From Streptomyces sp. NBC_00271 (GTDB lineage Bacteria > Actinomycetota > Actinomycetes > Streptomycetales > Streptomycetaceae): a stretch of DNA of 64,000 nt. The DNA is taken from NCBI RefSeq assembly GCF_036178845.1, contig NZ_CP108070.1, positions 4,092,001 to 4,156,000 on the forward strand, in the 5' to 3' direction. Below the pieces are notes generated by a model, which had not been told where the DNA came from, did no database searches, and saw only the letters and a program-made list of their open reading frames with translations. Numbering within the stretch: position 1 is the first letter of the stretch; the number at the start of each line of letters is the position of its first letter. The translations under genes were made by a program, and so were the position numbers. Positions 1 through 64,000 of this stretch are shown in pieces.

Positions 1-1
1 C

Positions 2-517
2 GCGCGCACCTACCTCGCCTCGCTCACCGTGGCGACGGAGAGCCGCACCGGCTACGACCGTGATCTCTTCCCCACCTGGATCACCATCAGCGGCACCTGC
101 AACACCCGTGAGTACGTCCTCAAGCGCGACGGTTCGAACGTCGTCACCAACTCCGCCTGCACCGCCACCAGCGGCAGCTGGTACTCGGTCTACGACGGCG
201 CCACCTGGACCGCCGCCTCCGACCTCGACATCGACCACCTCGTCCCGCTCGCCGAGGCCTGGGACTCCGGCGCCAGCGCCTGGACCACCGCCCAGCGCCA
301 GGCCTTCGCCAACGACGTGACCCGTCCGCAGCTCATCGCCGTCACGGACAACGTGAACCAACAGAAGAGCGACCAGGACCCGGCCGAGTGGATGCCCCCG
401 CTCAGCTCCTACGCCTGCACCTACGTCCGCGCCTGGGTCCAGGTGAAGTACTACTACAACCTCAAGGTCGACTCGGCGGAGAAGAGCAAGCTCAGCTCGG
501 TCCTCAGCGGCTGCTGA
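2..517 (+). CDS. Secreted HNH-type nuclease-like protein, 5' truncated by window edge
   Basis: The frame is already open at the window edge, so the true start and any signal peptide lie upstream; the readable part is 171 residues. The core motif DHLVPLAEAWDSG followed by NVNQQKSDQDPAEWMPP matches the actinobacterial HNH-endonuclease family related to the GmrSD C-terminal domain, where the Asp-His pair belongs to the metal-dependent active site. Four cysteines (about residues 35, 52, 138 and the last residue) could form disulfides, consistent with an extracellular enzyme. An internal GTG at 29 is not a credible start because conserved sequence precedes it. Family call is good; that it is secreted is inference. 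Confidence 0.75.
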   Translation, partial: ARTYLASLTVATESRTGYDRDLFPTWITISGTCNTREYVLKRDGSNVVTNSACTATSGSWYSVYDGATWTAASDLDIDHLVPLAEAWDSGASAWTTAQRQAFANDVTRPQLIAVTDNVNQQKSDQDPAEWMPPLSSYACTYVRAWVQVKYYYNLKVDSAEKSKLSSVLSGC

Positions 518-650
518 TCCCCGCACCGATCCCCACACCTCTCCCCCCACGGGTCCCCACCGGTCCCCTCCCCCCACGGAAACCGGCGCAGTTCCCGGAA
601 CCTCCCCGCTCCTCTCCGTCGTTCCGTACCGTACGGGGCGACGGAGAGGG

Positions 651-2327
651 GTGATCACCTTGGCGGAGCTGCGCCTGGGACCGCTGTTGAGGTACGTCGA
701 CGGCTCGTCCGCGACCTTCTGGGTCGAGGCGAGCCGTCCGTGCACCGCCGAGGTGCGCTGCGCCGACGGCGCCCGCGGCTCGGCCCGCACCTTCCAAGTC
801 GCAGGTCACCACTACGCGTTGGTGCCGGTGAGCGGCCTGACCCCGGGCGCGGACACCGCCTACGAGGTGCTGCTGGACGGCGCCGGTGTCTGGCCGCTGC
901 CCGGCTCCCCCTTCCCGCCCTCCGTCGTCCGCACCCGGGGCGAGGAGGACGCCGTCCGAGTCACCTTCGGCTCCTGCCGCTGGGCCGCGCCGCCCGCGGA
1001 CGAGAAGGACCCGGTCGGACCCGACGCGCTGGACACACTGGCGGCCCGTATCGCGGGCGAGCCCGAGAGCGAACGGCCGGACGTCCTGCTCCTGTTGGGC
1101 GACCAGGTGTACGCGGACGAGACCTCGAAGGCCACCCAGCGCTGGCTCGCCGCCCGCCGCAACCTCGCCGACCCCCCGGGCGACCAGGTCGCGGACTACG
1201 AGGAGTACACCCGCCTCTACTACGAATCCTGGCTCGACCCGGAAGTGCGCTGGCTGCTGTCGACCGTGCCGAGCTGCATGATCTTCGACGATCACGACGT
1301 CATCGACGACTGGAACACCAGCGCCTCCTGGCTCGCCGACATGCGGGCCACGGCGTGGTGGCGCGAGCGGCTGCTGAGCGGTCTGATGTCGTACTGGGTC
1401 CACCAGCACCTCGGCAACCTCTCACCGCGTGAACTCGCCGAGGACGCCCTGTACGCCGCCGTCCGCGAGACCCCCGACGGAACCGACGTGCTGAGCGCCT
1501 TCGCCGCCCAGTCCGACGCCGACCCGGCCTCCGTCCGCTGGAGCTACCGCCGCGACTTCGGCCGCGTACGGCTGCTGATGGTGGACACCCGGGCGGCCCG
1601 CGTGCTGGCCGAGGACCGGCGGGCGATGCTGGACGCGGGCGAGGAGCGGTGGCTGCGCGAGCAGGCGCTGGACGCGCCGGGCTCCTGCGACCACCTCCTG
1701 ATCGGCACCTCACTGCCCTGGCTGCTCCCCCACCTCGTGCACGACGCCGAGGCATGGGACGCCGCCCTGTGCCGGGGTGAACGGGGCGCGCGCTGGGCCC
1801 GGTTCGGGGAGAGGCTGCGCCGCCGGGCCGACCTCGAGCACTGGGCTGCCTTCCCCGCGTCCTTCGCCGCGCTCGCGGAGCTGATCGCCGAGGCCGGTTC
1901 CGGACCGGACGCCCCGGCGACGGTGTCCGTGCTGTCCGGAGACGTCCACCATGCCTACATCGCCGAGCCCCGGTGGCCTTCCGGGACCCCGGGGGCGCCC
2001 GACTCCCCCCGCTCCCCCGACGCCCGCGTCCTCCAGCTGACCTGCTCCCCCGTCCACAACTCCATCCCCCTCTCCATACGGCTCGGCTTCCGCTTCGGGT
2101 GGAGCGCGGTCGGCCGGGCGATCGGGCGTCGGTTCGCCCGGCACGGCACGTGCGACCGGCCGCCCGTCGACTGGCGCAAAACGGGCGGCCCTTGGTTCGG
2201 CAACCAGCTCATGACCCTGACCCTGCACGGACGTTCGGCCCGGCTCCGACTGGAGCAGGCCCGCGCGGGGAAGGGCGGGGGCGCCGCCCGACTGCGGACG
2301 GTCATGGAGTCCGAGATCGCTTCGTGA
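651..2327 (+). CDS. PhoD-like alkaline phosphatase / metallophosphoesterase
   Basis: A 558-residue protein with an N-terminal beta-rich domain (about 1-100) and a PhoD-like metallophosphatase domain. Metal-ligand motifs are visible: FGSCRW (about 107), LLGDQVYADE (about 147), IFDDHDVIDDW (about 211) and SGDVHHAYI (about 430). The family hydrolyses phosphomono- or diesters with Fe/Ca-type metal centres. No clear Tat signal is present, unlike secreted PhoD, so a cytoplasmic location is possible. GTG start at 651 has a purine-rich GGAGAGGGG immediately upstream; TTG at 660 is an alternative. Probably monocistronic; an imperfect tandem repeat and a stem-loop follow it. Confidence 0.85.
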   Translation: MITLAELRLGPLLRYVDGSSATFWVEASRPCTAEVRCADGARGSARTFQVAGHHYALVPVSGLTPGADTAYEVLLDGAGVWPLPGSPFPPSVVRTRGEEDAVRVTFGSCRWAAPPADEKDPVGPDALDTLAARIAGEPESERPDVLLLLGDQVYADETSKATQRWLAARRNLADPPGDQVADYEEYTRLYYESWLDPEVRWLLSTVPSCMIFDDHDVIDDWNTSASWLADMRATAWWRERLLSGLMSYWVHQHLGNLSPRELAEDALYAAVRETPDGTDVLSAFAAQSDADPASVRWSYRRDFGRVRLLMVDTRAARVLAEDRRAMLDAGEERWLREQALDAPGSCDHLLIGTSLPWLLPHLVHDAEAWDAALCRGERGARWARFGERLRRRADLEHWAAFPASFAALAELIAEAGSGPDAPATVSVLSGDVHHAYIAEPRWPSGTPGAPDSPRSPDARVLQLTCSPVHNSIPLSIRLGFRFGWSAVGRAIGRRFARHGTCDRPPVDWRKTGGPWFGNQLMTLTLHGRSARLRLEQARAGKGGGAARLRTVMESEIAS

Positions 2328-2344
2328 ACGTCCGCGGTCGTGCA

Positions 2345-2385
2345 CTGTCGTCCGCTGTCGTCTCACTGTCATCCTCTGTCGTTCA
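2345..2385. repeat. Imperfect tandem CTGTCGTC repeats
   Basis: Four head-to-tail copies of a CTGTCGTC-like unit with a 10-11 base period lie just after the phosphatase stop codon. One-turn-of-helix spacing could suit a protein-binding array, but slippage repeats of this sort are also common; function unknown. Confidence 0.5.
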
Positions 2386-2388
2386 CAA

Positions 2389-2409
2389 CACGCTTGTGAA
2401 GCAAGCGTG
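2389..2409. terminator. Stem-loop after the PhoD-like gene
   Basis: Perfect 8-bp arms CACGCTTG / CAAGCGTG around a 5-base loop, 62 bases after the phosphatase stop. No U-tract follows. It may be a terminator of the T-less kind common in high-GC genomes, or an operator for the next gene. Confidence 0.45.
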
Positions 2410-2613
2410 ATAGCTGTGCGAGAGGTGCGTGAGGGCCGCGTGAGGTACCCGTGACGCATCCCACAGCGGGCGGCGATCCTCCCGCCCGGGGCTCGGTTCG
2501 GGTTCGCGCCGACGGCATGATGAGGCGGACCGTCCGCTTCCAGGGAGCCTTCCCGTGGAGCTCCCAGCAGGCGGTTCGCCGTCATGCGCCCTCCATGCCC
2601 GGGAGTCACACCT

Positions 2614-4554
2614 TTGTCTGCAGTGAGCGCCGCGCCCTCCGGGACCACCCCTGCCGTCGATGTGTCCCTCGCCGTCGTCGGCGCGGGACCACGGGGCACC
2701 AGCGTCCTTGAACGCCTGTGCGCCTCCGCGCCGGAGCTGCTCCCGCCCGGAACACGGCTGACGGTCCACATGGTCGACCCGTCGCCGCCCGGCCCCGGCC
2801 GCGTCTGGCGCACCGCGCAGTCGCCGTATCTGCTGATGAACACCGTGGCCTCGCAGGTGACCCTCTTCACCGACGACAGCGTGGACTGCTCGGGCCCGGT
2901 CCGCCCCGGGCCGAGCCTGCACACCTGGGCGGGCGGCGAGCTGGGCCCGGACGACTACCCGACCCGCGCGCACTACGGCCGCTACCTGGAATGGGTGTTC
3001 GCCGAGGTGGTCCGCACAGCGCCACCCGGAGTGCGCGTCGAGGTGCACCCGGCGCGCGCGGTACGGCTCGACGACGACCCCGACGGCCGCCAGACCCTCG
3101 CCCTCGACAACGGGCGCGCCCTGCCGGAGCTGTCCGCGGTCGTCCTCGCCCAGGGCCATCTGCCGACGGCCCCGGACCGCGCCCAACGCGACCTCACGGC
3201 GTACGCCGAACGGCACGGCCTGCGCCACATCCCGCCCGCCAACCCGGCGGACGTCGACCTCTCCGCAGCCGCAGCCGCACCCGCTCCCCGCGAACCGGTC
3301 CTGCTGCGCGGCCTCGGTCTCAACTTCTTCGACCACATGGCCCTGCTCACGACGGGCCGCGGCGGCCGCTTCACCCGCACCGCCGAGGGCCTGCGCTACC
3401 TCCCCTCCGGCCGCGAGCCCCGGCTGTACGCGGGCTCGCGCCGCGGTGTCCCGTACCAGGCCCGCGGCGACAACGCGAAGGGCCCCTACGGCCGCCACCT
3501 CCCCCTCGTCCTGACCGACGAGGTCATCGCCGGCTTCCGCAAGCGCGCCGACTCCGGTGAGGCGCCGGACTTCCTGGGCGAGATATGGCCGTTGATCGCG
3601 AAGGAGGTGGAGACGGTCTACTACGAGGGGGTGCGCGCCGGGCGGTGGGAGCGTCCGAGGCTGCTGGAGTTCAGGGACCGTTTCCTCGCCGCCCCGCACC
3701 GGAGCCCTCAAGAGGCCCGCGTCCTGGACGAGTTCGGCGTCCCGGAGGGCGAGCGCTGGTGCTGGGACCGCGTCTCGCGCCCATACGCCGGCCGTGACTT
3801 CGCCACGCCCGGCGCCTGGCGCTCCTGGCTCCTGGCGCATCTGCGCGAGGACGCCGAGCAGGCCGCGCTCGGGAACGTCGACGGCCCCCTGAAGGCCGCC
3901 CTGGACGTACTGCGCGACCTGCGCAACGAGGTGCGGCGGATCGTGGACCACGGGGGCCTGCCGGGCGGCTCGCGGCGTGAACACCTGGACCGCTGGTACA
4001 CACCGCTCAACGCCTTCCTCTCCATCGGGCCGCCCCGCCGCCGCGTCGAGGAGATGGCCGCGCTGATCGAGGCGGGTGTCCTGGACGTCCTGGGCCCCCG
4101 GCTGGAGGTGCGGGCCGAGGACGGGGCATGGGTCGCGCACTCCCCCGACGTGCCGGGCTCGACCGTGCGCGCGACGACGCTGATAGAGGCGCGGCTGCCG
4201 GAACCGGACCTCAGGCGGACGGGCGACGAGCTGCTCACCCGGCTGCTGAGGACGGGCGGGTGCCGTCCGCACACGAGCGACGGTTACGAAACCGGAGGGC
4301 TGGACGTAACACCGCGCCCCTATCGTCTGATTGACCGTCAAGGTCACGCGCACGCAAGGCGGTTCGCCTTCGGGGTGCCCACGGAGGGCGTGCACTGGGT
4401 GACCGCGGCCGGGGCCCGGCCGGGTGTGGATTCGGTCACGCTTTCGGACGCCGACGCGGTGGCGCGGGCCGCGCTACGTGCGGCGACAGCGGAAACGGAA
4501 GCCCAAGCGGAACCCGGAGCATGGCTAAATGTTGAACTTGCAAGCATTGATTAG
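2614..4554 (+). CDS. FAD/NAD(P)-binding oxidoreductase-like protein
   Basis: About 646 residues. The N-terminus has a Rossmann dinucleotide motif, AVVGAGPRGTSVLERL, close to the start, and a second nucleotide-contact region LLRGLGLNFFDHMALL near residue 230. This matches the FAD-NAD(P)-binding family of large actinobacterial proteins (relatives of ornithine/lysine N-monooxygenases) whose substrates are mostly unknown. The start is uncertain: TTG at 2614 has GGGAG nine bases upstream; ATG at 2584 and GTG at 2623 are in frame. The stop codon lies inside a TTAGGT/ACCTAA palindrome that precedes the DoxX gene. Confidence 0.75.
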   Translation: MSAVSAAPSGTTPAVDVSLAVVGAGPRGTSVLERLCASAPELLPPGTRLTVHMVDPSPPGPGRVWRTAQSPYLLMNTVASQVTLFTDDSVDCSGPVRPGPSLHTWAGGELGPDDYPTRAHYGRYLEWVFAEVVRTAPPGVRVEVHPARAVRLDDDPDGRQTLALDNGRALPELSAVVLAQGHLPTAPDRAQRDLTAYAERHGLRHIPPANPADVDLSAAAAAPAPREPVLLRGLGLNFFDHMALLTTGRGGRFTRTAEGLRYLPSGREPRLYAGSRRGVPYQARGDNAKGPYGRHLPLVLTDEVIAGFRKRADSGEAPDFLGEIWPLIAKEVETVYYEGVRAGRWERPRLLEFRDRFLAAPHRSPQEARVLDEFGVPEGERWCWDRVSRPYAGRDFATPGAWRSWLLAHLREDAEQAALGNVDGPLKAALDVLRDLRNEVRRIVDHGGLPGGSRREHLDRWYTPLNAFLSIGPPRRRVEEMAALIEAGVLDVLGPRLEVRAEDGAWVAHSPDVPGSTVRATTLIEARLPEPDLRRTGDELLTRLLRTGGCRPHTSDGYETGGLDVTPRPYRLIDRQGHAHARRFAFGVPTEGVHWVTAAGARPGVDSVTLSDADAVARAALRAATAETEAQAEPGAWLNVELASID

Positions 4555-4564
4555 GTTCACCTAA
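4551..4564. promoter_or_regulatory. Iron-box-like palindrome upstream of DoxX gene
   Basis: TTAGGTTCACCTAA has perfect 6-base arms around TC. The half-site TTAGG resembles DtxR/IdeR-type iron boxes (19-bp consensus containing TTAGGTTAG), but the spacing is shorter. It overlaps the stop codon of the upstream gene and lies 77 bases before the DoxX start, a suitable operator position. Which regulator binds is inference. Confidence 0.4.
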
Positions 4565-4640
4565 CGTTGGTGACTCACTCGGTTCCGCCCCCAGGATCCG
4601 GTTCCCCCACGAACCGGACCAGACCGAAGGAGTCCCCCAC

Positions 4641-5096
4641 ATGACCGACCGCCTCAACAGCGCTCAGCCGTACGCCATCGGCCTGTTCCGCATCGTCATC
4701 GGCCTGCTCTTCGCCGTGCACGGCGCCGCCTCGCTCTTCGGTGTCCTCGGCGGCGCGGCCGGCACCGACGGCGGCTCCATCCCGTCCGGCACCTGGCCGG
4801 GCTGGTACGCGGCCGTGATCCAGCTCGTCGGCGGCGCCCTGGTGCTGCTGGGCCTCGGCACCCGCGGCGCGGCGTTCATCGCCTCGGGCTCGATGGCGTA
4901 CGCGTACTTCGACGTGCACCAGTCGGCGGCCCTGTGGCCGATCCAGAACGGCGGCGAGCTCTCCGTGCTGTTCTGCTGGACCATGCTGCTGCTGGTCTTC
5001 ACCGGCTCCGGCGCGCTCGGCCTCGACCGGCTCTTCGCCGGGCGCACGGCCGCGTCCCGTGCGGACGAGCGGGCCTCGGAGCCCGTCGCGGCCTGA
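4641..5096 (+). CDS. DoxX family membrane protein
   Basis: A 151-residue integral membrane protein with four hydrophobic segments (about 15-35, 53-72, 77-95, 105-125), the usual DoxX size and topology. The N-terminus GLFRIVIGLLFAVHGAASLF is a typical DoxX signature. Family members accompany redox and thiol stress functions; the specific role is unknown. ATG at 4641 has GAAGGAG nine bases upstream. A palindrome resembling an iron box precedes it, so metal- or redox-responsive control is possible. Convergent with the SOD-like gene; a strong hairpin separates them. Confidence 0.85.
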   Translation: MTDRLNSAQPYAIGLFRIVIGLLFAVHGAASLFGVLGGAAGTDGGSIPSGTWPGWYAAVIQLVGGALVLLGLGTRGAAFIASGSMAYAYFDVHQSAALWPIQNGGELSVLFCWTMLLLVFTGSGALGLDRLFAGRTAASRADERASEPVAA

Positions 5097-5124
5097 CCCG
5101 GCCGCCACCCGGCCGCCACCCGGC

Positions 5125-5157
5125 ACGGCGCCCACCTCACCCGGAGGTGGGCGCCGT
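5125..5157. terminator. Bidirectional terminator hairpin
   Basis: A 14-bp perfect stem, ACGGCGCCCACCTC paired with GAGGTGGGCGCCGT over a 5-base loop, sits between the convergent DoxX and SOD-like genes. No poly-T is present, usual for this GC range. Confidence 0.8.
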
Positions 5158-5197
5158 CCCGTACCGCCCTGGGGCCTGCCCGGCGACCCGCCCTCGC

Positions 5198-5734
5198 TCA
5201 GGCGGTCCCTGCGACCCAGCCGAACGGGACGGTGAAGCACGCCAGCCGCGCGCCTCTCGCGCCCGGCCCGTCGTACAGCACGACCGAAGCGGCCCCGCCC
5301 TGCCTGAAGCCCCAGTCGTGCCGGGTCCTCGCCTCACCCGTCCCGTTCTCGTCGGCGGTGAAGTCCAGCCACACCTCGTTGTCCGGGTCGGTGTGAGCCG
5401 GGTCCTCGCGGTGCTGGTAGACCCCGCCCGCCGCGGCCGGATCGGCGGCGCAGGACTTCTGGTGCACCCGCGCCCCGAACACGTGGCCCGCCTTCACTCC
5501 GGTCACCCGCAGCCGTACGGTCGTGGCGCCCCGCTCGTCCATCAGCTGACTCACCTCGATCCCGCCGGCCGCCGGCACGACCTGCATGTCGTACGTCAGC
5601 GCCGCCGACGGAACGAAGGCGCCGGGCGGCGCGAACCGCGCGTCCGTCGTCATCCAGTAGCCGCCCGCTCCCGCGCCGCCGCCCACCGTCAGTACGGCCG
5701 ACGCCAGAGCGCCGGCGATCATCCCTGCCACCAT
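5198..5734 (-). CDS. Secreted Cu/Zn superoxide dismutase-like protein
   Basis: 178 residues with an N-terminal hydrophobic export signal (MVAGMIAGALASAVLTVGG). The middle resembles Cu/Zn SOD: VFGARVHQKSC carries a ligand-type His and the disulfide Cys, then AGGVYQH and a later RHDWGF; a second Cys is near the end (RLACFTV). The usual GGHFNP and the paired HxH copper ligands are altered (VH only), so dismutase activity is uncertain. ATG at 5734 follows GGAGGAGTGGG with good spacing, which decides the start against longer upstream readings. Confidence 0.7.
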   Translation of the reverse strand: MVAGMIAGALASAVLTVGGGAGAGGYWMTTDARFAPPGAFVPSAALTYDMQVVPAAGGIEVSQLMDERGATTVRLRVTGVKAGHVFGARVHQKSCAADPAAAGGVYQHREDPAHTDPDNEVWLDFTADENGTGEARTRHDWGFRQGGAASVVLYDGPGARGARLACFTVPFGWVAGTA

Positions 5735-5935
5735 CGTTGTCCCACTCCTCCGACACTCGTCCCCGCCCTGACTTCGCCCCTCCCCTACTCGCTCCCGCCG
5801 TGCGGAGCACATGAACCCCCAGTGACCCTCCTGTCACACCCGCCGCGTACGCTGTATGGCTGTCACAGGCCGCCTGCCGCTCCCCCGCGACGTAGCGGCG
5901 AGGTCGTGCCAACGGGGGAGTACAGGGGAGTTTCG

Positions 5936-6571
5936 GTGTTGGAGAGTGTGGGGCCGCTGACGGGCAGCCCATGGATCTACGCGGCGGTGGCCGTCTCGGT
6001 CCTGCTGGACGTCTTCCTTCCGGTCCTGCCGAGCGGCGTCCTCGTCATCACGGCGGCCACGGCAGCGGCGGCGGGCTCCGCGGGGGCCGCCGTCGGGCAG
6101 GCGGTGCCCAACACCATGGCGCTCATCATCTCCGCGGCCACCGCCTCGGTCCTCGGCGACCTGGTGGCCTACCGGCTGGCCTGGCGCGGCGGCGAACGCC
6201 TGGACCGGGCCATAGCCCGCTCGCGCCGGCTGTCCAGCGCGCAGGAACGTCTCGGCGCGGTCCTCGCGCGCGGCGGCGGCGCCCGGGGCGCGCTGGTCGT
6301 CCTCGCCCGCTTCGCGCCCGCCGGACGCTCGGTCGTCTCACTCGGCGCGGGCGCGGCCCACCGCCGGGTCCGCGAGTTCCTGCCCTGGTCGATCGTGGCG
6401 GGCCTGGCCTGGGCCGCCTACAGCGTCGCCCTCGGCTACTTCGGCGGCCAGTGGCTGGGCGCGAGCTGGTTCGCGACCGGGGTGTCGTTCCTGGCGCTGT
6501 TCGGCGCGGGGGCGGGCGCGGCGTACCTGATGCGCCGTCCCGAACCCCAGGAGTCGGGCCCCGGCGCCTGA
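5936..6571 (+). CDS. DedA/VTT-domain membrane protein
   Basis: 211 residues with a DedA-type layout: N-terminal hydrophobic segment, the region LLDVFLPVLPSGVLVITAATA, a central loop with LGDLVAYRLAWRGGERL, and RFAPAGRSVVSLGAGAAHRRVREFLPWSIVAGLAWAAY, equivalent to the conserved RF.PG.R...GAG motif with Gly replaced by Ala. The family handles lipid scrambling or envelope homeostasis. GTG at 5936 has GGGGAG five bases upstream; the much longer open frame upstream is antisense noise over the SOD-like gene. Confidence 0.8.
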   Translation: MLESVGPLTGSPWIYAAVAVSVLLDVFLPVLPSGVLVITAATAAAAGSAGAAVGQAVPNTMALIISAATASVLGDLVAYRLAWRGGERLDRAIARSRRLSSAQERLGAVLARGGGARGALVVLARFAPAGRSVVSLGAGAAHRRVREFLPWSIVAGLAWAAYSVALGYFGGQWLGASWFATGVSFLALFGAGAGAAYLMRRPEPQESGPGA

Positions 6572-6622
6572 CCCACGAAGCCACGAAGCCGCGGACCCGC
6601 GGACCCCTGAACACGTGAGGCG

Positions 6623-6859
6623 CTACCCGGCGGCGCGCTGGGGCTGGGCGGCCCCGCGTACCTCCAGGCCGTCCAGCAGTTCGGCCGTGGCGGCGGCGAT
6701 CGCCTCGACCGCGCGGTCGAACACCTCACGGTTGTGGGCGGCCGGGGCACGGAATCCGGACACCTTGCGGACGTACTGGAGGGCGGCGGCCCGGATCTCC
6801 TCCTCGGTGGCCTCTTCGGGGAGCACGGGCGGGCGGAGTGTCTTGATGCTGCGGCACAT
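6623..6859 (-). CDS. DUF2277 family protein
   Basis: A 78-residue protein starting MCRSIKTLRPP, the hallmark of DUF2277, followed by EEEIRAAALQYVRKVSGFRAP, which is also conserved. Proteins of this family are small, cytosolic and uncharacterised; some carry helix-hairpin features suggesting nucleic-acid contact. The start is fixed by the signature; the reading frame extends upstream without conserved sequence. It is convergent with the DedA gene. Confidence 0.8.
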   Translation of the reverse strand: MCRSIKTLRPPVLPEEATEEEIRAAALQYVRKVSGFRAPAAHNREVFDRAVEAIAAATAELLDGLEVRGAAQPQRAAG

Positions 6860-6978
6860 GCGTCCAGTCTCGCGCACACCTGTGGGAGCCCGGGGTGTCG
6901 GTCCGGCTGTCGTAGCGGGATGATCTACGTCGAGGCGGCCACCTTCCGGGGCCGACCGACGAGAGGATCTAACAGCCA

Positions 6979-7938
6979 ATGACCAAGGACCAGTCGAAGG
7001 AACGGGCCGACGAACGGTCTCAGGAACGGTCGACCGTGGCGGTACTGGGCCCGGGCGGCGTCGGCGGACTGCTGGCGGCGCTGGTGGCGCGGGCCGGACA
7101 CCGGGTGATCTGCCTGGCCGGGGACGAGACGGCGCGGGCGCTGTGCACGGACGGCATCCGCGTCCGCAGCGGCCGGTTCGGGGACTTCACGGCGGCCGTG
7201 GAGGCCGACACCGAACTGCGCGAACCGGTCGACGCCTGCCTGATCACCGTCAAGCACACGGCGCTGGACGCGGCCCTGGAGCGGGTACGGCCGGAGGTGC
7301 TCGGCGACGGACTGCTGGTCCCGTTCCTGAACGGTGTCGAACACCCCGCGACGCTGCGCGCCCGCTACGGCGCCGCCCGTGTCGCCCCCGCCGTCATCCG
7401 CGTCGAGTCGACCCGGACCGCACCCGGGGTCATCGCACACGGCAGCCCCTTCGCCGAGATCGACCTGACCGGCGCGAGCGTGCCGCGCGGCCGACTGGAC
7501 GCGCTCGCCGGGGTGTTGGCGGCGGCCGGCCCCACCGTCCGCGTGATGGACGACGAGACGGCGACGCTGTGGGCGAAGATGTCGTTCCTCGCGCCGTTCG
7601 CGCTGCTGACGACCCGTTACGGGGTGCCGCTGGGCGAGGTCCGTACACGCCACCGCGAGGAGTTGACGGCCCTGGTGGCGGAGACGGCCGCCGTCAGCCG
7701 GGCGTGCGGCGGCCCGGCGGACCCGGCCGTGGCCCTCGCCCGCTACGACGCCTTCCCGCCGGACACCAAGTCCTCCATGCAGCGCGACGCCGAGGCGGGC
7801 CGTCCGCTCGAACTGGACGCGATCGGCGGCGCGTTGCTGCGGGCCGCGGACCGGCACGGGGTGGCCGTGCCGGTGGCGCGGGGACTGGTGCGGGAGTTGG
7901 AGGGGCGGGAGGAACTGAAGGGCGACCGCCGCCACTGA
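6979..7938 (+). CDS. 2-dehydropantoate 2-reductase family protein (ApbA/PanE-like)
   Basis: 319 residues. The N-terminal Rossmann motif VLGPGGVGGLLAALVARAGH is the NADP-binding loop of ketopantoate reductases; VDACLITVKHTAL (about 78) carries the KH-type lysine, and the helical C-terminal domain has LWAKMSFLAPFALLTTRYG and the family motif KSSMQRDAEAGRPLELDAIGGALL (Glu/Asp catalytic region). The reaction in true PanE is NADPH-dependent reduction of ketopantoate to pantoate. No pantothenate genes are adjacent, so another 2-keto acid substrate is possible. ATG at 6979 with GAGG twelve bases upstream. Confidence 0.8.
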   Translation: MTKDQSKERADERSQERSTVAVLGPGGVGGLLAALVARAGHRVICLAGDETARALCTDGIRVRSGRFGDFTAAVEADTELREPVDACLITVKHTALDAALERVRPEVLGDGLLVPFLNGVEHPATLRARYGAARVAPAVIRVESTRTAPGVIAHGSPFAEIDLTGASVPRGRLDALAGVLAAAGPTVRVMDDETATLWAKMSFLAPFALLTTRYGVPLGEVRTRHREELTALVAETAAVSRACGGPADPAVALARYDAFPPDTKSSMQRDAEAGRPLELDAIGGALLRAADRHGVAVPVARGLVRELEGREELKGDRRH

Positions 7939-7999
7939 CCCCAGCTACGGCTCGCTCCGACCAGGGCTCACCCCGACTACGGTTCACCCGACGCGTGGC

Positions 8000-8590
8000 T
8001 CAGGCGTGGGTCTTGGCCAGCACTTCCAGGATCTCGTCCGTCGTGCCCGTCTCACCGAGACGCGGGAAGATCCGCTCGACGCTGTTGCGGTGGGTCTCGG
8101 CGTCGATGTCGGACATCGCGTCGGTGGCCAGGGTGACGTGGTAGCCGTGCTCGTGGGCGGCGCGGGCGCTGGACTCGACGCCGATGCTGGTGGCGATGCC
8201 GACCAGCACGATCTGGGTGATCCCGCGGCGACGCAGCTGCAGGTCGAGGTCGGTGCCGTAGAACGCGCCCCAGTTCCGCTTGGTGACGACGATGTCCTCC
8301 GGGTGACCGGCGAGCTCGTCGACGAGGACGTCCCAGCCCTCCGGCCAGACACGCGGGGCGCGGGCGGGGCCGTCGATGCGCCCGGGGACGCCGTCCGCGC
8401 CGTCGGCGGCGGCGGTGACCCGGACGAGGACGACGGGGAGGCTCTGCTCGCGGAACGCGTCCGCGAGCCGGGCCGACCGCTCCACGACCTCGGCGGCCGG
8501 GTGCGGGGCGAGGCCCGGGTTGCCGGCGATGCCGTTCTGCAGGTCGATGACGACGAGCGCCGTCTTCGGGTCGAGCGTGGTGACAGCCAT
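8000..8590 (-). CDS. Isochorismatase-like hydrolase lacking the catalytic cysteine
   Basis: 196 residues with the isochorismatase/nicotinamidase fold: DLQNG (Asp, about 16), VTKRNWGAFYGTDLDLQLRRRGI (Lys, about 107) and VLVGIATSIGVESSARAAHEHGYHV (about 136). The position normally held by the nucleophilic Cys (TSxCVE) is Gly. True isochorismatases such as EntB and PhzD also lack this Cys, whereas amidases need it, so the common label 'cysteine hydrolase' is unsafe here. It starts two bases after the MFS gene stop and is the last gene of the MarR-MFS-hydrolase operon. Confidence 0.8.
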   Translation of the reverse strand: MAVTTLDPKTALVVIDLQNGIAGNPGLAPHPAAEVVERSARLADAFREQSLPVVLVRVTAAADGADGVPGRIDGPARAPRVWPEGWDVLVDELAGHPEDIVVTKRNWGAFYGTDLDLQLRRRGITQIVLVGIATSIGVESSARAAHEHGYHVTLATDAMSDIDAETHRNSVERIFPRLGETGTTDEILEVLAKTHA

Positions 8591-8592
8591 GA

Positions 8593-10005
8593 TCAGGCCT
8601 TTCGGGGGGTGGAGTGCGCGGGGGTGCGCAGGGATCGGTCGAGCAGGGTCACCGCCAGGAGCAGCGTGGCTCCGGCGAGCATGAAGAGGGCCAGGTCGTG
8701 CAGGCCCCCGGTGTCGGCGCCATGGGGGAAGACGGCCGCGTCGGCGGCGGAGGCGACCATCGCGCCGAGGTACATGAAGGTGCGCAGGAGGCCGGCCGCG
8801 GAGCCCATGCGGGCGGGGTCGGCCTGCCGGTAGAGGGCGTTCTGGTTGGCGAGGCCGTTGAGGCCCTGCGGGATGCCCATGACGATCCCGACGGCGCCGA
8901 GCAGCCAGATCGCGCTGCCCGCGTTCGCGCCCAACAGCGCGGCACACCCGGCGATCTGCACCAGACTGCCCACGACGAGCTTGCCCCGGATCGCCTCGCG
9001 GCGCCCGGTGACGGCGGAGACGGCCAGCGCGCTGAGCGACAGGGGCAGCAGTACGAGTCCGGCGGTGGCGGCGGACAGCTCCCGTCCCTCCTCCAGCCAC
9101 TGCGTGAAGCCGTACAGGAACGCGTACGCCGTCGTGAAGCTGAGGAATTGACGCAGGAAGGTCGCCAGCATGGGGATGTTGCCGCCGAGCACCCGCAGAT
9201 CGATGAACGGCTCCGCGACGCGAACCTCCCGCAGGGCGAAGGCCGTTGCCGCGCCGACGGCGAGGACGAGCAGCCACCAGTGGTCGGCCCGCGGTTTCAT
9301 CAGGAAGAACATGAGGGCGGCGAGCAGGACGGCGAACAGCGCCATACCGAGCGGATCGACGCTCCGCCTCTCCCGCCGCCCGCCCGGGCTCTTCGGCAGC
9401 CGCAACACACCGAGGACCAGACAGGCCCCCGACAGCGGCACGTTGACGAGGAAGATGGTGCGCCAGCCGCCCACACCGATCAGCAGTCCGCCCAGGGTGG
9501 GGCCGACGACGGAGACGGTCTGGGCGGAGACGGCGAGCGCGGTCAGTACTCCGGCCGGGCTGTCCCGCCCGGTGCGCTCGGCCTCACTGCGGGTGAGGCT
9601 CATCGAGGCGGGGTACGCGGCGGAGGTGCCCACTCCGAGCAGCACCCGGGCGGCGACCAGCGCGCCGAGGCTCGGAGCGAGGGCGCCGAGCAGCCCGGCG
9701 ATCCCGACGAGGGCCGTCCCGATGAGATAGAGACGACGAGGTCCGTACGTGTCCACGAGCCGTCCGATGACGGGCTGCCCCACGGCGGTGGCCAGGTAGA
9801 GCCCCGTGACCAGCCAGGCCGTCTGCGCGGGCGGTGCCCCGAGCGCGGCCCCGATCGGCACCAACGCCACCGCGATCATCGCGGAGTTGATGGGATTCAG
9901 TACGGATCCGAGGACCATCGGGGCGATCAGCCGCCGGTCGAAGGAGTCCGCGGGGCGGGGGCGCGAGCGCCGGTCGGAGCGAGCGAGTCCGGATATCTTG
10001 GGCAT
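8593..10005 (-). CDS. MFS drug-exporter-like transporter
   Basis: 470 residues, about 12 transmembrane segments. The N-terminal half has NPINSAMIAVALVPIGAALGAP and the loop RLVDTYGPRRLYLIG, an MFS motif A equivalent (G-x-x-x-D-x-x-G-R-R), and a motif C-like region VSVVGPTLGGLLIG, seen in drug/H+ antiporters. Its ATG overlaps the stop codon of the upstream MarR gene (TGATG), so the two are probably translationally coupled. The context, a MarR regulator with a palindromic operator and a downstream isochorismatase-like enzyme, suggests export of an aromatic or phenolic compound; that is inference. Confidence 0.85.
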   Translation of the reverse strand: MPKISGLARSDRRSRPRPADSFDRRLIAPMVLGSVLNPINSAMIAVALVPIGAALGAPPAQTAWLVTGLYLATAVGQPVIGRLVDTYGPRRLYLIGTALVGIAGLLGALAPSLGALVAARVLLGVGTSAAYPASMSLTRSEAERTGRDSPAGVLTALAVSAQTVSVVGPTLGGLLIGVGGWRTIFLVNVPLSGACLVLGVLRLPKSPGGRRERRSVDPLGMALFAVLLAALMFFLMKPRADHWWLLVLAVGAATAFALREVRVAEPFIDLRVLGGNIPMLATFLRQFLSFTTAYAFLYGFTQWLEEGRELSAATAGLVLLPLSLSALAVSAVTGRREAIRGKLVVGSLVQIAGCAALLGANAGSAIWLLGAVGIVMGIPQGLNGLANQNALYRQADPARMGSAAGLLRTFMYLGAMVASAADAAVFPHGADTGGLHDLALFMLAGATLLLAVTLLDRSLRTPAHSTPRKA

Positions 10006-10493
10006 CACGGCCGGGTGAGCCGGTCCAGTACGGCCATGGCCTCGATGACGGTCTGCCGCTCGGCCTCCGTGCAGCGGTCCTCGAAGGCCCGGGCCAGCCA
10101 CTCCGCACGGGCCTGCCGGGTGCCCTCGATGCGCTCGCGCCCCGCGTCGGTGAGCGTGACGAGCTGCCGCCGGCCGTCCCCGGGGTCGGGGTTGCGCTCG
10201 ATCAACCCGTACTGGTCGAGCGCGGCGAGCGTGGCGGCCATCGACTGCGGGCGCACCCCCTCGGAGGCCGCGAGTCCACTGGCCGTCGCGGCGCCGCTCT
10301 TGCTCACCAGCGTGAGCGCGGACACCTGGGAGGGCGTGAGGTCCTGCGCCTCCCCCTCCGTCTCGGCGACCTCCCGGATCCGCCGCCGCAGCCGGTTGAA
10401 CGCGACCCGCAGATCCCGCGCGGCACGGGCGGCGGACCCGGAGATCCCGTCGACACCGTCCGCGCCTTCGGCGCCGTCCCTACTGTCGTCCAT
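10005..10493 (-). CDS. MarR family transcriptional regulator
   Basis: 162 residues with a MarR winged-helix domain: LRVAFNRLRRRIREVAET (dimer helix), LTPSQVSALTLVSKSGAATASGLAASEGVRPQSM (helix-turn-helix, about 55-90) and IERNPDPGDGRRQLVTLTDAGRERIE (wing with the family DxRR motif). Probably an autorepressor that also controls the downstream MFS and hydrolase genes. A 30-bp imperfect palindrome lies just upstream. The stop overlaps the MFS start. Confidence 0.9.
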   Translation of the reverse strand: MDDSRDGAEGADGVDGISGSAARAARDLRVAFNRLRRRIREVAETEGEAQDLTPSQVSALTLVSKSGAATASGLAASEGVRPQSMAATLAALDQYGLIERNPDPGDGRRQLVTLTDAGRERIEGTRQARAEWLARAFEDRCTEAERQTVIEAMAVLDRLTRP

Positions 10494-10517
10494 GCCCCCA
10501 CGCTAGAATCTTCAGCC

Positions 10518-10547
10518 CAGACTGTCCAGTTCAAACTGTGCAGTCTG
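10518..10547. promoter_or_regulatory. Candidate MarR operator and promoter
   Basis: An imperfect 30-bp palindrome matching at 12 of 15 paired positions: outer arms CAGACTG / CAGTCTG and inner arms CAGTT / AACTG around CA. It starts 25 bases upstream of the MarR ATG. On the minus strand TTGAAC lies within it and may be the -35 of the marR promoter, so binding would block the polymerase. The match to MarR autoregulation is inference from position and symmetry. Confidence 0.6.
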
Positions 10548-10643
10548 AGCTGAGCAATCCAGTCGAGTTGATACGGGGAGCCGACGGAGCCGGAAGGAAA
10601 TCCACGGGCGCTTCCCGCCCGCCCCCGGGCAGGATGTCCCCCC

Positions 10644-12155
10644 GTGAACCACATCCTGTGCGGACTCGCCGCCAACCCGGCCCTGCCCTCCGAGCTGGTC
10701 GACCGGCTGATCACGGTCGCGGACGACGAGATCGCCACGGAACTCGCCGCCCGCCCGGACCTGAGCCACGCGCAGGCACTCGCCCTGGCCGCCCTCGGCG
10801 AGGGCACCGCCGTACACCTCGCGTACGAGGGACGGCTGACGTCCGCCGACATCGATCCCGTGGCCCAGCCGCAAGCCGCGCTCGCCCTGCTCGACGCGGG
10901 GGCCGGCCTCCCGGAGTGGGCGCGCCGCTTCGCGACGGATCCGGTCATCGAGCGCCGCGAGAAGCTGGCCGCCTGCCCGGACCTTCCCCCCGATGTGACG
11001 GACACGCTCGCCGCCGACTCCGAGATCGCGGTGGTGGCCGAGCTCGCGCTGTGGACCACCCCGGACATGGCCGCCCGGCTCGCGCGACACCCGCATGCGG
11101 AGGTCCGCCGCGCGGTGGCGGCCAACGAGACGACACCACCGGCCGTACTGGAGATGCTGCTGACCGGGGACGGGCTGCCTCCGGCGCTGCGCTGCCTGGT
11201 CTGCGACCGAGAGCGGACTCCAACCGCGCACCCGCACCCGCACCCGCACCCGGCCGACGACCTGCCGCCGGGCGCGTTCTGTACCGGTTCCCACGAGTCC
11301 ACGGTGCACGACATGTGGCGGCAGGCACTGAGCAACCCGGCCACTCCCGCCCGGGCCGCCGCCGGCTTCGCCGGCCATTCCTCGGCACTGCTGCGCTGGT
11401 CGCTCGCCGCCCGCCCCGATCTGCCCCCGGAGGTATGGGGGCGGCTGGCCGACGACCCGCTGCCCGGCACACGGGCCGACCTCGCCGAGAACCCCGCGGT
11501 CGACGCCACCCACCTGCGCGCGCTGGCCACCGACGTGAGCCCCGACGTACGACGCAGCCTGGCCCACAATCCCCGGGTGCCACTGGACCTGCTCACCTCC
11601 TTGGCGGGCACCGTCAAGATCGGCGCGACCCTGCTGCCACGGATCGCCGTCGCCTCCCCTGCCGAGGTCGAGAGCCTGGCCACGTCTCCCGATCCGGCCG
11701 TACGGATGCTCCTGGCCGCACGACGAGATCTGCCTCCAGGAATACGCGACGCGCTGGCCGCCGACACCGACGCGAAGGTGCTCAAGTCCATCGCCCCGCA
11801 CCCCGGCCTCTCCGAGGCCCGACTGCGCGACATGATCGACCATCACGGAGTGCGGGTGCTGGCCAAGGTGGCGACGAACCCGGACGCGTCGCCGTCCCTC
11901 CTGGAGCACGTGACGAGACACGACCCACCGGTCCAGAAGGCGTTCCGCGAGGTGGCCCGCCACCGCAACGCGACGGCGACGTCCCTGCTCGCCTGCCTGA
12001 CCGACCGACGGGCGCGACCGCTGGCCGCCGCCCACCCGTCCCTGCCCGTACCGGTCATCGTCGAACTGCTCAGCGACGCCGAGGGGCGCGTGGCGGAGGC
12101 GGCCGCGGCCAACCCGTCACTGCCGTCGGCCATGATGCTGAAGCTGACCCCTTGA
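10644..12155 (+). CDS. Leucine-rich repeat variant (LRV)-like protein
   Basis: 503 residues made of repeating helical units with consensus near LAxNPxLPxxLxxxLAxDxD, for example LAANPALPSELVDRL, LAARPDLSHAQAL, LAACPDLPPDVTDTL, LAHNPRVPLDLLTSL and LAARRDLPPGIRDAL. This matches the LRV/HEAT-like scaffold family often seen in Streptomyces and presumably used for protein binding. Near residue 187 a CLVC pair is followed by HPHPHPHP, a possible metal site between repeat blocks. GTG at 10644; no clear Shine-Dalgarno, so perhaps leaderless. The last 39 bases overlap the convergent hydrolase gene. Confidence 0.7.
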   Translation: MNHILCGLAANPALPSELVDRLITVADDEIATELAARPDLSHAQALALAALGEGTAVHLAYEGRLTSADIDPVAQPQAALALLDAGAGLPEWARRFATDPVIERREKLAACPDLPPDVTDTLAADSEIAVVAELALWTTPDMAARLARHPHAEVRRAVAANETTPPAVLEMLLTGDGLPPALRCLVCDRERTPTAHPHPHPHPADDLPPGAFCTGSHESTVHDMWRQALSNPATPARAAAGFAGHSSALLRWSLAARPDLPPEVWGRLADDPLPGTRADLAENPAVDATHLRALATDVSPDVRRSLAHNPRVPLDLLTSLAGTVKIGATLLPRIAVASPAEVESLATSPDPAVRMLLAARRDLPPGIRDALAADTDAKVLKSIAPHPGLSEARLRDMIDHHGVRVLAKVATNPDASPSLLEHVTRHDPPVQKAFREVARHRNATATSLLACLTDRRARPLAAAHPSLPVPVIVELLSDAEGRVAEAAAANPSLPSAMMLKLTP

Positions 12156-13001
12156 TCCCGTTGATCCCGCCGGGGCGAGGAACGGCTCCAGCAGGGCGAG
12201 GAGCCGGTCCGGGCGGTGCAGCGGGATGATGTGTCCGCAGTTCTCGATGACGTGGCCGCTCAAGTGGTCGGTCACCGGCCGCAGTTGTTGTTCGAGCGCG
12301 CTGCCCACGGGGTGGGCGCCGATGGCCATGGTGGGTACGGTCAGCCGGGCCGTGCGGACGGCTTCCTGGATCTGCCGGGAACTTTCGGGCAGGGCCCGGT
12401 AGTACGAGAAGGCGCAGCGCAGGGCCTCGGTCCCGGTGTACGCGTGGACGAAGGCGTCACGGACGGCGGGATCCACGCCCTGCCCGAGGGTGCCCGCGTC
12501 GAGGAACCATTCGATGTACCGGTCCTCGTGCCCGGTCAGGACGGATTCCGCGAGGCCGGGTGCCGAGTGGAAGCCGAACCACCACGGCGCGCTGTGGGCG
12601 AGGAACTCCTCGGCGCCCGGCAGCCTGCCCACCAGCGACTCCATGACGACGAGTCGCCGGACGAGGTCGGGGCGGCGCATGGCGAGCAGGAAGGCCGGCG
12701 GGGTGCCCGCGTCGATGCCGACCACGGCGGCCGAGGTCTCTCCGAGGGCGTCGAGGAGGGCTTCGGCGTCGGCCGCGAGCGTACCGGCGTCGTAGCCGCC
12801 CGCCGTGCGCGCGCTCGCGCCGCATCCGCGCAGGTCCGGTGCGATGACTCGGTACCGCCCGGCGAGCCCGTCCAGGACGTGGGTCCACAGCTGCCAGGTG
12901 TGCGGGAAGCCGTGGAGCAGCAGAACGGCCGGGCCCTCGCCGGCCAGGGCCACGTTGAGTTCGACGCCGTTGGCTTTGACCTGCCGGAGTGCGACGGACA
13001 T
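12117..13001 (-). CDS. Alpha/beta hydrolase with Asp nucleophile (haloacid dehalogenase/epoxide hydrolase-like)
   Basis: 294 residues, alpha/beta-hydrolase fold: oxyanion region LLHGFPHTWQLW (about 28), nucleophile elbow VVGIDAGTPPAF (about 95) and catalytic His in NCGHIIPLHRPDRLL (about 253). The elbow has Asp where esterases have Ser, the pattern of fluoroacetate dehalogenases and epoxide hydrolases. ATG at 13001 is preceded by GGAGG at five bases. It is divergent from an HxlR-type regulator over a 115-base region containing AGGTAACTAACCT, suggesting local control by that regulator. Confidence 0.85.
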   Translation of the reverse strand: MSVALRQVKANGVELNVALAGEGPAVLLLHGFPHTWQLWTHVLDGLAGRYRVIAPDLRGCGASARTAGGYDAGTLAADAEALLDALGETSAAVVGIDAGTPPAFLLAMRRPDLVRRLVVMESLVGRLPGAEEFLAHSAPWWFGFHSAPGLAESVLTGHEDRYIEWFLDAGTLGQGVDPAVRDAFVHAYTGTEALRCAFSYYRALPESSRQIQEAVRTARLTVPTMAIGAHPVGSALEQQLRPVTDHLSGHVIENCGHIIPLHRPDRLLALLEPFLAPAGSTGSRGQLQHHGRRQ

Positions 13002-13048
13002 GAGACCTCCAGGTGCGGGGGGCTTACCAATGGTGACAACCAAACGCT

Positions 13049-13061
13049 AGGTAACTAACCT
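13049..13061. promoter_or_regulatory. Palindromic site between hydrolase and HxlR genes
   Basis: AGGTAACTAACCT has arms AGGT / ACCT, with A/T symmetry inside. It sits 48 bases upstream of the hydrolase start and 56 upstream of the HxlR start, the expected place for an HxlR operator. The regulator assignment is inference. Confidence 0.4.
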
Positions 13062-13116
13062 GGAGAAGCCAAGACCGTACTTCCACGACAGGTAGTGAGC
13101 CCCAGGTGACCCCCTC

Positions 13117-13524
13117 ATGACCCCTTCTCCGCCACAGCCCCGCGACGGGACTCGCGGGGATCTGTTCGATCCGCGGTGCCCGACCCGTCGCCTGCTCGAC
13201 CGGATCGGTACGAAGTGGATGTCGATGGCCGTCAAAGTGCTGGCGGAGGCGTCCCCGGAGGAGGTGCGCTTCGCGGAACTGCAGCGCAGGATGCCCGGGA
13301 TCTCACAGAAGATGCTGTCGGTCACCCTCCAAGGCATGACCCGCGACGGCCTGGTCGACCGCAGGGTGGAGCCGTCGGTGCCGCCGCGCGTGTACTACCG
13401 GCTCACTCCGCTCGGCCTGTCACTGGAGGTTCCGCTGGCCATGGTCAGGGCCTGGGCCGAGGAACACATGGTCGAGGTGGACCGGGCCAACGCGCGCAGC
13501 CGCGAACTCGCCGACGACGCCTGA
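13117..13524 (+). CDS. HxlR family transcriptional regulator
   Basis: 135 residues with a MarR-like winged helix of the HxlR type: CPTRRLLDRIGTKWMSMAVKVLAE, then FAELQRRMPGISQKMLSVTLQGMTRDGLVDRRVEP, and the wing PPRVYYRLTPLGLSLEVPLAMVRAWAEEH. The N-terminal Cys before TRRLLDRIG is the position used for redox or electrophile sensing in several HxlR/YodB-type proteins. Divergent from the hydrolase gene, so a local activator or repressor role is likely. ATG at 13117. Confidence 0.9.
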   Translation: MTPSPPQPRDGTRGDLFDPRCPTRRLLDRIGTKWMSMAVKVLAEASPEEVRFAELQRRMPGISQKMLSVTLQGMTRDGLVDRRVEPSVPPRVYYRLTPLGLSLEVPLAMVRAWAEEHMVEVDRANARSRELADDA

Positions 13525-13634
13525 CCGTTCGGGCCGCCACGACAGGAAGCCGTCCGCCGTGGACGCCCCACCCGTTCGCGTGAAGTCCCCGAAGGAACTC
13601 GCACCTCAAATTCGAACAGGCGTACCATTGCCGC

Positions 13635-13976
13635 GTGGCTGCGACCTATGACTTCCCGAGTGACCTCCTGGCAGGCCAGGAGGAGCTGCATCAGGTCCGG
13701 GCGGAGCTCCTGGCCCTGCTCAAGAAGCTCCCCTGGTCGGTGGAGCCCCTGGACGGCTTCAGCGACGACAAGGGCTGGCGCAAGGTGGAACGCCCCGCCT
13801 CCCCCGGCTGGACACCCGACGAACAGGCCGAGGTCGAGAAGCTCCGCCAACGTGAACGAGAACTCGCCGTCTTCGTCACCTGCCACCGCTTCTGGTCGGA
13901 GGTCGCCCCGCCGGACACGGTGGACGCCCGCGCGAAGCTGAAGCACGCCCACGAGGGCCCGCCACAAACGTCGTAA
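13635..13976 (+). CDS. Conserved hypothetical protein, about 113 residues
   Basis: A small cytosolic, charged protein: SDLLAGQEELHQVRAELLALLKKLPW (helical), then WRKVERPASPGWTPDEQAEVEKLRQRERELAVFVTCHRFW. No domain recognised. GTG at 13635 is preceded by TACCAT six bases upstream, a -10-like hexamer, and no Shine-Dalgarno, so a leaderless transcript is likely. Codon use (GC at third positions) supports a real gene. Confidence 0.7.
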   Translation: MAATYDFPSDLLAGQEELHQVRAELLALLKKLPWSVEPLDGFSDDKGWRKVERPASPGWTPDEQAEVEKLRQRERELAVFVTCHRFWSEVAPPDTVDARAKLKHAHEGPPQTS

Positions 13977-14050
13977 ATCCGCGTCACTCCGGGTACGAGG
14001 GAGCCTCCGCGCGGCAACAATGAGTCACCGGCGTTGACGCGGAGGTACTC

Positions 14051-14941
14051 ATGCCCATGCTCCTCATCGAAGGCGACTACCGGATCCTGAACGCGAAACC
14101 GGACGGCGACACCGTCCGCTTCGACCCGCACGACGCGGCCTTCTGGTACGACATCCCCGGCACGCACAAGATCGACAAGACACACCGGAACAGCCGTGGC
14201 GGCGCCAACCTGCGGCTCGACGCGATCGACGCGCTGGAGACCCACTATCTGGGCACGGGCCCGCACGAGGTGCACCAGCCGCTGGACCTCGGCGCCCACG
14301 CCGCCCGGGACGAGCTGCTGAGCTGGCTCGGTTTCACCACCGTCCAGCACGCGGGTGAGAAGGTCACCGCCAGTACTCCCGAGAGCGTGCCCGGTTTCAT
14401 CCTGGCGAGCGCGATCGACGTACACAGCCGCTGCGTCGCGCTGGCCGGTCGCGGCGCACCCCCCGCGGGCAAGAAGAGCGGCGACTGGATCACCGTGGAC
14501 GTACCGCTGCTGCGCACCACCGCCAACCACCACCTGCTCACGCTCGGCCTGGCCTTCCCGACCTTCTACGCGAACCTCTTCCCCGACCTGCGCACCGAGC
14601 TGACCGCGGTGTCCCAGCAGGCGAGGTCGGCGGGCCTGGGCGTATGGGCCAAGGACATGACGACCACCGGGGCCGCGATCACCGGCCTGTCCTCCCTCAC
14701 GGACGACCTGGTGCTGCTCCCGAAGCTCTTCCGCCGCCTCGCGGACCACCTGCGCTTCGCGCCCGACTCCTCGCTGGACTGCTTCCCCAGCTACCTCTTC
14801 GGCGGCGCCGACCGATTCCGCGTCCTCTCCCAGGGCCCCACCGCCAAGACCCTCACCGGCCTGCACCACGTGGTCGCGGTCAACGGCGGGACGGTACGCA
14901 TGACCCACCCGATCGAGGACCTGGTCTTCGCCGAGGAATGA
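14051..14941 (+). CDS. SNase-like (thermonuclease-fold) domain protein
   Basis: 296 residues. The N-terminal part has KPDGDTVRF (about 16-24) and NLRLDAIDALETHY (about 54-67), matching the DGDT and RLxGIDAPE elements of staphylococcal nuclease, including the Asp-Arg-Glu pattern. The rest (GVWAKDMTTTG, then an unassigned C-terminal region) is less clear. No signal peptide, so a cytosolic nuclease or nucleic-acid-binding protein is likely. ATG at 14051 follows GGAGGT by six bases. Apparently monocistronic. Confidence 0.65.
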   Translation: MPMLLIEGDYRILNAKPDGDTVRFDPHDAAFWYDIPGTHKIDKTHRNSRGGANLRLDAIDALETHYLGTGPHEVHQPLDLGAHAARDELLSWLGFTTVQHAGEKVTASTPESVPGFILASAIDVHSRCVALAGRGAPPAGKKSGDWITVDVPLLRTTANHHLLTLGLAFPTFYANLFPDLRTELTAVSQQARSAGLGVWAKDMTTTGAAITGLSSLTDDLVLLPKLFRRLADHLRFAPDSSLDCFPSYLFGGADRFRVLSQGPTAKTLTGLHHVVAVNGGTVRMTHPIEDLVFAEE

Positions 14942-15046
14942 CGAGGCCGGACGCTACGGCATGGGGCCCAACGGCGCGACAAAATGCGCGATTATGGATG
15001 AAGGGGATGCGAAGGGGCTGTTTTGGAATGGGCCAGGGAGCCGCAG

Positions 15047-17017
15047 ATGGATACCTCGGACGAACTCCTCGACACGGCCGGCCCAGCGGCTCTCTTGACG
15101 CTGGACGGTGTCATCCGCAGCCTCAACGCCGCGATGGCCACGGCGCTGGGCAAGTCGGCGGCGCAGTGCCTGGGACGTGACTTCGGCGATCTGTGGCCCA
15201 CAAGCCAGCGGATGTCGGCCGAGAGTCTCGTGGCCCACGCCGCCAAGACGAAGGCGGTCGCGATGCGGGTGCTGGACTTCCCCGCGCGAGGCGGAGCACC
15301 CGTTGCCAGCTTGATCGAGGCGCGGCCGGTGAAGGATCCCGCCAGTGACGAGCAGCTGGTCTGGGTGCACGCACTGGACGCTCGGAACGACCTGACCAGC
15401 CTGTTGATCCCGTTCCGGATGGCCACCACGGCCGCCCACCTCGGCCTGTGGATGTATTCACCCCATGACCACCAGTTGGAGTGGCTCGGTGGCGCACCGG
15501 CCGTGGCCGCGCTCTTCCCGGATCCCACTACGTCGCTTTCCAGAGTGATGTCGGCCGTGCACCCTGACGACCAGGAGGCCTTGCGGCAGCTCCTGCGCTC
15601 GGCCTCCACCCAGCAGTCCCCCTGGGTGAGGGTGCGGTACCTCCCCCAGCACGAGGGCTGGCATCAACTGGCCGCCCAGACCCGTCGGATCCAGTTGGGA
15701 TATGACGGCCCCGAGCGGATCTTCGGGCTGATCCGCGACGACACCAAGCAGGAGAAGCGCAAGGAAGAGGTGCAGGCCGCGCTGACTGCCGAGCGACAGC
15801 GCGCCAAGGACATCGCCGACTTCTCTTCCGCCTTGATCACCGCGGGCACGGAGCAGGAGCTGCAGCAGGTCGTCCTGACCCGGCTCGCCGCGACCTTCGG
15901 CGCCAGCGGCGCCCTGCTCGCACTCGTCGACGAAGGCCGCCTGCGTGTCTCCACCGATGCCGGGATAGCCATGTGGGAGGCCGGTGTCATGCAGGGCCTG
16001 CCGCTGGACCATCCGAGCGCCCTGCCCGAGGCGATCCGCACCGGCAAGCCGCAGTTCATCCCCAACCGGGAGGATTACATGCGCCGTTGGCCACACGGGG
16101 CCGAATTTCCGCGGCTCGGCCGACTCGGCTCCGACTACGCCGTCTCGATCATGCCCCTCGTCGAGGCCGGCAACCAACCGCTCGGGGGATGGCTGGTGAC
16201 CTACGCCAGCGGACACCAACCGTCCTTGGACGAGCGGACCCTCGTGGGTACGCTGGCCGACCTGGCGGGCCAGGCACTGCGGCGCATCAGGTTGCAGCAG
16301 GCACGGGTCGAGCTGGCCACGGCACTGCAGAAGACCATGCTCCCCCGGCTGCCCGAGCATCTCGCGGGCCTGGAGGTCGCCGCCCGCTACCGGCCGAGCC
16401 GGGACGGGCTGGACATCGGCGGCGACTGGTACGACGCCTTCGAGATGCCCGACGGGGCGGTCGCCCTGGAGATCGGCGATGTTCAAGGGCATGACGTGGA
16501 CGCCGCCGCCCTCATGGGACAGGTCCGCTTGTCCATGCGCGCGATCGCCGCCCAGGAACGGGATCCGGGGACCGTGCTGATGCGCACCAACGAGCTGCTG
16601 ACCACGATGGTTCCCCCACGATTCGCCAGCTGCACCATGCTGCATCTCGACCCGCGCGACGGGCAGGTCATCGGCACCAGCGCCGGCCACGTGCCGTTGC
16701 TGTGCGCACGCAAGGACGGCAGCCACAGCGTCCGCGAGCTGCCGGGCGGCCCGGTCCTGGGAGTCGTGCCCGACACCGTGTACGGCGAGGAGACCTTCAC
16801 CCTGGACGAGGACAGCGTGCTGGTGATGGTCACAGACGGTGTGGTCGAAGGACCGGGCCTCACGTTGGACGCCGGACTGGAGCGAGCCGGAGCGCTGGCC
16901 GGCGCGGCCCTCCGTGACGGACTGAACGCCGAGGAGACCGCCGACCGCGTCCTCGACGCCGCGGTCGCGGTGGACCACCTCGACGACGTGGCCGTGCTGG
17001 TCGTCCGACGCGCATGA
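15047..17017 (+). CDS. PAS-GAF-SpoIIE protein phosphatase
   Basis: 656 residues. An N-terminal PAS (about 1-110; PAALLTLDGVIRSLNAAM) is followed by a second PAS-like region (about 125-230; HLGLWMYSPHDHQLEWLGG) and a GAF domain (about 245-400; LARLAATFGASGALLALVDEGRLRVS in outline). The C-terminus is a PP2C-type SpoIIE domain: GLDIGGDWYDAFEMPDG and IGDVQGHDVDAAALMGQ carry the metal-binding Asp residues, with VMVTDGVVEGPG near the end. Such proteins dephosphorylate anti-anti-sigma factors in partner-switching stress pathways. ATG at 15047 has GGGAG six bases upstream, which is better than TTG at 15023. No anti-sigma genes are nearby, so the partner is encoded elsewhere. Confidence 0.88.
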   Translation: MDTSDELLDTAGPAALLTLDGVIRSLNAAMATALGKSAAQCLGRDFGDLWPTSQRMSAESLVAHAAKTKAVAMRVLDFPARGGAPVASLIEARPVKDPASDEQLVWVHALDARNDLTSLLIPFRMATTAAHLGLWMYSPHDHQLEWLGGAPAVAALFPDPTTSLSRVMSAVHPDDQEALRQLLRSASTQQSPWVRVRYLPQHEGWHQLAAQTRRIQLGYDGPERIFGLIRDDTKQEKRKEEVQAALTAERQRAKDIADFSSALITAGTEQELQQVVLTRLAATFGASGALLALVDEGRLRVSTDAGIAMWEAGVMQGLPLDHPSALPEAIRTGKPQFIPNREDYMRRWPHGAEFPRLGRLGSDYAVSIMPLVEAGNQPLGGWLVTYASGHQPSLDERTLVGTLADLAGQALRRIRLQQARVELATALQKTMLPRLPEHLAGLEVAARYRPSRDGLDIGGDWYDAFEMPDGAVALEIGDVQGHDVDAAALMGQVRLSMRAIAAQERDPGTVLMRTNELLTTMVPPRFASCTMLHLDPRDGQVIGTSAGHVPLLCARKDGSHSVRELPGGPVLGVVPDTVYGEETFTLDEDSVLVMVTDGVVEGPGLTLDAGLERAGALAGAALRDGLNAEETADRVLDAAVAVDHLDDVAVLVVRRA

Positions 17018-17106
17018 CGGCACCCTCACCTGGTCGCCGCTGGGAGATCGCCTGGTCCGGCGTAAATCACCATGCTCACACCGGGTCGGCCGCTTACGGT
17101 GTCTTG

Positions 17107-17481
17107 GTGAAGAACGACCGACGCCTCCGCCGCCTCGTCGTGGACGACACCACTTGGTACTGGACGGTCCAGCAGCGGGTGAAGCCCGCCTACGAGGACT
17201 GCCGTCTGACGCTCTCCCTCTACCCCGAGGGCACGCGACGCCGACTGGCCCTGATCTTTCGCCCAGATTCGGACCGGATCATCTCGAACTGCTATTTCCT
17301 GTCCGGAACCGTGGTGCGTCTCCCGGACCACAGCTGTCTCAACCTGTACGAGCCAGGAACGGTCCGCCGCCTCCTGGACGCCGTTGCGCCGACCTCGGCC
17401 CTTTTTGCGTCCGACCAGGTGATCGAAGTAGACGGATGGCAGTACTTCGACGCCGTCGTGGAGATGGTCACAGCTGCCTAG
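17107..17481 (+). CDS. Conserved hypothetical protein
   Basis: About 124 residues beginning MKNDRRLRRLVVDDTTWYW and continuing with LSLYPEGTRRRLALIFRPD and DGWQYFDAVVEMV. No family recognised; the W-rich beta-strand pattern suggests a small globular domain. GTG at 17107 lies six bases after TACGGT, a -10-like hexamer, which fits a leaderless start. An ATG at 17014 overlapping the SpoIIE stop is in frame and would add 31 residues without recognisable sequence. Confidence 0.6.
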   Translation: MKNDRRLRRLVVDDTTWYWTVQQRVKPAYEDCRLTLSLYPEGTRRRLALIFRPDSDRIISNCYFLSGTVVRLPDHSCLNLYEPGTVRRLLDAVAPTSALFASDQVIEVDGWQYFDAVVEMVTAA

Positions 17482-17546
17482 CTCGCACGGACCCGACGGC
17501 GATCTTCTCAGCGGTCGGTTCTGGGTCGAAGTCCCAGTAGAGGTGG

Positions 17547-19112
17547 TCAGACAAGGAACTCGGCGAGCGGGAAGGAGCGATGGCGACGTGGTGGAACCAG
17601 ATAGTTCTGCCGGTGGGTCGTCTGCAGGACCGAGTTGATGCCGGCGTGGGGGCTGCGCGGTGCGACAGGGAGTGTCATATCGGGATAGTGGCCGTCCATC
17701 GAGAGCCGAACGAGATTGAACATGGCAATCGTCGGCTGGAACGAAATGAAGTGCAACCCGGCCGCCGGCTTCTTGCTGTAGTGATCTGCCGTCGGATCGG
17801 ATGTGTAGTGGAATGGATTGTCCAGCGTGTCGAAATCGCCGCGCACCGGAATGGTCGTCCCCGCCGGGTAGGCCTTCCCGTAATTGCTGGTCGTAGGTGA
17901 CGCGGTGCTGTCCACCTTCGACATGCTCCCAGTGTGTCCGTAGGCGTGGTACCGCTGGACCCCTTGCGCCACTTCGGCCTCACTTTGACCTGGCGGCTGG
18001 AGGGCGAGCGTACCCGGCGCGGGTGCGGGCGAGAGGCCGGGCTGGAGCATCGCCTGGACACGATCCGCGTACTGAGGGAAGTTCCGTTCGTACCAGGTCA
18101 CCAGATCCTGAAACAGGTGCGAGAGATGCATGGTGGTCCCCTGTTTGAAGTAACCATTGGGCCACTGGTTGGTGATGCCGGGCAGGGTCTCCAGATTGGC
18201 GATGTTGCCGGGGCCCATATTCGAGTCCAGGGTGGTGGCGAAGCCGAGGAATCCCTGCGCCTGTCGAGGAATCGACTGTGCACCGGGGATATCGGCTGCC
18301 AGCGCCAGCTTGCTCGGCAGGCCCTGTTGCCCGTAGAAACCGCCCCCGGAGAAACCCTGGCGGATACTCGTCACCTTGAACAAGCTGCCCGCCTGGTTGT
18401 TTCCAGGCCCGAACAGGAATTTTTGGGCTTCCTTGATATTGGCGAGCGAGTCGCTGCGGAGCAGCACGGCCACATCATTCTGTTCCAAGCGGACCGGCCC
18501 GAAGCCAGGCGGGGGCTGGTCACTGGGGAACGTCCTGGCTTCCTGCAGCGCATATACGGTGTGCCCATCCGCCTTGGACGTCATCAAATCGACCGGCAGA
18601 TACGTTGGGTAGCGTGTTCCCGCCTTGAAGAAGCCTGACGTCTTGCCCAGGGTCGGGATGTAGTGGTGGAAGTAGGGAAGTCCCCAGGCTACCGTGGTGG
18701 CCACTCCTGTGGGAGTGGGCGGGAATCGGCGTTCCAGATCCAGGAGGGCGGACTCGAGGTGATGCTGCGCCTCCTGCAACGCCTTGGCTTTCGCCGGCAC
18801 ATTCAGCCTTGCGGTAATGACATGATCGTGCAGGGCCGGCACCCGGACGGCAATCGTGCCATTGCTGCTCTTCACGCCAGTGCCATTGACCATGACCACC
18901 TGCTCGCCCTGCAGGATATATTGCTCCTGCACGGGCGGGCTGTCGGCGACAGCGGCCCGATCCGGTGGTTTTGCAATGCCGTCGATCATCTCATAGATGC
19001 CGGCGGATGCCAGAGCGGCACCGAAGGTGACCGCTGTCCCTTGAAGAAGGCGTCGCCTACTCAAGTTCCCGCGTGATCGTCCCGCACCCTCATTTTCGTT
19101 GCCATCTGTCAT
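17547..19112 (-). CDS. Tat-exported DyP-like (DUF7405-type) protein
   Basis: 521 residues with a clear twin-arginine signal, NLSRRRLLQGTAVTFGAALASAG (residues about 17-38). The body resembles dye-decolorizing peroxidases in layout: LLDLERRFPPTPTGV, QGFLGFATTLDSNMGPGN where DyPs have GFxDG, and AGLHFISFQPTIAMFNLVRLSMDG where DyPs have GLLFxxFQ. The heme-side GxxDG motif is not intact, so peroxidase activity is uncertain. ATG at 19112 fits the signal peptide. Base composition is lower in GC than its neighbours, with AT-ending codons, suggesting acquisition by transfer. Confidence 0.65.
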   Translation of the reverse strand: MTDGNENEGAGRSRGNLSRRRLLQGTAVTFGAALASAGIYEMIDGIAKPPDRAAVADSPPVQEQYILQGEQVVMVNGTGVKSSNGTIAVRVPALHDHVITARLNVPAKAKALQEAQHHLESALLDLERRFPPTPTGVATTVAWGLPYFHHYIPTLGKTSGFFKAGTRYPTYLPVDLMTSKADGHTVYALQEARTFPSDQPPPGFGPVRLEQNDVAVLLRSDSLANIKEAQKFLFGPGNNQAGSLFKVTSIRQGFSGGGFYGQQGLPSKLALAADIPGAQSIPRQAQGFLGFATTLDSNMGPGNIANLETLPGITNQWPNGYFKQGTTMHLSHLFQDLVTWYERNFPQYADRVQAMLQPGLSPAPAPGTLALQPPGQSEAEVAQGVQRYHAYGHTGSMSKVDSTASPTTSNYGKAYPAGTTIPVRGDFDTLDNPFHYTSDPTADHYSKKPAAGLHFISFQPTIAMFNLVRLSMDGHYPDMTLPVAPRSPHAGINSVLQTTHRQNYLVPPRRHRSFPLAEFLV

Positions 19113-19404
19113 GAAACGTATTCCGCCACTGTGGAGTAGATGTCCGCCATCACCCGGCATCGAAATGCGCACGGGAGGGGTCAGGGTTGAAATGAAAGGC
19201 GAGGGCCAGGTGAGTGCGCAGCGCCGCCAGATAGCCGATGACGGTGGGTGCACCGACTGGTTGCCGTCGTCATCACCTTCGCTGTCGCGATATAACCACA
19301 CACGGCCAGAGTCATTGAAGCCAACACGCGGCCTGGGTCAGTGGGTGCGCATTTCGCAGTCGCCGAACAAGGGAAAGTCACGGCCTTTCCACCTCACGAA
19401 CCCC

Positions 19405-19690
19405 ATGACTACGCTCCTCTCCACTTCGAATAGTGAAGACTGGGCCGAATACCCAGCTGCTCGACTGGAACCCGGCGCAGAACACGCACGCATCGCCACC
19501 GAGTTGGAGCGGCAAAGAGCCGCCGGGCACGGCCCATTAAGCCGTCAAGGGTCGAGCCCGAGGCAAGAGGACGCGGCCCATCGTGGCCGGCCACAGGCCA
19601 AGACCGTGCGGGCAAGAGCTCCCACGGTGCAGATCTCTCGATGGGAGAACGGCGTCAACCGGCCCAGCCAGACCTACCGCCCCGACCCGC
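19405..19690 (+). pseudogene. Decayed XRE-type helix-turn-helix regulator
   Basis: Pieces of an XRE regulator remain: ARIATELERQRAAGHG near 19486 and VQISRWENGVNRPSQTYR near 19628, the typical recognition-helix end (SRWENG.NRPS). The sequence between them does not form a helix-turn-helix in one frame, implying deletions or frameshifts. A terminator hairpin follows and then the left 51-bp tRNA-derived repeat. It lies outside the repeat-bounded element and may be a relic of an earlier insertion. Confidence 0.4.
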
Positions 19691-19701
19691 CACCAAAGAT
19701 C

Positions 19702-19744
19702 AAGGCCCAGATCCTCGGGTACCCACCCGCTGATCTGGGCCTTT
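19702..19744. terminator. Intrinsic terminator beside left att-like repeat
   Basis: 12-bp perfect stem AAGGCCCAGATC / GATCTGGGCCTT with an 18-base loop that contains a second small stem (CGGGT/ACCCG). It lies 15 bases left of the 51-bp repeat, where the native terminator of the minus-strand tRNA-Val would be before insertion. Confidence 0.7.
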
Positions 19745-19758
19745 CTCGTGTCCTGAGA

Positions 19759-19809
19759 CTGGTGGGCGCGGACGGTTTCGAACCGCCGACATCCGCCTTG
19801 TAAGGGCGG
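19759..19809. repeat. Left 51-bp att-like repeat (tRNA-Val 3' part)
   Basis: 51 bases identical to 27607-27657, which covers the anticodon arm, T arm, acceptor strand and CCA end of the tRNA-Val gene. Identity stops at the base after the anticodon stem. A truncated tRNA 3' half away from its gene is the classical footprint of a site-specific integration (attL/attR). Read in the plus direction it also produces a spurious protein tail, ADGFEPPTSAL. Confidence 0.85.
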
Positions 19810-19880
19810 AGTCCTTGGTTCGTTACTCGATGTCTGCAGCGCAAGCCAGGATGTCAATGACGTGATGTTCACTGAGTCCC

Positions 19881-20783
19881 ATGGAGGATTCGGAAGTGGT
19901 TGCCGCCATCTGGAAGATCATCGACTCATCCGTTGAGAGCGGCCCGCCTGTCATTCTTGAGGCGCCAGAGGGCACAAGTCTGACAGAACTGCTCGCCGAA
20001 GTAGGCCGACGGGCAGGCAGGCCCCGCAACCTTGCCGCGGACGGCTTCACCGACCCGTCACTCACTGAGCGCACTGGACTGCCGCTCGTCGAGCCGTTCG
20101 GGGACGAACTGTTGGAGATGCGGGGCTGGGCCTACGGGTCTCACTGGATCGGTTGCGGTCGCGTGGTCACCTCACGTCGAGAGCGCACGGTCGTAGTCAT
20201 AGCCAAACGTGAGGACCCTGCGGTCAGCGTCACAGGCAAACGGGAGGACCCCGCGGTTACCGGGTTCCCCGAGGGCGCCTCCTGGGCCGAGAAGCTGCGT
20301 ATCCTCACCGACTGGGACCCGGTGCCGCAGCCGGCCGTCAACTGGCCTGCCGTCGAGGCCGATCTGGCCACCTCGCTCCCGAGCGATTACAAGGAGATCG
20401 TCGACCTCTTCGGTCCGGGTGGCTTCGACGAGTACGTGGACCTCCTTGTCCCCGGAGCCTTGGGCATGGACCTCGTGGGCTGGGCCAAGAGCGATGGTGA
20501 TGCCACCGATCTGTGGGAGCCCTACGCCAGCTACCCAGCGCCGCGGGGGCTCCTGCGGTGGGGTGCGTCAGAGCAAGAATTCGACTTCGTCTGGCAGACC
20601 GGGACGGCCGATCCGGATGACTGGCCGGTCCTCGTGGGCCTGTTCGGTGACTGGGAGCGATTCGACTGCGGTCTGGGTGAGTTCCTCGTCCGCATGCTCA
20701 CAGACGTGCAGTACGGGTTCCCCACAAGCCGCCTGCACGTTCACTTCTTTCAGAGTCACGATCTCCGATCCGTTGAGGGGTAA
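19881..20783 (+). CDS. SUKH (SMI1/KNR4)-like protein
   Basis: 300 residues. The C-terminal half (about 150-295) fits the SUKH superfamily: WPAVEADLATSLPSDYKEIVDLFGPG resembles the E..LP.DYK..... FGPGGFD start, followed by the WEPYASYPAPRGLLRWG strand and a late LVGLFGDWERFDCGLGEFL. SUKH proteins are often immunity proteins to polymorphic nuclease toxins, though many are orphans. The N-terminal half (to about 140) is unassigned and carries a duplicated KREDPAV separated by nine residues. ATG at 19881; GTG at 19896 with GGAGG eight bases upstream may be the real start. No toxin gene is adjacent. First cargo gene of the element. Confidence 0.65.
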   Translation: MEDSEVVAAIWKIIDSSVESGPPVILEAPEGTSLTELLAEVGRRAGRPRNLAADGFTDPSLTERTGLPLVEPFGDELLEMRGWAYGSHWIGCGRVVTSRRERTVVVIAKREDPAVSVTGKREDPAVTGFPEGASWAEKLRILTDWDPVPQPAVNWPAVEADLATSLPSDYKEIVDLFGPGGFDEYVDLLVPGALGMDLVGWAKSDGDATDLWEPYASYPAPRGLLRWGASEQEFDFVWQTGTADPDDWPVLVGLFGDWERFDCGLGEFLVRMLTDVQYGFPTSRLHVHFFQSHDLRSVEG

Positions 20784-21387
20784 CTCCGCCACAGCGCTCC
20801 TCGCGCCGCGCTGACCATCGGCACGTCCTCAACGGCGTTGGTCGCGACAGAGGGTTCAGTTTGAGGGGATCAAGTCCCTGAACGTCGTTGATGTCAGCCG
20901 TGGATGTCAGAGGCCTTCCGATCCGTAGCTCGGTCGTTGAAGGTCATCCAGGCTGCCGCCACGCCCATGAGGGCCGGTGCGGATCCCTGCTGGTTGCTGG
21001 GTTGCTGTACTTCGCTGCTGTACCGCCATCGTCGGCCGGTGGCCCGTCCGCGGAAATCTCTCGGGCGGGCCGGGCACAGGCAGCGGCCTGCCTATGACTC
21101 CATACCTGTGCCGTGGGGCTACGAGCGCTGCGAGGCAGAGGCGTGCCCACGTGCGGGGCTGCGGCCGCCTCGCTGCCATCGGCACGTCACAGCCCGTTAG
21201 TCGCTCAGCTTGGCGTTCAACGCCGCAGGTCACCTTGCTCCGGCTGAAACATGGTCATTCGTGTGGTGGAGTGCGGCGCGCGTCGGCTTGTGCGAACAGG
21301 CCGCGCCCGATTGTCTGCGTCACGTCAGCCAGCATGTCCGCTGTCAGCCAGGATGTCCGCTGGCGGGCGGCTACTTCGGGAGTTACC
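20784..21387. other. Gene-poor stretch inside the element
   Basis: About 600 bases with only short frames on both strands, none with recognisable domains or convincing starts. One plus-strand frame (20904-21200) contains Cys pairs (YERCEAEACP) but I cannot assign it. The motif GATGTCAG or close variants recurs near 20886, 20900 and 21340. Probably decayed sequence plus the upstream region of the surface-protein operon. Confidence 0.4.
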
Positions 21388-21903
21388 GTGCGCGCACGAA
21401 GCCTATCTGTCGCGGCCGCAGCCGCTGCTCTCGTCCTGATCCAGCCTGGCCTCGCCGTCGCGGCGGACGACCCGAGCACCACAGTCACGTACACCGTCAC
21501 GTCCGGCGCATTGACGCTGTCGGTACCGGCCAGCGCCGCCCTCGGCTCGGGAGCGCCCGGCACCACGATCAGCGCGCCGATCGGCCCCGTGACCGTCACC
21601 GACGATCGCGCCCTCCTCTCGGCCTCCTGGACGGTGACCGCGGCGGAGACGGACTTCACGAGCGGCGGGTCGACGATCCCCGCCACCAGCGCTGACTACG
21701 ATCCCGGGTCGATCACGACGACCGGTACCATTACCGCCACCGGAACGCCCGTGACGCTGAGCAACTCCGGGCAGACGGTAGTCACCGGGAGCGCCGGTGT
21801 CGGAGACAACACCGCGACCTGGAACCCGACAGTCGCCGTTAGCGTGCCGGCCGGCGCCGTCGGCGGGGCCTACACCGGAACGCTGACCCAATCCGTTGCC
21901 TGA
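21388..21903 (+). CDS. WxL-domain-like secreted surface protein
   Basis: 171 residues with a cleavable signal (RSLSVAAAAAALVLIQPGLAVAADD) and a beta-rich body. The segment LLSASWTVTAAETDF resembles a WxL motif (W-T-V), with Thr/Ser/Ala-rich strands to the end (GGAYTGTLTQSVA), as in the small wall-binding WxL proteins. GTG at 21388 has GGGAG five bases upstream. The next gene, starting four bases after the stop, encodes a DUF916-like anchor protein, the usual partner of WxL proteins, which supports the call. Secreted, probably binding peptidoglycan. Confidence 0.6.
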   Translation: MRARSLSVAAAAAALVLIQPGLAVAADDPSTTVTYTVTSGALTLSVPASAALGSGAPGTTISAPIGPVTVTDDRALLSASWTVTAAETDFTSGGSTIPATSADYDPGSITTTGTITATGTPVTLSNSGQTVVTGSAGVGDNTATWNPTVAVSVPAGAVGGAYTGTLTQSVA

Positions 21904-21907
21904 CGGA

Positions 21908-22936
21908 ATGAAGGGTGCGCGCCGGTACTGGGTTCTGCCGCTGGTGCTGGCCTTCGTACAGGCGGCCGGGGTGATGCCGGCGGCGGGGCACGGGGCGCCC
22001 GGGGTGTCCTCCCCCCAGCACCCGGCTGCGGGCAGGATCATCAGTATCAAGCTGCTCGACGCTCCGGAAAGCCGCCGTGCCGATCCCAGGGCGCAGGCCT
22101 ACATCGTCGACCACGTCGCGCCCGGCTCGACCATCGAGCGGCGGGTGGAGGTCACCAACGAGTCGTCCACACCGATGCACGTCAACGTCTACGCCGCGGC
22201 GGCCACCATCGCGAAGGGTGAGTTCACCTTCGCGCCGGAGCGCACCTCCAACGAGCTGACCGGCTGGACATCACTCGATACGGCGGACCTTGACCTGGCG
22301 GCCTCCGAAACGGCGCGAGTACGCACCACCATCCGGGTGCCCAGGGACGCCGCCGCCGGGGAACGATACGGCGTCATCTGGGCGCAGACGGGCACACCCA
22401 CGGACCGCTCGCACAATGTGGCGATGCTGGGCCGGGTGGGCGTCCGCATGTACATCGACGTCGGTCCCGGTGGTGAGCCACCCTCGGACTTCAAGATCGA
22501 GCGGCTCTATCCAACCCGAGCCCGCGACGGGCGGGGGGAGGTTCGCGCCCGGATCCACAACACGGGGGGCCGTGCCCTGGACATCAGCGGGGCACTCTCC
22601 CTCTTCGACGGGCCGGGCGGACTGCGCGCTGGACCGTTCTCGGCCAAGACGGGCACCACACTGGCTCCGGGCGGCCTTGCGGAGGCGGTCGTCCCGCTGG
22701 ACGCACGGCTGCCGGACGGCCCGTGGACCGTGAAGCTCACGCTCAAAAGCGGCCTGGTCGAGCGCGCCACGCGCGCCACCATCACCTTCCCGACGACTCT
22801 CGGTAGCGTCGGAGCGGTCGCCGCGTCGGTCGCCCAGCAAGGGCACTTCCCCACCCCTGTGGTCGCCGGGCTTTCAGCCCTCGTCCTCACCGCTCTGTGC
22901 CTTCTGCTCTCCAAGTTCCTCCGGCGCCGCCGGTGA
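21908..22936 (+). CDS. DUF916-like membrane-anchored surface protein (WxL partner)
   Basis: 342 residues: signal peptide (MKGARRYWVLPLVLAFVQAAG), an extracellular Ig-like region with YIVDHVAPGSTIERRVEVTNESSTPMHVNVYAA, typical of the WxL peptidoglycan-binding domain (DUF916), a second beta domain (about 200-290) and a C-terminal membrane segment VVAGLSALVLTALCLLLSKF followed by RRRR. So it is anchored in the membrane with a short positively charged cytosolic tail. ATG at 21908 starts four bases after the upstream stop; TTG at 21896 is an overlapping alternative. Operon with the WxL-like gene. Confidence 0.65.
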   Translation: MKGARRYWVLPLVLAFVQAAGVMPAAGHGAPGVSSPQHPAAGRIISIKLLDAPESRRADPRAQAYIVDHVAPGSTIERRVEVTNESSTPMHVNVYAAAATIAKGEFTFAPERTSNELTGWTSLDTADLDLAASETARVRTTIRVPRDAAAGERYGVIWAQTGTPTDRSHNVAMLGRVGVRMYIDVGPGGEPPSDFKIERLYPTRARDGRGEVRARIHNTGGRALDISGALSLFDGPGGLRAGPFSAKTGTTLAPGGLAEAVVPLDARLPDGPWTVKLTLKSGLVERATRATITFPTTLGSVGAVAASVAQQGHFPTPVVAGLSALVLTALCLLLSKFLRRRR

Positions 22937-23081
22937 CCACTCCGACGGAGCCCCGCAGCCTGCTGGTCTGCTCCGTGGGCGACGCATGACGGTCGTCATC
23001 GAGCGCGTCACCGCTCCTTTTTTTGCGCAGCACCATCCTCGCGGGCGCTCTGTCCTCGGTACACACTCGCCCACACGTTAA

Positions 23082-23097
23082 GTGATATTAATGTCAC
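23082..23097. promoter_or_regulatory. AT-rich palindrome upstream of the DUF11 gene
   Basis: GTGATATTAATGTCAC matches its reverse complement at 14 of 16 positions, conspicuous in this GC-rich sequence. A TATCTA hexamer follows at about 23104 and may be a -10 box. Candidate operator/promoter for the gene starting at 23140. Confidence 0.45.
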
Positions 23098-23139
23098 GAT
23101 GAGTATCTATGGCTAGTTATCGACGGTTTGGAAGCGGAG

Positions 23140-23943
23140 ATGTCGGTGTTCAGGCATGGGAGAGGGCGGGCTGAAGCAAGCCGCGGCACGGGAGGTACGG
23201 GCGGCATGTTTCGACTGTGGCTGAGGGTGTGGCCCCGCAAGACGGGGGCGGTCGTGACAGTCGGGCTGGTCGTCCTGGCGATCGTCCTGGCCACAGCCTG
23301 GACCGCCGCGGTTCAGCGCGCCTACGTCGCCCAGGTCAACGACGGGACGGTGCCGGTGAACGACACCTTCACCACCACCGGCCTCACCAAACCCAGTGGC
23401 ACCGCCACCACTGACCCCAGTGGCACCGACAGCACCGGCAGTACCGGCAGTACCGGCCTCACATTTACGGTCATCCCAGTCGACCAACCCTCCCTGACCA
23501 TCGCCAAGAGTCACGCGGACACCTTCACCCGGGGCGAGGACGGCGTTTACACCATCACTGTGGGTAACGTCACCGCAGCCGGCCCGACCAATGGCACCAC
23601 GGTCACCGTCCACGACATCCTCCCCACAGGTCTTCGGGCCGACAGGATCACCGGCAGGGGATGGCACTGCATTCTGGCCACCCTCACCTGTACCCGCAGC
23701 GACGTCTTGCCTGCCGGGCACAGCTACCCGCCCGTCACCCTGAAGGTCGACGTCTCCTGCGACGCCCGTGCACGGGTCACCAACACCGCCACCGTCACTG
23801 GAGGCGGTGACACCACCACTCACACCGCCACCGACACCACCACGATCGAGCACCACGAGCACCACGAGCACCACGGGCACGACGGCGACGGGCACGACGG
23901 CCACGACGGGCGACATGACCATTGCGATCGCCACGACCACTGA
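23140..23943 (+). CDS. Membrane-anchored DUF11 domain protein with His/Asp-rich tail
   Basis: About 267 residues. A transmembrane segment (TGAVVTVGLVVLAIVLATAW, about 35-55) is followed by a Thr/Ser/Gly-rich linker with GST repeats, then a DUF11-type beta domain (LTIAKSHADTFTRGEDGVYTI to VTNTATVTGGGDTTT). The last 31 residues are almost only His, Asp, Glu and Gly (EHHEHHEHHGHDGDGHDGHD and on), a likely metal-binding tail. The start is uncertain: ATG at 23140 has GGAAG upstream; ATG at 23206, behind GGGAGG, would give a protein starting just before the membrane segment; TTG at 23128 is also open. Probably extracytoplasmic. Confidence 0.6.
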   Translation: MSVFRHGRGRAEASRGTGGTGGMFRLWLRVWPRKTGAVVTVGLVVLAIVLATAWTAAVQRAYVAQVNDGTVPVNDTFTTTGLTKPSGTATTDPSGTDSTGSTGSTGLTFTVIPVDQPSLTIAKSHADTFTRGEDGVYTITVGNVTAAGPTNGTTVTVHDILPTGLRADRITGRGWHCILATLTCTRSDVLPAGHSYPPVTLKVDVSCDARARVTNTATVTGGGDTTTHTATDTTTIEHHEHHEHHGHDGDGHDGHDGRHDHCDRHDH

Positions 23944-24091
23944 CAACACTCAGCCCGCGTGGGCGTAGCGCAGGGCGTGCAGGTCCATGAGTCACTCTGG
24001 GAGAGAGGCGGGGTGACCTGCGCGCGGGTTCACAGGTACTGCTGGAGCCGGTACCGCAGCAGTCCGGCCTGGGCGGTGCTTTCGGCGCAAT

Positions 24092-25696
24092 TCAGCTTCC
24101 TCGTCTCGCCGCCCCCGCCAGAATCCATGCTTCGACCGCCTCGTACTGCTGGCGCTGTTCCTCCGCCTTTTGCCGCCCGGAGATCTTTGTCCCTGCCCAG
24201 CCGAGAGCGAAGCCCAGGGGTATGGAGACAAGGCCGGTGGTGGTGAACGGGAACCAGTTGAAGTCGGAGTGCGGGAAGGCGGAGAAGGGGGAACCGGAGA
24301 CGAGGTTGGTGCCGGTCATGAGGACGAGGGTGGCGAGTGTGCCGCCGATCAGGGTCCACAGCAGACCCGTGCGGGTGTAGCGGCGCCAGAAGAGGCTGTA
24401 GACCAGTGCCGGTGCGAGTGCGGATGCACCGATGGAGGCCGACAGCAGAGCCAACGGCTGCAGATTGTGGTGCTGGACGAGGGTGGCCAGCAGGATGGTG
24501 GGGGCGCCCACCGCCAGGGCGGAGACCCGGGCGATGGTCATCTCGCGGCGGGGAGTCGTCTCACGGTGCGCGAGCAGGTCGTGCGCGAGGGTGTTGGCAC
24601 AGGCCAGGATCATGCTGGCGACCGATGCGAGCAGGGTGAGGAAAAGCGCCGTTGTGACCATGGTGAACAGGAACGTTTCGGACGTCGAAACGTACGTTCC
24701 GAGCGCGGCCCGTGAGCCCAGCAGATACGCGGTCCTGCCCGTCGGGTCGGCACCGGCGATCGTCGTGCGCCCGATCAGCGCCGTTGCCCCGATGCTGACG
24801 ACCGTGCAGATCAGCATGAACAGTGCGACGCACGACACAGCCCAGGACATCGACCGGCGCACCTGACGGGCACTGGTCGCGGTGTACATGCGCATGGTGA
24901 CGTGCGGCAGGCAGGCGCCGCCGAGGATGACGGTGAGCTCCGAGCTGATCATGTCGAGCCGGGGGCTGGGGCCACCGGCGAACTGGAGACCGGAGCGCAG
25001 GAAGGCCGACCCCACGCCGCTGTGCGCTGCCGCGGCGGAGAACAGCTTGCCCAGGTCCCAGTCGAACTGCCGCAGAATCAGCGCGGCCACGACCGCGCCG
25101 GAGCCGAACAGCATCACGATCTTCAAGACCTGGATGAGGGCTGTGCCCTTCATCCCGCCGATCACCGCGTAAGTGATCATCAGTGCGCCGATCCCGACGA
25201 TGCATCCGGTCTTCAGCGAGTCACTGGAAAAGCCAAGGATGAACGCCAGCAGATCACCGGTGCCGGCGAGCTGGATGAGCATCATCGGCAGCAGGGCCGC
25301 GATCGTCGTCACACACGCGGCGATGCGCACCTTGCGGCCGGGCATCCGCCGCGCAAGCACGTCGCCCATGGTGAACCGGCCAGCGTTGCGCAACGGTTCG
25401 GCCAGCAGGAACATCAGCAGCATGAGGGAGAGGGCGATGCTCAACGCCAGGACGACGCCGTCGTACCCGTCGAGCGCGATCACCCCGCCTGTGGACAGGA
25501 CCGTCGCCGCGGAAATGTAATCCCCGGCGATGGCAAGGCCGTTGCGCATCGGCGACAGCGACCCGTACCCGGTGTAGAACTCGTCGAGGTCGTCACCATC
25601 AGGTCCTGTCATCACGCACAGCAGCAGGATGATCGTAGCGACCGCCGTGAATGCCACCAAAGACATCGCTTGCGTGGAACTGCTGAAACCGCTCAC
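24092..25696 (-). CDS. Sodium:solute symporter (acetate/monocarboxylate permease-like)
   Basis: 534 residues with about 13 hydrophobic segments. FYTGYGSLSPMRNGLAIAGDYISAATVLSTGG (about 39-70) is the signature of the SSS-family ActP/MctC-type permeases, with the Na+-site region GDYISAA. GTG at 25696 overlaps the DUF485 gene stop (GTGA). DUF485-symporter pairs usually import acetate, propionate or pyruvate. A longer in-frame reading upstream has no membrane-protein features and overlaps the DUF485 gene, so it is rejected. Confidence 0.85.
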   Translation of the reverse strand: MSGFSSSTQAMSLVAFTAVATIILLLCVMTGPDGDDLDEFYTGYGSLSPMRNGLAIAGDYISAATVLSTGGVIALDGYDGVVLALSIALSLMLLMFLLAEPLRNAGRFTMGDVLARRMPGRKVRIAACVTTIAALLPMMLIQLAGTGDLLAFILGFSSDSLKTGCIVGIGALMITYAVIGGMKGTALIQVLKIVMLFGSGAVVAALILRQFDWDLGKLFSAAAAHSGVGSAFLRSGLQFAGGPSPRLDMISSELTVILGGACLPHVTMRMYTATSARQVRRSMSWAVSCVALFMLICTVVSIGATALIGRTTIAGADPTGRTAYLLGSRAALGTYVSTSETFLFTMVTTALFLTLLASVASMILACANTLAHDLLAHRETTPRREMTIARVSALAVGAPTILLATLVQHHNLQPLALLSASIGASALAPALVYSLFWRRYTRTGLLWTLIGGTLATLVLMTGTNLVSGSPFSAFPHSDFNWFPFTTTGLVSIPLGFALGWAGTKISGRQKAEEQRQQYEAVEAWILAGAARRGS

Positions 25697-26148
25697 TGAG
25701 CCACTCCCCGCTTCACGTCCAGCTCGGCCTGCTTGCGAATGCGGTCCGCAATCGGGTCGACCCTGCGGCGTGCGGCGTGCTCGTACAGCCCGACCGCCAG
25801 ACAGGTGACGGGTACCTGGAGCAGCCCGAGAAGCAGCCCCGTGGACAGGCCGCCCGAGACAGTGCCCGTCATCAACGACGGTGCGAACGCGGACAGCACA
25901 AGAAAGAGCGTGAAGTATCCGAGCGCCGTGAACGTCGCCACGCGCCGCTGGGTGCGGTAGGCGCGGCGCAACACACGTAGGTCGCTGTGGTGACCGAGCC
26001 CCGTATGAGGCGACGTCATCCCGCTGTCGAACTCCTGATGCTGCTGCCACGCGTAGATGACATCGGAAGAGGAGAAATGAGGCGCGGGGCGGTACGGCGC
26101 TCCTGACCGGTGCGGCTGGTATTCGGGATAAGGGAACGGATCTGGCAT
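25693..26148 (-). CDS. DUF485 family membrane protein
   Basis: 151 residues: a Pro/His/Tyr-rich N-terminus, then LRRAYRTQRRVATFTALGYFTLFLVLSAFAPSLM and a second hydrophobic hairpin GLLLGLLQVPVTCLAVGLYEHAA, the two-TM DUF485 layout. Small subunit genes of this kind precede SSS symporters. ATG at 26148 has AGGAG seven bases upstream. Translationally coupled to the symporter through a GTGA overlap. Confidence 0.8.
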   Translation of the reverse strand: MPDPFPYPEYQPHRSGAPYRPAPHFSSSDVIYAWQQHQEFDSGMTSPHTGLGHHSDLRVLRRAYRTQRRVATFTALGYFTLFLVLSAFAPSLMTGTVSGGLSTGLLLGLLQVPVTCLAVGLYEHAARRRVDPIADRIRKQAELDVKRGVAQ

Positions 26149-26729
26149 CCCGTTTCTCCTCATGCGACTCATGGACCCATACGGGACCGAAGGGAAGCGG
26201 GGGGTGGGCGCACGCTACCCAGCAGGTATGGACCAGCGCCAGACTCTGGCCAAACTGAGCAGTTGGTATGCAGCAGATCGATGGCTGTATCAACTACTTC
26301 TGTTCGGCGCCGGGGAATCATGGGCCACTGGCCTCGATGTTTCGTGACGGCCCGTTGGTTCATCCAGTGGGCCGTTTCGGCTGCTCAGGCGGGTGGCGGG
26401 CATGGTCGCGGCCCGCCTGTCGCGTCGGGTGGGCGCCGGGTTCCACTGCTCCGGTCGTGGAACGGTTCGCTGGGGCGGGGCGTTGTTGCTGGTCAGCCGG
26501 GATTCGGCAGTGCCTGGAGTCGGGCGAACGCGGTGGTGATCAGCTGGGTCCAGTGCTGGGCCAGGCGGAGCCAGCGGCACCCTTCGCGGCACCTCCGGCA
26601 ATGCCGTGATGGCGACGAGGGTTGCAGTCGCGGTGCCGAAGGATTGCGGTGATGCTGTCAGGGGGAGCGTGGCCGGCCTCGCACGGGCAGTGTGCGTCGG
26701 TGACCGCGCTGTACAGGAAGGGTGCTGCC
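26149..26729. other. Gene-poor stretch inside the element
   Basis: About 580 bases between divergent genes. It should hold the promoters of the DUF485/symporter operon (left) and of the small membrane protein (right). On the minus strand a short frame ending near 26495 reads WTQLITTAFARLQALPNPG before a stop, which looks like the end of a lost gene, perhaps a transposase, but I cannot confirm this. Confidence 0.3.
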
Positions 26730-27161
26730 ATGACAACGGTGCCGGACAGGACACGGAGAGTCCCCGGAAAGCCCGGCAGCGGCGAAACGATCAACGAGGC
26801 CTCCTCGTTCGCCGGGATCATGATGCTGCTCAGCGGGCCCCTCAGCATTCTTATGGGCGCGTCCGGCATCGCACAGGACACCCTGTTCGCCGCGTCCCGG
26901 TACGCCTACCGGTTCGACCTGACCGCTTGGGGCTGGATTCACCTTGTGATCGGAGTGGCACTTGTCATTACCGGCCTGGGAGTCCTGACAGACAAGAGCT
27001 GGGGGCGCGGGGCCGGTGTAGTGGTGGCAGGGATCAGCCTGATCACCCAGTTCATGTTCGTTCCGTACTACCCGTTGTGGGCCATCCCTGCGATGACACT
27101 CGACCTCCTGATCCTGTTTGCGCTGACGAGGGTCCATATCGAGACCAGGGGCGGTCGGTGA
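26730..27161 (+). CDS. DUF7144-like small membrane protein
   Basis: 143 residues with four hydrophobic segments (about 25-45, 66-84, 91-108, 112-133); the pattern FAGIMMLLSGPLSILMG ... WGWIHLVIGVALVITGLGVL matches the four-TM DUF7144/DUF4383-like proteins common in Streptomyces. Function unknown. ATG at 26730 follows AGGAAGG by eight bases. Confidence 0.7.
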   Translation: MTTVPDRTRRVPGKPGSGETINEASSFAGIMMLLSGPLSILMGASGIAQDTLFAASRYAYRFDLTAWGWIHLVIGVALVITGLGVLTDKSWGRGAGVVVAGISLITQFMFVPYYPLWAIPAMTLDLLILFALTRVHIETRGGR

Positions 27162-27245
27162 ACCCAGCACTTCTGCCTGGGTCGATGGTGGACGGGATGG
27201 GAGCTCCCCCGCGCACGCCACCGCGGACCCGCAGTCGCGAACGGC

Positions 27246-27540
27246 GCCCCCTCCATCCCGGTGCTGGCCGATCCCCCTTTCGTGCTCTCCATCGCGCTCG
27301 GCCTTCGTCGTGGCGATGCGTGAGCGTGCGGGTGATCGCTGGGAAGAGAGTGGCCACGTCTTCACCACGCGAACGGGCCGACCGATCGCCGCCGGGGTGG
27401 CGCCACGCGTCGTGATGGAGATCCTGGGGCACAGCCAGATCGCCGTCACGATGAACGTCTACGCCCACGTGGTCCAGGACACGCAGCGCGAGGCGAGCCA
27501 CATGGACCGGCTGCTCACGAGGCGCCTACAGCGCGAGTAG
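27246..27540 (+). pseudogene. Tyrosine integrase remnant
   Basis: Two pieces in different frames. About 27246-27326 reads VLSIALGLRRGDA then a stop, the conserved segment around the first catalytic Arg. From 27310 in another frame comes GHVFTTRTGRPIAAGVAPRVVMEILGHSQIAVTMNVYAH, the C-terminal segment with the second His/Trp box region and the Tyr of MNVYAH. The sequence between GRPI and PRVVMEILGHS, where the HDLRHT box should be, is missing. So the gene has at least one frameshift and an internal deletion and is inactive. It ends 66 bases from the tRNA-proximal repeat, the standard place for this integrase. Confidence 0.75.
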
Positions 27541-27570
27541 TCCCGGCGCTGATGTCAGATCCGGATGTCA

Positions 27571-27604
27571 AAGACCCCCAGCCATGATCGGCTGGGGGTC
27601 TTTT
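27571..27604. terminator. Intrinsic terminator beside tRNA-Val
   Basis: 13-bp perfect stem AAGACCCCCAGCC / GGCTGGGGGTCTT, 6-base loop, followed by TTTT on the plus strand. It ends the integrase remnant and, read on the minus strand, follows the tRNA by a few bases. Confidence 0.85.
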
Positions 27605-27606
27605 GC

Positions 27607-27657
27607 CTGGTGGGCGCGGACGGTTTCGAACCGCCGACATCCGCCTTGTAAGGGCGG
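27607..27657. repeat. Right 51-bp att-like repeat (within tRNA-Val)
   Basis: Direct repeat of 19759-19809, covering the tRNA-Val gene from the anticodon stem through CCA. Because this copy is part of the intact tRNA, it is the tRNA-proximal attachment site. Confidence 0.85.
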
Positions 27658-27682
27658 CGCTCTACCGCTGAGCTACGCGCCC
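27608..27682 (-). tRNA. tRNA-Val (anticodon TAC)
   Basis: On the minus strand: acceptor GGGCGCG pairs with CGCGCCC; D arm GCTC-AGCGGTA-GAGC; anticodon stem CCGCC/GGCGG with loop CTTACAA, giving anticodon TAC (reads GUA, valine); T arm GGCGG-TTCGAAA-CCGTC; discriminator A followed by encoded CCA (27608-27610). The 3' part is duplicated 7.85 kb to the left as an att-like site. Confidence 0.95.
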
Positions 27683-27861
27683 AGGACGAGTCGACAGCCT
27701 ACATTGCCCGGGGGGATGCCCCGCAAACCCGTATCCGGGGGTTAACCCCACCTCCGGTCCGGGAGCGGCCCGGATCCCGCGGCGGACCCCGGAACCGTAC
27801 GGTCGAAAGGCGTCGAAGGGCATCGGAGCGCGTCGGCGTTTCATTCCAGGGGGAGATCTTC

Positions 27862-28644
27862 ATGGCTCGGACTCGGACACGGACAGCTGGGCGGACCGCG
27901 GCGGTCGCCGGTGCCGTCGTCGCTCTCGTCGCGACCGCCGCGGGCTGCGGGGCGAATGCCGGGGACGACAAGCATCCGGAGCATCGGGCGTTCGCGCTGC
28001 ACGGTCGTACGCTCACCGTGGACTCGGACGACTCCGCGCTGGAGTTCGTGGTCGCCGAGTCGGCCGAGGCGGACAAGGTCGAGGTCACCCGGTGGTTCCA
28101 GGGCCACATCCTCGTCGGTGGGGATCCGCGCGTGACCTGGGCGATGAAGGACGACCGGCTGACGCTGCGGATGAAGTGCTCCGGCGCGGTCGCCGACTGC
28201 AGCGCCAAGCACCGGATCGTCGTGCCGCGCGGTGTCGCGGTGAAGGTCGTGGACGGGGACGGGAGCGTACGGGCGGAAGGGTTCAAGGAGGCGCTCGGGA
28301 TCCGTACGTCGGACGGGAGTGTCCGCGTGACGAACTCCTCCGGCGCGCTGGACCTGCGTACCGCCGACGGCTCGATCCGCGCCCTCGGCATCGACTCGCG
28401 CCACGTGCGCGCCCAGACCTCCGACGGGTCCGTACGGCTCGAACTCGGCGTCGTACCCGACCTGGTCGAGGCCCGCAGCCAGGACGGTTCGCTCACCATC
28501 GGGCTGCCCCGCGACACCTACCGGGTGACGGCCGAGAGCGGGGACGGATCCGTACGGGTGTCCGTGCCCCGGGACCCGGCCAGTTCGCACGTGGTGTCCG
28601 CCCGCGCGAACGACGGAAGCATCACAGTACGAACCGCGAACTAA
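27862..28644 (+). CDS. DUF4097-type lipoprotein with beta-strand repeats
   Basis: 260 residues. A type II signal ends in ATAAGC (Cys about 29). The mature part is a beta-solenoid-like series of repeats, each with a DGSxR-type turn: VVDGDGSVRAEGF, RTSDGSVRVTNSSG, RTADGSIRALG, QTSDGSVRLELG, SQDGSLTIGLP, SGDGSVRVSVP, ANDGSITVRT. This is the DUF4097 (adhesin-like) pattern. Probably a membrane-tethered lipoprotein on the outer face; function unknown. ATG at 27862 with GGGGGAG six bases upstream. Confidence 0.85.
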   Translation: MARTRTRTAGRTAAVAGAVVALVATAAGCGANAGDDKHPEHRAFALHGRTLTVDSDDSALEFVVAESAEADKVEVTRWFQGHILVGGDPRVTWAMKDDRLTLRMKCSGAVADCSAKHRIVVPRGVAVKVVDGDGSVRAEGFKEALGIRTSDGSVRVTNSSGALDLRTADGSIRALGIDSRHVRAQTSDGSVRLELGVVPDLVEARSQDGSLTIGLPRDTYRVTAESGDGSVRVSVPRDPASSHVVSARANDGSITVRTAN

Positions 28645-28718
28645 CCGGCCCGTGTGTTCGTCCTTAACCGGTGGGAGAATGACACCGGGCAAGGCGGATG
28701 ACAGCACGGGAGAGGGAT

Positions 28719-30107
28719 GTGACGGCGACACCTTCAGAGCCGTACACGCCGTTTGCGCCACGCGCGCAGTCGGTACGCCGTCAGCCCCATCGATGCCGTG
28801 ACGTGCTGACCCTCGTCACCCTCCCGCTCCTCGCCGCCCTCGTCCTGCCCGCGGCCTTCGCCGGGGGCGGCACCCGGCGCTGGTTCGGCGGGCGCTCCGA
28901 GAGTCAGCGGGCCGAGGCGCAGGCCGCGAAGGACGCCGCTGCGGCCGCGTTCTACGAGCTGGACACCGCCCAGCGCGATCTGCGGATCTCGATCGAGACC
29001 ATCATCGCCGTCGACGACTCCCCCGCGGCCCGCCGCGCCGTCTCCGACTTCGAGGCGCTGGGCCGGCGCATCGACGAGGCCAGTGGAAAGTACATCGAGG
29101 CCGTCGACGCCCACGACCTCGACCGGGACGAGCTGGAGGCGTCGGTCGCCACCCGCGCCCGCGCCGAACTCACCGCAGCCAAGGACCAACTGGGGCGGGT
29201 CAAACAGGATCTGGACCGGTTCGGCCAGGGACTCGCGCCGCTGCTCGGGAAGGCCGAGACGCAGCTCGCCCGGCTCGCGCCCGCCGTCGAGCGCGCCCGC
29301 CAGGCCCTGCTCGCCGCCTCGAACGCCCTCGATGACGTACGCAAGACAGGCCTCAGAGCCGATGATCTGGCCGGCCGGCTCGCCGCGCTCGGGCCCGAGC
29401 TGACCAAGCTCAACCAGGGGGCCGGAGCGCACGGCGTACCGGAGACGCTGGAGCGCGCCGAGCGGGTCTCACGGGAGGCCGGGGCGGTGCGCGCGGAGGC
29501 CGAGCGGCTGCCGGAGCGGGCCGCGGAGATCGACCACCGGTTGGTGTCGCTGCGCACCCGCGCCCAGGCGCTGACCACCCGCGCCGGGCAGGTGGAGCCG
29601 GTGCTGAGCGAGCTGCGGCGCCGGTTCTCGGCCGCCTGCTGGCAGGACCTGCAACACGTACCGGAGCAGGCCACCGAGAACGTACGGCAGGCCGAGCTCA
29701 AGCTGAAGGAGGCGCAGGCCGCGCGCGACGCGCAGCGCTGGCCGGACGCCACCTCGCTGCTGTCCACGGTGCGCGCGCTGCTGAACGGTACCGACGAGGC
29801 CGTGTCGGCGGCCGGCGACCGGCTGCGACGGCTGAACGCCGTGTCCAAGGACCCCCAGCAGGAGATCGACCGCACCCGCTTCGCCATCCGGGACGCCCAG
29901 CGCCTGGCCATGGCGGGCCGCAACACCCCGGATCCGCGGCACGCCCGCCCGCTCGACGACTCCGTCGCCCGGCTGGATCGTGCCGTCGCCGCGCTGGAGG
30001 GGCGCCACCCTGACTACTGGCACTTCCTGACCGAGACGGAGGCGGTACGGGCGACGGCCGCCCGGGTGGTCTCTCAGATCCGCGAGGAGCGCGGCGGCCC
30101 GGTCTGA
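28719..30107 (+). CDS. Membrane-anchored coiled-coil protein, function unknown
   Basis: 462 residues. A short N-terminal tail precedes one transmembrane segment, DVLTLVTLPLLAALVLPAAFA (about 28-48), followed by a long, highly charged Ala/Leu/Arg/Glu-rich helical region with heptads (SQRAEAQAAKDAAAAAF, LERAERVSREAGAVRAEAERLPERAAEI). It looks like an extended coiled coil. No catalytic motif seen. GTG at 28719 has GGGAG six bases upstream; an in-frame ATG at 28698 lies 21 bases earlier. Separate from the DUF4097 gene by about 75 bases and possibly co-transcribed. Confidence 0.7.
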   Translation: MTATPSEPYTPFAPRAQSVRRQPHRCRDVLTLVTLPLLAALVLPAAFAGGGTRRWFGGRSESQRAEAQAAKDAAAAAFYELDTAQRDLRISIETIIAVDDSPAARRAVSDFEALGRRIDEASGKYIEAVDAHDLDRDELEASVATRARAELTAAKDQLGRVKQDLDRFGQGLAPLLGKAETQLARLAPAVERARQALLAASNALDDVRKTGLRADDLAGRLAALGPELTKLNQGAGAHGVPETLERAERVSREAGAVRAEAERLPERAAEIDHRLVSLRTRAQALTTRAGQVEPVLSELRRRFSAACWQDLQHVPEQATENVRQAELKLKEAQAARDAQRWPDATSLLSTVRALLNGTDEAVSAAGDRLRRLNAVSKDPQQEIDRTRFAIRDAQRLAMAGRNTPDPRHARPLDDSVARLDRAVAALEGRHPDYWHFLTETEAVRATAARVVSQIREERGGPV

Positions 30108-30214
30108 GCTTCTCCGGTACCGCCGATCCCGGTCCCCTGTGTTGGCGGTCCCGGGCCTCCGGGCGGATGCTGGGATGTACGTACGGCCTCCGCTAGCTGG
30201 AGAGGGAGGCGGAC

Positions 30215-30955
30215 ATGGCCACGCACGTACTTCGTCCCGGAACCCGACGACGCATCGCCTTCGACGACCATCTGCCGGTCGATCACCGGCTGAACACGTT
30301 CTATCGGATCGGCGCGGGCCTGATGGGCCTCTTCCTGCTCGCCTTCGGCATCCTGGGCCTGACCAACAACGTCGGCTTCTTCACCACCCACGGGGACAGG
30401 GTCATAGGGCTGAACACCAACGGCTCGCTCAGCGTGCTGTCCATCTGCGTGGGGCTGCTGCTGTTCGTGGGCATGGTGATCGGCGGGAACTTCGCCTCGA
30501 CGCTCAACATGGTCTTCGGCGTCCTGTTCATCCTCAACGGATTCCTGAACCTGGCGCTGCTGGACGGCCGCTACAACTTCCTCGCCTTCCGCATCCAGAA
30601 CGTGCTGTTCAGCTTTGTGGTCGGCGTCCTGCTGATGTTCTTCGGGATGTACGGGAGGGTCGGCTCGGCCCTGCCGCACGACAACCCGTACTACAAAGCC
30701 CGTCACCCCGAGGAGGCCGAGCGGACGGAGCGGATCGGGGCGCTGCGGGAGTCGGCCTCGGCAACGGCCCTGCAGCAGTCGCACAGGGCCGCGCCGACGC
30801 CCAAGGCCGTGGGCGGCACGGAAACCAAGGCATCGGAAACCACCGAAGCGTCGGAATCCAAAGCGTCGGAATCCAAGGCAGCGGAATCCAGGGCATCGGA
30901 GACCGAGGCAGCGGAGACCAAGGCCGCCGAGCCGCCCAGGACCACGGACCCCTAG
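30215..30955 (+). CDS. DUF4383 membrane protein
   Basis: 246 residues. Four hydrophobic segments (about 33-51, 73-91, 94-114, 128-148) with LNTFYRIGAGLMGLFLLAFG and LNMVFGVLFILNGFLNLALL, the DUF4383 pattern. The C-terminal 70 residues are a polar tail of repeated ASESKASESKAAES-type units, probably disordered. ATG at 30215; GGAGAGGGAGG upstream. Function unknown. Confidence 0.8.
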   Translation: MATHVLRPGTRRRIAFDDHLPVDHRLNTFYRIGAGLMGLFLLAFGILGLTNNVGFFTTHGDRVIGLNTNGSLSVLSICVGLLLFVGMVIGGNFASTLNMVFGVLFILNGFLNLALLDGRYNFLAFRIQNVLFSFVVGVLLMFFGMYGRVGSALPHDNPYYKARHPEEAERTERIGALRESASATALQQSHRAAPTPKAVGGTETKASETTEASESKASESKAAESRASETEAAETKAAEPPRTTDP

Positions 30956-30977
30956 GTCACCTCAGGTGACCAGGTGA

Positions 30978-32120
30978 TCAGGTGCGGTACGCGTAGTACG
31001 CCGAGGTCGGGTACGACGCGAGGATGCTCGACAGCGACCGGCGGTAGGTGTCGGCGTCGTGGTACGTCAGGTACGGCATGCCGCTGGAGCTGCGGTAGGA
31101 CGTGACCATGGTGTGGTCCTTGGACCCGTCCTTGTCGAAGTCCACCTGCAGGACGTCACCGACGTCCATCTGGTAGACGTTCGCCAGCGGCGCGGTGCGC
31201 TTGGCGGTCTGGGTGAACCAGGACCACTCGTTCACGCCCGCCCAGGAGTCGGACTGGCCGTTGGCGACGTAGTACCAGGTGTCGTACTCCTCCGGAGTCA
31301 CGGTGCTGATCGGCTGCCAGCCGCCCGCCAGCAGACTCTGGCTCACGAAGTTGGTGCAGTCGCCGCCGACCCCGTTGAACTTGCGGTAGGCCGCGTTGTA
31401 GTTCTTCCAGTACTTCTCGGCGTAGGTCGCCATCGCCGCGTAGTCGTACGCGCCTCCGGTGAGCTTCTTGGGGTTGGCGGGCGCGGGATACGTGGTCGCT
31501 GCCGGGGGGGCGTCGACAACGGCCATCGGGGTCCTGCGCGCGGGGGCGGCGGTGACGGGTTCGTTGACCTGGTGGGCGCCCGTGTCGGTCGTACGCAGGC
31601 CCGAGAGCTTCCAGGTGCCGTCCGGCTGGGCGGCGAAGGTCAGGACGTGGTGCGCGTCGAACCCCGTGGTGTCGGGTTCGTCGCCGCGGATCTTCTTGTA
31701 CGTGAGGACGGTGGTCTCGGTGACCCAGGCGGTGGCCACCTTGCCCCACCTGCGCGTCCTGTCGACGGTGACCTTGGTGTCGGCGGCGGTGTAGGCCTCA
31801 CCCAGCGCCGCGAGGCGGGAGCGGGTGCCGCGCAGGGAGGTCACCGCGGTGTCCTCCGTCTTCGTCAGCGCGGCGGTCAGCTTGATGCCTCCCGTCGACT
31901 TCGACGCGAGGGCCGTGCGGGGTGCCGGCCCGCTCTTGTCGAGGAGGGCCGCCGTGCGGTCGGTGAGCACGGCGTCCGCCATCCGGCCGAACGCGTCGGC
32001 CGTCGCCCGGTTCACGGTGACGGACGCGGTCGCCGCGTGGGCGGAGGAAAGGGGCAGCAGCACTGCGGAGACGGCGATCGCCGTCAGGGTCGAGCATCGG
32101 CTCAACGTCTTCGATCTCAC
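30978..32120 (-). CDS. Secreted amidase-domain protein (Amidase_6)
   Basis: 380 residues with a Sec signal (LTAIAVSAVLLPLSSAHAA). The N-terminal part (about 40-215) is a variable domain; the C-terminal 170 residues are the putative amidase domain: YDYAAMATYAEKYWKNYNAAY, then GGDCTNFVSQSLLAGGW with the catalytic Cys, and DGSKDHTMVTSYR with the His. This NlpC/P60-like fold cleaves amide bonds, often in cell-wall peptides. GTG at 32120 with AAGGAG nine bases upstream. First of three minus-strand envelope genes, though each is likely transcribed separately. Confidence 0.8.
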   Translation of the reverse strand: MRSKTLSRCSTLTAIAVSAVLLPLSSAHAATASVTVNRATADAFGRMADAVLTDRTAALLDKSGPAPRTALASKSTGGIKLTAALTKTEDTAVTSLRGTRSRLAALGEAYTAADTKVTVDRTRRWGKVATAWVTETTVLTYKKIRGDEPDTTGFDAHHVLTFAAQPDGTWKLSGLRTTDTGAHQVNEPVTAAPARRTPMAVVDAPPAATTYPAPANPKKLTGGAYDYAAMATYAEKYWKNYNAAYRKFNGVGGDCTNFVSQSLLAGGWQPISTVTPEEYDTWYYVANGQSDSWAGVNEWSWFTQTAKRTAPLANVYQMDVGDVLQVDFDKDGSKDHTMVTSYRSSSGMPYLTYHDADTYRRSLSSILASYPTSAYYAYRT

Positions 32121-32276
32121 TGAGGACTCTCCTTACACCCGATCAGATGCCGGGGAGGGAATCTTTACACGTCCTCCTCAACTGTGGTGAACCCGGGTGG
32201 ATTTCATGCACGCCCAGGTCAACTCCCTTGAGAAAAGAGTAAGTTGACGCACCGAAAGTCAGGACGCCGTTCACGG

Positions 32277-33578
32277 CTACTTCACCACCGTCGACCAGTC
32301 CGGGGACTGCGCGGGATCCAGACTGCGCAGGCGCTCCAGGGTCTCGGGCTTCTGCACGTCGAGCCAGTCGGCCAGTTCACGGAAGGACACACAGCGAACG
32401 CCCTTCTTCGTGCACACGTTCTTGACGACCTGGTCGATGGACTTCATGTAGATGCCACCGTTCCAGTTCTCGAAGTGGTTGCCGATGAACAGCGGTGCGC
32501 GACTGCCGTAGTACACGCGGTTGAAACCGTCCATGTACGACGCGACGGTCTCCTGCTCCCACTCGGGGTACTTGGCCGGGTCGCCCTCGGTCGAGTCGCC
32601 GGACTGGTTGGCGAGGAAGTTGAAGTCCATGGACAGGCCTTGGAACTTGCCGCCCTCGTAGGGGAGCAGCTGCAGCGGGAAGTCCCAGACGCCCTCCTTC
32701 TTGTTGGGCCATATCTGGAGGTTGCCCGAGGAGCTCGCGTCGTAGCGCCAGTCGTAGTCCTTGGCGGTCGCCTTCATGGCCTTGAGCAGGTTCTTCTGGC
32801 CCTCCAGGCAGGGCGCGCGCCCGCCGTTGACCTCCTTCGTGGGGTCGAACGGCAGGGCCGGCAGGTCGGTGTAGCCGGTGTTGGTCTTCCACTTCTCGAC
32901 GAACGAGAAGAACTGGTTGATCTCGCTCTCCCACTCCGCCACGCTCCAGTCCCCGCCGCCCTTGTCCTCGCAGAAGTGACCGTTGAAGTGGGTGCCGATC
33001 TCGTTGCCCGCCTTGTAGGCCTTGCCGAGCTCCTCCAGCGTGTCGCGGATGTGCTCGTCGGTGGCGTAGCTGATCGCCGCGGCGCCCGGCGCGTGCATCG
33101 GCGGTTTGTAGAGCGTCTTCTTGTCCTTGGGCAGCAGATAGATGCCGGTCAGGAAGAACGTCATGTGGGCGTTGTACTGCTCCGCCAACTCCTGGTAGTG
33201 CGTGAAGAGTTTGTCGTCGCCCTGGAGGGCGCCGTCCCAGGAGAAGACGACGAACTGGGGCGGCTTCTCACCGGGCTTGAGGGGGACGGGCTTCAACTGG
33301 CCCTTCTGCGGCCCGGTGTAGGACGTGGAGCCGTCTCCGAGCACCTTCGTCTTGCCGTCCCACGGGGGTTCCTTGGTCGTCTTGGTGGCGCCGGCCCCGG
33401 AGCGGGGACCGCCGGCCGAGGCGGCCGGTGTGGTGTTGTCCGAGTGGTTCAGGGCCAGGTAGGTGGCGGTCGTCGACGTCACGACGAGGAAGGCCGCCAT
33501 GGCCACGAAACCCTGGCGGGCGGAACCGGGAGCGGGCGCGGGTTCGCGGCGGCGGTGACCGCTGTGCTTCGAGTTCAT
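32277..33578 (-). CDS. NodB-like polysaccharide deacetylase homologue, membrane anchored
   Basis: About 433 residues: cytosolic tail, one transmembrane segment (GFVAMAAFLVVTSTTATYLAL), linker, then a NodB-like domain. Motifs: FVVFSWDGA (motif 1), NEIGTHFNGHF (His pair, motif 2), NGGRAPCLEG (motif 3), YDWRYDASS (motif 4) and PLFIGNHFENW (motif 5). In motif 1 the usual T-F-D-D-G is S-W-D-G: the metal Asp is kept but the catalytic-base Asp is Trp. Deacetylase activity is therefore doubtful. ATG at 33578; GTG at 33587 is an alternative. Neighbour of a penicillin-binding protein gene. Confidence 0.7.
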   Translation of the reverse strand: MNSKHSGHRRREPAPAPGSARQGFVAMAAFLVVTSTTATYLALNHSDNTTPAASAGGPRSGAGATKTTKEPPWDGKTKVLGDGSTSYTGPQKGQLKPVPLKPGEKPPQFVVFSWDGALQGDDKLFTHYQELAEQYNAHMTFFLTGIYLLPKDKKTLYKPPMHAPGAAAISYATDEHIRDTLEELGKAYKAGNEIGTHFNGHFCEDKGGGDWSVAEWESEINQFFSFVEKWKTNTGYTDLPALPFDPTKEVNGGRAPCLEGQKNLLKAMKATAKDYDWRYDASSSGNLQIWPNKKEGVWDFPLQLLPYEGGKFQGLSMDFNFLANQSGDSTEGDPAKYPEWEQETVASYMDGFNRVYYGSRAPLFIGNHFENWNGGIYMKSIDQVVKNVCTKKGVRCVSFRELADWLDVQKPETLERLRSLDPAQSPDWSTVVK

Positions 33579-33689
33579 ACGGGGCACATTCTGCGAGGGG
33601 GGTGGAAGGAGCGGGCGGGGGCCTTTCGGCCGTCGGGATGCGCGGTGGCCTCTCGGCCGTCGGGGTGGGCGGCCTCGTGGCCGTCGCGG

Positions 33690-36059
33690 TCAGCCGAGCG
33701 GACTCATGGCGCCGGCCCAGATGCCGTACGGGACGTCGTCGGCGGACGTGCCGGCGAGCCCCTTGAGCGGCAGTGGTTCGAGGCTCTTGGTCAGGTCGAT
33801 GCGGTAGAGGACGACCGCGGTCGACACGGAACGGTTCGTACCGACGTACCAGGCGGCGGTGTCGTCCGCCGTGGTGCCGGCCTTCCCCGCCGTCTCCGGT
33901 GCGCTCAGAGCCGCGGTGGGGTGCGCTGTGCCGAAGGCGTCCGTGAGCCCCTCGGTGACCTCGCGGGCCACCTCGGCGCTCACCGCGCGCTTGGGGCGGG
34001 GGGTGTCCAGGGCGACCTGGGAGCCGTTGCGGGTGATGCGTCGCACGGAGTACGGCTCGGTGTGCGACCCGCCCGCGGCGAAGGTGGCGTAGGCGTTGGC
34101 CATCCGGATCGCGCTGGGCGTGGAGTTGCCCAGGGACAGCGCGGGCACCTGGGGACCCATGGTCGACGAGAGCAACCCGGCCGCTTCGGCGGTCTGCCGC
34201 ACCTTGTCCAGGCCCGTGTCCATGCCGAGCTGCATGAACGGCACGTTCACGGACTCGGCGAGCGCCTTGCGCAGGCTGATCTGCCCCCAGGACTTGTTGC
34301 CGTCGTTGTGGGCGGCAACCTTCTTGTTGGCGCGGTCCCAGTAGGGCCCTTCGGGTGTGGTGACGGGGATGTTGTCGTCACCGTTGTAGAGCGTCTCCGG
34401 CGTGACCGGTGTCGCCGTACTGTCGCGGGTCTTGTGGACGCCGTGTTCCAGCCCGGCCGCGTAGACGAACGGCAGGAACGACGAACCGGCCGGGACCGTG
34501 GTCGCGTTGGACTCGTTGAAGCCCTGCGTACGGTGGTCGGGGCCGCCGTAGACGGCGAGGATCTTGCCGTCGGCGGCCACCGAGGAGGCCCCGTAGTGGG
34601 CGGCCTTCGCCGTCTTGGGGTCGTCCTTCAGGGCCTTGTTGCGGGCCTTGGTCACGGCGTCGGCGAGCGCCGTCTCCCGCTTCCGGTCGAAGGTCGTGTA
34701 GATCTGGTAGCCGCCGAGGTCGAACTGCTGGTCCGAGATGTGCCCGGCCTTCTTGGCGTACTGGGTCGCGAGCTCCACCAGGTAGTCGCTCTGCTTGCCG
34801 GTGTCGAAGGTCTGGGACTGCGTGGTCGGCTCGGGGAACTTCGTGTACTTGGCCCGCTCGGCCGGCGACAGCTTGCCGATCTTGACCATGCGGTCGAGGA
34901 TCCAGGACCAGCGCTCCACGGCGCGCTTGTGGTTCGCCTGGCTCAGGGTGGGGTCGTACAGGCCCGCGCCCTTCAGCAGGGACGCGAGCATCGCGGCCTC
35001 GCTGGCGTTGAGTTCGCCGACGTCCTTGCCGTAGTACGCCTGGGCGGCGCGCTGGATGCCGTACGTGCCGCGGCCGAACCAGCTGGTGTTGAGGTAGCCC
35101 TCGAGGATCTTGTCCTTGCTCATCTTCTGGTCGAGCTTGAGGGAGATCATCGCCTCGGTGAACTTGCGGCTCACCGAGCGGTTCTGGTTCAGGTAGACGT
35201 TCTTGACGTACTGCTGGGTGATCGTCGAGCCACCTTCGGTGTTGCCCTCGCCGATCGTGCGCACCAGGGCACGGCTGATGCCCTTGAAGGAGATGCCCGG
35301 GTCGGAGTAGAAGCTCTGGTTCTCCGCGGCCAGCACCGCCCAGCGCACGTCCTGGGGTATGTCCTTCAGCGGCATCGCCTGCCGCCGCACCCACCCCGTA
35401 CGGGCCATGGGTGTCCCGTCGGACCAGAAGTAGACGTTGTCCTGCTGGGTGGCGTACGTGTTGAGGTTCTGGGGTATGTCTGTCGCGGCGTAGGCGATCA
35501 CCAGAAACGTTCCGCTCAGCCCGATGGCCAGGCCCCAGCCTCCCAGCCACTGACGCCAGGAGGGCATCCAGCGTCGCCAGCCGGTGCGACCGGGGCGCGG
35601 GTACGCCGGTTTCAGACGGCGGGCGACGCGCGCCCAGCGCCCGGCGAACGCGGAGGGCTTGGCCGGTTTGCGGCGGGTGCCACGATGGCCGGAAGTCGTC
35701 CCTCGATCGGCGCGTTGTGAGGGGTCCTCCGCACCTGAGTGCGCCTCGATCTCGGCAGGAGTCGGTACGCGAAGCTGAGTGGTCTTCTCGGCGGGACGTT
35801 CGGCGCCGGGCGGGAGGCGGAGCTGCGTGGTCTCCTCGGCGCGGGGCGGAAGGCGAAGCTGAGTGGTCTCATCCATGCCGGGCGGGAGGCGAAGCTGAGT
35901 GGTTCGCTCGGCGGGGGTCTCGTTCTCCGTGTCTTCCGCACGACGGCTCGCGGAGTCATCCGCACGACGGCTCGCAGGGTCTTCCGTGCGACGGCTCGCG
36001 GGCCGTTGCGGACCTGGCCCGCGGCGATTTTGGCGGTCGTCGCCCTCCCCGCTAGCCAC
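33690..36059 (-). CDS. Class A penicillin-binding protein with altered transpeptidase motifs
   Basis: About 789 residues. A long cytosolic N-terminus (about 1-160) contains TTQLRLPPG-type repeats, then one transmembrane segment. The GT51 glycosyltransferase is recognisable: AAENQSFYSDPGISFKGI (catalytic Glu), EGGSTITQQYVKNVYL and RKFTEAMISLKLDQKMSKDKI. The transpeptidase has SVN intact, but the SxxK motif reads SSFL (PAGSSFLPFVYAAG) and the KTG motif reads KAG (AGKAGTTADDTAAW). It should polymerise glycan strands; cross-linking is doubtful. GTG at 36059 follows GGAG by six bases; ATG at 36101 is an in-frame alternative. Confidence 0.85.
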   Translation of the reverse strand: MASGEGDDRQNRRGPGPQRPASRRTEDPASRRADDSASRRAEDTENETPAERTTQLRLPPGMDETTQLRLPPRAEETTQLRLPPGAERPAEKTTQLRVPTPAEIEAHSGAEDPSQRADRGTTSGHRGTRRKPAKPSAFAGRWARVARRLKPAYPRPGRTGWRRWMPSWRQWLGGWGLAIGLSGTFLVIAYAATDIPQNLNTYATQQDNVYFWSDGTPMARTGWVRRQAMPLKDIPQDVRWAVLAAENQSFYSDPGISFKGISRALVRTIGEGNTEGGSTITQQYVKNVYLNQNRSVSRKFTEAMISLKLDQKMSKDKILEGYLNTSWFGRGTYGIQRAAQAYYGKDVGELNASEAAMLASLLKGAGLYDPTLSQANHKRAVERWSWILDRMVKIGKLSPAERAKYTKFPEPTTQSQTFDTGKQSDYLVELATQYAKKAGHISDQQFDLGGYQIYTTFDRKRETALADAVTKARNKALKDDPKTAKAAHYGASSVAADGKILAVYGGPDHRTQGFNESNATTVPAGSSFLPFVYAAGLEHGVHKTRDSTATPVTPETLYNGDDNIPVTTPEGPYWDRANKKVAAHNDGNKSWGQISLRKALAESVNVPFMQLGMDTGLDKVRQTAEAAGLLSSTMGPQVPALSLGNSTPSAIRMANAYATFAAGGSHTEPYSVRRITRNGSQVALDTPRPKRAVSAEVAREVTEGLTDAFGTAHPTAALSAPETAGKAGTTADDTAAWYVGTNRSVSTAVVLYRIDLTKSLEPLPLKGLAGTSADDVPYGIWAGAMSPLG
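35770..35910 (-). repeat. Coding repeats for TTQLRLPPG motifs
   Basis: Four degenerate units of about 40-50 bases, each containing GAAGCTGAGTGGT or a close variant on the plus strand, encode TTQLRLPPG-like peptides in the cytosolic tail of the penicillin-binding protein. Confidence 0.7.
35938..36003 (-). repeat. Coding repeats for ASRRxxD motifs
   Basis: Three units of about 20-24 bases containing CGACGGCTCGC on the plus strand encode the ASRRTEDP / ASRRADDS / ASRRAEDT series at the penicillin-binding protein N-terminus. Confidence 0.6.
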
Positions 36060-36435
36060 GGCGGGCTCCGGCGCGTGGACGGCCCAGAGCATGCGGGGCA
36101 TCTGTTCGATGCCATGCCTCGGTCACGACTGCGTCTCCCTCCGCACTTCGGAATTGCGCGCGCGGGTAGATGCAGCTGCCGCACATGCGGCTGCGAGCCC
36201 CCCTCCCCGACCTTGCGGCTCGTCGCGGCCCTCTTAAATTATCAGCGCCTAATACGATCTCCTCGCCCAGGAACCAGACAGAAATGTTCAGCAGGTCAAG
36301 TCGGCCCTCTGAAGGCACCGGGCGGGAATCGGGGAGGAATCGAGGAGGTCCGGGTTCCGGATCACGGCGCCACCCGGTGCGCGACCGGGCCGCGGAAGGC
36401 TTCGATCGTCGGCTCCCGGCCGCTAACCTGTGCGT

Positions 36436-36660
36436 ATGCCTCGCTACGAGTACCGCTGCCGGACCTGCGGCGACACCTTCGAACTGAGCCGCCCGATGGC
36501 GGAATCCGCCGCTCCGGCGGACTGCCCCGCCGGGCACGACGACACGGTGAAACTCCTGTCGACCGTCGCGGTCGCCACCGGCGGATCGTCCTCCGCGACC
36601 GCCCCGGGCCCGTCCGGAGGGGGCGGAGGCGGGTGCTGCGGCGGCGGTTGCTGCGGCTGA
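36436..36660 (+). CDS. FmdB family zinc-ribbon protein
   Basis: 74 residues. PRYEYRCRTCGDTFELSRPM is the FmdB-type zinc ribbon (CxxC), with a second Cys/His knuckle ADCPAGHDD, then a Gly/Cys-rich tail (GGGGGGCCGGGCCG). Members are small putative regulatory or metal-binding proteins. ATG at 36436 lies six bases after TAACCT, so a leaderless transcript is likely; GTG at 36430 is in frame. Confidence 0.85.
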   Translation: MPRYEYRCRTCGDTFELSRPMAESAAPADCPAGHDDTVKLLSTVAVATGGSSSATAPGPSGGGGGGCCGGGCCG

Positions 36661-36845
36661 CCGACCAGGATTTTTCAGGAAGTCTTCAGCTTTTCTTCGC
36701 CCGAATCCTCCGTGCGGCCCGGGCGTGTCGCGCTCTCAGGCCGTACGTGGCCCCCGCACAGGCCGGGCACGGCTCCCGCTGAGACCGCGCCCGGCTCGCC
36801 CACAGGCCGCGCCCGACTCCCCCTCAGATCGCGCCCGGCCCCCGC

Positions 36846-37673
36846 TCAGGCCGCGCCCGGTCGGCCACAGGCGTGCGTGAACTCCCGCAGGATCCGCTCC
36901 CCCGCCGCGACCCCCCGCTCCGGGAGGGCGGTGATCGCCGGCGCCGTCCAGTCGGCCTCGGCCAGTTCCCCGTGGCCGGGCCGCCAGCCGCGGTCGGCGG
37001 CGAGCAGCAGATCGGCGTCGAGAAGGGAGTCACCGGCGGCGAGCGTGAGGAGGGCGCCGGTGCGGCGGGCCACCTCGCGGACGGCCGCGCTCTTGGTGAG
37101 CGGCTTCGGCACGGCGTAGATCTTGCGGCCCTGCAGCGACACCGTCCAGCCGCGGCTCTCCGCCCAGACGGCGAGCTCCTTCACCCACTCCTCGGGCAGC
37201 AGCTCGCGCTCCACCACCAGATAGGCGAACAGGTCCTCGGCGACCCGGTGCTTGCGGACCCAGACCGGATCGGCGGTGGCCTCGAGGTGGTCCCGCACCT
37301 CGGCCAGCGGCGCGCACTCGTCGGCGAGCCGCGCGGTCACGGCCGCGTGCCAGTCGGGGTCGGAGACACCGTCGACGAGCAGATGCCCGCCGTTGGCGCA
37401 GATCGCGTACTCGGGCGCGGGGCCCGGCAGGTTGATGCGCTGGTACTGCTTGCGGGTGCGGGTCGTGGTGGGCACGAAGTGGGCCGTGTCGCCGAGCGCG
37501 GTGAGCAGCGCGGCGGCCGTCTCGGTCATGTACGACAGCGGCCTGGCCTCGTGCACCTCGACGCAGAGCAGCCGCGGCGCCCGCGCGTCGGGCATGGTCA
37601 GCGCGAGGGCGGCGGAGGAGTAGATCAGCGTACGGTCGAGATCGCTGGCGACGAGCACCTTGGGCGCGGACAT
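36846..37673 (-). CDS. HAD superfamily phosphatase of the Ter-linked operon
   Basis: 275 residues. VASDLDRTLIYSS is HAD motif I (DxDxT), VPTTTRTRKQYQRI contains the Thr of motif II, the Lys lies in LTKSAAVREVARR, and LAAGDSLLDADLLLAAD is motif III/IV (GDxxxD), with a Cof-type cap between. Likely a small-molecule phosphatase. ATG overlaps the stop of the phosphoribosyltransferase gene by one base (TGATG), so it is the last gene of the lyase-PRTase-HAD operon associated with Ter proteins. Confidence 0.85.
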   Translation of the reverse strand: MSAPKVLVASDLDRTLIYSSAALALTMPDARAPRLLCVEVHEARPLSYMTETAAALLTALGDTAHFVPTTTRTRKQYQRINLPGPAPEYAICANGGHLLVDGVSDPDWHAAVTARLADECAPLAEVRDHLEATADPVWVRKHRVAEDLFAYLVVERELLPEEWVKELAVWAESRGWTVSLQGRKIYAVPKPLTKSAAVREVARRTGALLTLAAGDSLLDADLLLAADRGWRPGHGELAEADWTAPAITALPERGVAAGERILREFTHACGRPGAA

Positions 37674-40120
37674 CAGACCGTCACCGCCTTGCCGTCGGCG
37701 CCGGTCGCGCCGCGCGTGTACTTCGGGTGGATCAACCCCACGCAGGTGTACGGGAGTTCGTCGACCTCCTCGACGGGTACCCCGCGCTGCTGGGCGAGCA
37801 GGCGTACGTGGTCGAGGTCGGTGCCCGCTCCGGCGCGCGCCAGGATCTTCCAGGGGACGCGGCGCAGCAGCACGCGGGTGGTCTCGCCGACGCCCGGCTT
37901 GACGAGGTTCACGTCGTGGATCTCGTACTCCTCGCTGATCCGCTCGACGGCCGCCCAGCCCTCCCAGGTGGGGGTGCGGTCGGTGGCGAGGAGCTCCTTG
38001 GCCTGGGCGACGGCCGCGTCGGCGACGTCGGGGAAGTGAGCGGCGACGGCGCCCAGGAAGTCGACGGAGACGTCGGAGCCGGCGAGCTCGCGGTAGAACT
38101 TCGCGCCGTGGAAGTCGTACTCGCCGACCAGGTCCGAGCGCAGCACCGTGCGCGAAATCAGCCCTGAGACCGTCGAGTTGAGGCAGGCGGAGGGGATGAG
38201 GAAGTCCTCGCGGGTGCCGTACGTCCGTACGCACGAGCCCGGGTCGGCGAGGACCGCGATCTCCGGGTCGAAGCCGGTGATGCCCTCGGCGGACTCGAAC
38301 TCCCTGATGGCCTCGGTGAGTTCGCGGGTGATGGCGCCCTTGCCGGTCCAGCCGTCGACGAACACGACGTCGGCCGGGTCGTGGTGGGCGGCCAGCCAGC
38401 GCAGCGCGTTGGCGTCGATGCCGCGGCCACGGACGATGGAGACGGCGTAGTGCGGCAGGTCGAGGCCGTGCCGGTGCTTGGCCCAGCGGCGCATCAGGAC
38501 GCCGACGGGGGTGCCCGCGCGGGCCAGCGAGACGAGTACGGGGTGCGGAGAGCGCTCGGCGAGCACCAGCTCGGTGACGGCGCCGACGGCCTGGGCTATC
38601 CGGGCGGCCGAGGTGCCGAGGGCCGTGTGGAACAGCTCCTGGTACTGGGGGCTCGGCTGGTACTCGACCGGCAGTGACTCCGCGTAGTGGGCGCCGCCGC
38701 TCTGGATCGCCTCCTCGCGCTCCTCGGTCGGCGCCTCCAGCGTCACGTCCGAGAGGTCCTGCAGCAGCCAGCCGACCTCGTCGGGCGCGTACGAGGAGAA
38801 GGCGGGGCCTCGGAGGGGCTCGGGGAGCATGGAGGACCTTTCGGTGGACGGCCGTGCGGGGACGTACGACGGAACGACGGCGAGCAGGACGCTCGGCGTG
38901 TGCTCCGCGAGCTGGGCCAGCAGGCCGTCGGGGGCGTGCAGGGCGGGCGTGTCGGCGGCGGAGTCGACCACGGCCACGACCGCGTCGAAACCGGCACCCG
39001 CGACGTTGTAGGCGTACCGCTCACCCGGTCCGTCGTCGGGGTCGTCGTGGGCCGGGAAGACGAGCCGCGTCCGTATGGCGTAACCGGGGTCGTCGAGGGC
39101 GAGCACCGGGGAGCGGGTGGTCGTGGAGTACCGCACCTCGGCGGACACCACCTGCTCCAGCTCCCTGGCCAGCTTGAGCGGCGCGTACATCAGCTCCTCG
39201 AAGCCGAGTACGAGGACGCGCCGCGCGCCCTCCGGCAGCGCGTCGGCGACCCGCGCGGCCATCGCGGGCAGCGCCGCGTCCAGCCGTATTCGATGCCCGG
39301 GCGTGAAGCCGTGCCGCCCCCCGTCGGGCAGACCCCGGGGCCAGCCGAGCTCGACACGGGCGGCACCGGGGTGCCAGGGACGGCGGCTGTCGGCGGTCTC
39401 GGTGCTTTCGGTGGTCTCGTGTTCCGCCACCAGCGCCTTGCCCTTCTCCAGGACGCCCTCCGGGAGGTTCACGGTGCCCCTCGCCGCGGCGACCAGGTCC
39501 ACCCGTGCGCCGATCTCCGTCGCGAACTCCGCCAGACGGCCCAGGTCCGCGGCCGAGCGCATGTCGACCAGGGCCACGACCACATAGCGGTCGCGCGGAT
39601 AGCGGGCGTGGAGGTCACGGATGGTGTTGAGGACCGTGTTGCCGGTGGAGAACTCGTCGTCGACGAGGACCAGGGGGCCCGCGCCCGCCAGCAGAGCGGG
39701 GTTCTCCGGCAGCAGGAGGTGGGAGGTGGCGTGGGAGTGGGACTCCTCGAAGCCGCCCGCCGTGTCGACGCCGGGGACGGGGCGGCGGGTCGAGTGGAGG
39801 TAGGGCGCGAGGCCCACGCCGTCGGCGACGCAGTGACCGAGGCCGGTGGCCGTCTCCGCGTACCCGAGGACGACGGCCGCGCGGGCGCCCTCGGCGCCGA
39901 GCAGCTCCCGTACCCGCCGGCCGAGCGCGAAGCCGTGTCCGTACACCACGGACGGCGACTGCGGGACGTGCTTGCCGAGCACGTTCGACACGAGCAGATG
40001 CGCCCGGCGGGGGTTGCGCCGCAGCGCGAGCCCCAGCAGGTCGCTCAGCTTCTCGTCACCGACGAGCTCGACACCCAGTCGCTCGGCGACCCAGGTCCCC
40101 GTCCACACCACGTTCTTCAT
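37673..40120 (-). CDS. Fused PRTase-TRSP and StiP-PELOTA protein (Ter-associated)
   Basis: 815 residues, four regions. (1) A phosphoribosyltransferase about 1-235 with the PRPP loop LVLVDDEFSTGNTVLNTI. (2) A TRSP-type domain about 255-400 (HGFTPGHRIRLDAALP, VLGFEELMYAPLKLAREL). (3) A StiP/PRTase-like domain about 435-700 with VVFVDGWTGKGAITREL, a second PRPP-type loop, and VSLARAGTPVGVLMRRW. (4) A C-terminal PELOTA-type RNA-binding-like domain (EIHDVNLVKPGVGETTRVLLRRVPW in part). Two PRTase modules that are often separate genes are fused here. These families were proposed in comparative-genomic work on Ter systems to make a nucleoside-like metabolite. ATG at 40120 has AAGGA upstream. Middle gene of the operon. 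Confidence 0.8.
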   Translation of the reverse strand: MKNVVWTGTWVAERLGVELVGDEKLSDLLGLALRRNPRRAHLLVSNVLGKHVPQSPSVVYGHGFALGRRVRELLGAEGARAAVVLGYAETATGLGHCVADGVGLAPYLHSTRRPVPGVDTAGGFEESHSHATSHLLLPENPALLAGAGPLVLVDDEFSTGNTVLNTIRDLHARYPRDRYVVVALVDMRSAADLGRLAEFATEIGARVDLVAAARGTVNLPEGVLEKGKALVAEHETTESTETADSRRPWHPGAARVELGWPRGLPDGGRHGFTPGHRIRLDAALPAMAARVADALPEGARRVLVLGFEELMYAPLKLARELEQVVSAEVRYSTTTRSPVLALDDPGYAIRTRLVFPAHDDPDDGPGERYAYNVAGAGFDAVVAVVDSAADTPALHAPDGLLAQLAEHTPSVLLAVVPSYVPARPSTERSSMLPEPLRGPAFSSYAPDEVGWLLQDLSDVTLEAPTEEREEAIQSGGAHYAESLPVEYQPSPQYQELFHTALGTSAARIAQAVGAVTELVLAERSPHPVLVSLARAGTPVGVLMRRWAKHRHGLDLPHYAVSIVRGRGIDANALRWLAAHHDPADVVFVDGWTGKGAITRELTEAIREFESAEGITGFDPEIAVLADPGSCVRTYGTREDFLIPSACLNSTVSGLISRTVLRSDLVGEYDFHGAKFYRELAGSDVSVDFLGAVAAHFPDVADAAVAQAKELLATDRTPTWEGWAAVERISEEYEIHDVNLVKPGVGETTRVLLRRVPWKILARAGAGTDLDHVRLLAQQRGVPVEEVDELPYTCVGLIHPKYTRGATGADGKAVTV

Positions 40121-40132
40121 CGATTCCTTGTT

Positions 40133-40152
40133 GGTCGGTTGGTCGGTCGGTC
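40133..40152. repeat. GGTC tetranucleotide repeats
   Basis: Five GGTC/GGTT units in tandem in the 45-base gap between the lyase stop and the PRTase start. The length could vary by slippage and alter spacing or RNA structure; there is no direct evidence. Confidence 0.4.
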
Positions 40153-40165
40153 GGGCCGGCGCGGT

Positions 40166-41335
40166 TCACGCAGGCAGGGCGGCCGCGAGCAGTTCCACGA
40201 AGCCGATGTCCTCGTTCGCCACACCGAACACCTGGGCGCGCTGGAGGGTGCGCTCGGCCCAGGCGCGGTGCGGCTTCACTTCATTCATTTTGTTCGTATA
40301 CGCCGACCGCAGCACACCCCCGCCGCCCCGCTCGGGCCTGAGGATGTCCTGCGCGTCGCTGTACTCCTCGTGGCTGACCACGGACAGCGCGTGCACCGCC
40401 GGGACGTGCGAGGGGTGGATGCAGGTCTTGCCGAGCAGGCCGTTGGCCCGGTCGAGGGCGATCTCGCGCAGCAGCCCGTCCAGGTCGTGCTCGATCAGCG
40501 CCTGGCGCAGCTCCTCGACCTCACCCTCCTGGAAGGGGCTGCGGCGCAGCTGCGGCTTGAACATGCGCTCCTGGACCCGGAAGTACTCCCACACGGGCCC
40601 GGTGACCGTGAACCCGGTGCCGTCCGAGCGCCCCAGCATGTTCACCACGTCCGCGATCACGGAGGCGACGATCTGGACGTCGTAGGCGGTCATGTCGGGC
40701 GCCCTGCGCAGCCCGTACGCCGAGCAGAAGTCGGTGACGCCCAGGCGCAGCGCGAGGACGCGGTCGCGGTACTTGTCGACGACCCGGGAGATGCCCTCCA
40801 GGGTCTCCCGGCGGCTCTCCAGGTACAGCAGCCCGGGCGATTCCAGGACAGGCATCGCGAACAGCCGCCGGCCGCTCGCGGACTCGGCCGCGGCGAGCGC
40901 CTCCATGAACGGGACGCCCCGCTCCTCGGTGAACTTCGGCAGGACGAACCCGGACAGCAGCCGCACGGACGCGCCGAGCCGCCGGACGAGGTCCGGGATC
41001 TGCTGGGGCTCACGGACCCGTACGAACAGCAGCGGGAGCCCGTCGCCCTCCGGCCGTCCGGCGAGGTCGGCGAACTGCCGGACCAGGTTCTCCTCGGCGC
41101 CCACGACCTCGGCGTCGTCGATCGAGTCCTCCAGGCACAGGACCATGGAGACCACGCCGCGTCCGGCCTGCTTGACGACGTCGTCGGCGAGGTGGGGTCT
41201 GGTCGCGGGGCTGTAGAGGGTGGCACCGAGGGCCGCCGCGAGCACGCGGGCGGGCGAGTCGGCGGTGAAGACGCACGGCTCCCGGTAGAAGAGTCGCTGC
41301 CGCCCCTCAGGGGCGATATGTCCGAAATGGCGCAT
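40166..41335 (-). CDS. HpcH/HpaI aldolase / citrate lyase beta-like protein (Ter-associated)
   Basis: 389 residues, TIM-barrel CitE-like: VVSMVLCLEDSIDDAEV (about 62-78), FVRVREPQQI (substrate Arg), FVLPKFTEERG, then FAMPVLESPGLLYLESRRE with the metal-binding Glu, and RLGVTDFCSAYGLRR with the Asp. It probably breaks or makes a C-C bond of a small carboxylate. ATG at 41335 with GGGGGAG four bases upstream. First gene of the minus-strand operon (lyase, fused PRTase, HAD), divergent from a TerD-family gene; such linkage is characteristic of Ter gene clusters. Confidence 0.85.
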   Translation of the reverse strand: MRHFGHIAPEGRQRLFYREPCVFTADSPARVLAAALGATLYSPATRPHLADDVVKQAGRGVVSMVLCLEDSIDDAEVVGAEENLVRQFADLAGRPEGDGLPLLFVRVREPQQIPDLVRRLGASVRLLSGFVLPKFTEERGVPFMEALAAAESASGRRLFAMPVLESPGLLYLESRRETLEGISRVVDKYRDRVLALRLGVTDFCSAYGLRRAPDMTAYDVQIVASVIADVVNMLGRSDGTGFTVTGPVWEYFRVQERMFKPQLRRSPFQEGEVEELRQALIEHDLDGLLREIALDRANGLLGKTCIHPSHVPAVHALSVVSHEEYSDAQDILRPERGGGGVLRSAYTNKMNEVKPHRAWAERTLQRAQVFGVANEDIGFVELLAAALPA

Positions 41336-41524
41336 GGAGCTCCCCCGTGACGGCTAGATGGACCTATGTGAGGTGGCCGGTAATAGTACGTACAAATCCA
41401 TGTCAGTCGTTCCCACCAGGCGTGAAGTTCAGGTAACTCGGCCATGTCGGTTGCCCGCACATCCCGACCGGGAATCCTTACCCCCACGTTGTCGTGACCA
41501 GGACCGAGAGGGCAGGATGACCGC

Positions 41525-42421
41525 ATGACGCACGCGATGCTGAAGGGGTCTAACGTCCCGCTGGACGCCACAGCGGTACGTGCCGTGCTGCGCTGGACGC
41601 CCGGGCAGGGTGTCCCCGATGTCGATGTCTCGGCGCTGCTCCTCGGTCCCGACGGTCGTGTGCGATCCGACGAGGACTTCGTCTTCTACAACCAGCCACG
41701 CCATCCCTCGGGCAAGGTGTGGCGACTTGGCAAGAAACGCGTCGCCGAGGGCCTCACCGACACCATCCAGACGGATCTGGCGGGTGTCGAGTCCGGCGTC
41801 GGACAGATTCTGCTGGTCGCATCGGCGGACGGCGTCACCTTCGACCAGGTACGCGCCCTACGCATCCTGCTGTACGACGCGTCCGCCACGACAGGAACGA
41901 CCGGCACGGCCGGCTCGGACGGTGAGCCGCTGGCCTACTTCGACATCAAGCCGGAGACCGGTACGGAGACCGCGCTGATCTGCGGCGAGCTGTACCGGCG
42001 CGGTCAGGGCTGGAAGTTCCGGGCGCTCGGCGAGGGCTATCCGAACGGTCTGGAGGGGCTCGCCTCCGACTTCGGGATCACGGTGGACGAGTCCGAGCCC
42101 GAGGCCGTCGCGCCCGTGCCCGACACCACCGCCTGGGCGGACCCCGCGGCGTCCCCGGAGGCCTCGGTGCCCCTCCCGCCCGAGCAGACCGCCCCGGTGC
42201 CCCAGCAGCCCGCGTACGGCTATCCGGGGCCCGCGCAGACGGCCCCCGCCCAGCCCGCGTACGGCTACCCCCAGCCGACCAGCCAGCCCGCCTACGGCTA
42301 CCCCCAGCCTCAGACGGCCCCGGCCGTCCAGCCGGCCTACGGCTTCCCGCAGGCGGTCGGCTCCCTCCCCGACCCGGACTTCAGGCTGCCGCCACAGGGG
42401 CCACAGTTCATCGGACGCTGA
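41525..42421 (+). CDS. TerD-family protein with Pro/Tyr repeat tail
   Basis: 298 residues. The first 190 form a TerD domain ([74 protein letters not shown]), with DVDVSA in place of the usual calcium-site DFDLDAS. The C-terminal 100 residues are a low-complexity tail with at least four [13 protein letters not shown] repeats, probably a disordered protein-interaction segment. ATG at 41525, with AGGATG five bases upstream and no clear Shine-Dalgarno. Divergent from the lyase operon, convergent with the next TerD-like gene, only seven bases apart. Confidence 0.85.
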
Positions 42422-42428
42422 GGCAACG

Positions 42429-43169
42429 TCAACGGTCGGCCTTGGACTTGTACCCCCGCCCCCACTGCAAGCCCCACCCGTACAACCGGTCCAGCTCCGC
42501 CTGGAATCCGTACACGAACTTCACCTCACGCCGCACGGTGATCTCGCCCTTGTTGTTCTCGATCATCACCACCGCGCAGGAGCGGGCCTGCGGATGCCGC
42601 TCGTCGAGGCCGATCTCGATCCGGGGCCCGTTGCTCGGGTAGAGCGTGATGATGGCGTGCGTACGGTCGAAGGCGGGCGTCTGGTCGTAGATGTACACGA
42701 AGACCAGGAGCCGCTTGATGTCGTCGCGGTGGTCGAGGTTGACGTAGGCCGTCTCGCCGGACGCCGAACCGAACCGGTCGTCACCGCTGAGCTTCACGTA
42801 CGGCGGGTCGTTGATGTCGCCGAGGAAGTTGCCCAGGGGCTGCACCACGCCCTTGGAGCCGTCCGCGAGCTCGTACATGACGCCCAGGTCGAGGTCGACG
42901 TTCACCATGCTCTGGGTGTGCGCCTGGACCACGTCCGGCTTGAAGGTCTTGAAGGGGTGCCGCAGCAGGCTGCCCCGCTGCTGGCCGCCCCCGATGTCCG
43001 ACGTACGCATGCGCCAGGACAGGTTGATGCGCAGGTTGCCGGTGGCCGCGCCCTGTTTGGTGAGCGAGACCGTGTGGTTCCGCTTGGTCAGTTCTATGGA
43101 GTTGGTGGCGGCACTGCCGGAGTCGAAGTCCGTCGAGCGTCCGCGCCACAGGTCGTCCCAGAAGCCCAT
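42429..43169 (-). CDS. TerD/TerA-like stress protein
   Basis: 246 residues. IELTKRNHTVSLTKQGAATGNLRINLSW resembles TerD/TerA openings, VDLDLGVMYELADGSKGVVQPLG holds the acidic calcium-site region, and IEIGLDERHPQARSCAVVMIENNKGEITVRREVKFVYGFQ is like the TerA group rather than classical TerD. Cytosolic and soluble. ATG at 43169. A strong hairpin separates it from the upstream DUF475 gene, so it may have its own promoter. Confidence 0.75.
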   Translation of the reverse strand: MGFWDDLWRGRSTDFDSGSAATNSIELTKRNHTVSLTKQGAATGNLRINLSWRMRTSDIGGGQQRGSLLRHPFKTFKPDVVQAHTQSMVNVDLDLGVMYELADGSKGVVQPLGNFLGDINDPPYVKLSGDDRFGSASGETAYVNLDHRDDIKRLLVFVYIYDQTPAFDRTHAIITLYPSNGPRIEIGLDERHPQARSCAVVMIENNKGEITVRREVKFVYGFQAELDRLYGWGLQWGRGYKSKADR

Positions 43170-43205
43170 TGCCTTGTCCCGCCCCCACGTTGCCTGGATA
43201 TGCGA

Positions 43206-43244
43206 CGGGGCGGCCACGAGGACTCGTCCTCGACGGCCGCCCCG
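43206..43244 (-). terminator. Hairpin after DUF475/TerC-like gene
   Basis: Perfect 10-bp arms CGGGGCGGCC / GGCCGCCCCG plus an inner AGGAC/GTCCT stem, 33 bases past the DUF475 stop codon. Likely a terminator, although it sits only 37 bases before the next start. Confidence 0.7.
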
Positions 43245-43276
43245 CTCAGAGCGTTCCCGGAATCACACTCCCGGAC

Positions 43277-44425
43277 TCACACCCCGGACGAGACCTCAGT
43301 CTTGTCGTCCGAGGCCGTCGCTTTTCCCTCGGCCGCCGCGAGCGCCTTGTTGCGACGCACCGAGGACCAGAAGGACCAGGCGATCAGGAGGACACCCACG
43401 AGACCGGTGATGACCTCGTGGATCTGGTACTGGATGGTGACCAGGAGGATCACGGCGAGGGCGCCGATGGCGTAGTGCGCGCCGTGCTCCAGGTAGACGT
43501 AGTCGTCGAGGGTGCCCTGGCGGACCAGGTAGACCGTGAGCGAACGGACGTACATGGCGCCGATGCCGAGGCCGAGCGCCATCAGCACGATGTCGTTGGT
43601 GATGGCGAAGGCGCCGATGACACCGTCGAAGGAGAAGGACGCGTCCAGGACCTCGAGGTAGAGGAACATGAAGAACGCGGCCTGACCTGCGAGGACGACG
43701 GCCGGCTTCTTCTTGCCGGTCCGTGCGGCCTGCTCCTCTTCCTCGTGCTCGCGCTCCTCCTCTTCCTCGAGCTTGTCCTCGAAGTAGCCGGAGAGTCCGC
43801 CGACGACCATGTACGTGATCAGGCCCGCGATGCCGGCGATCAGTACCGTCTGCGCCTTGTCGATGTGCGCGCCGCCGTGCTGGTGGGCGTGGACCGCGAA
43901 GGTCATGGAGGAGACCAGCAGCACGACCAGGGCGATGCAGACCGACAGCATGTCGACCTTGCCGAGCTTGGCGAGCGGGCGCTCGATCCAGCGCAGCCAC
44001 TGGATGTCCCGGTCCTCGAAGATGAAGTCGAGGAAGATCATCAGAAGGAACATGCCACCGAAGGCGGCGATCGCCGGGTGGGCGTCCGTGACCAGCTGCT
44101 GGTACTGGTCCTTGTCGGTCAGCGCGAGGTTGACCGCCTCGATCGGACCCTTCTTGGCCGTGACCGCCACGATCACGACGGGGAAGACCAGTCGCATACC
44201 GAAGACGGCGATCAGCACACCCACCGTGAGGAAGATCTTCTGCCAGAAGGCATTCATCTTCTTCAGGATCCCGGCGTTGACCACCGCGTTGTCGAAGGAC
44301 AGCGAGATCTCCAGGATGGCCAGGATCGCCACGATGCCAAAGGCGGTCCACCCCCCGTAGATCACCGCTGCGACCAAGCCGAGCGCGGTGACCGCAAACG
44401 ACCAGCCGAAGGTTTTCAGAAGCAC
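43277..44425 (-). CDS. DUF475 (TerC-like) integral membrane protein
   Basis: 382 residues, about nine membrane segments. EISLSFDNAVVNAG and SFSFDGVIGAFAITNDIVLMALGLGIGAMYVRSL are the two halves of the TerC-type repeat, each with a conserved acidic residue within the membrane (FDN, FDG). A cytosolic loop is extremely acidic then basic (EDKLEEEEEREHEEEEQ, then GKKKP). TerC proteins are proposed partners of TerD at the membrane and some export manganese or other metals. GTG at 44425. Central to the Ter cluster. Confidence 0.88.
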   Translation of the reverse strand: MLLKTFGWSFAVTALGLVAAVIYGGWTAFGIVAILAILEISLSFDNAVVNAGILKKMNAFWQKIFLTVGVLIAVFGMRLVFPVVIVAVTAKKGPIEAVNLALTDKDQYQQLVTDAHPAIAAFGGMFLLMIFLDFIFEDRDIQWLRWIERPLAKLGKVDMLSVCIALVVLLVSSMTFAVHAHQHGGAHIDKAQTVLIAGIAGLITYMVVGGLSGYFEDKLEEEEEREHEEEEQAARTGKKKPAVVLAGQAAFFMFLYLEVLDASFSFDGVIGAFAITNDIVLMALGLGIGAMYVRSLTVYLVRQGTLDDYVYLEHGAHYAIGALAVILLVTIQYQIHEVITGLVGVLLIAWSFWSSVRRNKALAAAEGKATASDDKTEVSSGV

Positions 44426-44501
44426 TGGCTACCCAATCATCGTGTATGTACGGGTCTCCCCCGCGCCGTACTCGGCTTTACCTACTGTTGACCACGAAGT
44501 C

Positions 44502-44539
44502 TAGAGGGCCGCCCCTTCGGCTGACTCGGGCGGGCCCTA
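44502..44539 (-). terminator. Hairpin at the end of a TerD gene
   Basis: Arms AGGGCCGCCC and GGGCGGGCCCT with one bulged base; the distal arm includes the TerD stop codon (44537-44539). Transcription from the TerD gene is read leftward into it. Confidence 0.6.
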
Positions 44540-45112
44540 GGAAACATTGACTCCGAAGTCGAGCGCGATGCCGCGCAGACCGGACGCGTACCCCTGTCCG
44601 ACCGCTCGGAACTTCCACTCCTGGTTGTAGCGGTAGACCTCGCCGAAGATCATCGCTGTTTCCGTCGAGGCGTCCTCGGAGAGGTCGTAGCGCGCGAGCT
44701 CCTGGCCGTCGGCCTGGTTCACCACGCGGATGAACGCGTTGCTGACCTGGCCGAAGGTCTGACCGCGGTTGTCGGCGTCGTGGATGGAGACCGGGAAGAC
44801 GATCTTGTCGACGTTGGCCGGCACCTTGGAGAGGTCGATCAGGATCGACTCGTCGTCGCCCTCGCCCTCACCCGTGAGGTTGTCACCGGTGTGCTCCACG
44901 GAGCCGTCCGGGCTCTTGAGCTGGTTGTAGAAGATGAACCACTCGTCGCCGAGCACCCGGCCGGAATTGCACAGCAGGGCGCTGGCGTCGAGGTCGAAAT
45001 CGGCTCCGGTGGTGGAGCGCGCGTCCCAGCCGAGCCCGATCATCACGTGCGTGAGGTTGGGTGCGGCCTTGGAGAGGGAGACATTGCCTCCCTTGGCGAG
45101 CGTGACGCCCAT
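44537..45112 (-). CDS. TerD family protein
   Basis: 191 residues, the standard TerD length. [41 protein letters not shown] (calcium-site DFDLDAS), [21 protein letters not shown] and [21 protein letters not shown] are all classic. ATG at 45112 has GGGGAGG eight bases upstream. Paralogue of the gene at 45330 with about the same length and closely similar sequence, so a tandem duplication. TerD proteins bind calcium and act in tellurite, oxidative and phage-related stress. Confidence 0.93.
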
Positions 45113-45129
45113 GATGCTGGTCCTCCCCG

Positions 45130-45329
45130 AGGTCAAACTTTCAGTTGTACCGCGCGGCCTGCGCGCGGTGGTCCAGCGGGTCCGGCGCCGCACATGAAGC
45201 GTGCGGCGCCGGGCCTGGAGCCGAAGGCCGTACGGCTCAGACGTTCACGTCGGACGGTCGCGTCAAACGTTCCGATCAGACGTTCGCGTCCGACGCGGGC
45301 CCGTCCGACGGTCGTGTCAGACCGTCGTG
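45130..45329. repeat. Intergenic repeats derived from a TerD 3' end
   Basis: CAGACGTT occurs at 45238, 45277 and 45331; the last is the reverse complement of the final codons of the adjacent TerD gene (stop plus Val-Asn). Related GTCGGACGGTCG-type blocks lie between. Looks like decayed duplication of the gene end during tandem expansion. Confidence 0.45.
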
Positions 45330-45905
45330 TCAGACGTTGACGCCGAAGTCCTGCGCGATGCCGCGCAGGCCCGAGGCGTAGCCCTGGCCGATGGCGCGGA
45401 ACTTCCACTCCGGGCCGTTGCGGTACAGCTCGCCGAAGACCATGGCGGTCTCCGTCGAGGCGTCCTCGGAGAGGTCGTAGCGCGCGATCTCCGCCTCGCC
45501 GGCCTGGTTCACCACACGGATGAACGCGTTGCGGACCTGGCCGAAGGACTGCTGGCGGTTCTCGGCGTCGTAGATGGAGACCGGGAACACGATCTTCTGG
45601 ACGTCGGCGGGCACGGCGGCGAGGTTGACCTTGATCTGCTCGTCGTCGCCCTCGCCCTCACCGGTGATGTTGTCCCCGGTGTGCTCGACCGAACCGTCCG
45701 GGCTCTTCAGGTTGTTGAAGAACACGAAGTTCTGGTCGGTGCTCACCTTGCCGTCCGCGTTCGTGAGAATGGCGCTGGCGTCGAGGTCGAAGTCGACGCC
45801 GGTGGTGGTTCGGGCGTCCCATCCCAGACCGACGATGACCGCGGTCAGTCCCGGGGCCTCCTTGGTCAGCGATACGTTGCCGCCCTTGCTGAGGCTGACT
45901 CCCAC
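45330..45905 (-). CDS. TerD family protein
   Basis: 191 residues. [60 protein letters not shown] and [21 protein letters not shown] place it in TerD with the calcium-site aspartates intact. GTG at 45905 follows GGGAGG by four bases; the ATG twelve bases earlier lacks spacing for it. Tandem paralogue of 44537-45112. Confidence 0.93.
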
Positions 45906-46034
45906 GAGTCCTCCCAATGGTGTCCAGGGGCGGGGAGCCCCGTCCTGCGTTGGTATCGGATCAACGTGTCGATCCTAGTGACGGGTTCCCGCACCCTGCA
46001 GGCCCTGCGACCGAACAATCACAGGGTGTCGGGC

Positions 46035-46493
46035 TCACAGAGTGTCGAGCGCCTTCACGTACTCGTTCAGGTCACGCGCGTCCGGCAGACCGTTGACGAC
46101 GGTCCAGCGGACGACGCCCGCCTTGTCGATGATGAAGGTGCCCCGCACGGCACAACCCTTGTCCTCGTCGAAGACGCCGTAGGCGCGCGAAGTGTTGCCA
46201 TGCGGCCAGAAATCGGAGAGCAGCGGGTACTCCAGGCCCTCCTGCTCGCCGAAGACGCGCAGGGTGTGGATGGAGTCGTTGGAGACGGCCAGCAGCTGGA
46301 CGTCGTCGTTGACGAACTTCGGCAGTTCGTCGCGCAGGGCACACAGCTCGCCGGTGCACACGCCGGTGAAGGCGAACGGGTAGAAGAGCAGCACCACGTT
46401 CTTCTCGCCGCGGAAGTCGGACAGCTTCACGGTGGCGCCGTGGTTGTCCTTGAGCTCGAAGTCCGGTGCCTCGGTGCCGACCTCGATCGCCAT
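46035..46493 (-). CDS. Peroxiredoxin (AhpE-like, AhpC/TSA family)
   Basis: 152 residues. [23 protein letters not shown] opening, then [22 protein letters not shown]: the peroxidatic Cys sits in the T-G-V-C motif and a second Cys lies four residues on. [33 protein letters not shown] completes the fold. Reduces peroxides or peroxynitrite with thiol donors, as 1-Cys AhpE enzymes do. ATG at 46493; GGGGAG eight bases upstream. Lies between the Ter cluster and DUF3052/aceE. Confidence 0.92.
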
Positions 46494-46910
46494 AGTCACT
46501 CGCTCCCCTTCCAAGGGCCTGTTCGGGTGAACCCCACCCTACGCAGCACCCCCCACCCCACCGGCCGCACCCCGCCATGCGGGCACCGCCCGACCCGGGC
46601 GCCCCCGGCGCCCCGGCGTGGGGCCAAGCGCGGAACCTCGTCGTTCCGTCGCGGCGCCCGGTCGGGGTGCAACGTCTCGCGGGTGTTGCCGCCATCCGGG
46701 TGGGGACTCGCGTCGGAGTCCGCCGTTTCGGCTCGGGGTCCGGGTGGGCCCCCGGCGCTGAGGTGGTCCGGTGTGGGTGGGGCCCCACAGGCCCGGTCGC
46801 GGAGCCCCCGACGGCCGCATGGGAACGCCGGGGCATGGGGGAGGCCCCCGACGGCGGGGACGCCGACGGGGGCCTCTTGGGTGGTTTGGTGCGGCAGACG
46901 GAGCGAGAGC
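46494..46910. other. Gene-free GC-rich spacer
   Basis: About 420 very G/C-rich bases. Open frames are long on several strands but have no starts, domains or codon signature. It holds the peroxiredoxin promoter at its left and the DUF3052 terminator hairpin at its right. Confidence 0.5.
46841..46876 (-). terminator. Hairpin after DUF3052 gene
   Basis: Perfect 10-bp arms GAGGCCCCCG / CGGGGGCCTC, 35 bases past the DUF3052 stop in the minus direction. Confidence 0.7.
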
Positions 46911-47339
46911 TCAGCGCTTCGACTTGGGCGTGGCCAGACGCGTGCCCGACCACTCCTTCCCGACCGAGATGCTCTTCGTCTGGGAGAGGCCGGCAGTCTG
47001 GGCGGCGTCACTGATGTCGCTGGGCTCGACGTAGCCGTCCCGGCCGGTCTTCGGGGTCAGCAGCCAGATCATGCCGCCGTCCTCAAGGAGACCGATGGCG
47101 TCCACCAGAGCGTCCGTAAGGTCGCCGTCCTCGTCGCGGAACCACAGCAACACGACGTCAGCGACGTCGTCGTAGTCCTCATCGACCAGGTCCTGGCCGA
47201 TCAACGATTCGATACCTTCACGGAGCTCGTGGTCAACGTCGTCGTCGAAGCCGATCTCCTGGACCACCTGTCCGGGCTCGAACCCCAGCCTGCCGGCCGG
47301 GTTGGTCCGCTCCTCCGCGTGGTCCGCGGTCGCGCTCAC
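46911..47339 (-). CDS. DUF3052 family protein
   Basis: 142 residues. AGRLGFEPGQVVQEIGFDDDVDHELR and ADVVLLWFRDEDGDLTDALVDA are the DUF3052 core; highly acidic, cytosolic. In Streptomyces it is the gene divergent from aceE. Function unknown. GTG at 47339 is preceded by AGGAGG at six bases, which rules out the upstream ATG. Confidence 0.9.
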   Translation of the reverse strand: MSATADHAEERTNPAGRLGFEPGQVVQEIGFDDDVDHELREGIESLIGQDLVDEDYDDVADVVLLWFRDEDGDLTDALVDAIGLLEDGGMIWLLTPKTGRDGYVEPSDISDAAQTAGLSQTKSISVGKEWSGTRLATPKSKR

Positions 47340-47808
47340 GGCTTGCCTCCTGATCATGTTTCGGTAGATGTCTCAGCCACGCGCGTACGCGAAGCATTGG
47401 CCGTAGTCCACACGGGCGGGACGGATCGCGCAAGTACCCGGCCGTCAAGACCGCCGAAACGGTGACGATCCCGGCGGTGTCGGCGCAACCCCAGGCGTGG
47501 GTTCAAGGCCACAAGTGACGCACACCACACCCTTCTGCCCCATTTATGAATTTCGGAACCCTTGGAGCGTACGAGACCCGAACGACTTTGCGGAACGCGT
47601 CACGGAGTGAGCGTATCGTTGCGTTTTGGTCGGGCACGTCCCAACGAACTGCAGGAATGTGTTGGTTACCTCTCGGTAGAGATGACGATTCCGTTCCCGA
47701 GGTACACGATGGGGAACGGTGCAGACAGACCGAAAAACCGCCCCAGACAGCGTCCCAGACAACCCCTCGGGCAGCCCTCACACGCCCCTCTGACAGTGAA
47801 GGAACAGC
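47340..47808. promoter_or_regulatory. Divergent regulatory region of DUF3052 and aceE
   Basis: 469 bases without a credible gene. It must hold both promoters; the aceE leader is long. AT-richer patches (around 47540-47560 and 47605-47640) are the likeliest promoter sites, but I could not single out a convincing hexamer pair. Confidence 0.4.
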
Positions 47809-50556
47809 GTGGTTTCCGGATCCGATCGCAATCCGATCATCATTGGCGGCCTTCCCAGTCAGGTCCCGGACTTCGACCCCGAAGAGACCCAGGAGTGGCT
47901 CGACTCCCTCGACGCCGCTGTCGACGAGCGCGGCCGTGAGCGCGCCCGCTATCTGATGCTGCGGCTGATCGAAAGGGCCCGCGAGAAGCGCGTGGCCGTG
48001 CCCGAGATGCGCAGCACGGACTACGTCAACACGATCGCCACCAAGGACGAGCCCTTCTTCCCCGGCAACGAGGAGATCGAGCGCAAGGTCCTCAACGCCA
48101 CCCGCTGGAACGCCGCCGTGATGGTCTCGCGCGCCCAGCGTCCCGGCATCGGCGTCGGCGGTCACATCGCCACCTTCGCCTCCTCCGCCTCGCTCTACGA
48201 CGTCGGCTTCAACCACTTCTTCCGTGGCAAGGACGAGGGCGACGGCGGCGACCAGATCTTCTTCCAGGGGCACGCCTCCCCCGGTATCTACGCCCGCGCC
48301 TTCCTCCTCGACCGGCTCTCCGAGCAGCAGCTCGACGCGTTCCGGCAGGAGAAGTCGAAGGCTCCCTACGGTCTGTCCTCGTACCCGCACCCCCGCCTGA
48401 TGCCGGGCTTCTGGGAGTTCCCGACCGTCTCCATGGGCCTCGGTCCGCTCGGCGCGATCTTCCAGGCGCGGATGAACCGCTACATGGAGGCGCGCGGCAT
48501 CGCGGACACCTCCAAGTCACACGTCTGGGCGTTCCTCGGGGACGGCGAGATGGACGAGCCGGAATCGCTCGGACAGCTGTCCATCGCCGCTCGAGAGGGC
48601 CTGGACAACCTGACCTTCGTCGTCAACTGCAACCTCCAGCGCCTCGACGGCCCGGTACGCGGCAACGGAAAGATCATCCAGGAGCTGGAGTCCCAGTTCC
48701 GAGGCGCCGGCTGGAACGTCATCAAGCTGGTCTGGGACCGCACCTGGGACCCGCTGCTCGCGCAGGACCGCGACGGGGTGCTGGTCAACAAGCTGAACAC
48801 CACCCCGGACGGCCAGTTCCAGACGTACGCCACCGAGACGGGCGACTACATCCGCCGGCACTTCTTCGGTGACGACCACCGGCTGCGGGCGATGGTCGAG
48901 AACATGACCGACGACCAGATCCTGCACCTGGGACGCGGCGGTCACGACCACAAGAAGATCTTCGCGGCGTTCTCGGCGGCCAAGGCGCACGCAGGACAGC
49001 CGACGGTGATCCTGGCGCAGACGGTCAAGGGCTGGACGCTCGGCCCGAACTTCGAGGGCCGCAACGCCACGCACCAGATGAAGAAGCTGACGGTCGCCGA
49101 CCTCAAGGGCTTCCGGGACCGTCTGCACCTGCCGATCTCCGACAAGGAGCTGGAGTCCGGCGCGCCGCCGTACTACCACCCGGGCCGGAACTCCGAAGAG
49201 ATCCAGTACATGCACGACCGCCGCAAGGGACTCGGCGGATACGTCCCCACGCGCGTCGTACGGTCGCAGCCGCTGGCCCTGCCGGACGACAAGGCGTACG
49301 CGAGTGTGAAGAAGGGCTCCGGTCAGCAGTCGATCGCCACGACCATGGCGTTCGTGCGACTGCTGAAGGACCTCATGCGGGACAAGGAGATCGGCAAGCG
49401 GTTCGTGCTGATCGCGCCGGACGAGTACCGCACGTTCGGTATGGACTCGTTCTTCCCGAGCGCGAAGATCTACAACCCGCTCGGTCAGCAGTACGAGTCC
49501 GTGGACCGCGATCTGCTCCTCGCATACAAGGAGTCGCCGACCGGTCAGATGCTGCACGACGGCATCTCCGAGGCGGGCTGCACGGCCTCGCTGATCGCCG
49601 CGGGTTCGGCGTACGCCACGCACGGCGAGCCGCTGATCCCGGTCTACGTCTTCTACTCGATGTTCGGTTTCCAGCGCACCGGTGACCAGTTCTGGCAGAT
49701 GGCCGACCAGTTGGCGCGCGGTTTCGTCCTGGGCGCGACCGCCGGGCGTACGACTCTGACCGGTGAGGGCCTTCAGCACGCGGACGGCCACTCGCAGCTG
49801 CTCGCCTCGACCAACCCGGGCTGTGTCGCGTACGACCCGGCGTTCGGGTTCGAGATCGCGCACATCGTCAAGGACGGTCTGCGCCGGATGTACGGCTCGT
49901 CCGACGAACACCCGCACGGCGAGGACGTCTTCTACTACCTCACCGTCTACAACGAGCCGATCCAGCACCCGGCCGAGCCCACGGACGTCGACGTGGACGG
50001 CATCCTCAAGGGCATCCACCGCTACTCGGAGGGAACTTCGGGTTCCGTCCCGGCGCAGATCCTGGCGTCCGGTGTCGCCGTGCCGTGGGCGGTCGAGGCG
50101 CAGCGGATCCTCGCCGAGGAGTGGAACGTGCGCGCCGACGTCTGGTCGGCGACCTCCTGGAACGAGCTGCGGCGCGAGGCCGTCGACGTGGAGCGGCACA
50201 ATCTCCTGCACCCCGAGGAGGAGCAGCGCGTCCCGTACGTGACGCAGAAGCTGAGCGGCGCCGAGGGTCCGTTCGTGGCCGTCTCCGACTGGATGCGATC
50301 GGTTCCGGACCAGATCTCGCGGTGGGTGCCGGGCACGTACCAGTCGCTGGGTGCGGACGGCTTCGGCTTCGCGGACACGCGCGGCGCGGCCCGGCGCTTC
50401 TTCCACATCGACGCGCAGTCGATCGTGGTCGCGGTGCTGACCGAGCTGGCCCGTGAGGGCAAGGTCGACCGGTCGGTGCTGAAGCAGGCGATCGACCGCT
50501 ACCAGCTGCTCGACGTGGCATCGGCCGACCCGGGAGCCGCGGGCGGCGACGCGTAG
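47809..50556 (+). CDS. aceE: Pyruvate dehydrogenase E1 component (homodimeric)
   Basis: 915 residues, full length for the homodimeric E1. [24 protein letters not shown] and the thiamine-diphosphate motif [20 protein letters not shown]...[20 protein letters not shown] are clear; the pyrimidine-domain part has [23 protein letters not shown] sequence ([14 protein letters not shown]) and the C-terminal domain follows. Catalyses decarboxylation of pyruvate and reductive acetylation of the E2 lipoyl group. E2 and E3 are not nearby. GTG at 47809 with AAGGA upstream. Confidence 0.97.
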
Positions 50557-50667
50557 GCGCTGCGCGCGAGCGCCGGGGAGACAAACGACAGCGCTTAGAG
50601 GCGCGGGGAGCTGGTCAGCCGGGTTCCCGTGCCTCTTACGTGTGCTGTGTGCACCTACGATGCGGAC

Positions 50668-51435
50668 ATGAACGAGCAATCGGCGCAAGTCCGTTGGGAG
50701 CAGCGCACGCAGCGGCCCCTGCTGGGGCTCGCGGTGGCCTTCGCCGTCGCCTATGCCGTGCCGATCGTGGACAGCGACGCGAGCCGTGGCCTGACGGGCG
50801 CGTGCACGGCCGTGGAGTGGACGGTCTGGGGCGCGTTCGCCGCCGACTACCTCGTGCGCCTCACACTCGTCCCGGACCGCAAGGACTTCGTCCGTACGCA
50901 CTGGATGGACCTGTGCGCGGTGATCCTGCCGATTCTCCAGCCGCTGCGACTGCTGCGGCTCGTCGCGACGCTCACGCTGGTCGGGCGGCGGGCCCGGATG
51001 GATCAGCAGATCCGGCTGACGACCTACGTCGGGGGCGCGGTCGTCGGACTGCTGATGTTCGGCTCACTCGCGGTGCTGTCGGTGGAGCGGGAGTCGCCGA
51101 ACGGGAACATCAAGACGCTGGGTGACGCCGTGTGGTGGTCGTTCACCACGATGACGACGGTGGGGTACGGGGATCACGCGCCGACCACCGGGCTCGGGCG
51201 GATGATCGCGGTCGGGCTGATGCTCTCCGGGATCGCGCTGCTCGGTGTCGTGACCGCGAACATCGCCGCGTGGTTCATCTCGCGGTTCGAGAAGGACGAC
51301 GTGGAGGAGCGGCGGCAGACGGCGGCGATCGAGTCGCTCACGGAGGAAGTGCGGGCGCTCCGGGCCGAAGTGGCTGCGCTGGCTGGTGGGGTTCGGCACC
51401 CGGTGCCGGAGGGTGCCGAGGAGCGTTCGCGCTAG
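50668..51435 (+). CDS. Potassium channel family protein
   Basis: 255 residues. Several N-terminal hydrophobic segments, an Arg-rich stretch (PLRLLRLVATLTLVGRRARM) like a voltage-sensor/linker, then the pore helix and selectivity filter WWSFTTMTTVGYGDHAP and the last membrane helix. The C-terminal part is a coiled coil (EERRQTAAIESLTEEVRALRAEVAAL). K+-selective by the TVGYGD filter. ATG at 50668 lies six bases after TACGAT, without a Shine-Dalgarno, so it is probably leaderless. Confidence 0.9.
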   Translation: MNEQSAQVRWEQRTQRPLLGLAVAFAVAYAVPIVDSDASRGLTGACTAVEWTVWGAFAADYLVRLTLVPDRKDFVRTHWMDLCAVILPILQPLRLLRLVATLTLVGRRARMDQQIRLTTYVGGAVVGLLMFGSLAVLSVERESPNGNIKTLGDAVWWSFTTMTTVGYGDHAPTTGLGRMIAVGLMLSGIALLGVVTANIAAWFISRFEKDDVEERRQTAAIESLTEEVRALRAEVAALAGGVRHPVPEGAEERSR

Positions 51436-51474
51436 CGCGCGGGGGGCTCACTGTCGGGTGCGGGTACGTTGTGG

Positions 51475-51500
51475 CTGGTCGCGCAGTTCCCCGCGCCCCT
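51475..51500 (-). repeat. Dispersed Streptomyces intergenic repeat (inverted copy)
   Basis: 26 bases that are the exact reverse complement of 59544-59569. The core GGGGCGCGGGGAACTGCGC is familiar as a dispersed intergenic element in Streptomyces genomes. Confidence 0.75.
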
Positions 51501-51715
51501 GACGGGCGCCCCTGCCGGGGCGGTCCCGCCCGCTTCCGGACTGCGGGCGCGCCGCCCCCCTCCGGCAGCGCGCCGCAGTTCCGGTGGTCCTCCCATGTCG
51601 TGCGGAGGACTTGACCCACTGTGAGGTGCGACGGCTGCCGGGTGGGAGGGATCTTCAACGGTGTCACCCGGATAGGTGAAACCTGCGCGAAACAGGGCTG
51701 GTCAGACGCGCGGAC

Positions 51716-53338
51716 TCAGATATGGCCGGCGCCCGCCCCCGCCGCCTCGGCGTTGTCGCCCCGCTTGGTGAGGAGCGCGACGAAGACCGCCACGACGGCG
51801 ACCCCGGCGGCCACCAGGCAGGCCAGGCTCATGCCGGAGATGAACGTGTCGTGGGCGACGGTCGTGATCTTCTCGGCGAGTGCGGCCGGGGTGCCCGGGG
51901 CGATTGGTGCGGCGCCGACCTGGACGGCCTCGGAGGCCTGGTCGAGCTGGGCCGGGGTGAGCGGCGGCAGCTTGGCGTCGGCCCAGTTGCCCGCGAGGTC
52001 CCCGTCGACCTTGGAGGCCATCACGGCGCCCAGCACGGCCGTACCGAGGCTGCCGCCGATCTGCATCGCGGCCTGCTGGAGGCCGCCGGCCACACCCGAG
52101 AGCTCCATCGGCGCGTTGCCCACGATGACCTCGGTGGCGCCGACCATGACCGGCGCGAGGCCGAGACCGAGACCGGCGAACCAGAGCGACATGACGGCGC
52201 CGCTGGTGCCCGTGTCCAGCGTGGACATGCCGTACATGGAGATCGCGGTGAGGGCCATGCCGCCCGCCAGCGGGATGCGCGGGCCCGTCTTGGTGATCAG
52301 GGCACCGGCCAGCGGTGAGCCCACGATCATCATTCCGGTGAGCGGAAGGAGATGCAGACCGGCGTCGACCGGGCTCATACCGTGCACGTTCTGCAAGTAG
52401 AACGTGACGAAGAACAGGCCGCCCAGGAAGGCGATGGCCATCAGCACCATGAGGACCACACCGGCCGACAGCGGTACGGAGCGGAACAGCCCCAGCGGGA
52501 TCAGCGGCTCCTGGACCCGCTTCTCCCACAGGGCGAAGAGCACGAAGCCGAGCACCGAGGCACCCAGGAACGTCCAGGTCAGGCCGTCGCCCCAGCCCCA
52601 AGTCGGGGCCTTGATGAGCGCCCAGACCAGGCAGAACATGGCGCCGGAGAGCAGCGCGATACCCAGGACGTCGAAGGAGCGCGGGGCGTTCTCGGCGCGG
52701 TGGTCGAGGAGGATCATCAGGCCGAGGACCAGCGCGATGATGCCCACCGGCACGTTGATGAAGAACACCGACTGCCAGCTGACGTGCTGGACCAGCAGAC
52801 CGCCGAGGATCGGGCCGCCCGCGGTGGAGGCGCCAATGACCATGCCCCAGATGCCGATCGCCATGTTCAGCTTCTCGGCCGGGAAGGTGGCCCGAAGCAG
52901 GCCGAGCGCGGCCGGCATCAGCAGCGCGCCGAACAGGCCCTGGAAGACGCGGAAGGTGACGACGAGGGCGATGCTGCTGGAGAAGCCGATCGCGCCGGAG
53001 GCCGCGGCGAAACCGACCACGCCTATGAGGAAGGTCTGGCGGTGGCCGAAGCGGTCGCCGAGCTTGCCCGCGGTGATCAGGGTGACCGCGAGCGCGAGGA
53101 AGTAGCCGTTGGTGATCCACTGGACGTCGGCGAAGCTCGCGTCCAGGTCCTTCTGGATGGCCGGGTTGGCGATGGCCACGATGGTGCCGTCCAGGGCGAC
53201 CATCATGACGCCGACGGCAACGGTGAACAGGGTGAACCACGGATGGCCGCGCAGTCCGTCGGACGGCGCCTTGTCCGACGGAGTGACCGGAGCCTTGTCC
53301 CCCGAACCCGTCGTGTCGATGGTGGTCTGACTAGTCAT
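51716..53338 (-). CDS. MFS transporter, DHA2 (EmrB/QacA) family
   Basis: 540 residues, about 14 membrane segments. MMVALDGTIVAIANPAIQKDL is the DHA2 motif D1 region, GKLGDRFGHRQTFLIG is motif A and GGPILGGLLVQHVSWQSVFFINVPVG is motif C of drug/H+ antiporters. Exports drugs or an endogenous metabolite. ATG at 53338. Divergent from a TetR regulator, with a shared operator-like palindrome, so induction by a ligand of that TetR protein is likely. Confidence 0.92.
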   Translation of the reverse strand: MTSQTTIDTTGSGDKAPVTPSDKAPSDGLRGHPWFTLFTVAVGVMMVALDGTIVAIANPAIQKDLDASFADVQWITNGYFLALAVTLITAGKLGDRFGHRQTFLIGVVGFAAASGAIGFSSSIALVVTFRVFQGLFGALLMPAALGLLRATFPAEKLNMAIGIWGMVIGASTAGGPILGGLLVQHVSWQSVFFINVPVGIIALVLGLMILLDHRAENAPRSFDVLGIALLSGAMFCLVWALIKAPTWGWGDGLTWTFLGASVLGFVLFALWEKRVQEPLIPLGLFRSVPLSAGVVLMVLMAIAFLGGLFFVTFYLQNVHGMSPVDAGLHLLPLTGMMIVGSPLAGALITKTGPRIPLAGGMALTAISMYGMSTLDTGTSGAVMSLWFAGLGLGLAPVMVGATEVIVGNAPMELSGVAGGLQQAAMQIGGSLGTAVLGAVMASKVDGDLAGNWADAKLPPLTPAQLDQASEAVQVGAAPIAPGTPAALAEKITTVAHDTFISGMSLACLVAAGVAVVAVFVALLTKRGDNAEAAGAGAGHI

Positions 53339-53362
53339 ACCTTCGAGGCTAGTGACAGCCAC

Positions 53363-53401
53363 TGACAGTTGACAAACCAATTCACAAGTCGGTAACTGTC
53401 A
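53363..53401. promoter_or_regulatory. Divergent promoter/operator of MFS and TetR genes
   Basis: Perfect inverted repeat TGACAGTT / AACTGTCA with a 23-base interval. TTGACA at 53369-53374 overlaps the left arm; with a 17-base spacer GTAACT follows as a rightward -10. On the opposite strand TTGTCA (53370-53375) may be the -35 of the MFS promoter. One protein bound here could control both genes. Confidence 0.55.
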
Positions 53402-53451
53402 CGTCACCCGCCAGTACGCTGAGCTGGGCTGAAAGAACAGAAGAGGACCTC

Positions 53452-54108
53452 ATGGAGACGACAGCCGCCCAGACGTCACCCCGGGCGAGCCTGCGCGAGC
53501 GCAAGAAGCAGCGCACCCGGGAGGCACTGCTGCGGGCCGCCCTCGAACTGTTCACCACCCAGGGTTACGAGCGGACGACCGTCGACGAGATCGCTGAGGC
53601 CGTCGACGTCTCGCAGCGCACCTTCTTCCGGTACTTCGCGGGCAAGGAGGAAGTCGCCCTGTTCACGCAGGGGGTCGCGGAGGCGCGCTTCCTCGCCGCG
53701 GTGCGCGAACGCCCGCCCCAGGAAGCCCCGTTGGAGGCGCTGCGCCGCGCCGTCCTGGAGGGCTGGGACACCATCGGCGAGGCCGTCGAGTCCGTCGTGC
53801 CGCTCGAACTGCACATGCGCGCCTACCAGTTGATCGAGTCGACACCCGCCCTCCTCGCCGCCTATCTGCGCCGCTCGGCGGAACTGGAGGAGGAAATCGC
53901 GCGGGTCATCGCCGAGCGCGAGGGACTCGACGTGGACGCGGACCCGCGACCGCGCGTCGCGGTGGCCGTGTTCGGCGGAGTGATGCGCATCACGGGCCGT
54001 CTGTGGAGCGAGGGGGCCGACCACAGCATCCCGGCGATCCGCGAGTTGACCACCGCTTACCTCGACCAGGTGGGGCCCGCGTTGGCGGAGAAATGGCGCA
54101 CGGAATGA
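53452..54108 (+). CDS. TetR family transcriptional regulator
   Basis: 218 residues. The N-terminal DNA-binding domain is standard: TREALLRAALELFTTQGYERTTVDEIAEAVDVSQRTFFRYFAGKEE (residues about 22-67). The C-terminal ligand domain includes VPLELHMRAYQLIESTPALLAAYLRRSAELEEEIARVIAEREGLD. Likely repressor of the divergent exporter. ATG at 53452 with GAGG seven bases upstream. Confidence 0.93.
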   Translation: METTAAQTSPRASLRERKKQRTREALLRAALELFTTQGYERTTVDEIAEAVDVSQRTFFRYFAGKEEVALFTQGVAEARFLAAVRERPPQEAPLEALRRAVLEGWDTIGEAVESVVPLELHMRAYQLIESTPALLAAYLRRSAELEEEIARVIAEREGLDVDADPRPRVAVAVFGGVMRITGRLWSEGADHSIPAIRELTTAYLDQVGPALAEKWRTE

Positions 54109-54251
54109 CGAACGGAACGATCAACTCCGGGCACACAGCGTCACCATTTATCTGAAACTGAACCCGGTTTGCCCCAATTACCCTGCGAGAAACGTGATAC
54201 CAGTCACTCGTTTAACGGGAGGCGCCAACCTTCTCCTAGGGTGTCCTCTCA

Positions 54252-55469
54252 GTGACTTCCTTCGACTCATCCCCCCAACTGAACGTCTGGCGCGCACTGC
54301 TCGCGCTGGCCGTGGTGTTCGTGATGCTGGCCACCAGTGGCTGGACCGCGCTCCAGGGCCATCGAGGGGCAACCCCTCTCCAGGCGTCCCGCTCCGCGTG
54401 GGAGCACGGCAGCGTCGCCGGACAGCGACTGCCTGACCCGGACACCACGCCGAGCCGCCTCGCCCGCTTCTTCGCGTCCCTCGACGTCCACGAGCGCACC
54501 CGTCTCGCCCACCGCTATCCGCTCGCGGTCGGCAACATGAACGGCGCGCCCGTGACCCTGCGCTACGAGGCCAACCGCGTCGCCATCGACCAGCAGCGCA
54601 AGGTCGAGAAGAAGCGCATGCACGACAACCGGCTCTCGTCCCTGGGACAGCAGCAGGCCGGGCGCCGTATGCACCGCTACGAGGCGATGCTGCAGAAGGG
54701 GCGCGACTTCCTCGCCTTCGACCCCATGGGTTCGGGCCGGGTCGCCGAGGTCTTCGGAAGCCTCGACCGGGCCGAGCGGATCTCCATCGTGGTGCCGGGC
54801 GTCGACACCGATCTGCTCACGTTCCAGCGCACCAACAAGAAGTACTCGGCGCCGGTCGGCATGGCGCAGGCCCTGTACGGGGCCGAGCACGCCGCCGCCC
54901 CCCAGGCCCGTACGGCCGTGATCGCCTGGGCCGACTACACCACGCCCAACGGACTCGGCATGGACGCCGCCACCGGCAGCCGCGCCGAGGAGGGCGCGAT
55001 CCGGCTGAACGCGCTGCTGCGCGCCCTGCCCGGCCGTGCGCCCGTCGCGCTCTACTGCCACAGCTACGGCTCCGTGCTGTGCGGCCTCGCCGCCCACACC
55101 CTGCCCTCCCGGGTCTCCGACATAGCGGTCGCCGGCAGCCCCGGCATGCGGGCCCGGAAGGCGTCCTCGCTGCACACCACCGCCCGGGTCTGGGCGATGC
55201 GGGACTCCGGCGACTGGATCCAGGACGTGCCCTACCTCGAATTCGGCGGGCTCGGACACGGCGCCGACCCGGTGTCGAAGGCGTTCGGGGCCCGGGTGCT
55301 GTCCGCGCGGGGCGCGAACGGCCACGGAGGCTATTTCGAGCCGGGCACCGAGAGCCTGCGCAACTTCGCCGAGATCGGCATTGGCGCGTACGAGGCGGTG
55401 CAGTGCGCACACGAGGATGACGCGTGCCGACAGGGTTTGTCCGACACCCCGGCGGCGGGACGCGCGTAG
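54252..55469 (+). CDS. DUF1023 alpha/beta hydrolase, membrane anchored
   Basis: 405 residues. An N-terminal membrane segment (RALLALAVVFVMLATSGW, about 14-31) anchors an extracytoplasmic domain. The alpha/beta-hydrolase core (DUF1023) is about 180-370: RISIVVPGVDTDLLTF, AVIAWADYT, and ALYCHSYGSVLCGLAAH with the nucleophilic Ser in H-S-Y-G-S. Substrate unknown. GTG at 54252; no strong Shine-Dalgarno. Confidence 0.8.
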   Translation: MTSFDSSPQLNVWRALLALAVVFVMLATSGWTALQGHRGATPLQASRSAWEHGSVAGQRLPDPDTTPSRLARFFASLDVHERTRLAHRYPLAVGNMNGAPVTLRYEANRVAIDQQRKVEKKRMHDNRLSSLGQQQAGRRMHRYEAMLQKGRDFLAFDPMGSGRVAEVFGSLDRAERISIVVPGVDTDLLTFQRTNKKYSAPVGMAQALYGAEHAAAPQARTAVIAWADYTTPNGLGMDAATGSRAEEGAIRLNALLRALPGRAPVALYCHSYGSVLCGLAAHTLPSRVSDIAVAGSPGMRARKASSLHTTARVWAMRDSGDWIQDVPYLEFGGLGHGADPVSKAFGARVLSARGANGHGGYFEPGTESLRNFAEIGIGAYEAVQCAHEDDACRQGLSDTPAAGRA

Positions 55470-55535
55470 AGGACGAAAAACTGCGGTTCGTCCAGGGAGG
55501 CGACGCAGACGTGCGAGCCGCTTACGATGGCCCGC

Positions 55536-56384
55536 ATGGGTGACGTACTGGCCGGATTTCATGCCGCCTGGGAGTTCGAGTCCGACTCCGTGCTCATCCG
55601 CTTCGAACGGGGGATCCGTACGCCGAAGCTGTTCCAGGCGCTCGGCGAACGGCGTATCCCCCTGGAGGCGATAGCGGGGGTCACACTGACGCCGGGCAAG
55701 CGCGGAACGGTCGTCCTGCACGCCGTGCCGCGAGCGGGCGCCGATCCGCTGATGGAGGCGGCCGCGGGACAGCTGAAGGAAGGGGGCGACCCCTACCGGC
55801 TGGTGCTGCCGGCCGACCGGGAGACCCTCGCCGAGTACTACGCGGACGAGCTGCGTGCCGCGCTCACCGAGGACGCCGAACCGCCCGAGCGCTACCTCGT
55901 CGCGCCGCCCGAGGCGCCGCTCCACTTCAAGGCGTACGACGGGAAGGCCTCCTTCGACGGCAAGGCGGTGTCCTTCCGCTGGTTCTGGACGGGCGCGTCC
56001 TCCGCCAAGTGGAAGGCCGGCGACCAGAGCTTCCCGGTCACCGGCCTCAGCGGGGTCGAGTGGCGCTCCCCCGAGGTCTTCGAGGGCCATCTGCGGCTCC
56101 TGCGGCGCGAGCCCGCCACCGCACAGCCCGCCCAGGCGGACCAGGACCCGGCGGCGGTCGTCTTCGGCCTCGGTTACGGCCCCGTCCACGAGTCCCTGCC
56201 GTTCGCCGCCTCGGTCCTCGCGGCCGTACGGGCCTCAGGTCCCACCCCGGTGACCGCGGCTCCCCGCCGCGACCCGGCCGACATCGCCGACCGCATCCGC
56301 CACCTCGGCGAACTCCACCAGGCGGGCCTGGTCACGGACGAGGAGTTCACGACGAAGAAGGCCGAACTGCTGGCCGAGCTGTAG
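55536..56384 (+). CDS. DUF4429 protein with C-terminal SHOCT domain
   Basis: 282 residues. Two related beta domains (about 1-95 and 125-230) each of the DUF4429 type: GDVLAGFHAAWEFESDSVLIRFERG and APLHFKAYDGKASFDGKAVSFRWF. The final 33 residues, DIADRIRHLGELHQAGLVTDEEFTTKKAELL, form a SHOCT helical hairpin. Probably cytosolic, possibly oligomerising. ATG at 55536 lies seven bases after TACGAT and lacks a Shine-Dalgarno, so it is probably leaderless; an ATG three codons upstream overlaps that hexamer. Confidence 0.85.
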   Translation: MGDVLAGFHAAWEFESDSVLIRFERGIRTPKLFQALGERRIPLEAIAGVTLTPGKRGTVVLHAVPRAGADPLMEAAAGQLKEGGDPYRLVLPADRETLAEYYADELRAALTEDAEPPERYLVAPPEAPLHFKAYDGKASFDGKAVSFRWFWTGASSAKWKAGDQSFPVTGLSGVEWRSPEVFEGHLRLLRREPATAQPAQADQDPAAVVFGLGYGPVHESLPFAASVLAAVRASGPTPVTAAPRRDPADIADRIRHLGELHQAGLVTDEEFTTKKAELLAEL

Positions 56385-56400
56385 GGCGCGGGGCGCGGCT

Positions 56401-57417
56401 CTACTCCCGCCCCGCCGACGAGAACGACATGTCCGCGTACCGATCCCCGGCCACCTTCGAGGCGATCGGCTCCAGCACCGCCAACTCGTCCTCCGTCAGG
56501 ACAATCCGCGTGGCCGCCGTGTTCTCCTCGACACGCGTGCGCTTACGCGTGCCCGGAATCGGCACCACCGGCAACCCGAGCAACGACGCCTGCTGCTGCA
56601 CCCAGGCCAGCGCGATCTGCCCCGGCGACGCCCCGTGCGCCTCGGCGACCGCGCGCACCGGCTCCAGCAGCGCGGCGTTGGCGGCCGCGTTGTCGCCGGT
56701 GAAACGCGGCATCGTACGGCGGAAGTCGTCCGAGGTCAGATCCTGGTCGGCGTTGACGAACGAACCGGTGAGGAAACCACGCCCGAGCGGCGAGTACGGC
56801 ACCAGAGCGATGCCCAGCTCACGGACCGCCGGCACCACGCCCGCCTCGATGTCCCGGCTGAACAGCGACCACTCCGACTGCACGGCCGTAATCGGGTGCA
56901 CGGCGTGCGCGGCGCGCAGCTCCCCGCCGGTGACCTCGCTCAGCCCGAGGTGCTTGACCTTGCCCTCGCGCACCAGCTCCGCCATCGTGCCGACGGTCTC
57001 CTCGATGGGTATGTTCACGTCACGACGGTGCATGTAGTAGAGGTCGATCACCTCGACGTCCAGCCGCCGCAGGCTCCCCTCAACAGCCTGGCGGATGTAC
57101 GACGTGTCGTTGCGGATGATCCGCTTCGTCGGCTCGGCGGGATCACGGAAGATGCCGAACTTCGTGGCGAGGACGACTTCGTCGCGGTGCGCCTTGACGA
57201 AGGGCGAGATGAACTTCTCGTTCTCCCCCATGCCGTACACGTCGGCAGTGTCGAAGAGCGTGACGCCGAGTTCCAGCGCCCGTTCCAGGGTGGCCCGGGC
57301 CTCGTCGGCGTCCGTGGGCCCGTACGCGAAACTCATGCCCATGCAGCCGAGGCCCTGTACGCCGACCTCGGGGCCGCCGGTGCCCAGTTCCACGTTCGCG
57401 ATCCTGCTGTCCGTCAT
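56401..57417 (-). CDS. Aldo/keto reductase
   Basis: 338 residues, an AKR TIM barrel with the catalytic tetrad visible: LFDTADVYG (Asp, Tyr), VVLATKFG (Lys) and DLYYMHRRD (His). Later segments HLGLSEVTGGELRAAH, YSPLGRGFLTG and VVPIPGTRKRTRVEEN (NADP binding) are typical. Reduces aldehydes or ketones with NADPH. ATG overlaps the MerR gene stop (ATGA), so it is co-transcribed with its likely regulator. Confidence 0.93.
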   Translation of the reverse strand: MTDSRIANVELGTGGPEVGVQGLGCMGMSFAYGPTDADEARATLERALELGVTLFDTADVYGMGENEKFISPFVKAHRDEVVLATKFGIFRDPAEPTKRIIRNDTSYIRQAVEGSLRRLDVEVIDLYYMHRRDVNIPIEETVGTMAELVREGKVKHLGLSEVTGGELRAAHAVHPITAVQSEWSLFSRDIEAGVVPAVRELGIALVPYSPLGRGFLTGSFVNADQDLTSDDFRRTMPRFTGDNAAANAALLEPVRAVAEAHGASPGQIALAWVQQQASLLGLPVVPIPGTRKRTRVEENTAATRIVLTEDELAVLEPIASKVAGDRYADMSFSSAGRE

Positions 57418-57902
57418 CGGGACCTCTCCGACGCCAGGGCACGCCCGGCGTCCGCATAGAAACTGATCTTGTGGTCGAGAACCGCCAAGGTGCCCTGGAG
57501 CTCGGCGATCCGCGCCTTGACGTCGCGGCGGGTCGCCTCCAGGAGCTCGAAGCGCGCGATGTAGGTGTCGTCCCCCTCGCGCACCAGCTCCGCGTACCGG
57601 ACCATGTCGGCGACCGGCATCCCGGTCAGTCGGAGCTTGCCGACGAGGTCGAGCCAGTCCAGGTCGCGGTTGCTGTAGCGGCGCTGGCCGGTGTGCGAAC
57701 GGTCGATGTGCGGCATCAGCCCGATCCGCTCGTACCAGCGCAGGGTGTGCGCGGTGAGGCCGGTGAAGGCGACGACCTCGCTGATCGTGTAGTTGTCCTG
57801 GCCGTCCGGGCGCCGGTGCCGGTGGGGCGGGGCGGCGCAGTCCCCGGTACGCGTACTGGTGCCGGTCTCGGCGGCCTCGGCCGTGGTCTCCATCACCGTC
57901 AT
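57414..57902 (-). CDS. MerR family transcriptional regulator
   Basis: 162 residues. After a 40-residue linker (PPHRHRRPDGQD), the MerR domain reads YTISEVVAFTGLTAHTLRWYERIGLM then SHTGQRRYSNRDLDWLDLVGKLRLTGMPVADMVRY, followed by a dimerisation coiled coil. No Cys-based metal site is obvious, so the ligand is probably organic or redox. Start options: ATG at 57902, GTG at 57896, ATG at 57893. A MerR-type promoter lies directly upstream, its -10 only seven bases from 57902. Confidence 0.88.
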   Translation of the reverse strand: MTVMETTAEAAETGTSTRTGDCAAPPHRHRRPDGQDNYTISEVVAFTGLTAHTLRWYERIGLMPHIDRSHTGQRRYSNRDLDWLDLVGKLRLTGMPVADMVRYAELVREGDDTYIARFELLEATRRDVKARIAELQGTLAVLDHKISFYADAGRALASERSR

Positions 57903-57919
57903 GACCTCCACGCTAAAAC

Positions 57920-57937
57920 CTTCGAGTGCACTCGAAG
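57920..57937 (-). promoter_or_regulatory. MerR-type operator/promoter
   Basis: Perfect 18-bp palindrome CTTCGAGTGCACTCGAAG lying between TTGCTT (-35) and TAGCGT (-10) on the minus strand with a 19-base spacer, the over-long spacing typical of MerR-activated promoters. Controls the MerR-AKR operon. Confidence 0.75.
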
Positions 57938-58034
57938 CAAGCGGATTCGGAAGAGAACCCGTCCGGCACCGTCCGACGGACGCCCGCCGAAAATACGACG
58001 ACGAGCCCGGGGCACCCCGACTACCGTGCGGATC

Positions 58035-58520
58035 ATGAGTCTCGTACGCCGCGCCGTGCCCGAGGACGCCGAGGAAGTGCTGCGCCTGCGCCAGGTGATG
58101 ATCGACTCGGTCTTCGCCTCCGCCGGCCCCTCGTCCACCGAGTGGCACGCCCAGTCCCTGCCGACCGTACGCGGCAGGCTCGCCGACCCCGACGGGGCCT
58201 TCGTGGCCTTCGTCGTGGACCACCCGGACCGCCCCGACCGACCCGGCGCTCTCGCGGCGCTCGTCGCGGGGACGATCGAGTACCGGATCGGGCGCGCGGG
58301 CAATCCGCACGGCGCGGTCGGGCACGTCTTCAGCGTCGCGACCGATCCGGACGCGCGGCGGCGGGGGTATGCGCGGGCGTGCATGGAGACGCTCCTCGAC
58401 TGGTTCCGCGAACGGAACGTGCTCCAGGTCGATCTCAACGCGTCCGCCGAGGCCGAGCCGCTGTACGCCTCGCTCGGATTCGTCCGCAAGCCCGACCCGT
58501 CGATGCGGCTGCAGCTGTGA
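58035..58520 (+). CDS. GNAT family N-acetyltransferase
   Basis: 161 residues. VGHVFSVATDPDARRRGYARACMETLLDWF contains the acetyl-CoA-binding motif A (R-R-R-G-Y-A); ASAEAEPLYASLGFVRKPDPSM is motif B with the conserved Tyr. Substrate unknown. ATG at 58035 lies seven bases after TACCGT without a Shine-Dalgarno; probably leaderless. Divergent from the MerR gene. Confidence 0.9.
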   Translation: MSLVRRAVPEDAEEVLRLRQVMIDSVFASAGPSSTEWHAQSLPTVRGRLADPDGAFVAFVVDHPDRPDRPGALAALVAGTIEYRIGRAGNPHGAVGHVFSVATDPDARRRGYARACMETLLDWFRERNVLQVDLNASAEAEPLYASLGFVRKPDPSMRLQL

Positions 58521-58539
58521 GCCGCTTAGGCTCGTAGGC

Positions 58540-59364
58540 ATGTCTTTGCAGAGCAGCCTGGCGTCGATCGAGAACTGGCCCGTTCCCACGGCGGCCGCGG
58601 CCGTCGTCCGCGCGGACGGGGTGGTGCTCGGGTCGCACGGTCCCGCCGATCACCGTTTCGCCCTCGCCTCGGTCACCAAGCCGCTGGCCGCGTACGCCGC
58701 GCTCGTCGCGTACGAGGAGGGGGCGATCGAGCTCGACGAGCCTGCCGGGCCGGCCGGGTCGACGGTTCGTCATCTCCTCGCGCACACCTCCGGGCTCGCG
58801 TTCGACGAACACCGGGTGACGTCCGCGCCCGGGGAGCGGCGGTTGTACTCCAACGCCGGTTTCGAGGTGCTCGGGGACCATGTCGCCAAGGCGACCGACA
58901 TCCCCTTCGGGGAGTATCTGCGGCAGGCGGTGCTGGAGCCGCTGGGGATGACGAGGACGTCGCTGGACGGCTCACCCGCGAGGGACGGGGTGTCGACGGT
59001 GGCGGACCTGGTGCGGTTCGCGGCCGAGGTGCAGGCGCCGCGGTTGCTCGATCCGCGTACGGTCCTGGAGGCCATGACCGTCCAGTACCCCGGTACGAAG
59101 GGGGTGCTGCCGGGGTACGGCCACCAGAACCCCAACGACTGGGGGCTCGGCTTCGAGATCCGCGACTCCAAGTCCCCCCACTGGACGGGGGTTTCCTCCT
59201 CGCCCCGGACCTTCGGTCACTTCGGGCAATCCGGTACGTTCCTGTGGATCGACCCGGTGGCGGGTGCGGCGTGCGTCGCTCTCACGGACCGTGCGTTCGG
59301 CCCCTGGGCAGCGGAAACGTGGACCCCGTTCACGGACACCGTACTGACGGCCCTACGCCCCTGA
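58540..59364 (+). CDS. Serine hydrolase, class C beta-lactamase fold
   Basis: 274 residues, shorter than AmpC. FALASVTKPLAAYAAL has the SxxK nucleophile (S-V-T-K), RLYSNAGFEVLG the Y-S-N motif, and FGHFGQSGTFLW the third motif (H-F-G). Family members are esterases, D-amino-acid peptidases or beta-lactamases. No signal peptide, so it is cytosolic. ATG at 58540 is seven bases after TAGGCT, probably leaderless. It follows the GNAT gene by 19 bases. Confidence 0.88.
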   Translation: MSLQSSLASIENWPVPTAAAAVVRADGVVLGSHGPADHRFALASVTKPLAAYAALVAYEEGAIELDEPAGPAGSTVRHLLAHTSGLAFDEHRVTSAPGERRLYSNAGFEVLGDHVAKATDIPFGEYLRQAVLEPLGMTRTSLDGSPARDGVSTVADLVRFAAEVQAPRLLDPRTVLEAMTVQYPGTKGVLPGYGHQNPNDWGLGFEIRDSKSPHWTGVSSSPRTFGHFGQSGTFLWIDPVAGAACVALTDRAFGPWAAETWTPFTDTVLTALRP

Positions 59365-59400
59365 CCCCACCGTTTCCCTCGCCCCCGCCGCCCCTACCCT

Positions 59401-59435
59401 CCCCCAAGCTCTCGAGCTTCGCTCGAGCAGGGGGG
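59401..59435. terminator. Bidirectional hairpin between convergent genes
   Basis: CTCGAGC / GCTCGAG around TTC, with outer CCCCC / GGGGG arms. The sequence CCCCCAAGCTCTCGAGCTTC type is a frequent Streptomyces intergenic hairpin. Confidence 0.65.
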
Positions 59436-59543
59436 ACCCCCATCATCCCTGAGGGCTGCCGCCCCCAGACCCCCGCTATCGGCCTGAACGGCCTCGTCCT
59501 CAAACGCCGGACGGGCTGAAAACGAGGGCGAGCCGAGGCTTTT

Positions 59544-59576
59544 AGGGGCGCGGGGAACTGCGCGACCAGCCCCCAC
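59544..59576 (+). repeat. Dispersed Streptomyces repeat, copy 1
   Basis: 33 bases, identical but for one base to 59633-59665; the first 26 bases recur inverted at 51475-51500. Confidence 0.75.
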
Positions 59577-59632
59577 GGCCCGCAGCCGAGCGAATCGGGC
59601 GGGCAGGGGACGCGGGGCGAAGCCCCCGCCTC

Positions 59633-59665
59633 AGGGGCGCGGGGAACTGCGCGAGCAGCCCCCAC
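59633..59665 (+). repeat. Dispersed Streptomyces repeat, copy 2
   Basis: Differs from copy 1 (59544-59576) by one base. Confidence 0.75.
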
Positions 59666-59694
59666 CCGCCCGCAGCCCCGAGAAATGCCCGGGG

Positions 59695-60354
59695 TCAGAT
59701 CGTGGGGGTCATTTCCCACAGGAGTAGTTCCGCGGGGGCTCCCGCTACCGCTTCCAGGTCCTTGGAGTCGGTGATGCGGGCCGCGTCGCCGGGGCCCAAC
59801 TCCTCGCCGTTCAGGAGCACTTCGCCGTGGACGACATGGACGTACACGAACCCGGCGTCCGGCACCGCCGTCCGCTCCCCCGCCGCCAGCCTCCGCACAT
59901 GAAGCATCGCCCCGGCCTCGGGAACGGCGTACGGCGTGGAGTCGGCGATGCCGTGGACGACCTCGTAGGACGGTTCGCCGCCGGGTGACAGCGGGGCCAG
60001 CCACATCTGGACGAAGACGAGGGGGACCTCGCCGTCGTTGCGTTCCACGTGGCGGACGCCACCCGCGGAGCTGAGGCGCTGGACGTCCCCGGGGCGGACC
60101 ACCGACTCGTGGCCCGTCGAGTCGCGGTGGGTCAGCTCCCCCTCCACCACCCACGTGACGATCTCGGTGTGACTGTGCGGGTGCTCGTCGAAGCCGGCGC
60201 CGGGCGCGAGCCACTCCTCGTTGCAGGCGATCACCGCACCGAAGCGGAGGTTGTCGGGGTCGTAGTGCGGTCCGAAGGAGAAGGCGTGGAAGGAGGTGAT
60301 CCCGGCGTCCGGGTCGCCTCCGTGGTAGCGCTCGTCCGCGCGCCGTACGTCCAT
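59695..60354 (-). CDS. Pirin family protein (bicupin)
   Basis: 219 residues. FGPHYDPDNLRFGAVIACNEEWL, then FDEHPHSHTEIVTWVVEGELTHRDSTGH carries the N-terminal cupin metal ligands (His-x-His, Glu, His), and a degenerate second cupin follows (FVYVHVVHGEVLLNGEELGPGDA). Pirins are iron-binding redox sensors or quercetinase-like enzymes. ATG at 60354. Divergent from the PucR-type regulator gene. Confidence 0.88.
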   Translation of the reverse strand: MDVRRADERYHGGDPDAGITSFHAFSFGPHYDPDNLRFGAVIACNEEWLAPGAGFDEHPHSHTEIVTWVVEGELTHRDSTGHESVVRPGDVQRLSSAGGVRHVERNDGEVPLVFVQMWLAPLSPGGEPSYEVVHGIADSTPYAVPEAGAMLHVRRLAAGERTAVPDAGFVYVHVVHGEVLLNGEELGPGDAARITDSKDLEAVAGAPAELLLWEMTPTI

Positions 60355-60486
60355 CAGATCCGCTCGTTCCGCCGTCGTCGCCGTACGTCCGTCACAACGG
60401 ACACCGTAGCCCCGCCCCAGGCCCTCCCCCCGCCTACTTACGACCCGCCGCCGCACGCCTCCGTCCTGATAAGGCAGTCTTGTCCC

Positions 60487-61692
60487 GTGCCCGAACCCGA
60501 ATCCAGCAACACCGAGCGCCCAGCGCACGACATCCACGCGCACTCCGCGACCCTGAAGCGGCTGGAGAAGTCCTCCGGCAGTCTCGCCGCCCAGGCCATC
60601 GCGCGGATGGACGAGACGCTGCCGTGGTACCGGGCCATGCCACCGGAGAACCGTTCCTGGATCGGGCTCGTCGCACAGGCCGGTATCGCGGCCTTCACCG
60701 AGTGGTTCCGGCGCCCGAACGCCCCGCAGGCCATCTCCACCGATGTGTTCGGGACCGCGCCACGCGAGCTGACCAGGGCGATCACCCTGCGGCAGACCGT
60801 GGAGATGGTGCGGACGACCATCGAGGTCATGGAGAGCGCGATCGACGAGGTCGCCGCCCCGGGCGACGAGTCCGTACTGCGTGAGGCGCTGCTCGTGTAC
60901 GCCCGGGAGATCGCCTTCGCCACCGCCCAGGTGTACGCGCAGGCCGCCGAGGCCCGGGGCGCCTGGGACGCCCGCCTCGAATCGCTCGTCGTGAACGCCG
61001 TGCTCTCCGGCGAGGCCGACGAAGGTGCCGTCAGCCGGGCCGCCGCCCTCGGGTGGAACTCGCCCGAACATGTCTGCGTGGTGCTGGGTACGGCGCCCGA
61101 CGGTGACAGCGAGCTGACGGTCGAGGCGATCCGGCGGGCGGCCCGGCACGCCAAGCTGCAGGTGCTCACCGGTGTGCTCGGGGACCGGCTCGTGGTCATC
61201 GCGGGGGGTAACAACAATCCGCTCGGGGTCGCGAAGTCGTTGATCGGGCCGTACGCCGCCGGGCCCGTCGTCGCGGGGCCGATCGTGCCCGATCTGCTCG
61301 CCGCGACCCGCTCCGCGCAGGCCGCCGCCGCCGGGCTGAAGGCGTGTTTCGCCTGGCAGGACGCCCCGCGCCCGGTTCTGGCGGACGATCTGCTGCCGGA
61401 GCGCGCGATCGCCTCGGACCCCTCGGCGCGCGAGCAACTGGTGGAGGAGATCTACAGACCGCTTGAGGAAGCCGGCTCCGCACTGCTGGAAACGCTCAGT
61501 GTCTATCTGGAACAGGCGAGCAGTCTCGAAGGCGCGGCCCGGATGCTCTTCGTTCACCCCAACACCGTGCGCTACCGGCTCCGACGTGTGACTGACGTCA
61601 CCGGTTGGTCGCCATCGGATGTACGATCCGCGTTCACACTGCGGATCGCGCTGATCCTGGGGCGTCTAGCTGATGGGGATCCTCAAGCCTAG
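60487..61692 (+). CDS. fasR: PucR-family transcriptional regulator of fatty-acid synthesis (FasR-like)
   Basis: 401 residues. An N-terminal sensory region, a central GGDEF-like domain, and the C-terminal PucR helix-turn-helix: ETLSVYLEQASSLEGAARMLFVHPNTVRYRLRRVTDVTGW. Its position immediately upstream of fabD-fabH-acpP is that of FasR, which in Streptomyces coelicolor activates the fab operon; the symbol rests on this context. GTG at 60487. The stop codon falls inside a 12-bp palindrome at the fabD promoter. Confidence 0.88.
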   Translation: MPEPESSNTERPAHDIHAHSATLKRLEKSSGSLAAQAIARMDETLPWYRAMPPENRSWIGLVAQAGIAAFTEWFRRPNAPQAISTDVFGTAPRELTRAITLRQTVEMVRTTIEVMESAIDEVAAPGDESVLREALLVYAREIAFATAQVYAQAAEARGAWDARLESLVVNAVLSGEADEGAVSRAAALGWNSPEHVCVVLGTAPDGDSELTVEAIRRAARHAKLQVLTGVLGDRLVVIAGGNNNPLGVAKSLIGPYAAGPVVAGPIVPDLLAATRSAQAAAAGLKACFAWQDAPRPVLADDLLPERAIASDPSAREQLVEEIYRPLEEAGSALLETLSVYLEQASSLEGAARMLFVHPNTVRYRLRRVTDVTGWSPSDVRSAFTLRIALILGRLADGDPQA

Positions 61693-61715
61693 GCTTTTGT
61701 CGGGGCTCTACAATT
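61685..61715 (+). promoter_or_regulatory. fabD operon promoter with AAGCCTAGGCTT palindrome
   Basis: TACAAT at 61710-61715 is a good -10 box. The expected -35 position (about 61687-61692) has no TTGACA-like hexamer but is occupied by the perfect palindrome AAGCCTAGGCTT (61685-61696). A weak -35 replaced by a symmetric site fits activator-dependent transcription, perhaps by the FasR-like protein. Confidence 0.5.
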
Positions 61716-61775
61716 CCCCTTCGTGTTCTTCGTCCCTGTCCCCACGGGCGGCCGTGGCCGTCCACAAGAGAGAGT

Positions 61776-62708
61776 GTGAGAGTGCTCGTACTCGTCGCTC
61801 CCGGCCAGGGCGCTCAGACGCCTGGCTTCCTGACCCCTTGGCTCGATCTCCCCGGTGCCGCCGACCGCCTCGCCGCGTGGTCGGACGCCATCGGGCTCGA
61901 CCTTGCCCGCTACGGCACCCAGGCAGACGCGGACGAGATCCGGAACACGGCTGTCGCGCAGCCGCTCCTGGTCGCCGCCGGTCTCCTCTCCGCCGCCGCG
62001 CTCGGTGACGTCGCCGAGCTCGGCCCCGGTGCCGTCGCCGGTCACAGCGTCGGTGAGATCACCGCCGCCGCGTTCGCGGGCGTGCTCGACGCCACGGCCG
62101 CGCTGAAGCTCGTGCGCACCCGGGGTCTGGCGATGGCCGAGGCCGCCGCGATCACCGAGACCGGTATGTCGGCGCTGCTCGGCGGGGACCCCGAGACCAC
62201 GGTCCCGCACCTGGAGAAGCTCGGCCTGACCCCGGCGAACGTGAACGGCGGGGGCCAGATCGTGGCCGCCGGCACGCTGGAGCAGCTGGCCGCCCTGGAG
62301 GCGGACAAGCCCGAGGGCGTCCGCCGCGTGGTGGCCCTGAAGGTCGCCGGCGCGTTCCACACGCACCACATGGCACCCGCGGTCGAGACGCTGGCACGAG
62401 CCGCCGAGGCCCTGAGCCCCGTGGACCCGAAGATCGCGTACGTCTCGAACAAGGACGGCAAGGCCGTCACGACCGGCGCCGAGGTCGTGCAGCGACTGGT
62501 CGGCCAGGTCGCGAACCCGGTTCGCTGGGACCTGTGCATGGAGACCTTCCAGGAGCTCGGCGCGACCGCGCTGATCGAGGTCTGCCCGGGCGGCACCCTC
62601 ACCGGACTCGCCAAGCGCGCGCTGCCGGGTGTGAAGACCCTGGCGCTGAAGACCCCCGACGACCTCGACGCGGCTCGCGAGCTCATCGCCGAGCACGCCT
62701 CCGCCTAA
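61776..62708 (+). CDS. fabD: Malonyl-CoA:ACP transacylase
   Basis: 310 residues. VAPGQGAQTPGFLTPW opens the fold, GAVAGHSVGEITAAAFAG contains the GHSxG nucleophile (Ser near residue 91), and KVAGAFHTHHMAPA has the catalytic His. Loads malonyl groups onto the acyl carrier protein for type II fatty-acid synthesis. GTG at 61776, with a second in-frame GTG at 61782. First gene of the fab operon; fabH starts 14 bases after its stop. Confidence 0.97.
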   Translation: MRVLVLVAPGQGAQTPGFLTPWLDLPGAADRLAAWSDAIGLDLARYGTQADADEIRNTAVAQPLLVAAGLLSAAALGDVAELGPGAVAGHSVGEITAAAFAGVLDATAALKLVRTRGLAMAEAAAITETGMSALLGGDPETTVPHLEKLGLTPANVNGGGQIVAAGTLEQLAALEADKPEGVRRVVALKVAGAFHTHHMAPAVETLARAAEALSPVDPKIAYVSNKDGKAVTTGAEVVQRLVGQVANPVRWDLCMETFQELGATALIEVCPGGTLTGLAKRALPGVKTLALKTPDDLDAARELIAEHASA

Positions 62709-62722
62709 GGAGCCGACAGAGC

Positions 62723-63754
62723 ATGTCGAAGATCAGGCCCAGCAAGGGCGCCCCGTACGCGCGGATCCTGGGTGTGGGCGGCTACCGTCCTGTCCGGGTC
62801 GTGCCGAACGAGGTGATCCTCGAGACGATCGACTCCTCCGACGAGTGGATCCGCTCGCGCTCCGGCATCGAGACCCGGCACTGGGCCTCCGACGAGGAGA
62901 CCGTCGCCGCGATGTCGATCGAGGCGTCCGGCAAGGCCATCGCCGATGCCGGGATCAACGCCGACCAGATCGGCGCCGTGGTCGTCTCGACCGTCTCGCA
63001 CTTCAGCCAGACTCCGGCCGTCGCGACGGAGATCGCCGACAAGCTCGGCACGCAGAAGGCCGCCGCCTTCGACATCTCGGCCGGCTGCGCGGGCTTCGGC
63101 TACGGCCTCACGCTCGCCAAGGGCATCATCGTCGAGGGTTCGGCGGAGTACGTCCTCGTCATCGGCGTGGAGCGGCTGTCCGACCTGACCGACCTGGAGG
63201 ACCGTGCGACGGCCTTCCTGTTCGGTGACGGCGCGGGCGCGGTCGTCGTGGGCCCCTCCGAGGAGCCGCACATCGGCCCGACCGTGTGGGGCAGCGAGGG
63301 CGACAAGGCCGGCACGATCAAGCAGACCGTGCCGTGGGACCGTTTCCGCATCGGCGACGTGTCGGAGCTTCCGCTCGACTCCAAGGGCGAGGTCAAGTTC
63401 CCTGCGATCACGCAGGAGGGCCAGGCGGTGTTCCGCTGGGCCGTGTTCGAGATGGCGAAGGTCGCCCAGCAGGCGCTGGACGCGGCCGGAATCACCGCGG
63501 ACGACCTGGACGTCTTCATTCCCCACCAGGCCAACGAGCGGATCATCGACTCGATGGTGAAGACGTTGAAACTGCCGCAGCACGTCACGGTCGCGCGTGA
63601 CGTACGCACCACCGGCAACACCTCGGCCGCCTCGATCCCGCTCGCGATGGAGCGGCTTCTGGCGACCGGCGAGGCGAAGAGCGGCGACACCGCGCTCGTC
63701 ATCGGCTTCGGGGCGGGTCTCGTGTACGCCGCGACGGTCGTTACCCTCCCCTAG
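62723..63754 (+). CDS. fabH: Beta-ketoacyl-ACP synthase III
   Basis: 343 residues. The catalytic triad is intact: Cys in FDISAGCAGFGYG, His in VFIPHQANERII and Asn in TTGNTSAASIPLA. Condenses a short acyl-CoA starter with malonyl-ACP; in streptomycetes branched starters give iso/anteiso fatty acids. ATG at 62723 with AAGGAG ten bases upstream. Confidence 0.97.
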   Translation: MSKIRPSKGAPYARILGVGGYRPVRVVPNEVILETIDSSDEWIRSRSGIETRHWASDEETVAAMSIEASGKAIADAGINADQIGAVVVSTVSHFSQTPAVATEIADKLGTQKAAAFDISAGCAGFGYGLTLAKGIIVEGSAEYVLVIGVERLSDLTDLEDRATAFLFGDGAGAVVVGPSEEPHIGPTVWGSEGDKAGTIKQTVPWDRFRIGDVSELPLDSKGEVKFPAITQEGQAVFRWAVFEMAKVAQQALDAAGITADDLDVFIPHQANERIIDSMVKTLKLPQHVTVARDVRTTGNTSAASIPLAMERLLATGEAKSGDTALVIGFGAGLVYAATVVTLP

Positions 63755-63831
63755 GCACTCCGTACCGGATCATCCGGTCCGTACGGACTACCGCCAACCC
63801 TCTCTGGATACACACCGAAGGAGCGCCTGAC

Positions 63832-64000
63832 ATGGCCGCCACTCAGGAAGAGATCGTCGAAGGTCTCGCCGAGATCGTGAACGAGATCGCCGGGATCCCC
63901 ACCGAGGACGTCCAGCTGGACAAGTCCTTCACCGACGACCTGGACGTCGACTCGCTGTCCATGGTCGAGGTCGTCGTCGCCGCCGAAGAGCGCTTCGACG
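63832..64000 (+). CDS. acpP: Acyl carrier protein, 3' truncated by window edge
   Basis: The first 56 codons are present: ATQEEIVEGLAEIVNEIAG and the carrier motif DDLDVDSLSMVEVV, with the phosphopantetheine-accepting Ser in D-S-L. Extends beyond the window. AAGGAG upstream of ATG at 63832. Third gene of the fab operon; the condensing enzyme gene fabF is expected next. Confidence 0.95.
   Translation, partial: MAATQEEIVEGLAEIVNEIAGIPTEDVQLDKSFTDDLDVDSLSMVEVVVAAEERFD

What the first reader, a model, noticed from the sequence alone, without database searches (positions are those of the whole stretch)
19759..27657. tRNA-Val-integrated element with 51-bp att repeats
A 51-base direct repeat flanks about 7.85 kb. 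The right copy is the 3' part of an intact tRNA-Val(TAC), the left copy an orphan tRNA 3' end with a terminator just outside. Integrase remains lie beside the tRNA-proximal copy. No transfer or replication genes are recognisable, so this is either a decayed integrative element or a minimal island mobilised in trans. The cargo (surface proteins and a symporter) is unusual for such an element.
Basis: partly seen in the sequence, partly recalled or inferred. Interest (0 to 1): 0.75.

Follow-up and report, generated by a model that had tools for sequence, protein, structure and literature searches.

The report
Decayed AICE remnant in tRNA-Val
Two copies of a tRNA-gene end flank the wreck of a conjugative mobile element in a Streptomyces chromosome, patched with unrelated genes; it is a clear example of a known decay process at a busy insertion site, not a new kind of element.

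Summary
In detail: a 51-bp direct repeat (19759-19809, 27607-27657) flanks 7.8 kb; the right copy is the 3' part of tRNA-Val(TAC), beside a C-terminal integrase fragment. The unit is most likely the remnant of a pSAM2-type AICE. S. diastatochromogenes carries, in the same tRNA-Val, a 13.5-kb AICE (GntR-Nudix, FtsK-type Tra, RepSA, full integrase) whose integrase tail is 98% identical to the fragment. The predicted join of 19758 to the tRNA occurs as one stretch (at most one gap) in 6 of 20 named relatives. But the left flank is not chromosome: in two of those six it directly follows a full-length second-type integrase. The chromosomal neighbour ends at 13976 and lies within 150 bp of the tRNA in 27 of 59 measured genomes, so about 13.6 kb has accreted. 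The cargo is a patchwork: in S. diastatochromogenes its blocks lie at separate places, and no listed row for 391 other Streptomyces genomes shows the composite. The integrase is broken and the left arm site stands about 1 kb out of register, so excision is unlikely (untested). AICE decay to partial integrase, cargo and repeats is published (PMC9513070): new member of a known kind.

The parts
13635..13976 (+). conserved gene that is the original chromosomal neighbour of tRNA-Val
   Evidence: within 150 bp of tRNA-Val in 27 of 59 genomes measured
13977..19675 (.). older accreted DNA left of the repeat (296-aa ORF; ORF 15023-17017, PAS- and RssB-like by weak NCBIfam matches; DUF7405 protein 17547-19301)
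   Evidence: 15115-19804 largely shared with S. olivochromogenes (L095); the DUF7405 gene has one weak 40% match in the other 149 sampled Streptomyces
19676..19758 (.). int-proximal right end with terminator of a second AICE class (int2)
   Evidence: in L042 and L050 this sequence starts 15 and 36 bp after the stop codon of a 377-aa integrase
19759..19809 (+). left attachment copy (orphan tRNA 3' end; 46-bp core 19759-19804)
19835..20816 (+). inserted block with ORF 19881-20783 (no significant family match)
   Evidence: 82% to L098 5433-6349 (S. glomeratus genome), a place without the tRNA-Val core
20889..20909 (+). left arm-type repeat TGATGTCA-N5-GATGTCA, displaced (+1112 from the core instead of +114)
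21069..23947 (+). surface-protein block: ORFs 21277-21903, 21896-22936 (WxLIP_PGBD and NPCBM_assoc below cut-off), 23128-23943 (DUF11)
   Evidence: 93% to S. diastatochromogenes, where it lies outside the AICE, left of its left repeat
24075..26333 (-). monocarboxylate/acetate-type symporter (SSF) and DUF485 gene 25693-26172
   Evidence: 98% to a different locus of S. diastatochromogenes
26331..26578 (.). IS1380-family transposase fragment
26583..27173 (+). DUF7144 gene block (ORF 26622-27161)
   Evidence: 96% to a third contig of S. diastatochromogenes
27172..27277 (.). dispersed non-coding repeat, joined directly to the integrase remnant
27283..27540 (+). integrase (int1) C-terminal remnant with internal deletions
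27550..27570 (+). right arm-type repeat TGATGTCA-N5-GATGTCA, 75 bp before the core
27607..27657 (+). right attachment copy inside tRNA-Val
27608..27682 (-). intact tRNA-Val(TAC), the integration target

Best explanation
The 7.85-kb unit is the wreck of a pSAM2-type actinomycete integrative and conjugative element (AICE). [quoted passage not shown] this rebuilt the tRNA and left a 51-bp copy. Shown by comparison: the site, the integrase identity, the arm-type repeats, complete related AICEs at the same tRNA, and the accretion. Inferred: that the int2 element came first; that deletions with little or no homology removed the transfer/replication core and most of int; that further deletions and insertions brought in gene blocks from elsewhere. 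The unit now most likely stays put; loss by recombination between the 51-bp copies remains possible.
For: Complete int1 AICE in the same tRNA-Val of S. diastatochromogenes between copies of the same 46-bp core, about 13.5 kb apart, with NUDIX+GntR, FtsK_SpoIIIE, DUF2637, RepSA (E 4.1e-148) and Phage_integrase. Window int tail 98% identical to it. Joined junction found as one stretch in 6 of 20 named loci, 4 without a gap and 2 with one gap opening. The 21-bp arm repeat lies 75 bp before the core in the window and at five other int1 right ends among the 16 loci scanned (L038 = L111, L040, L095, L096, L116). Conserved flanking gene within 150 bp of tRNA-Val in 27 of 59 genomes measured, more than 5 kb away in 10. 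Extra core copies in L095/L113, L114 and L116. Block joints abrupt.
Against: No rep or tra fragment was found between the repeats, so loss of the core is inferred from relatives. The left repeat continues GGCGGAGTCC after the core, unlike the int1 left-arm class and only partly like the int2 class, so the left end may belong to a third element and the unit may never have been one AICE. The arm repeat is not universal: L055 and L047, which hold int1 remnants, gave no match to the pattern. The direction of movement of the cargo blocks is not established.
Confidence: 0.85

Rival explanations
1. Composite of at least three element ends (int2 right end, an unknown left end at 19810, an int1 element with detached left arm), so the 51-bp copies do not bound a single former element.
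For: Left repeat is followed by neither known left-arm class; int1 left arm lies 1112 bp from the core; arm copies away from +114/+124 and -75 of a core also occur in L096, L116, L134 and L052.
Against: A single insertion of about 1 kb (19835-20816, found elsewhere in S. glomeratus) would explain nearly the same displacement (998 bp).
Confidence: 0.4
2. Minimal island mobilised in trans (CIME-like or satellite element) by a related AICE integrase.
For: Identical 51-bp copies; right arm site in register; published suggestion that such remnants could be mobilised in cis after accretion of an AICE (PMC9513070, section 14).
Against: Left arm site about 1 kb out of register; the only full-length near int1 relative found in the genome (71%) sits at tRNA-Arg(CCT) with different arm repeats; not seen as a unit in the listed rows for the other 10 genomes or the other 391.
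Confidence: 0.08
3. Vertically inherited chromosomal region in which a tRNA fragment was duplicated by chance, not an integrated element.
For: Left-flank genes are shared with S. olivochromogenes.
Against: Integrase remnant and arm repeat in the canonical position; relatives have nothing or different AICEs at this point.
Confidence: 0.02

Closest known systems
AICEs of the pSAM2 class (complete copy at this tRNA-Val in S. diastatochromogenes, L038/L111)
   Same: same tRNA, same 46-bp core, same integrase tail, same arm repeat and terminator
   Different: no rep, tra or complete int found; different genes between the repeats
Decayed AICEs of PMC9513070 (2022): partial integrase, cargo and two direct repeats; AICE03 in a tRNA-Val with 46-nt repeats
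   Same: same remnant anatomy, accretion at one site, tRNA-Val target; equal repeat length (their repeat sequence not seen)
   Different: here several abutting cargo blocks lie at separate places in a close relative, and a second AICE class bounds the left side
CIME (cis-mobilisable element), e.g. XSAM1 beside pSAM2 (PMC4891641, passage seen)
   Same: flanked by att-like repeats, no integration/transfer genes found (the flanking by att sites is recalled as a CIME feature)
   Different: mobilisation not shown; no complete AICE next to it at this tRNA in this genome's window

Membership tests
AICE (functional) | tyrosine integrase beside an att site in a tRNA 3' end | tested here: not met
   site met, integrase only a C-terminal remnant
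AICE (functional) | FtsK/SpoIIIE-type transfer protein | tested here: not met
   none among the 8 ORFs between the repeats given to Pfam
AICE (functional) | replication initiator such as RepSA | tested here: not met
   none among those 8 ORFs; present in the S. diastatochromogenes AICE
AICE remnant | direct repeats related to those of a complete AICE at the same site | tested here: met
AICE remnant | partial integrase related to a complete AICE integrase at that site | tested here: met
   98% to residues 334-384
AICE remnant | relatives with an empty or otherwise occupied site | tested here: met
CIME | flanking att sites without own integration/transfer genes | tested here: met
   (8 ORFs tested; integrase only as a fragment)
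CIME | att sites usable by an incoming element's integrase | tested here: inconclusive
   right arm site in register, left arm site displaced by 998 bp
CIME | mobilised in cis after accretion of an AICE | not testable with these tools
   needs excision and transfer assays

The most novel reading that the evidence does not exclude
Attachment-site arrays at this tRNA-Val act as gene traps: successive AICE insertion, deletion and exchange between elements gather blocks that lie at separate places in relatives (surface proteins, symporter, DUF7144) into one composite that a newly arriving AICE could carry off as a unit.
Probability: 0.12. Interest if true: 0.5.

Novelty: new member of a known kind. 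Interest (0 to 1): 0.3.

Why it matters
It gives a base-level picture of AICE decay: a precise core, arm repeats, a complete relative at the same tRNA in a close species, and cargo traced to other loci. It also corrects a common reading: a clean joint in relatives does not prove a pristine empty site, since here the flank is itself the end of another element. The arm repeat at -75/+114 from the core could help to find such att sites.

Tried and rejected
Third attachment copy in the window: none. Left flank as chromosome: rejected. The 106-bp sequence 27172-27277 as an AICE core part: it occurs near AICE genes in L042 and L050 but also beside unrelated genes and in several copies per genome, so treated as a dispersed repeat. 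Rfam match for it: none; a Plastid-ycf2 match below its gathering score overlaps the tRNA on the other strand, and a weak sR53 match (E 0.74) lies in the symporter; both disregarded. Plasmid collection: 28 records match, none covers 80% of the query; of the 20 listed, most are the IS1380 piece, one is a 74% symporter match, two are short matches touching both repeat regions. Trans-acting integrase in the genome: nearest full-length relative is at tRNA-Arg with other arm repeats. A relic of a lost core near 20790 was looked for by eye in the sequence printed and not supported. Structure prediction and protein-database searches were not used: they would not bear on the question.

Full report
Observation. 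The window lies at G000:C1:4092001-4156000 of a 12.28-Mb genome; the 20 loci are all from Streptomyces. The 51-bp repeat, the intact tRNA-Val(TAC) on the minus strand, the orphan left copy and the integrase fragment are all there, and the repeat is not chance (none in 100 shuffles).

The predicted joint. I joined 19659-19758 to 27607-27742 in a script and compared it with the 20 loci. Six carry it as one stretch at 88-95%: L050 (S. olivochromogenes), L055, L047 and L042 without a gap, L057 (NBC_01549) and L049 with one gap opening each (alignment). Two (L038 S. diastatochromogenes, L040 NBC_00568) instead have the integrase-side end joined to the tRNA, as in the window; L040 also carries the left-flank sequence at its own left repeat. 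Eleven show only the core and tRNA side, or little more (L051 over the core region only), and L048 gave no row.

The left flank is another element's end. In L042 and L050 the sequence equal to 19682/19703-19758 begins 15 and 36 bp after the stop codon of a 377-aa integrase (int2), and these loci carry GntR, FtsK-type and RepSA-like genes (of these only the L050 int2 was given to Pfam; the others are judged by their likeness to the S. diastatochromogenes proteins tested there). In L040 the same sequence follows a shorter int2 ORF; in L047, L049, L055 and L057 no int2 ORF showed in the ORF lists. So the six joints are sites occupied by, or left over from, a second class of AICE. The chromosome itself is seen in other relatives: the end of the conserved match at 13956 (gene 13635-13976) lies 52-130 bp from the tRNA match in L039, L044 (S. 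scabiei), L046 and L056. In the genus sample of 150 genomes, own included, 95 had a hit to this protein. I took the 65 strong hits outside G000 (E 3.6e-42 or better) and read tRNA positions: 1 had no usable tRNA row, 5 had the gene inverted relative to the tRNA, and 59 could be measured: 27 at 150 bp or less, 10 at 151-1000 bp, 12 at 1-5 kb, 10 above 5 kb. The window's distance is 13.6 kb.

A complete relative at the same tRNA. S. diastatochromogenes (flank 96.8% identical) has, in the same tRNA-Val and between two copies of the same 46-bp core, about 13.5 kb with NUDIX/GntR, an HTH/TPR regulator (below Pfam cut-offs, but for one TPR model just above), FtsK_SpoIIIE, DUF2637, RepSA and a 384-aa integrase. 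The window's integrase remnant is this int1: 98% identical over residues 334-384. Against L038 the window lacks two internal stretches of int and nearly everything upstream; the second gap of about 35 aa includes the HDAR (HxxR; motif name recalled) of the full protein (compare).

Arm-type sites. Right after the int1 stop, 75 bp before the core (measured to the start of the 28-base search pattern), stands TGATGTCA-N5-GATGTCA. Of 16 other loci scanned, the same 75-bp spacing is found in L038 and L111 (one S. diastatochromogenes site seen through two fetches), L040, L095, L116 and L096. A left-arm copy stands +114 from the core in L040, L095, L114 (two) and L134, and +124 in L111. In the window the right site is in register and the left one stands at 20889, +1112 from the core. 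The 998-bp excess is close to the size of the block 19835-20816, which has an 82% relative in the S. glomeratus genome at a place without the tRNA-Val core (L098). Exceptions: copies at other distances occur in L116 (+1905), L096 (+1997), L134 (-2706) and L052 (-3551); L055 and L047, which hold int1 remnants, gave no match, nor did L039, L044, L045, L046 and L056. That these repeats bind the integrase is inference. The motif occurs twice in the window and in none of 100 mononucleotide shuffles.

Cargo. Blocks with abrupt ends abut at about 26331-26333, 26578-26583, 27172-27173 and 27277-27283; microhomology is 0-5 bp as read by eye. In S. diastatochromogenes the surface-gene block (21069-23947, 93%) lies outside its AICE, to the left of the left repeat; the symporter block (24075-26333, 98%) lies on another contig, whose flanks correspond to G000:3.990-4.000 Mb, where G000 shows no match to the symporter; the DUF7144 block (26583-27173, 96%) lies on a third contig, with a matching flank on one side at G000:5.667-5.670 Mb and only short pieces on the other. 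26331-26578 is a fragment of an IS1380-family transposase gene (annotation under the matches; ORF in L091, by eye). In the listed rows, none of the other 10 genomes and none of the other 391 holds the composite. Limits: both listings are cut, and one search scored only one or two places per genome; 189 of its 392 genomes (own included) had a match at E 1e-60 or better. The largest single foreign piece listed there is about 2.2 kb of 7.8 kb; G271 and G327 each have two adjacent pieces spanning about 2.75 kb of the surface block. Between-repeat G+C is 66.8% against 69.5% for the window.

Mobility. int1 is broken. The closest full-length integrase in G000 (71%, 5348147-5349274) sits by tRNA-Arg(CCT), with TGCCGTCAAA-type repeats in the corresponding place. 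int2 is represented in G000 by partial or diverged relatives. I therefore think autonomous or trans excision unlikely, without having tested it.

Literature. PMC9513070 (2022, by Choufa and others, name recalled; [quoted passage not shown] PMC3218068 (2011; passages seen) reports tandem AICEs with integrases of different sub-families in one tRNA-Arg, and remnant AICEs lacking tra or rep. PMC4891641 (passages seen) names the CIME XSAM1 beside pSAM2. Searches. This case therefore belongs to a described kind; the patchwork cargo and the misleading empty-site joint are its points of interest.

Noticed in passing
L134 about 7387-7540 (G000:4640386); L003 about 1501-1600 (G000:8700472): Two further tRNA-Val-like core copies lie 0.5 and 4.6 Mb from tRNA-Val. 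The first has, by eye, an int2-like end on its left and the int1 arm repeat at +114 on its right, and lies between two tRNA-Arg(TCT) calls with a RepSA-like fragment. The second has an int2 remnant to its left, only a partial arm motif, and an ARAGORN tRNA-Trp call over it that looks spurious.
   Followed up: partly
window 27172-27277: A 106-bp non-coding repeat, about 83-90% identical, dispersed in many Streptomyces genomes (several copies in some), in part with an inverted 28-bp piece about 90 bp upstream; no Rfam match.
   Followed up: partly
L116 (G024), L114 (G040): Arrays at the same tRNA-Val with four and three core copies.
   Followed up: no
L057 8769-9821: An ORF that looks like a TnpB-type protein (by eye) lies beside tRNA-Val, between it and the conserved right flank.
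   Followed up: no
window 17547-19301: A protein with DUF7405 and a Tat-like leader (by eye) has only one weak match in the other 149 sampled Streptomyces but is 96% conserved at DNA level in S. olivochromogenes at the same place.
   Followed up: partly
window 21277-23943: Three adjacent surface-protein genes, the second with a weak WxL-interacting-protein match and the third with DUF11; related clusters lie at other loci in a few Streptomyces (L092, and G271 and G327).
   Followed up: no
plasmid records NZ_CP108854.1 (526870-526972) and NZ_CP109170.1 (735152-735224): Short 86-88% matches touching both repeat regions on large Streptomyces plasmids, perhaps a tRNA-Val-like core there.
   Followed up: no
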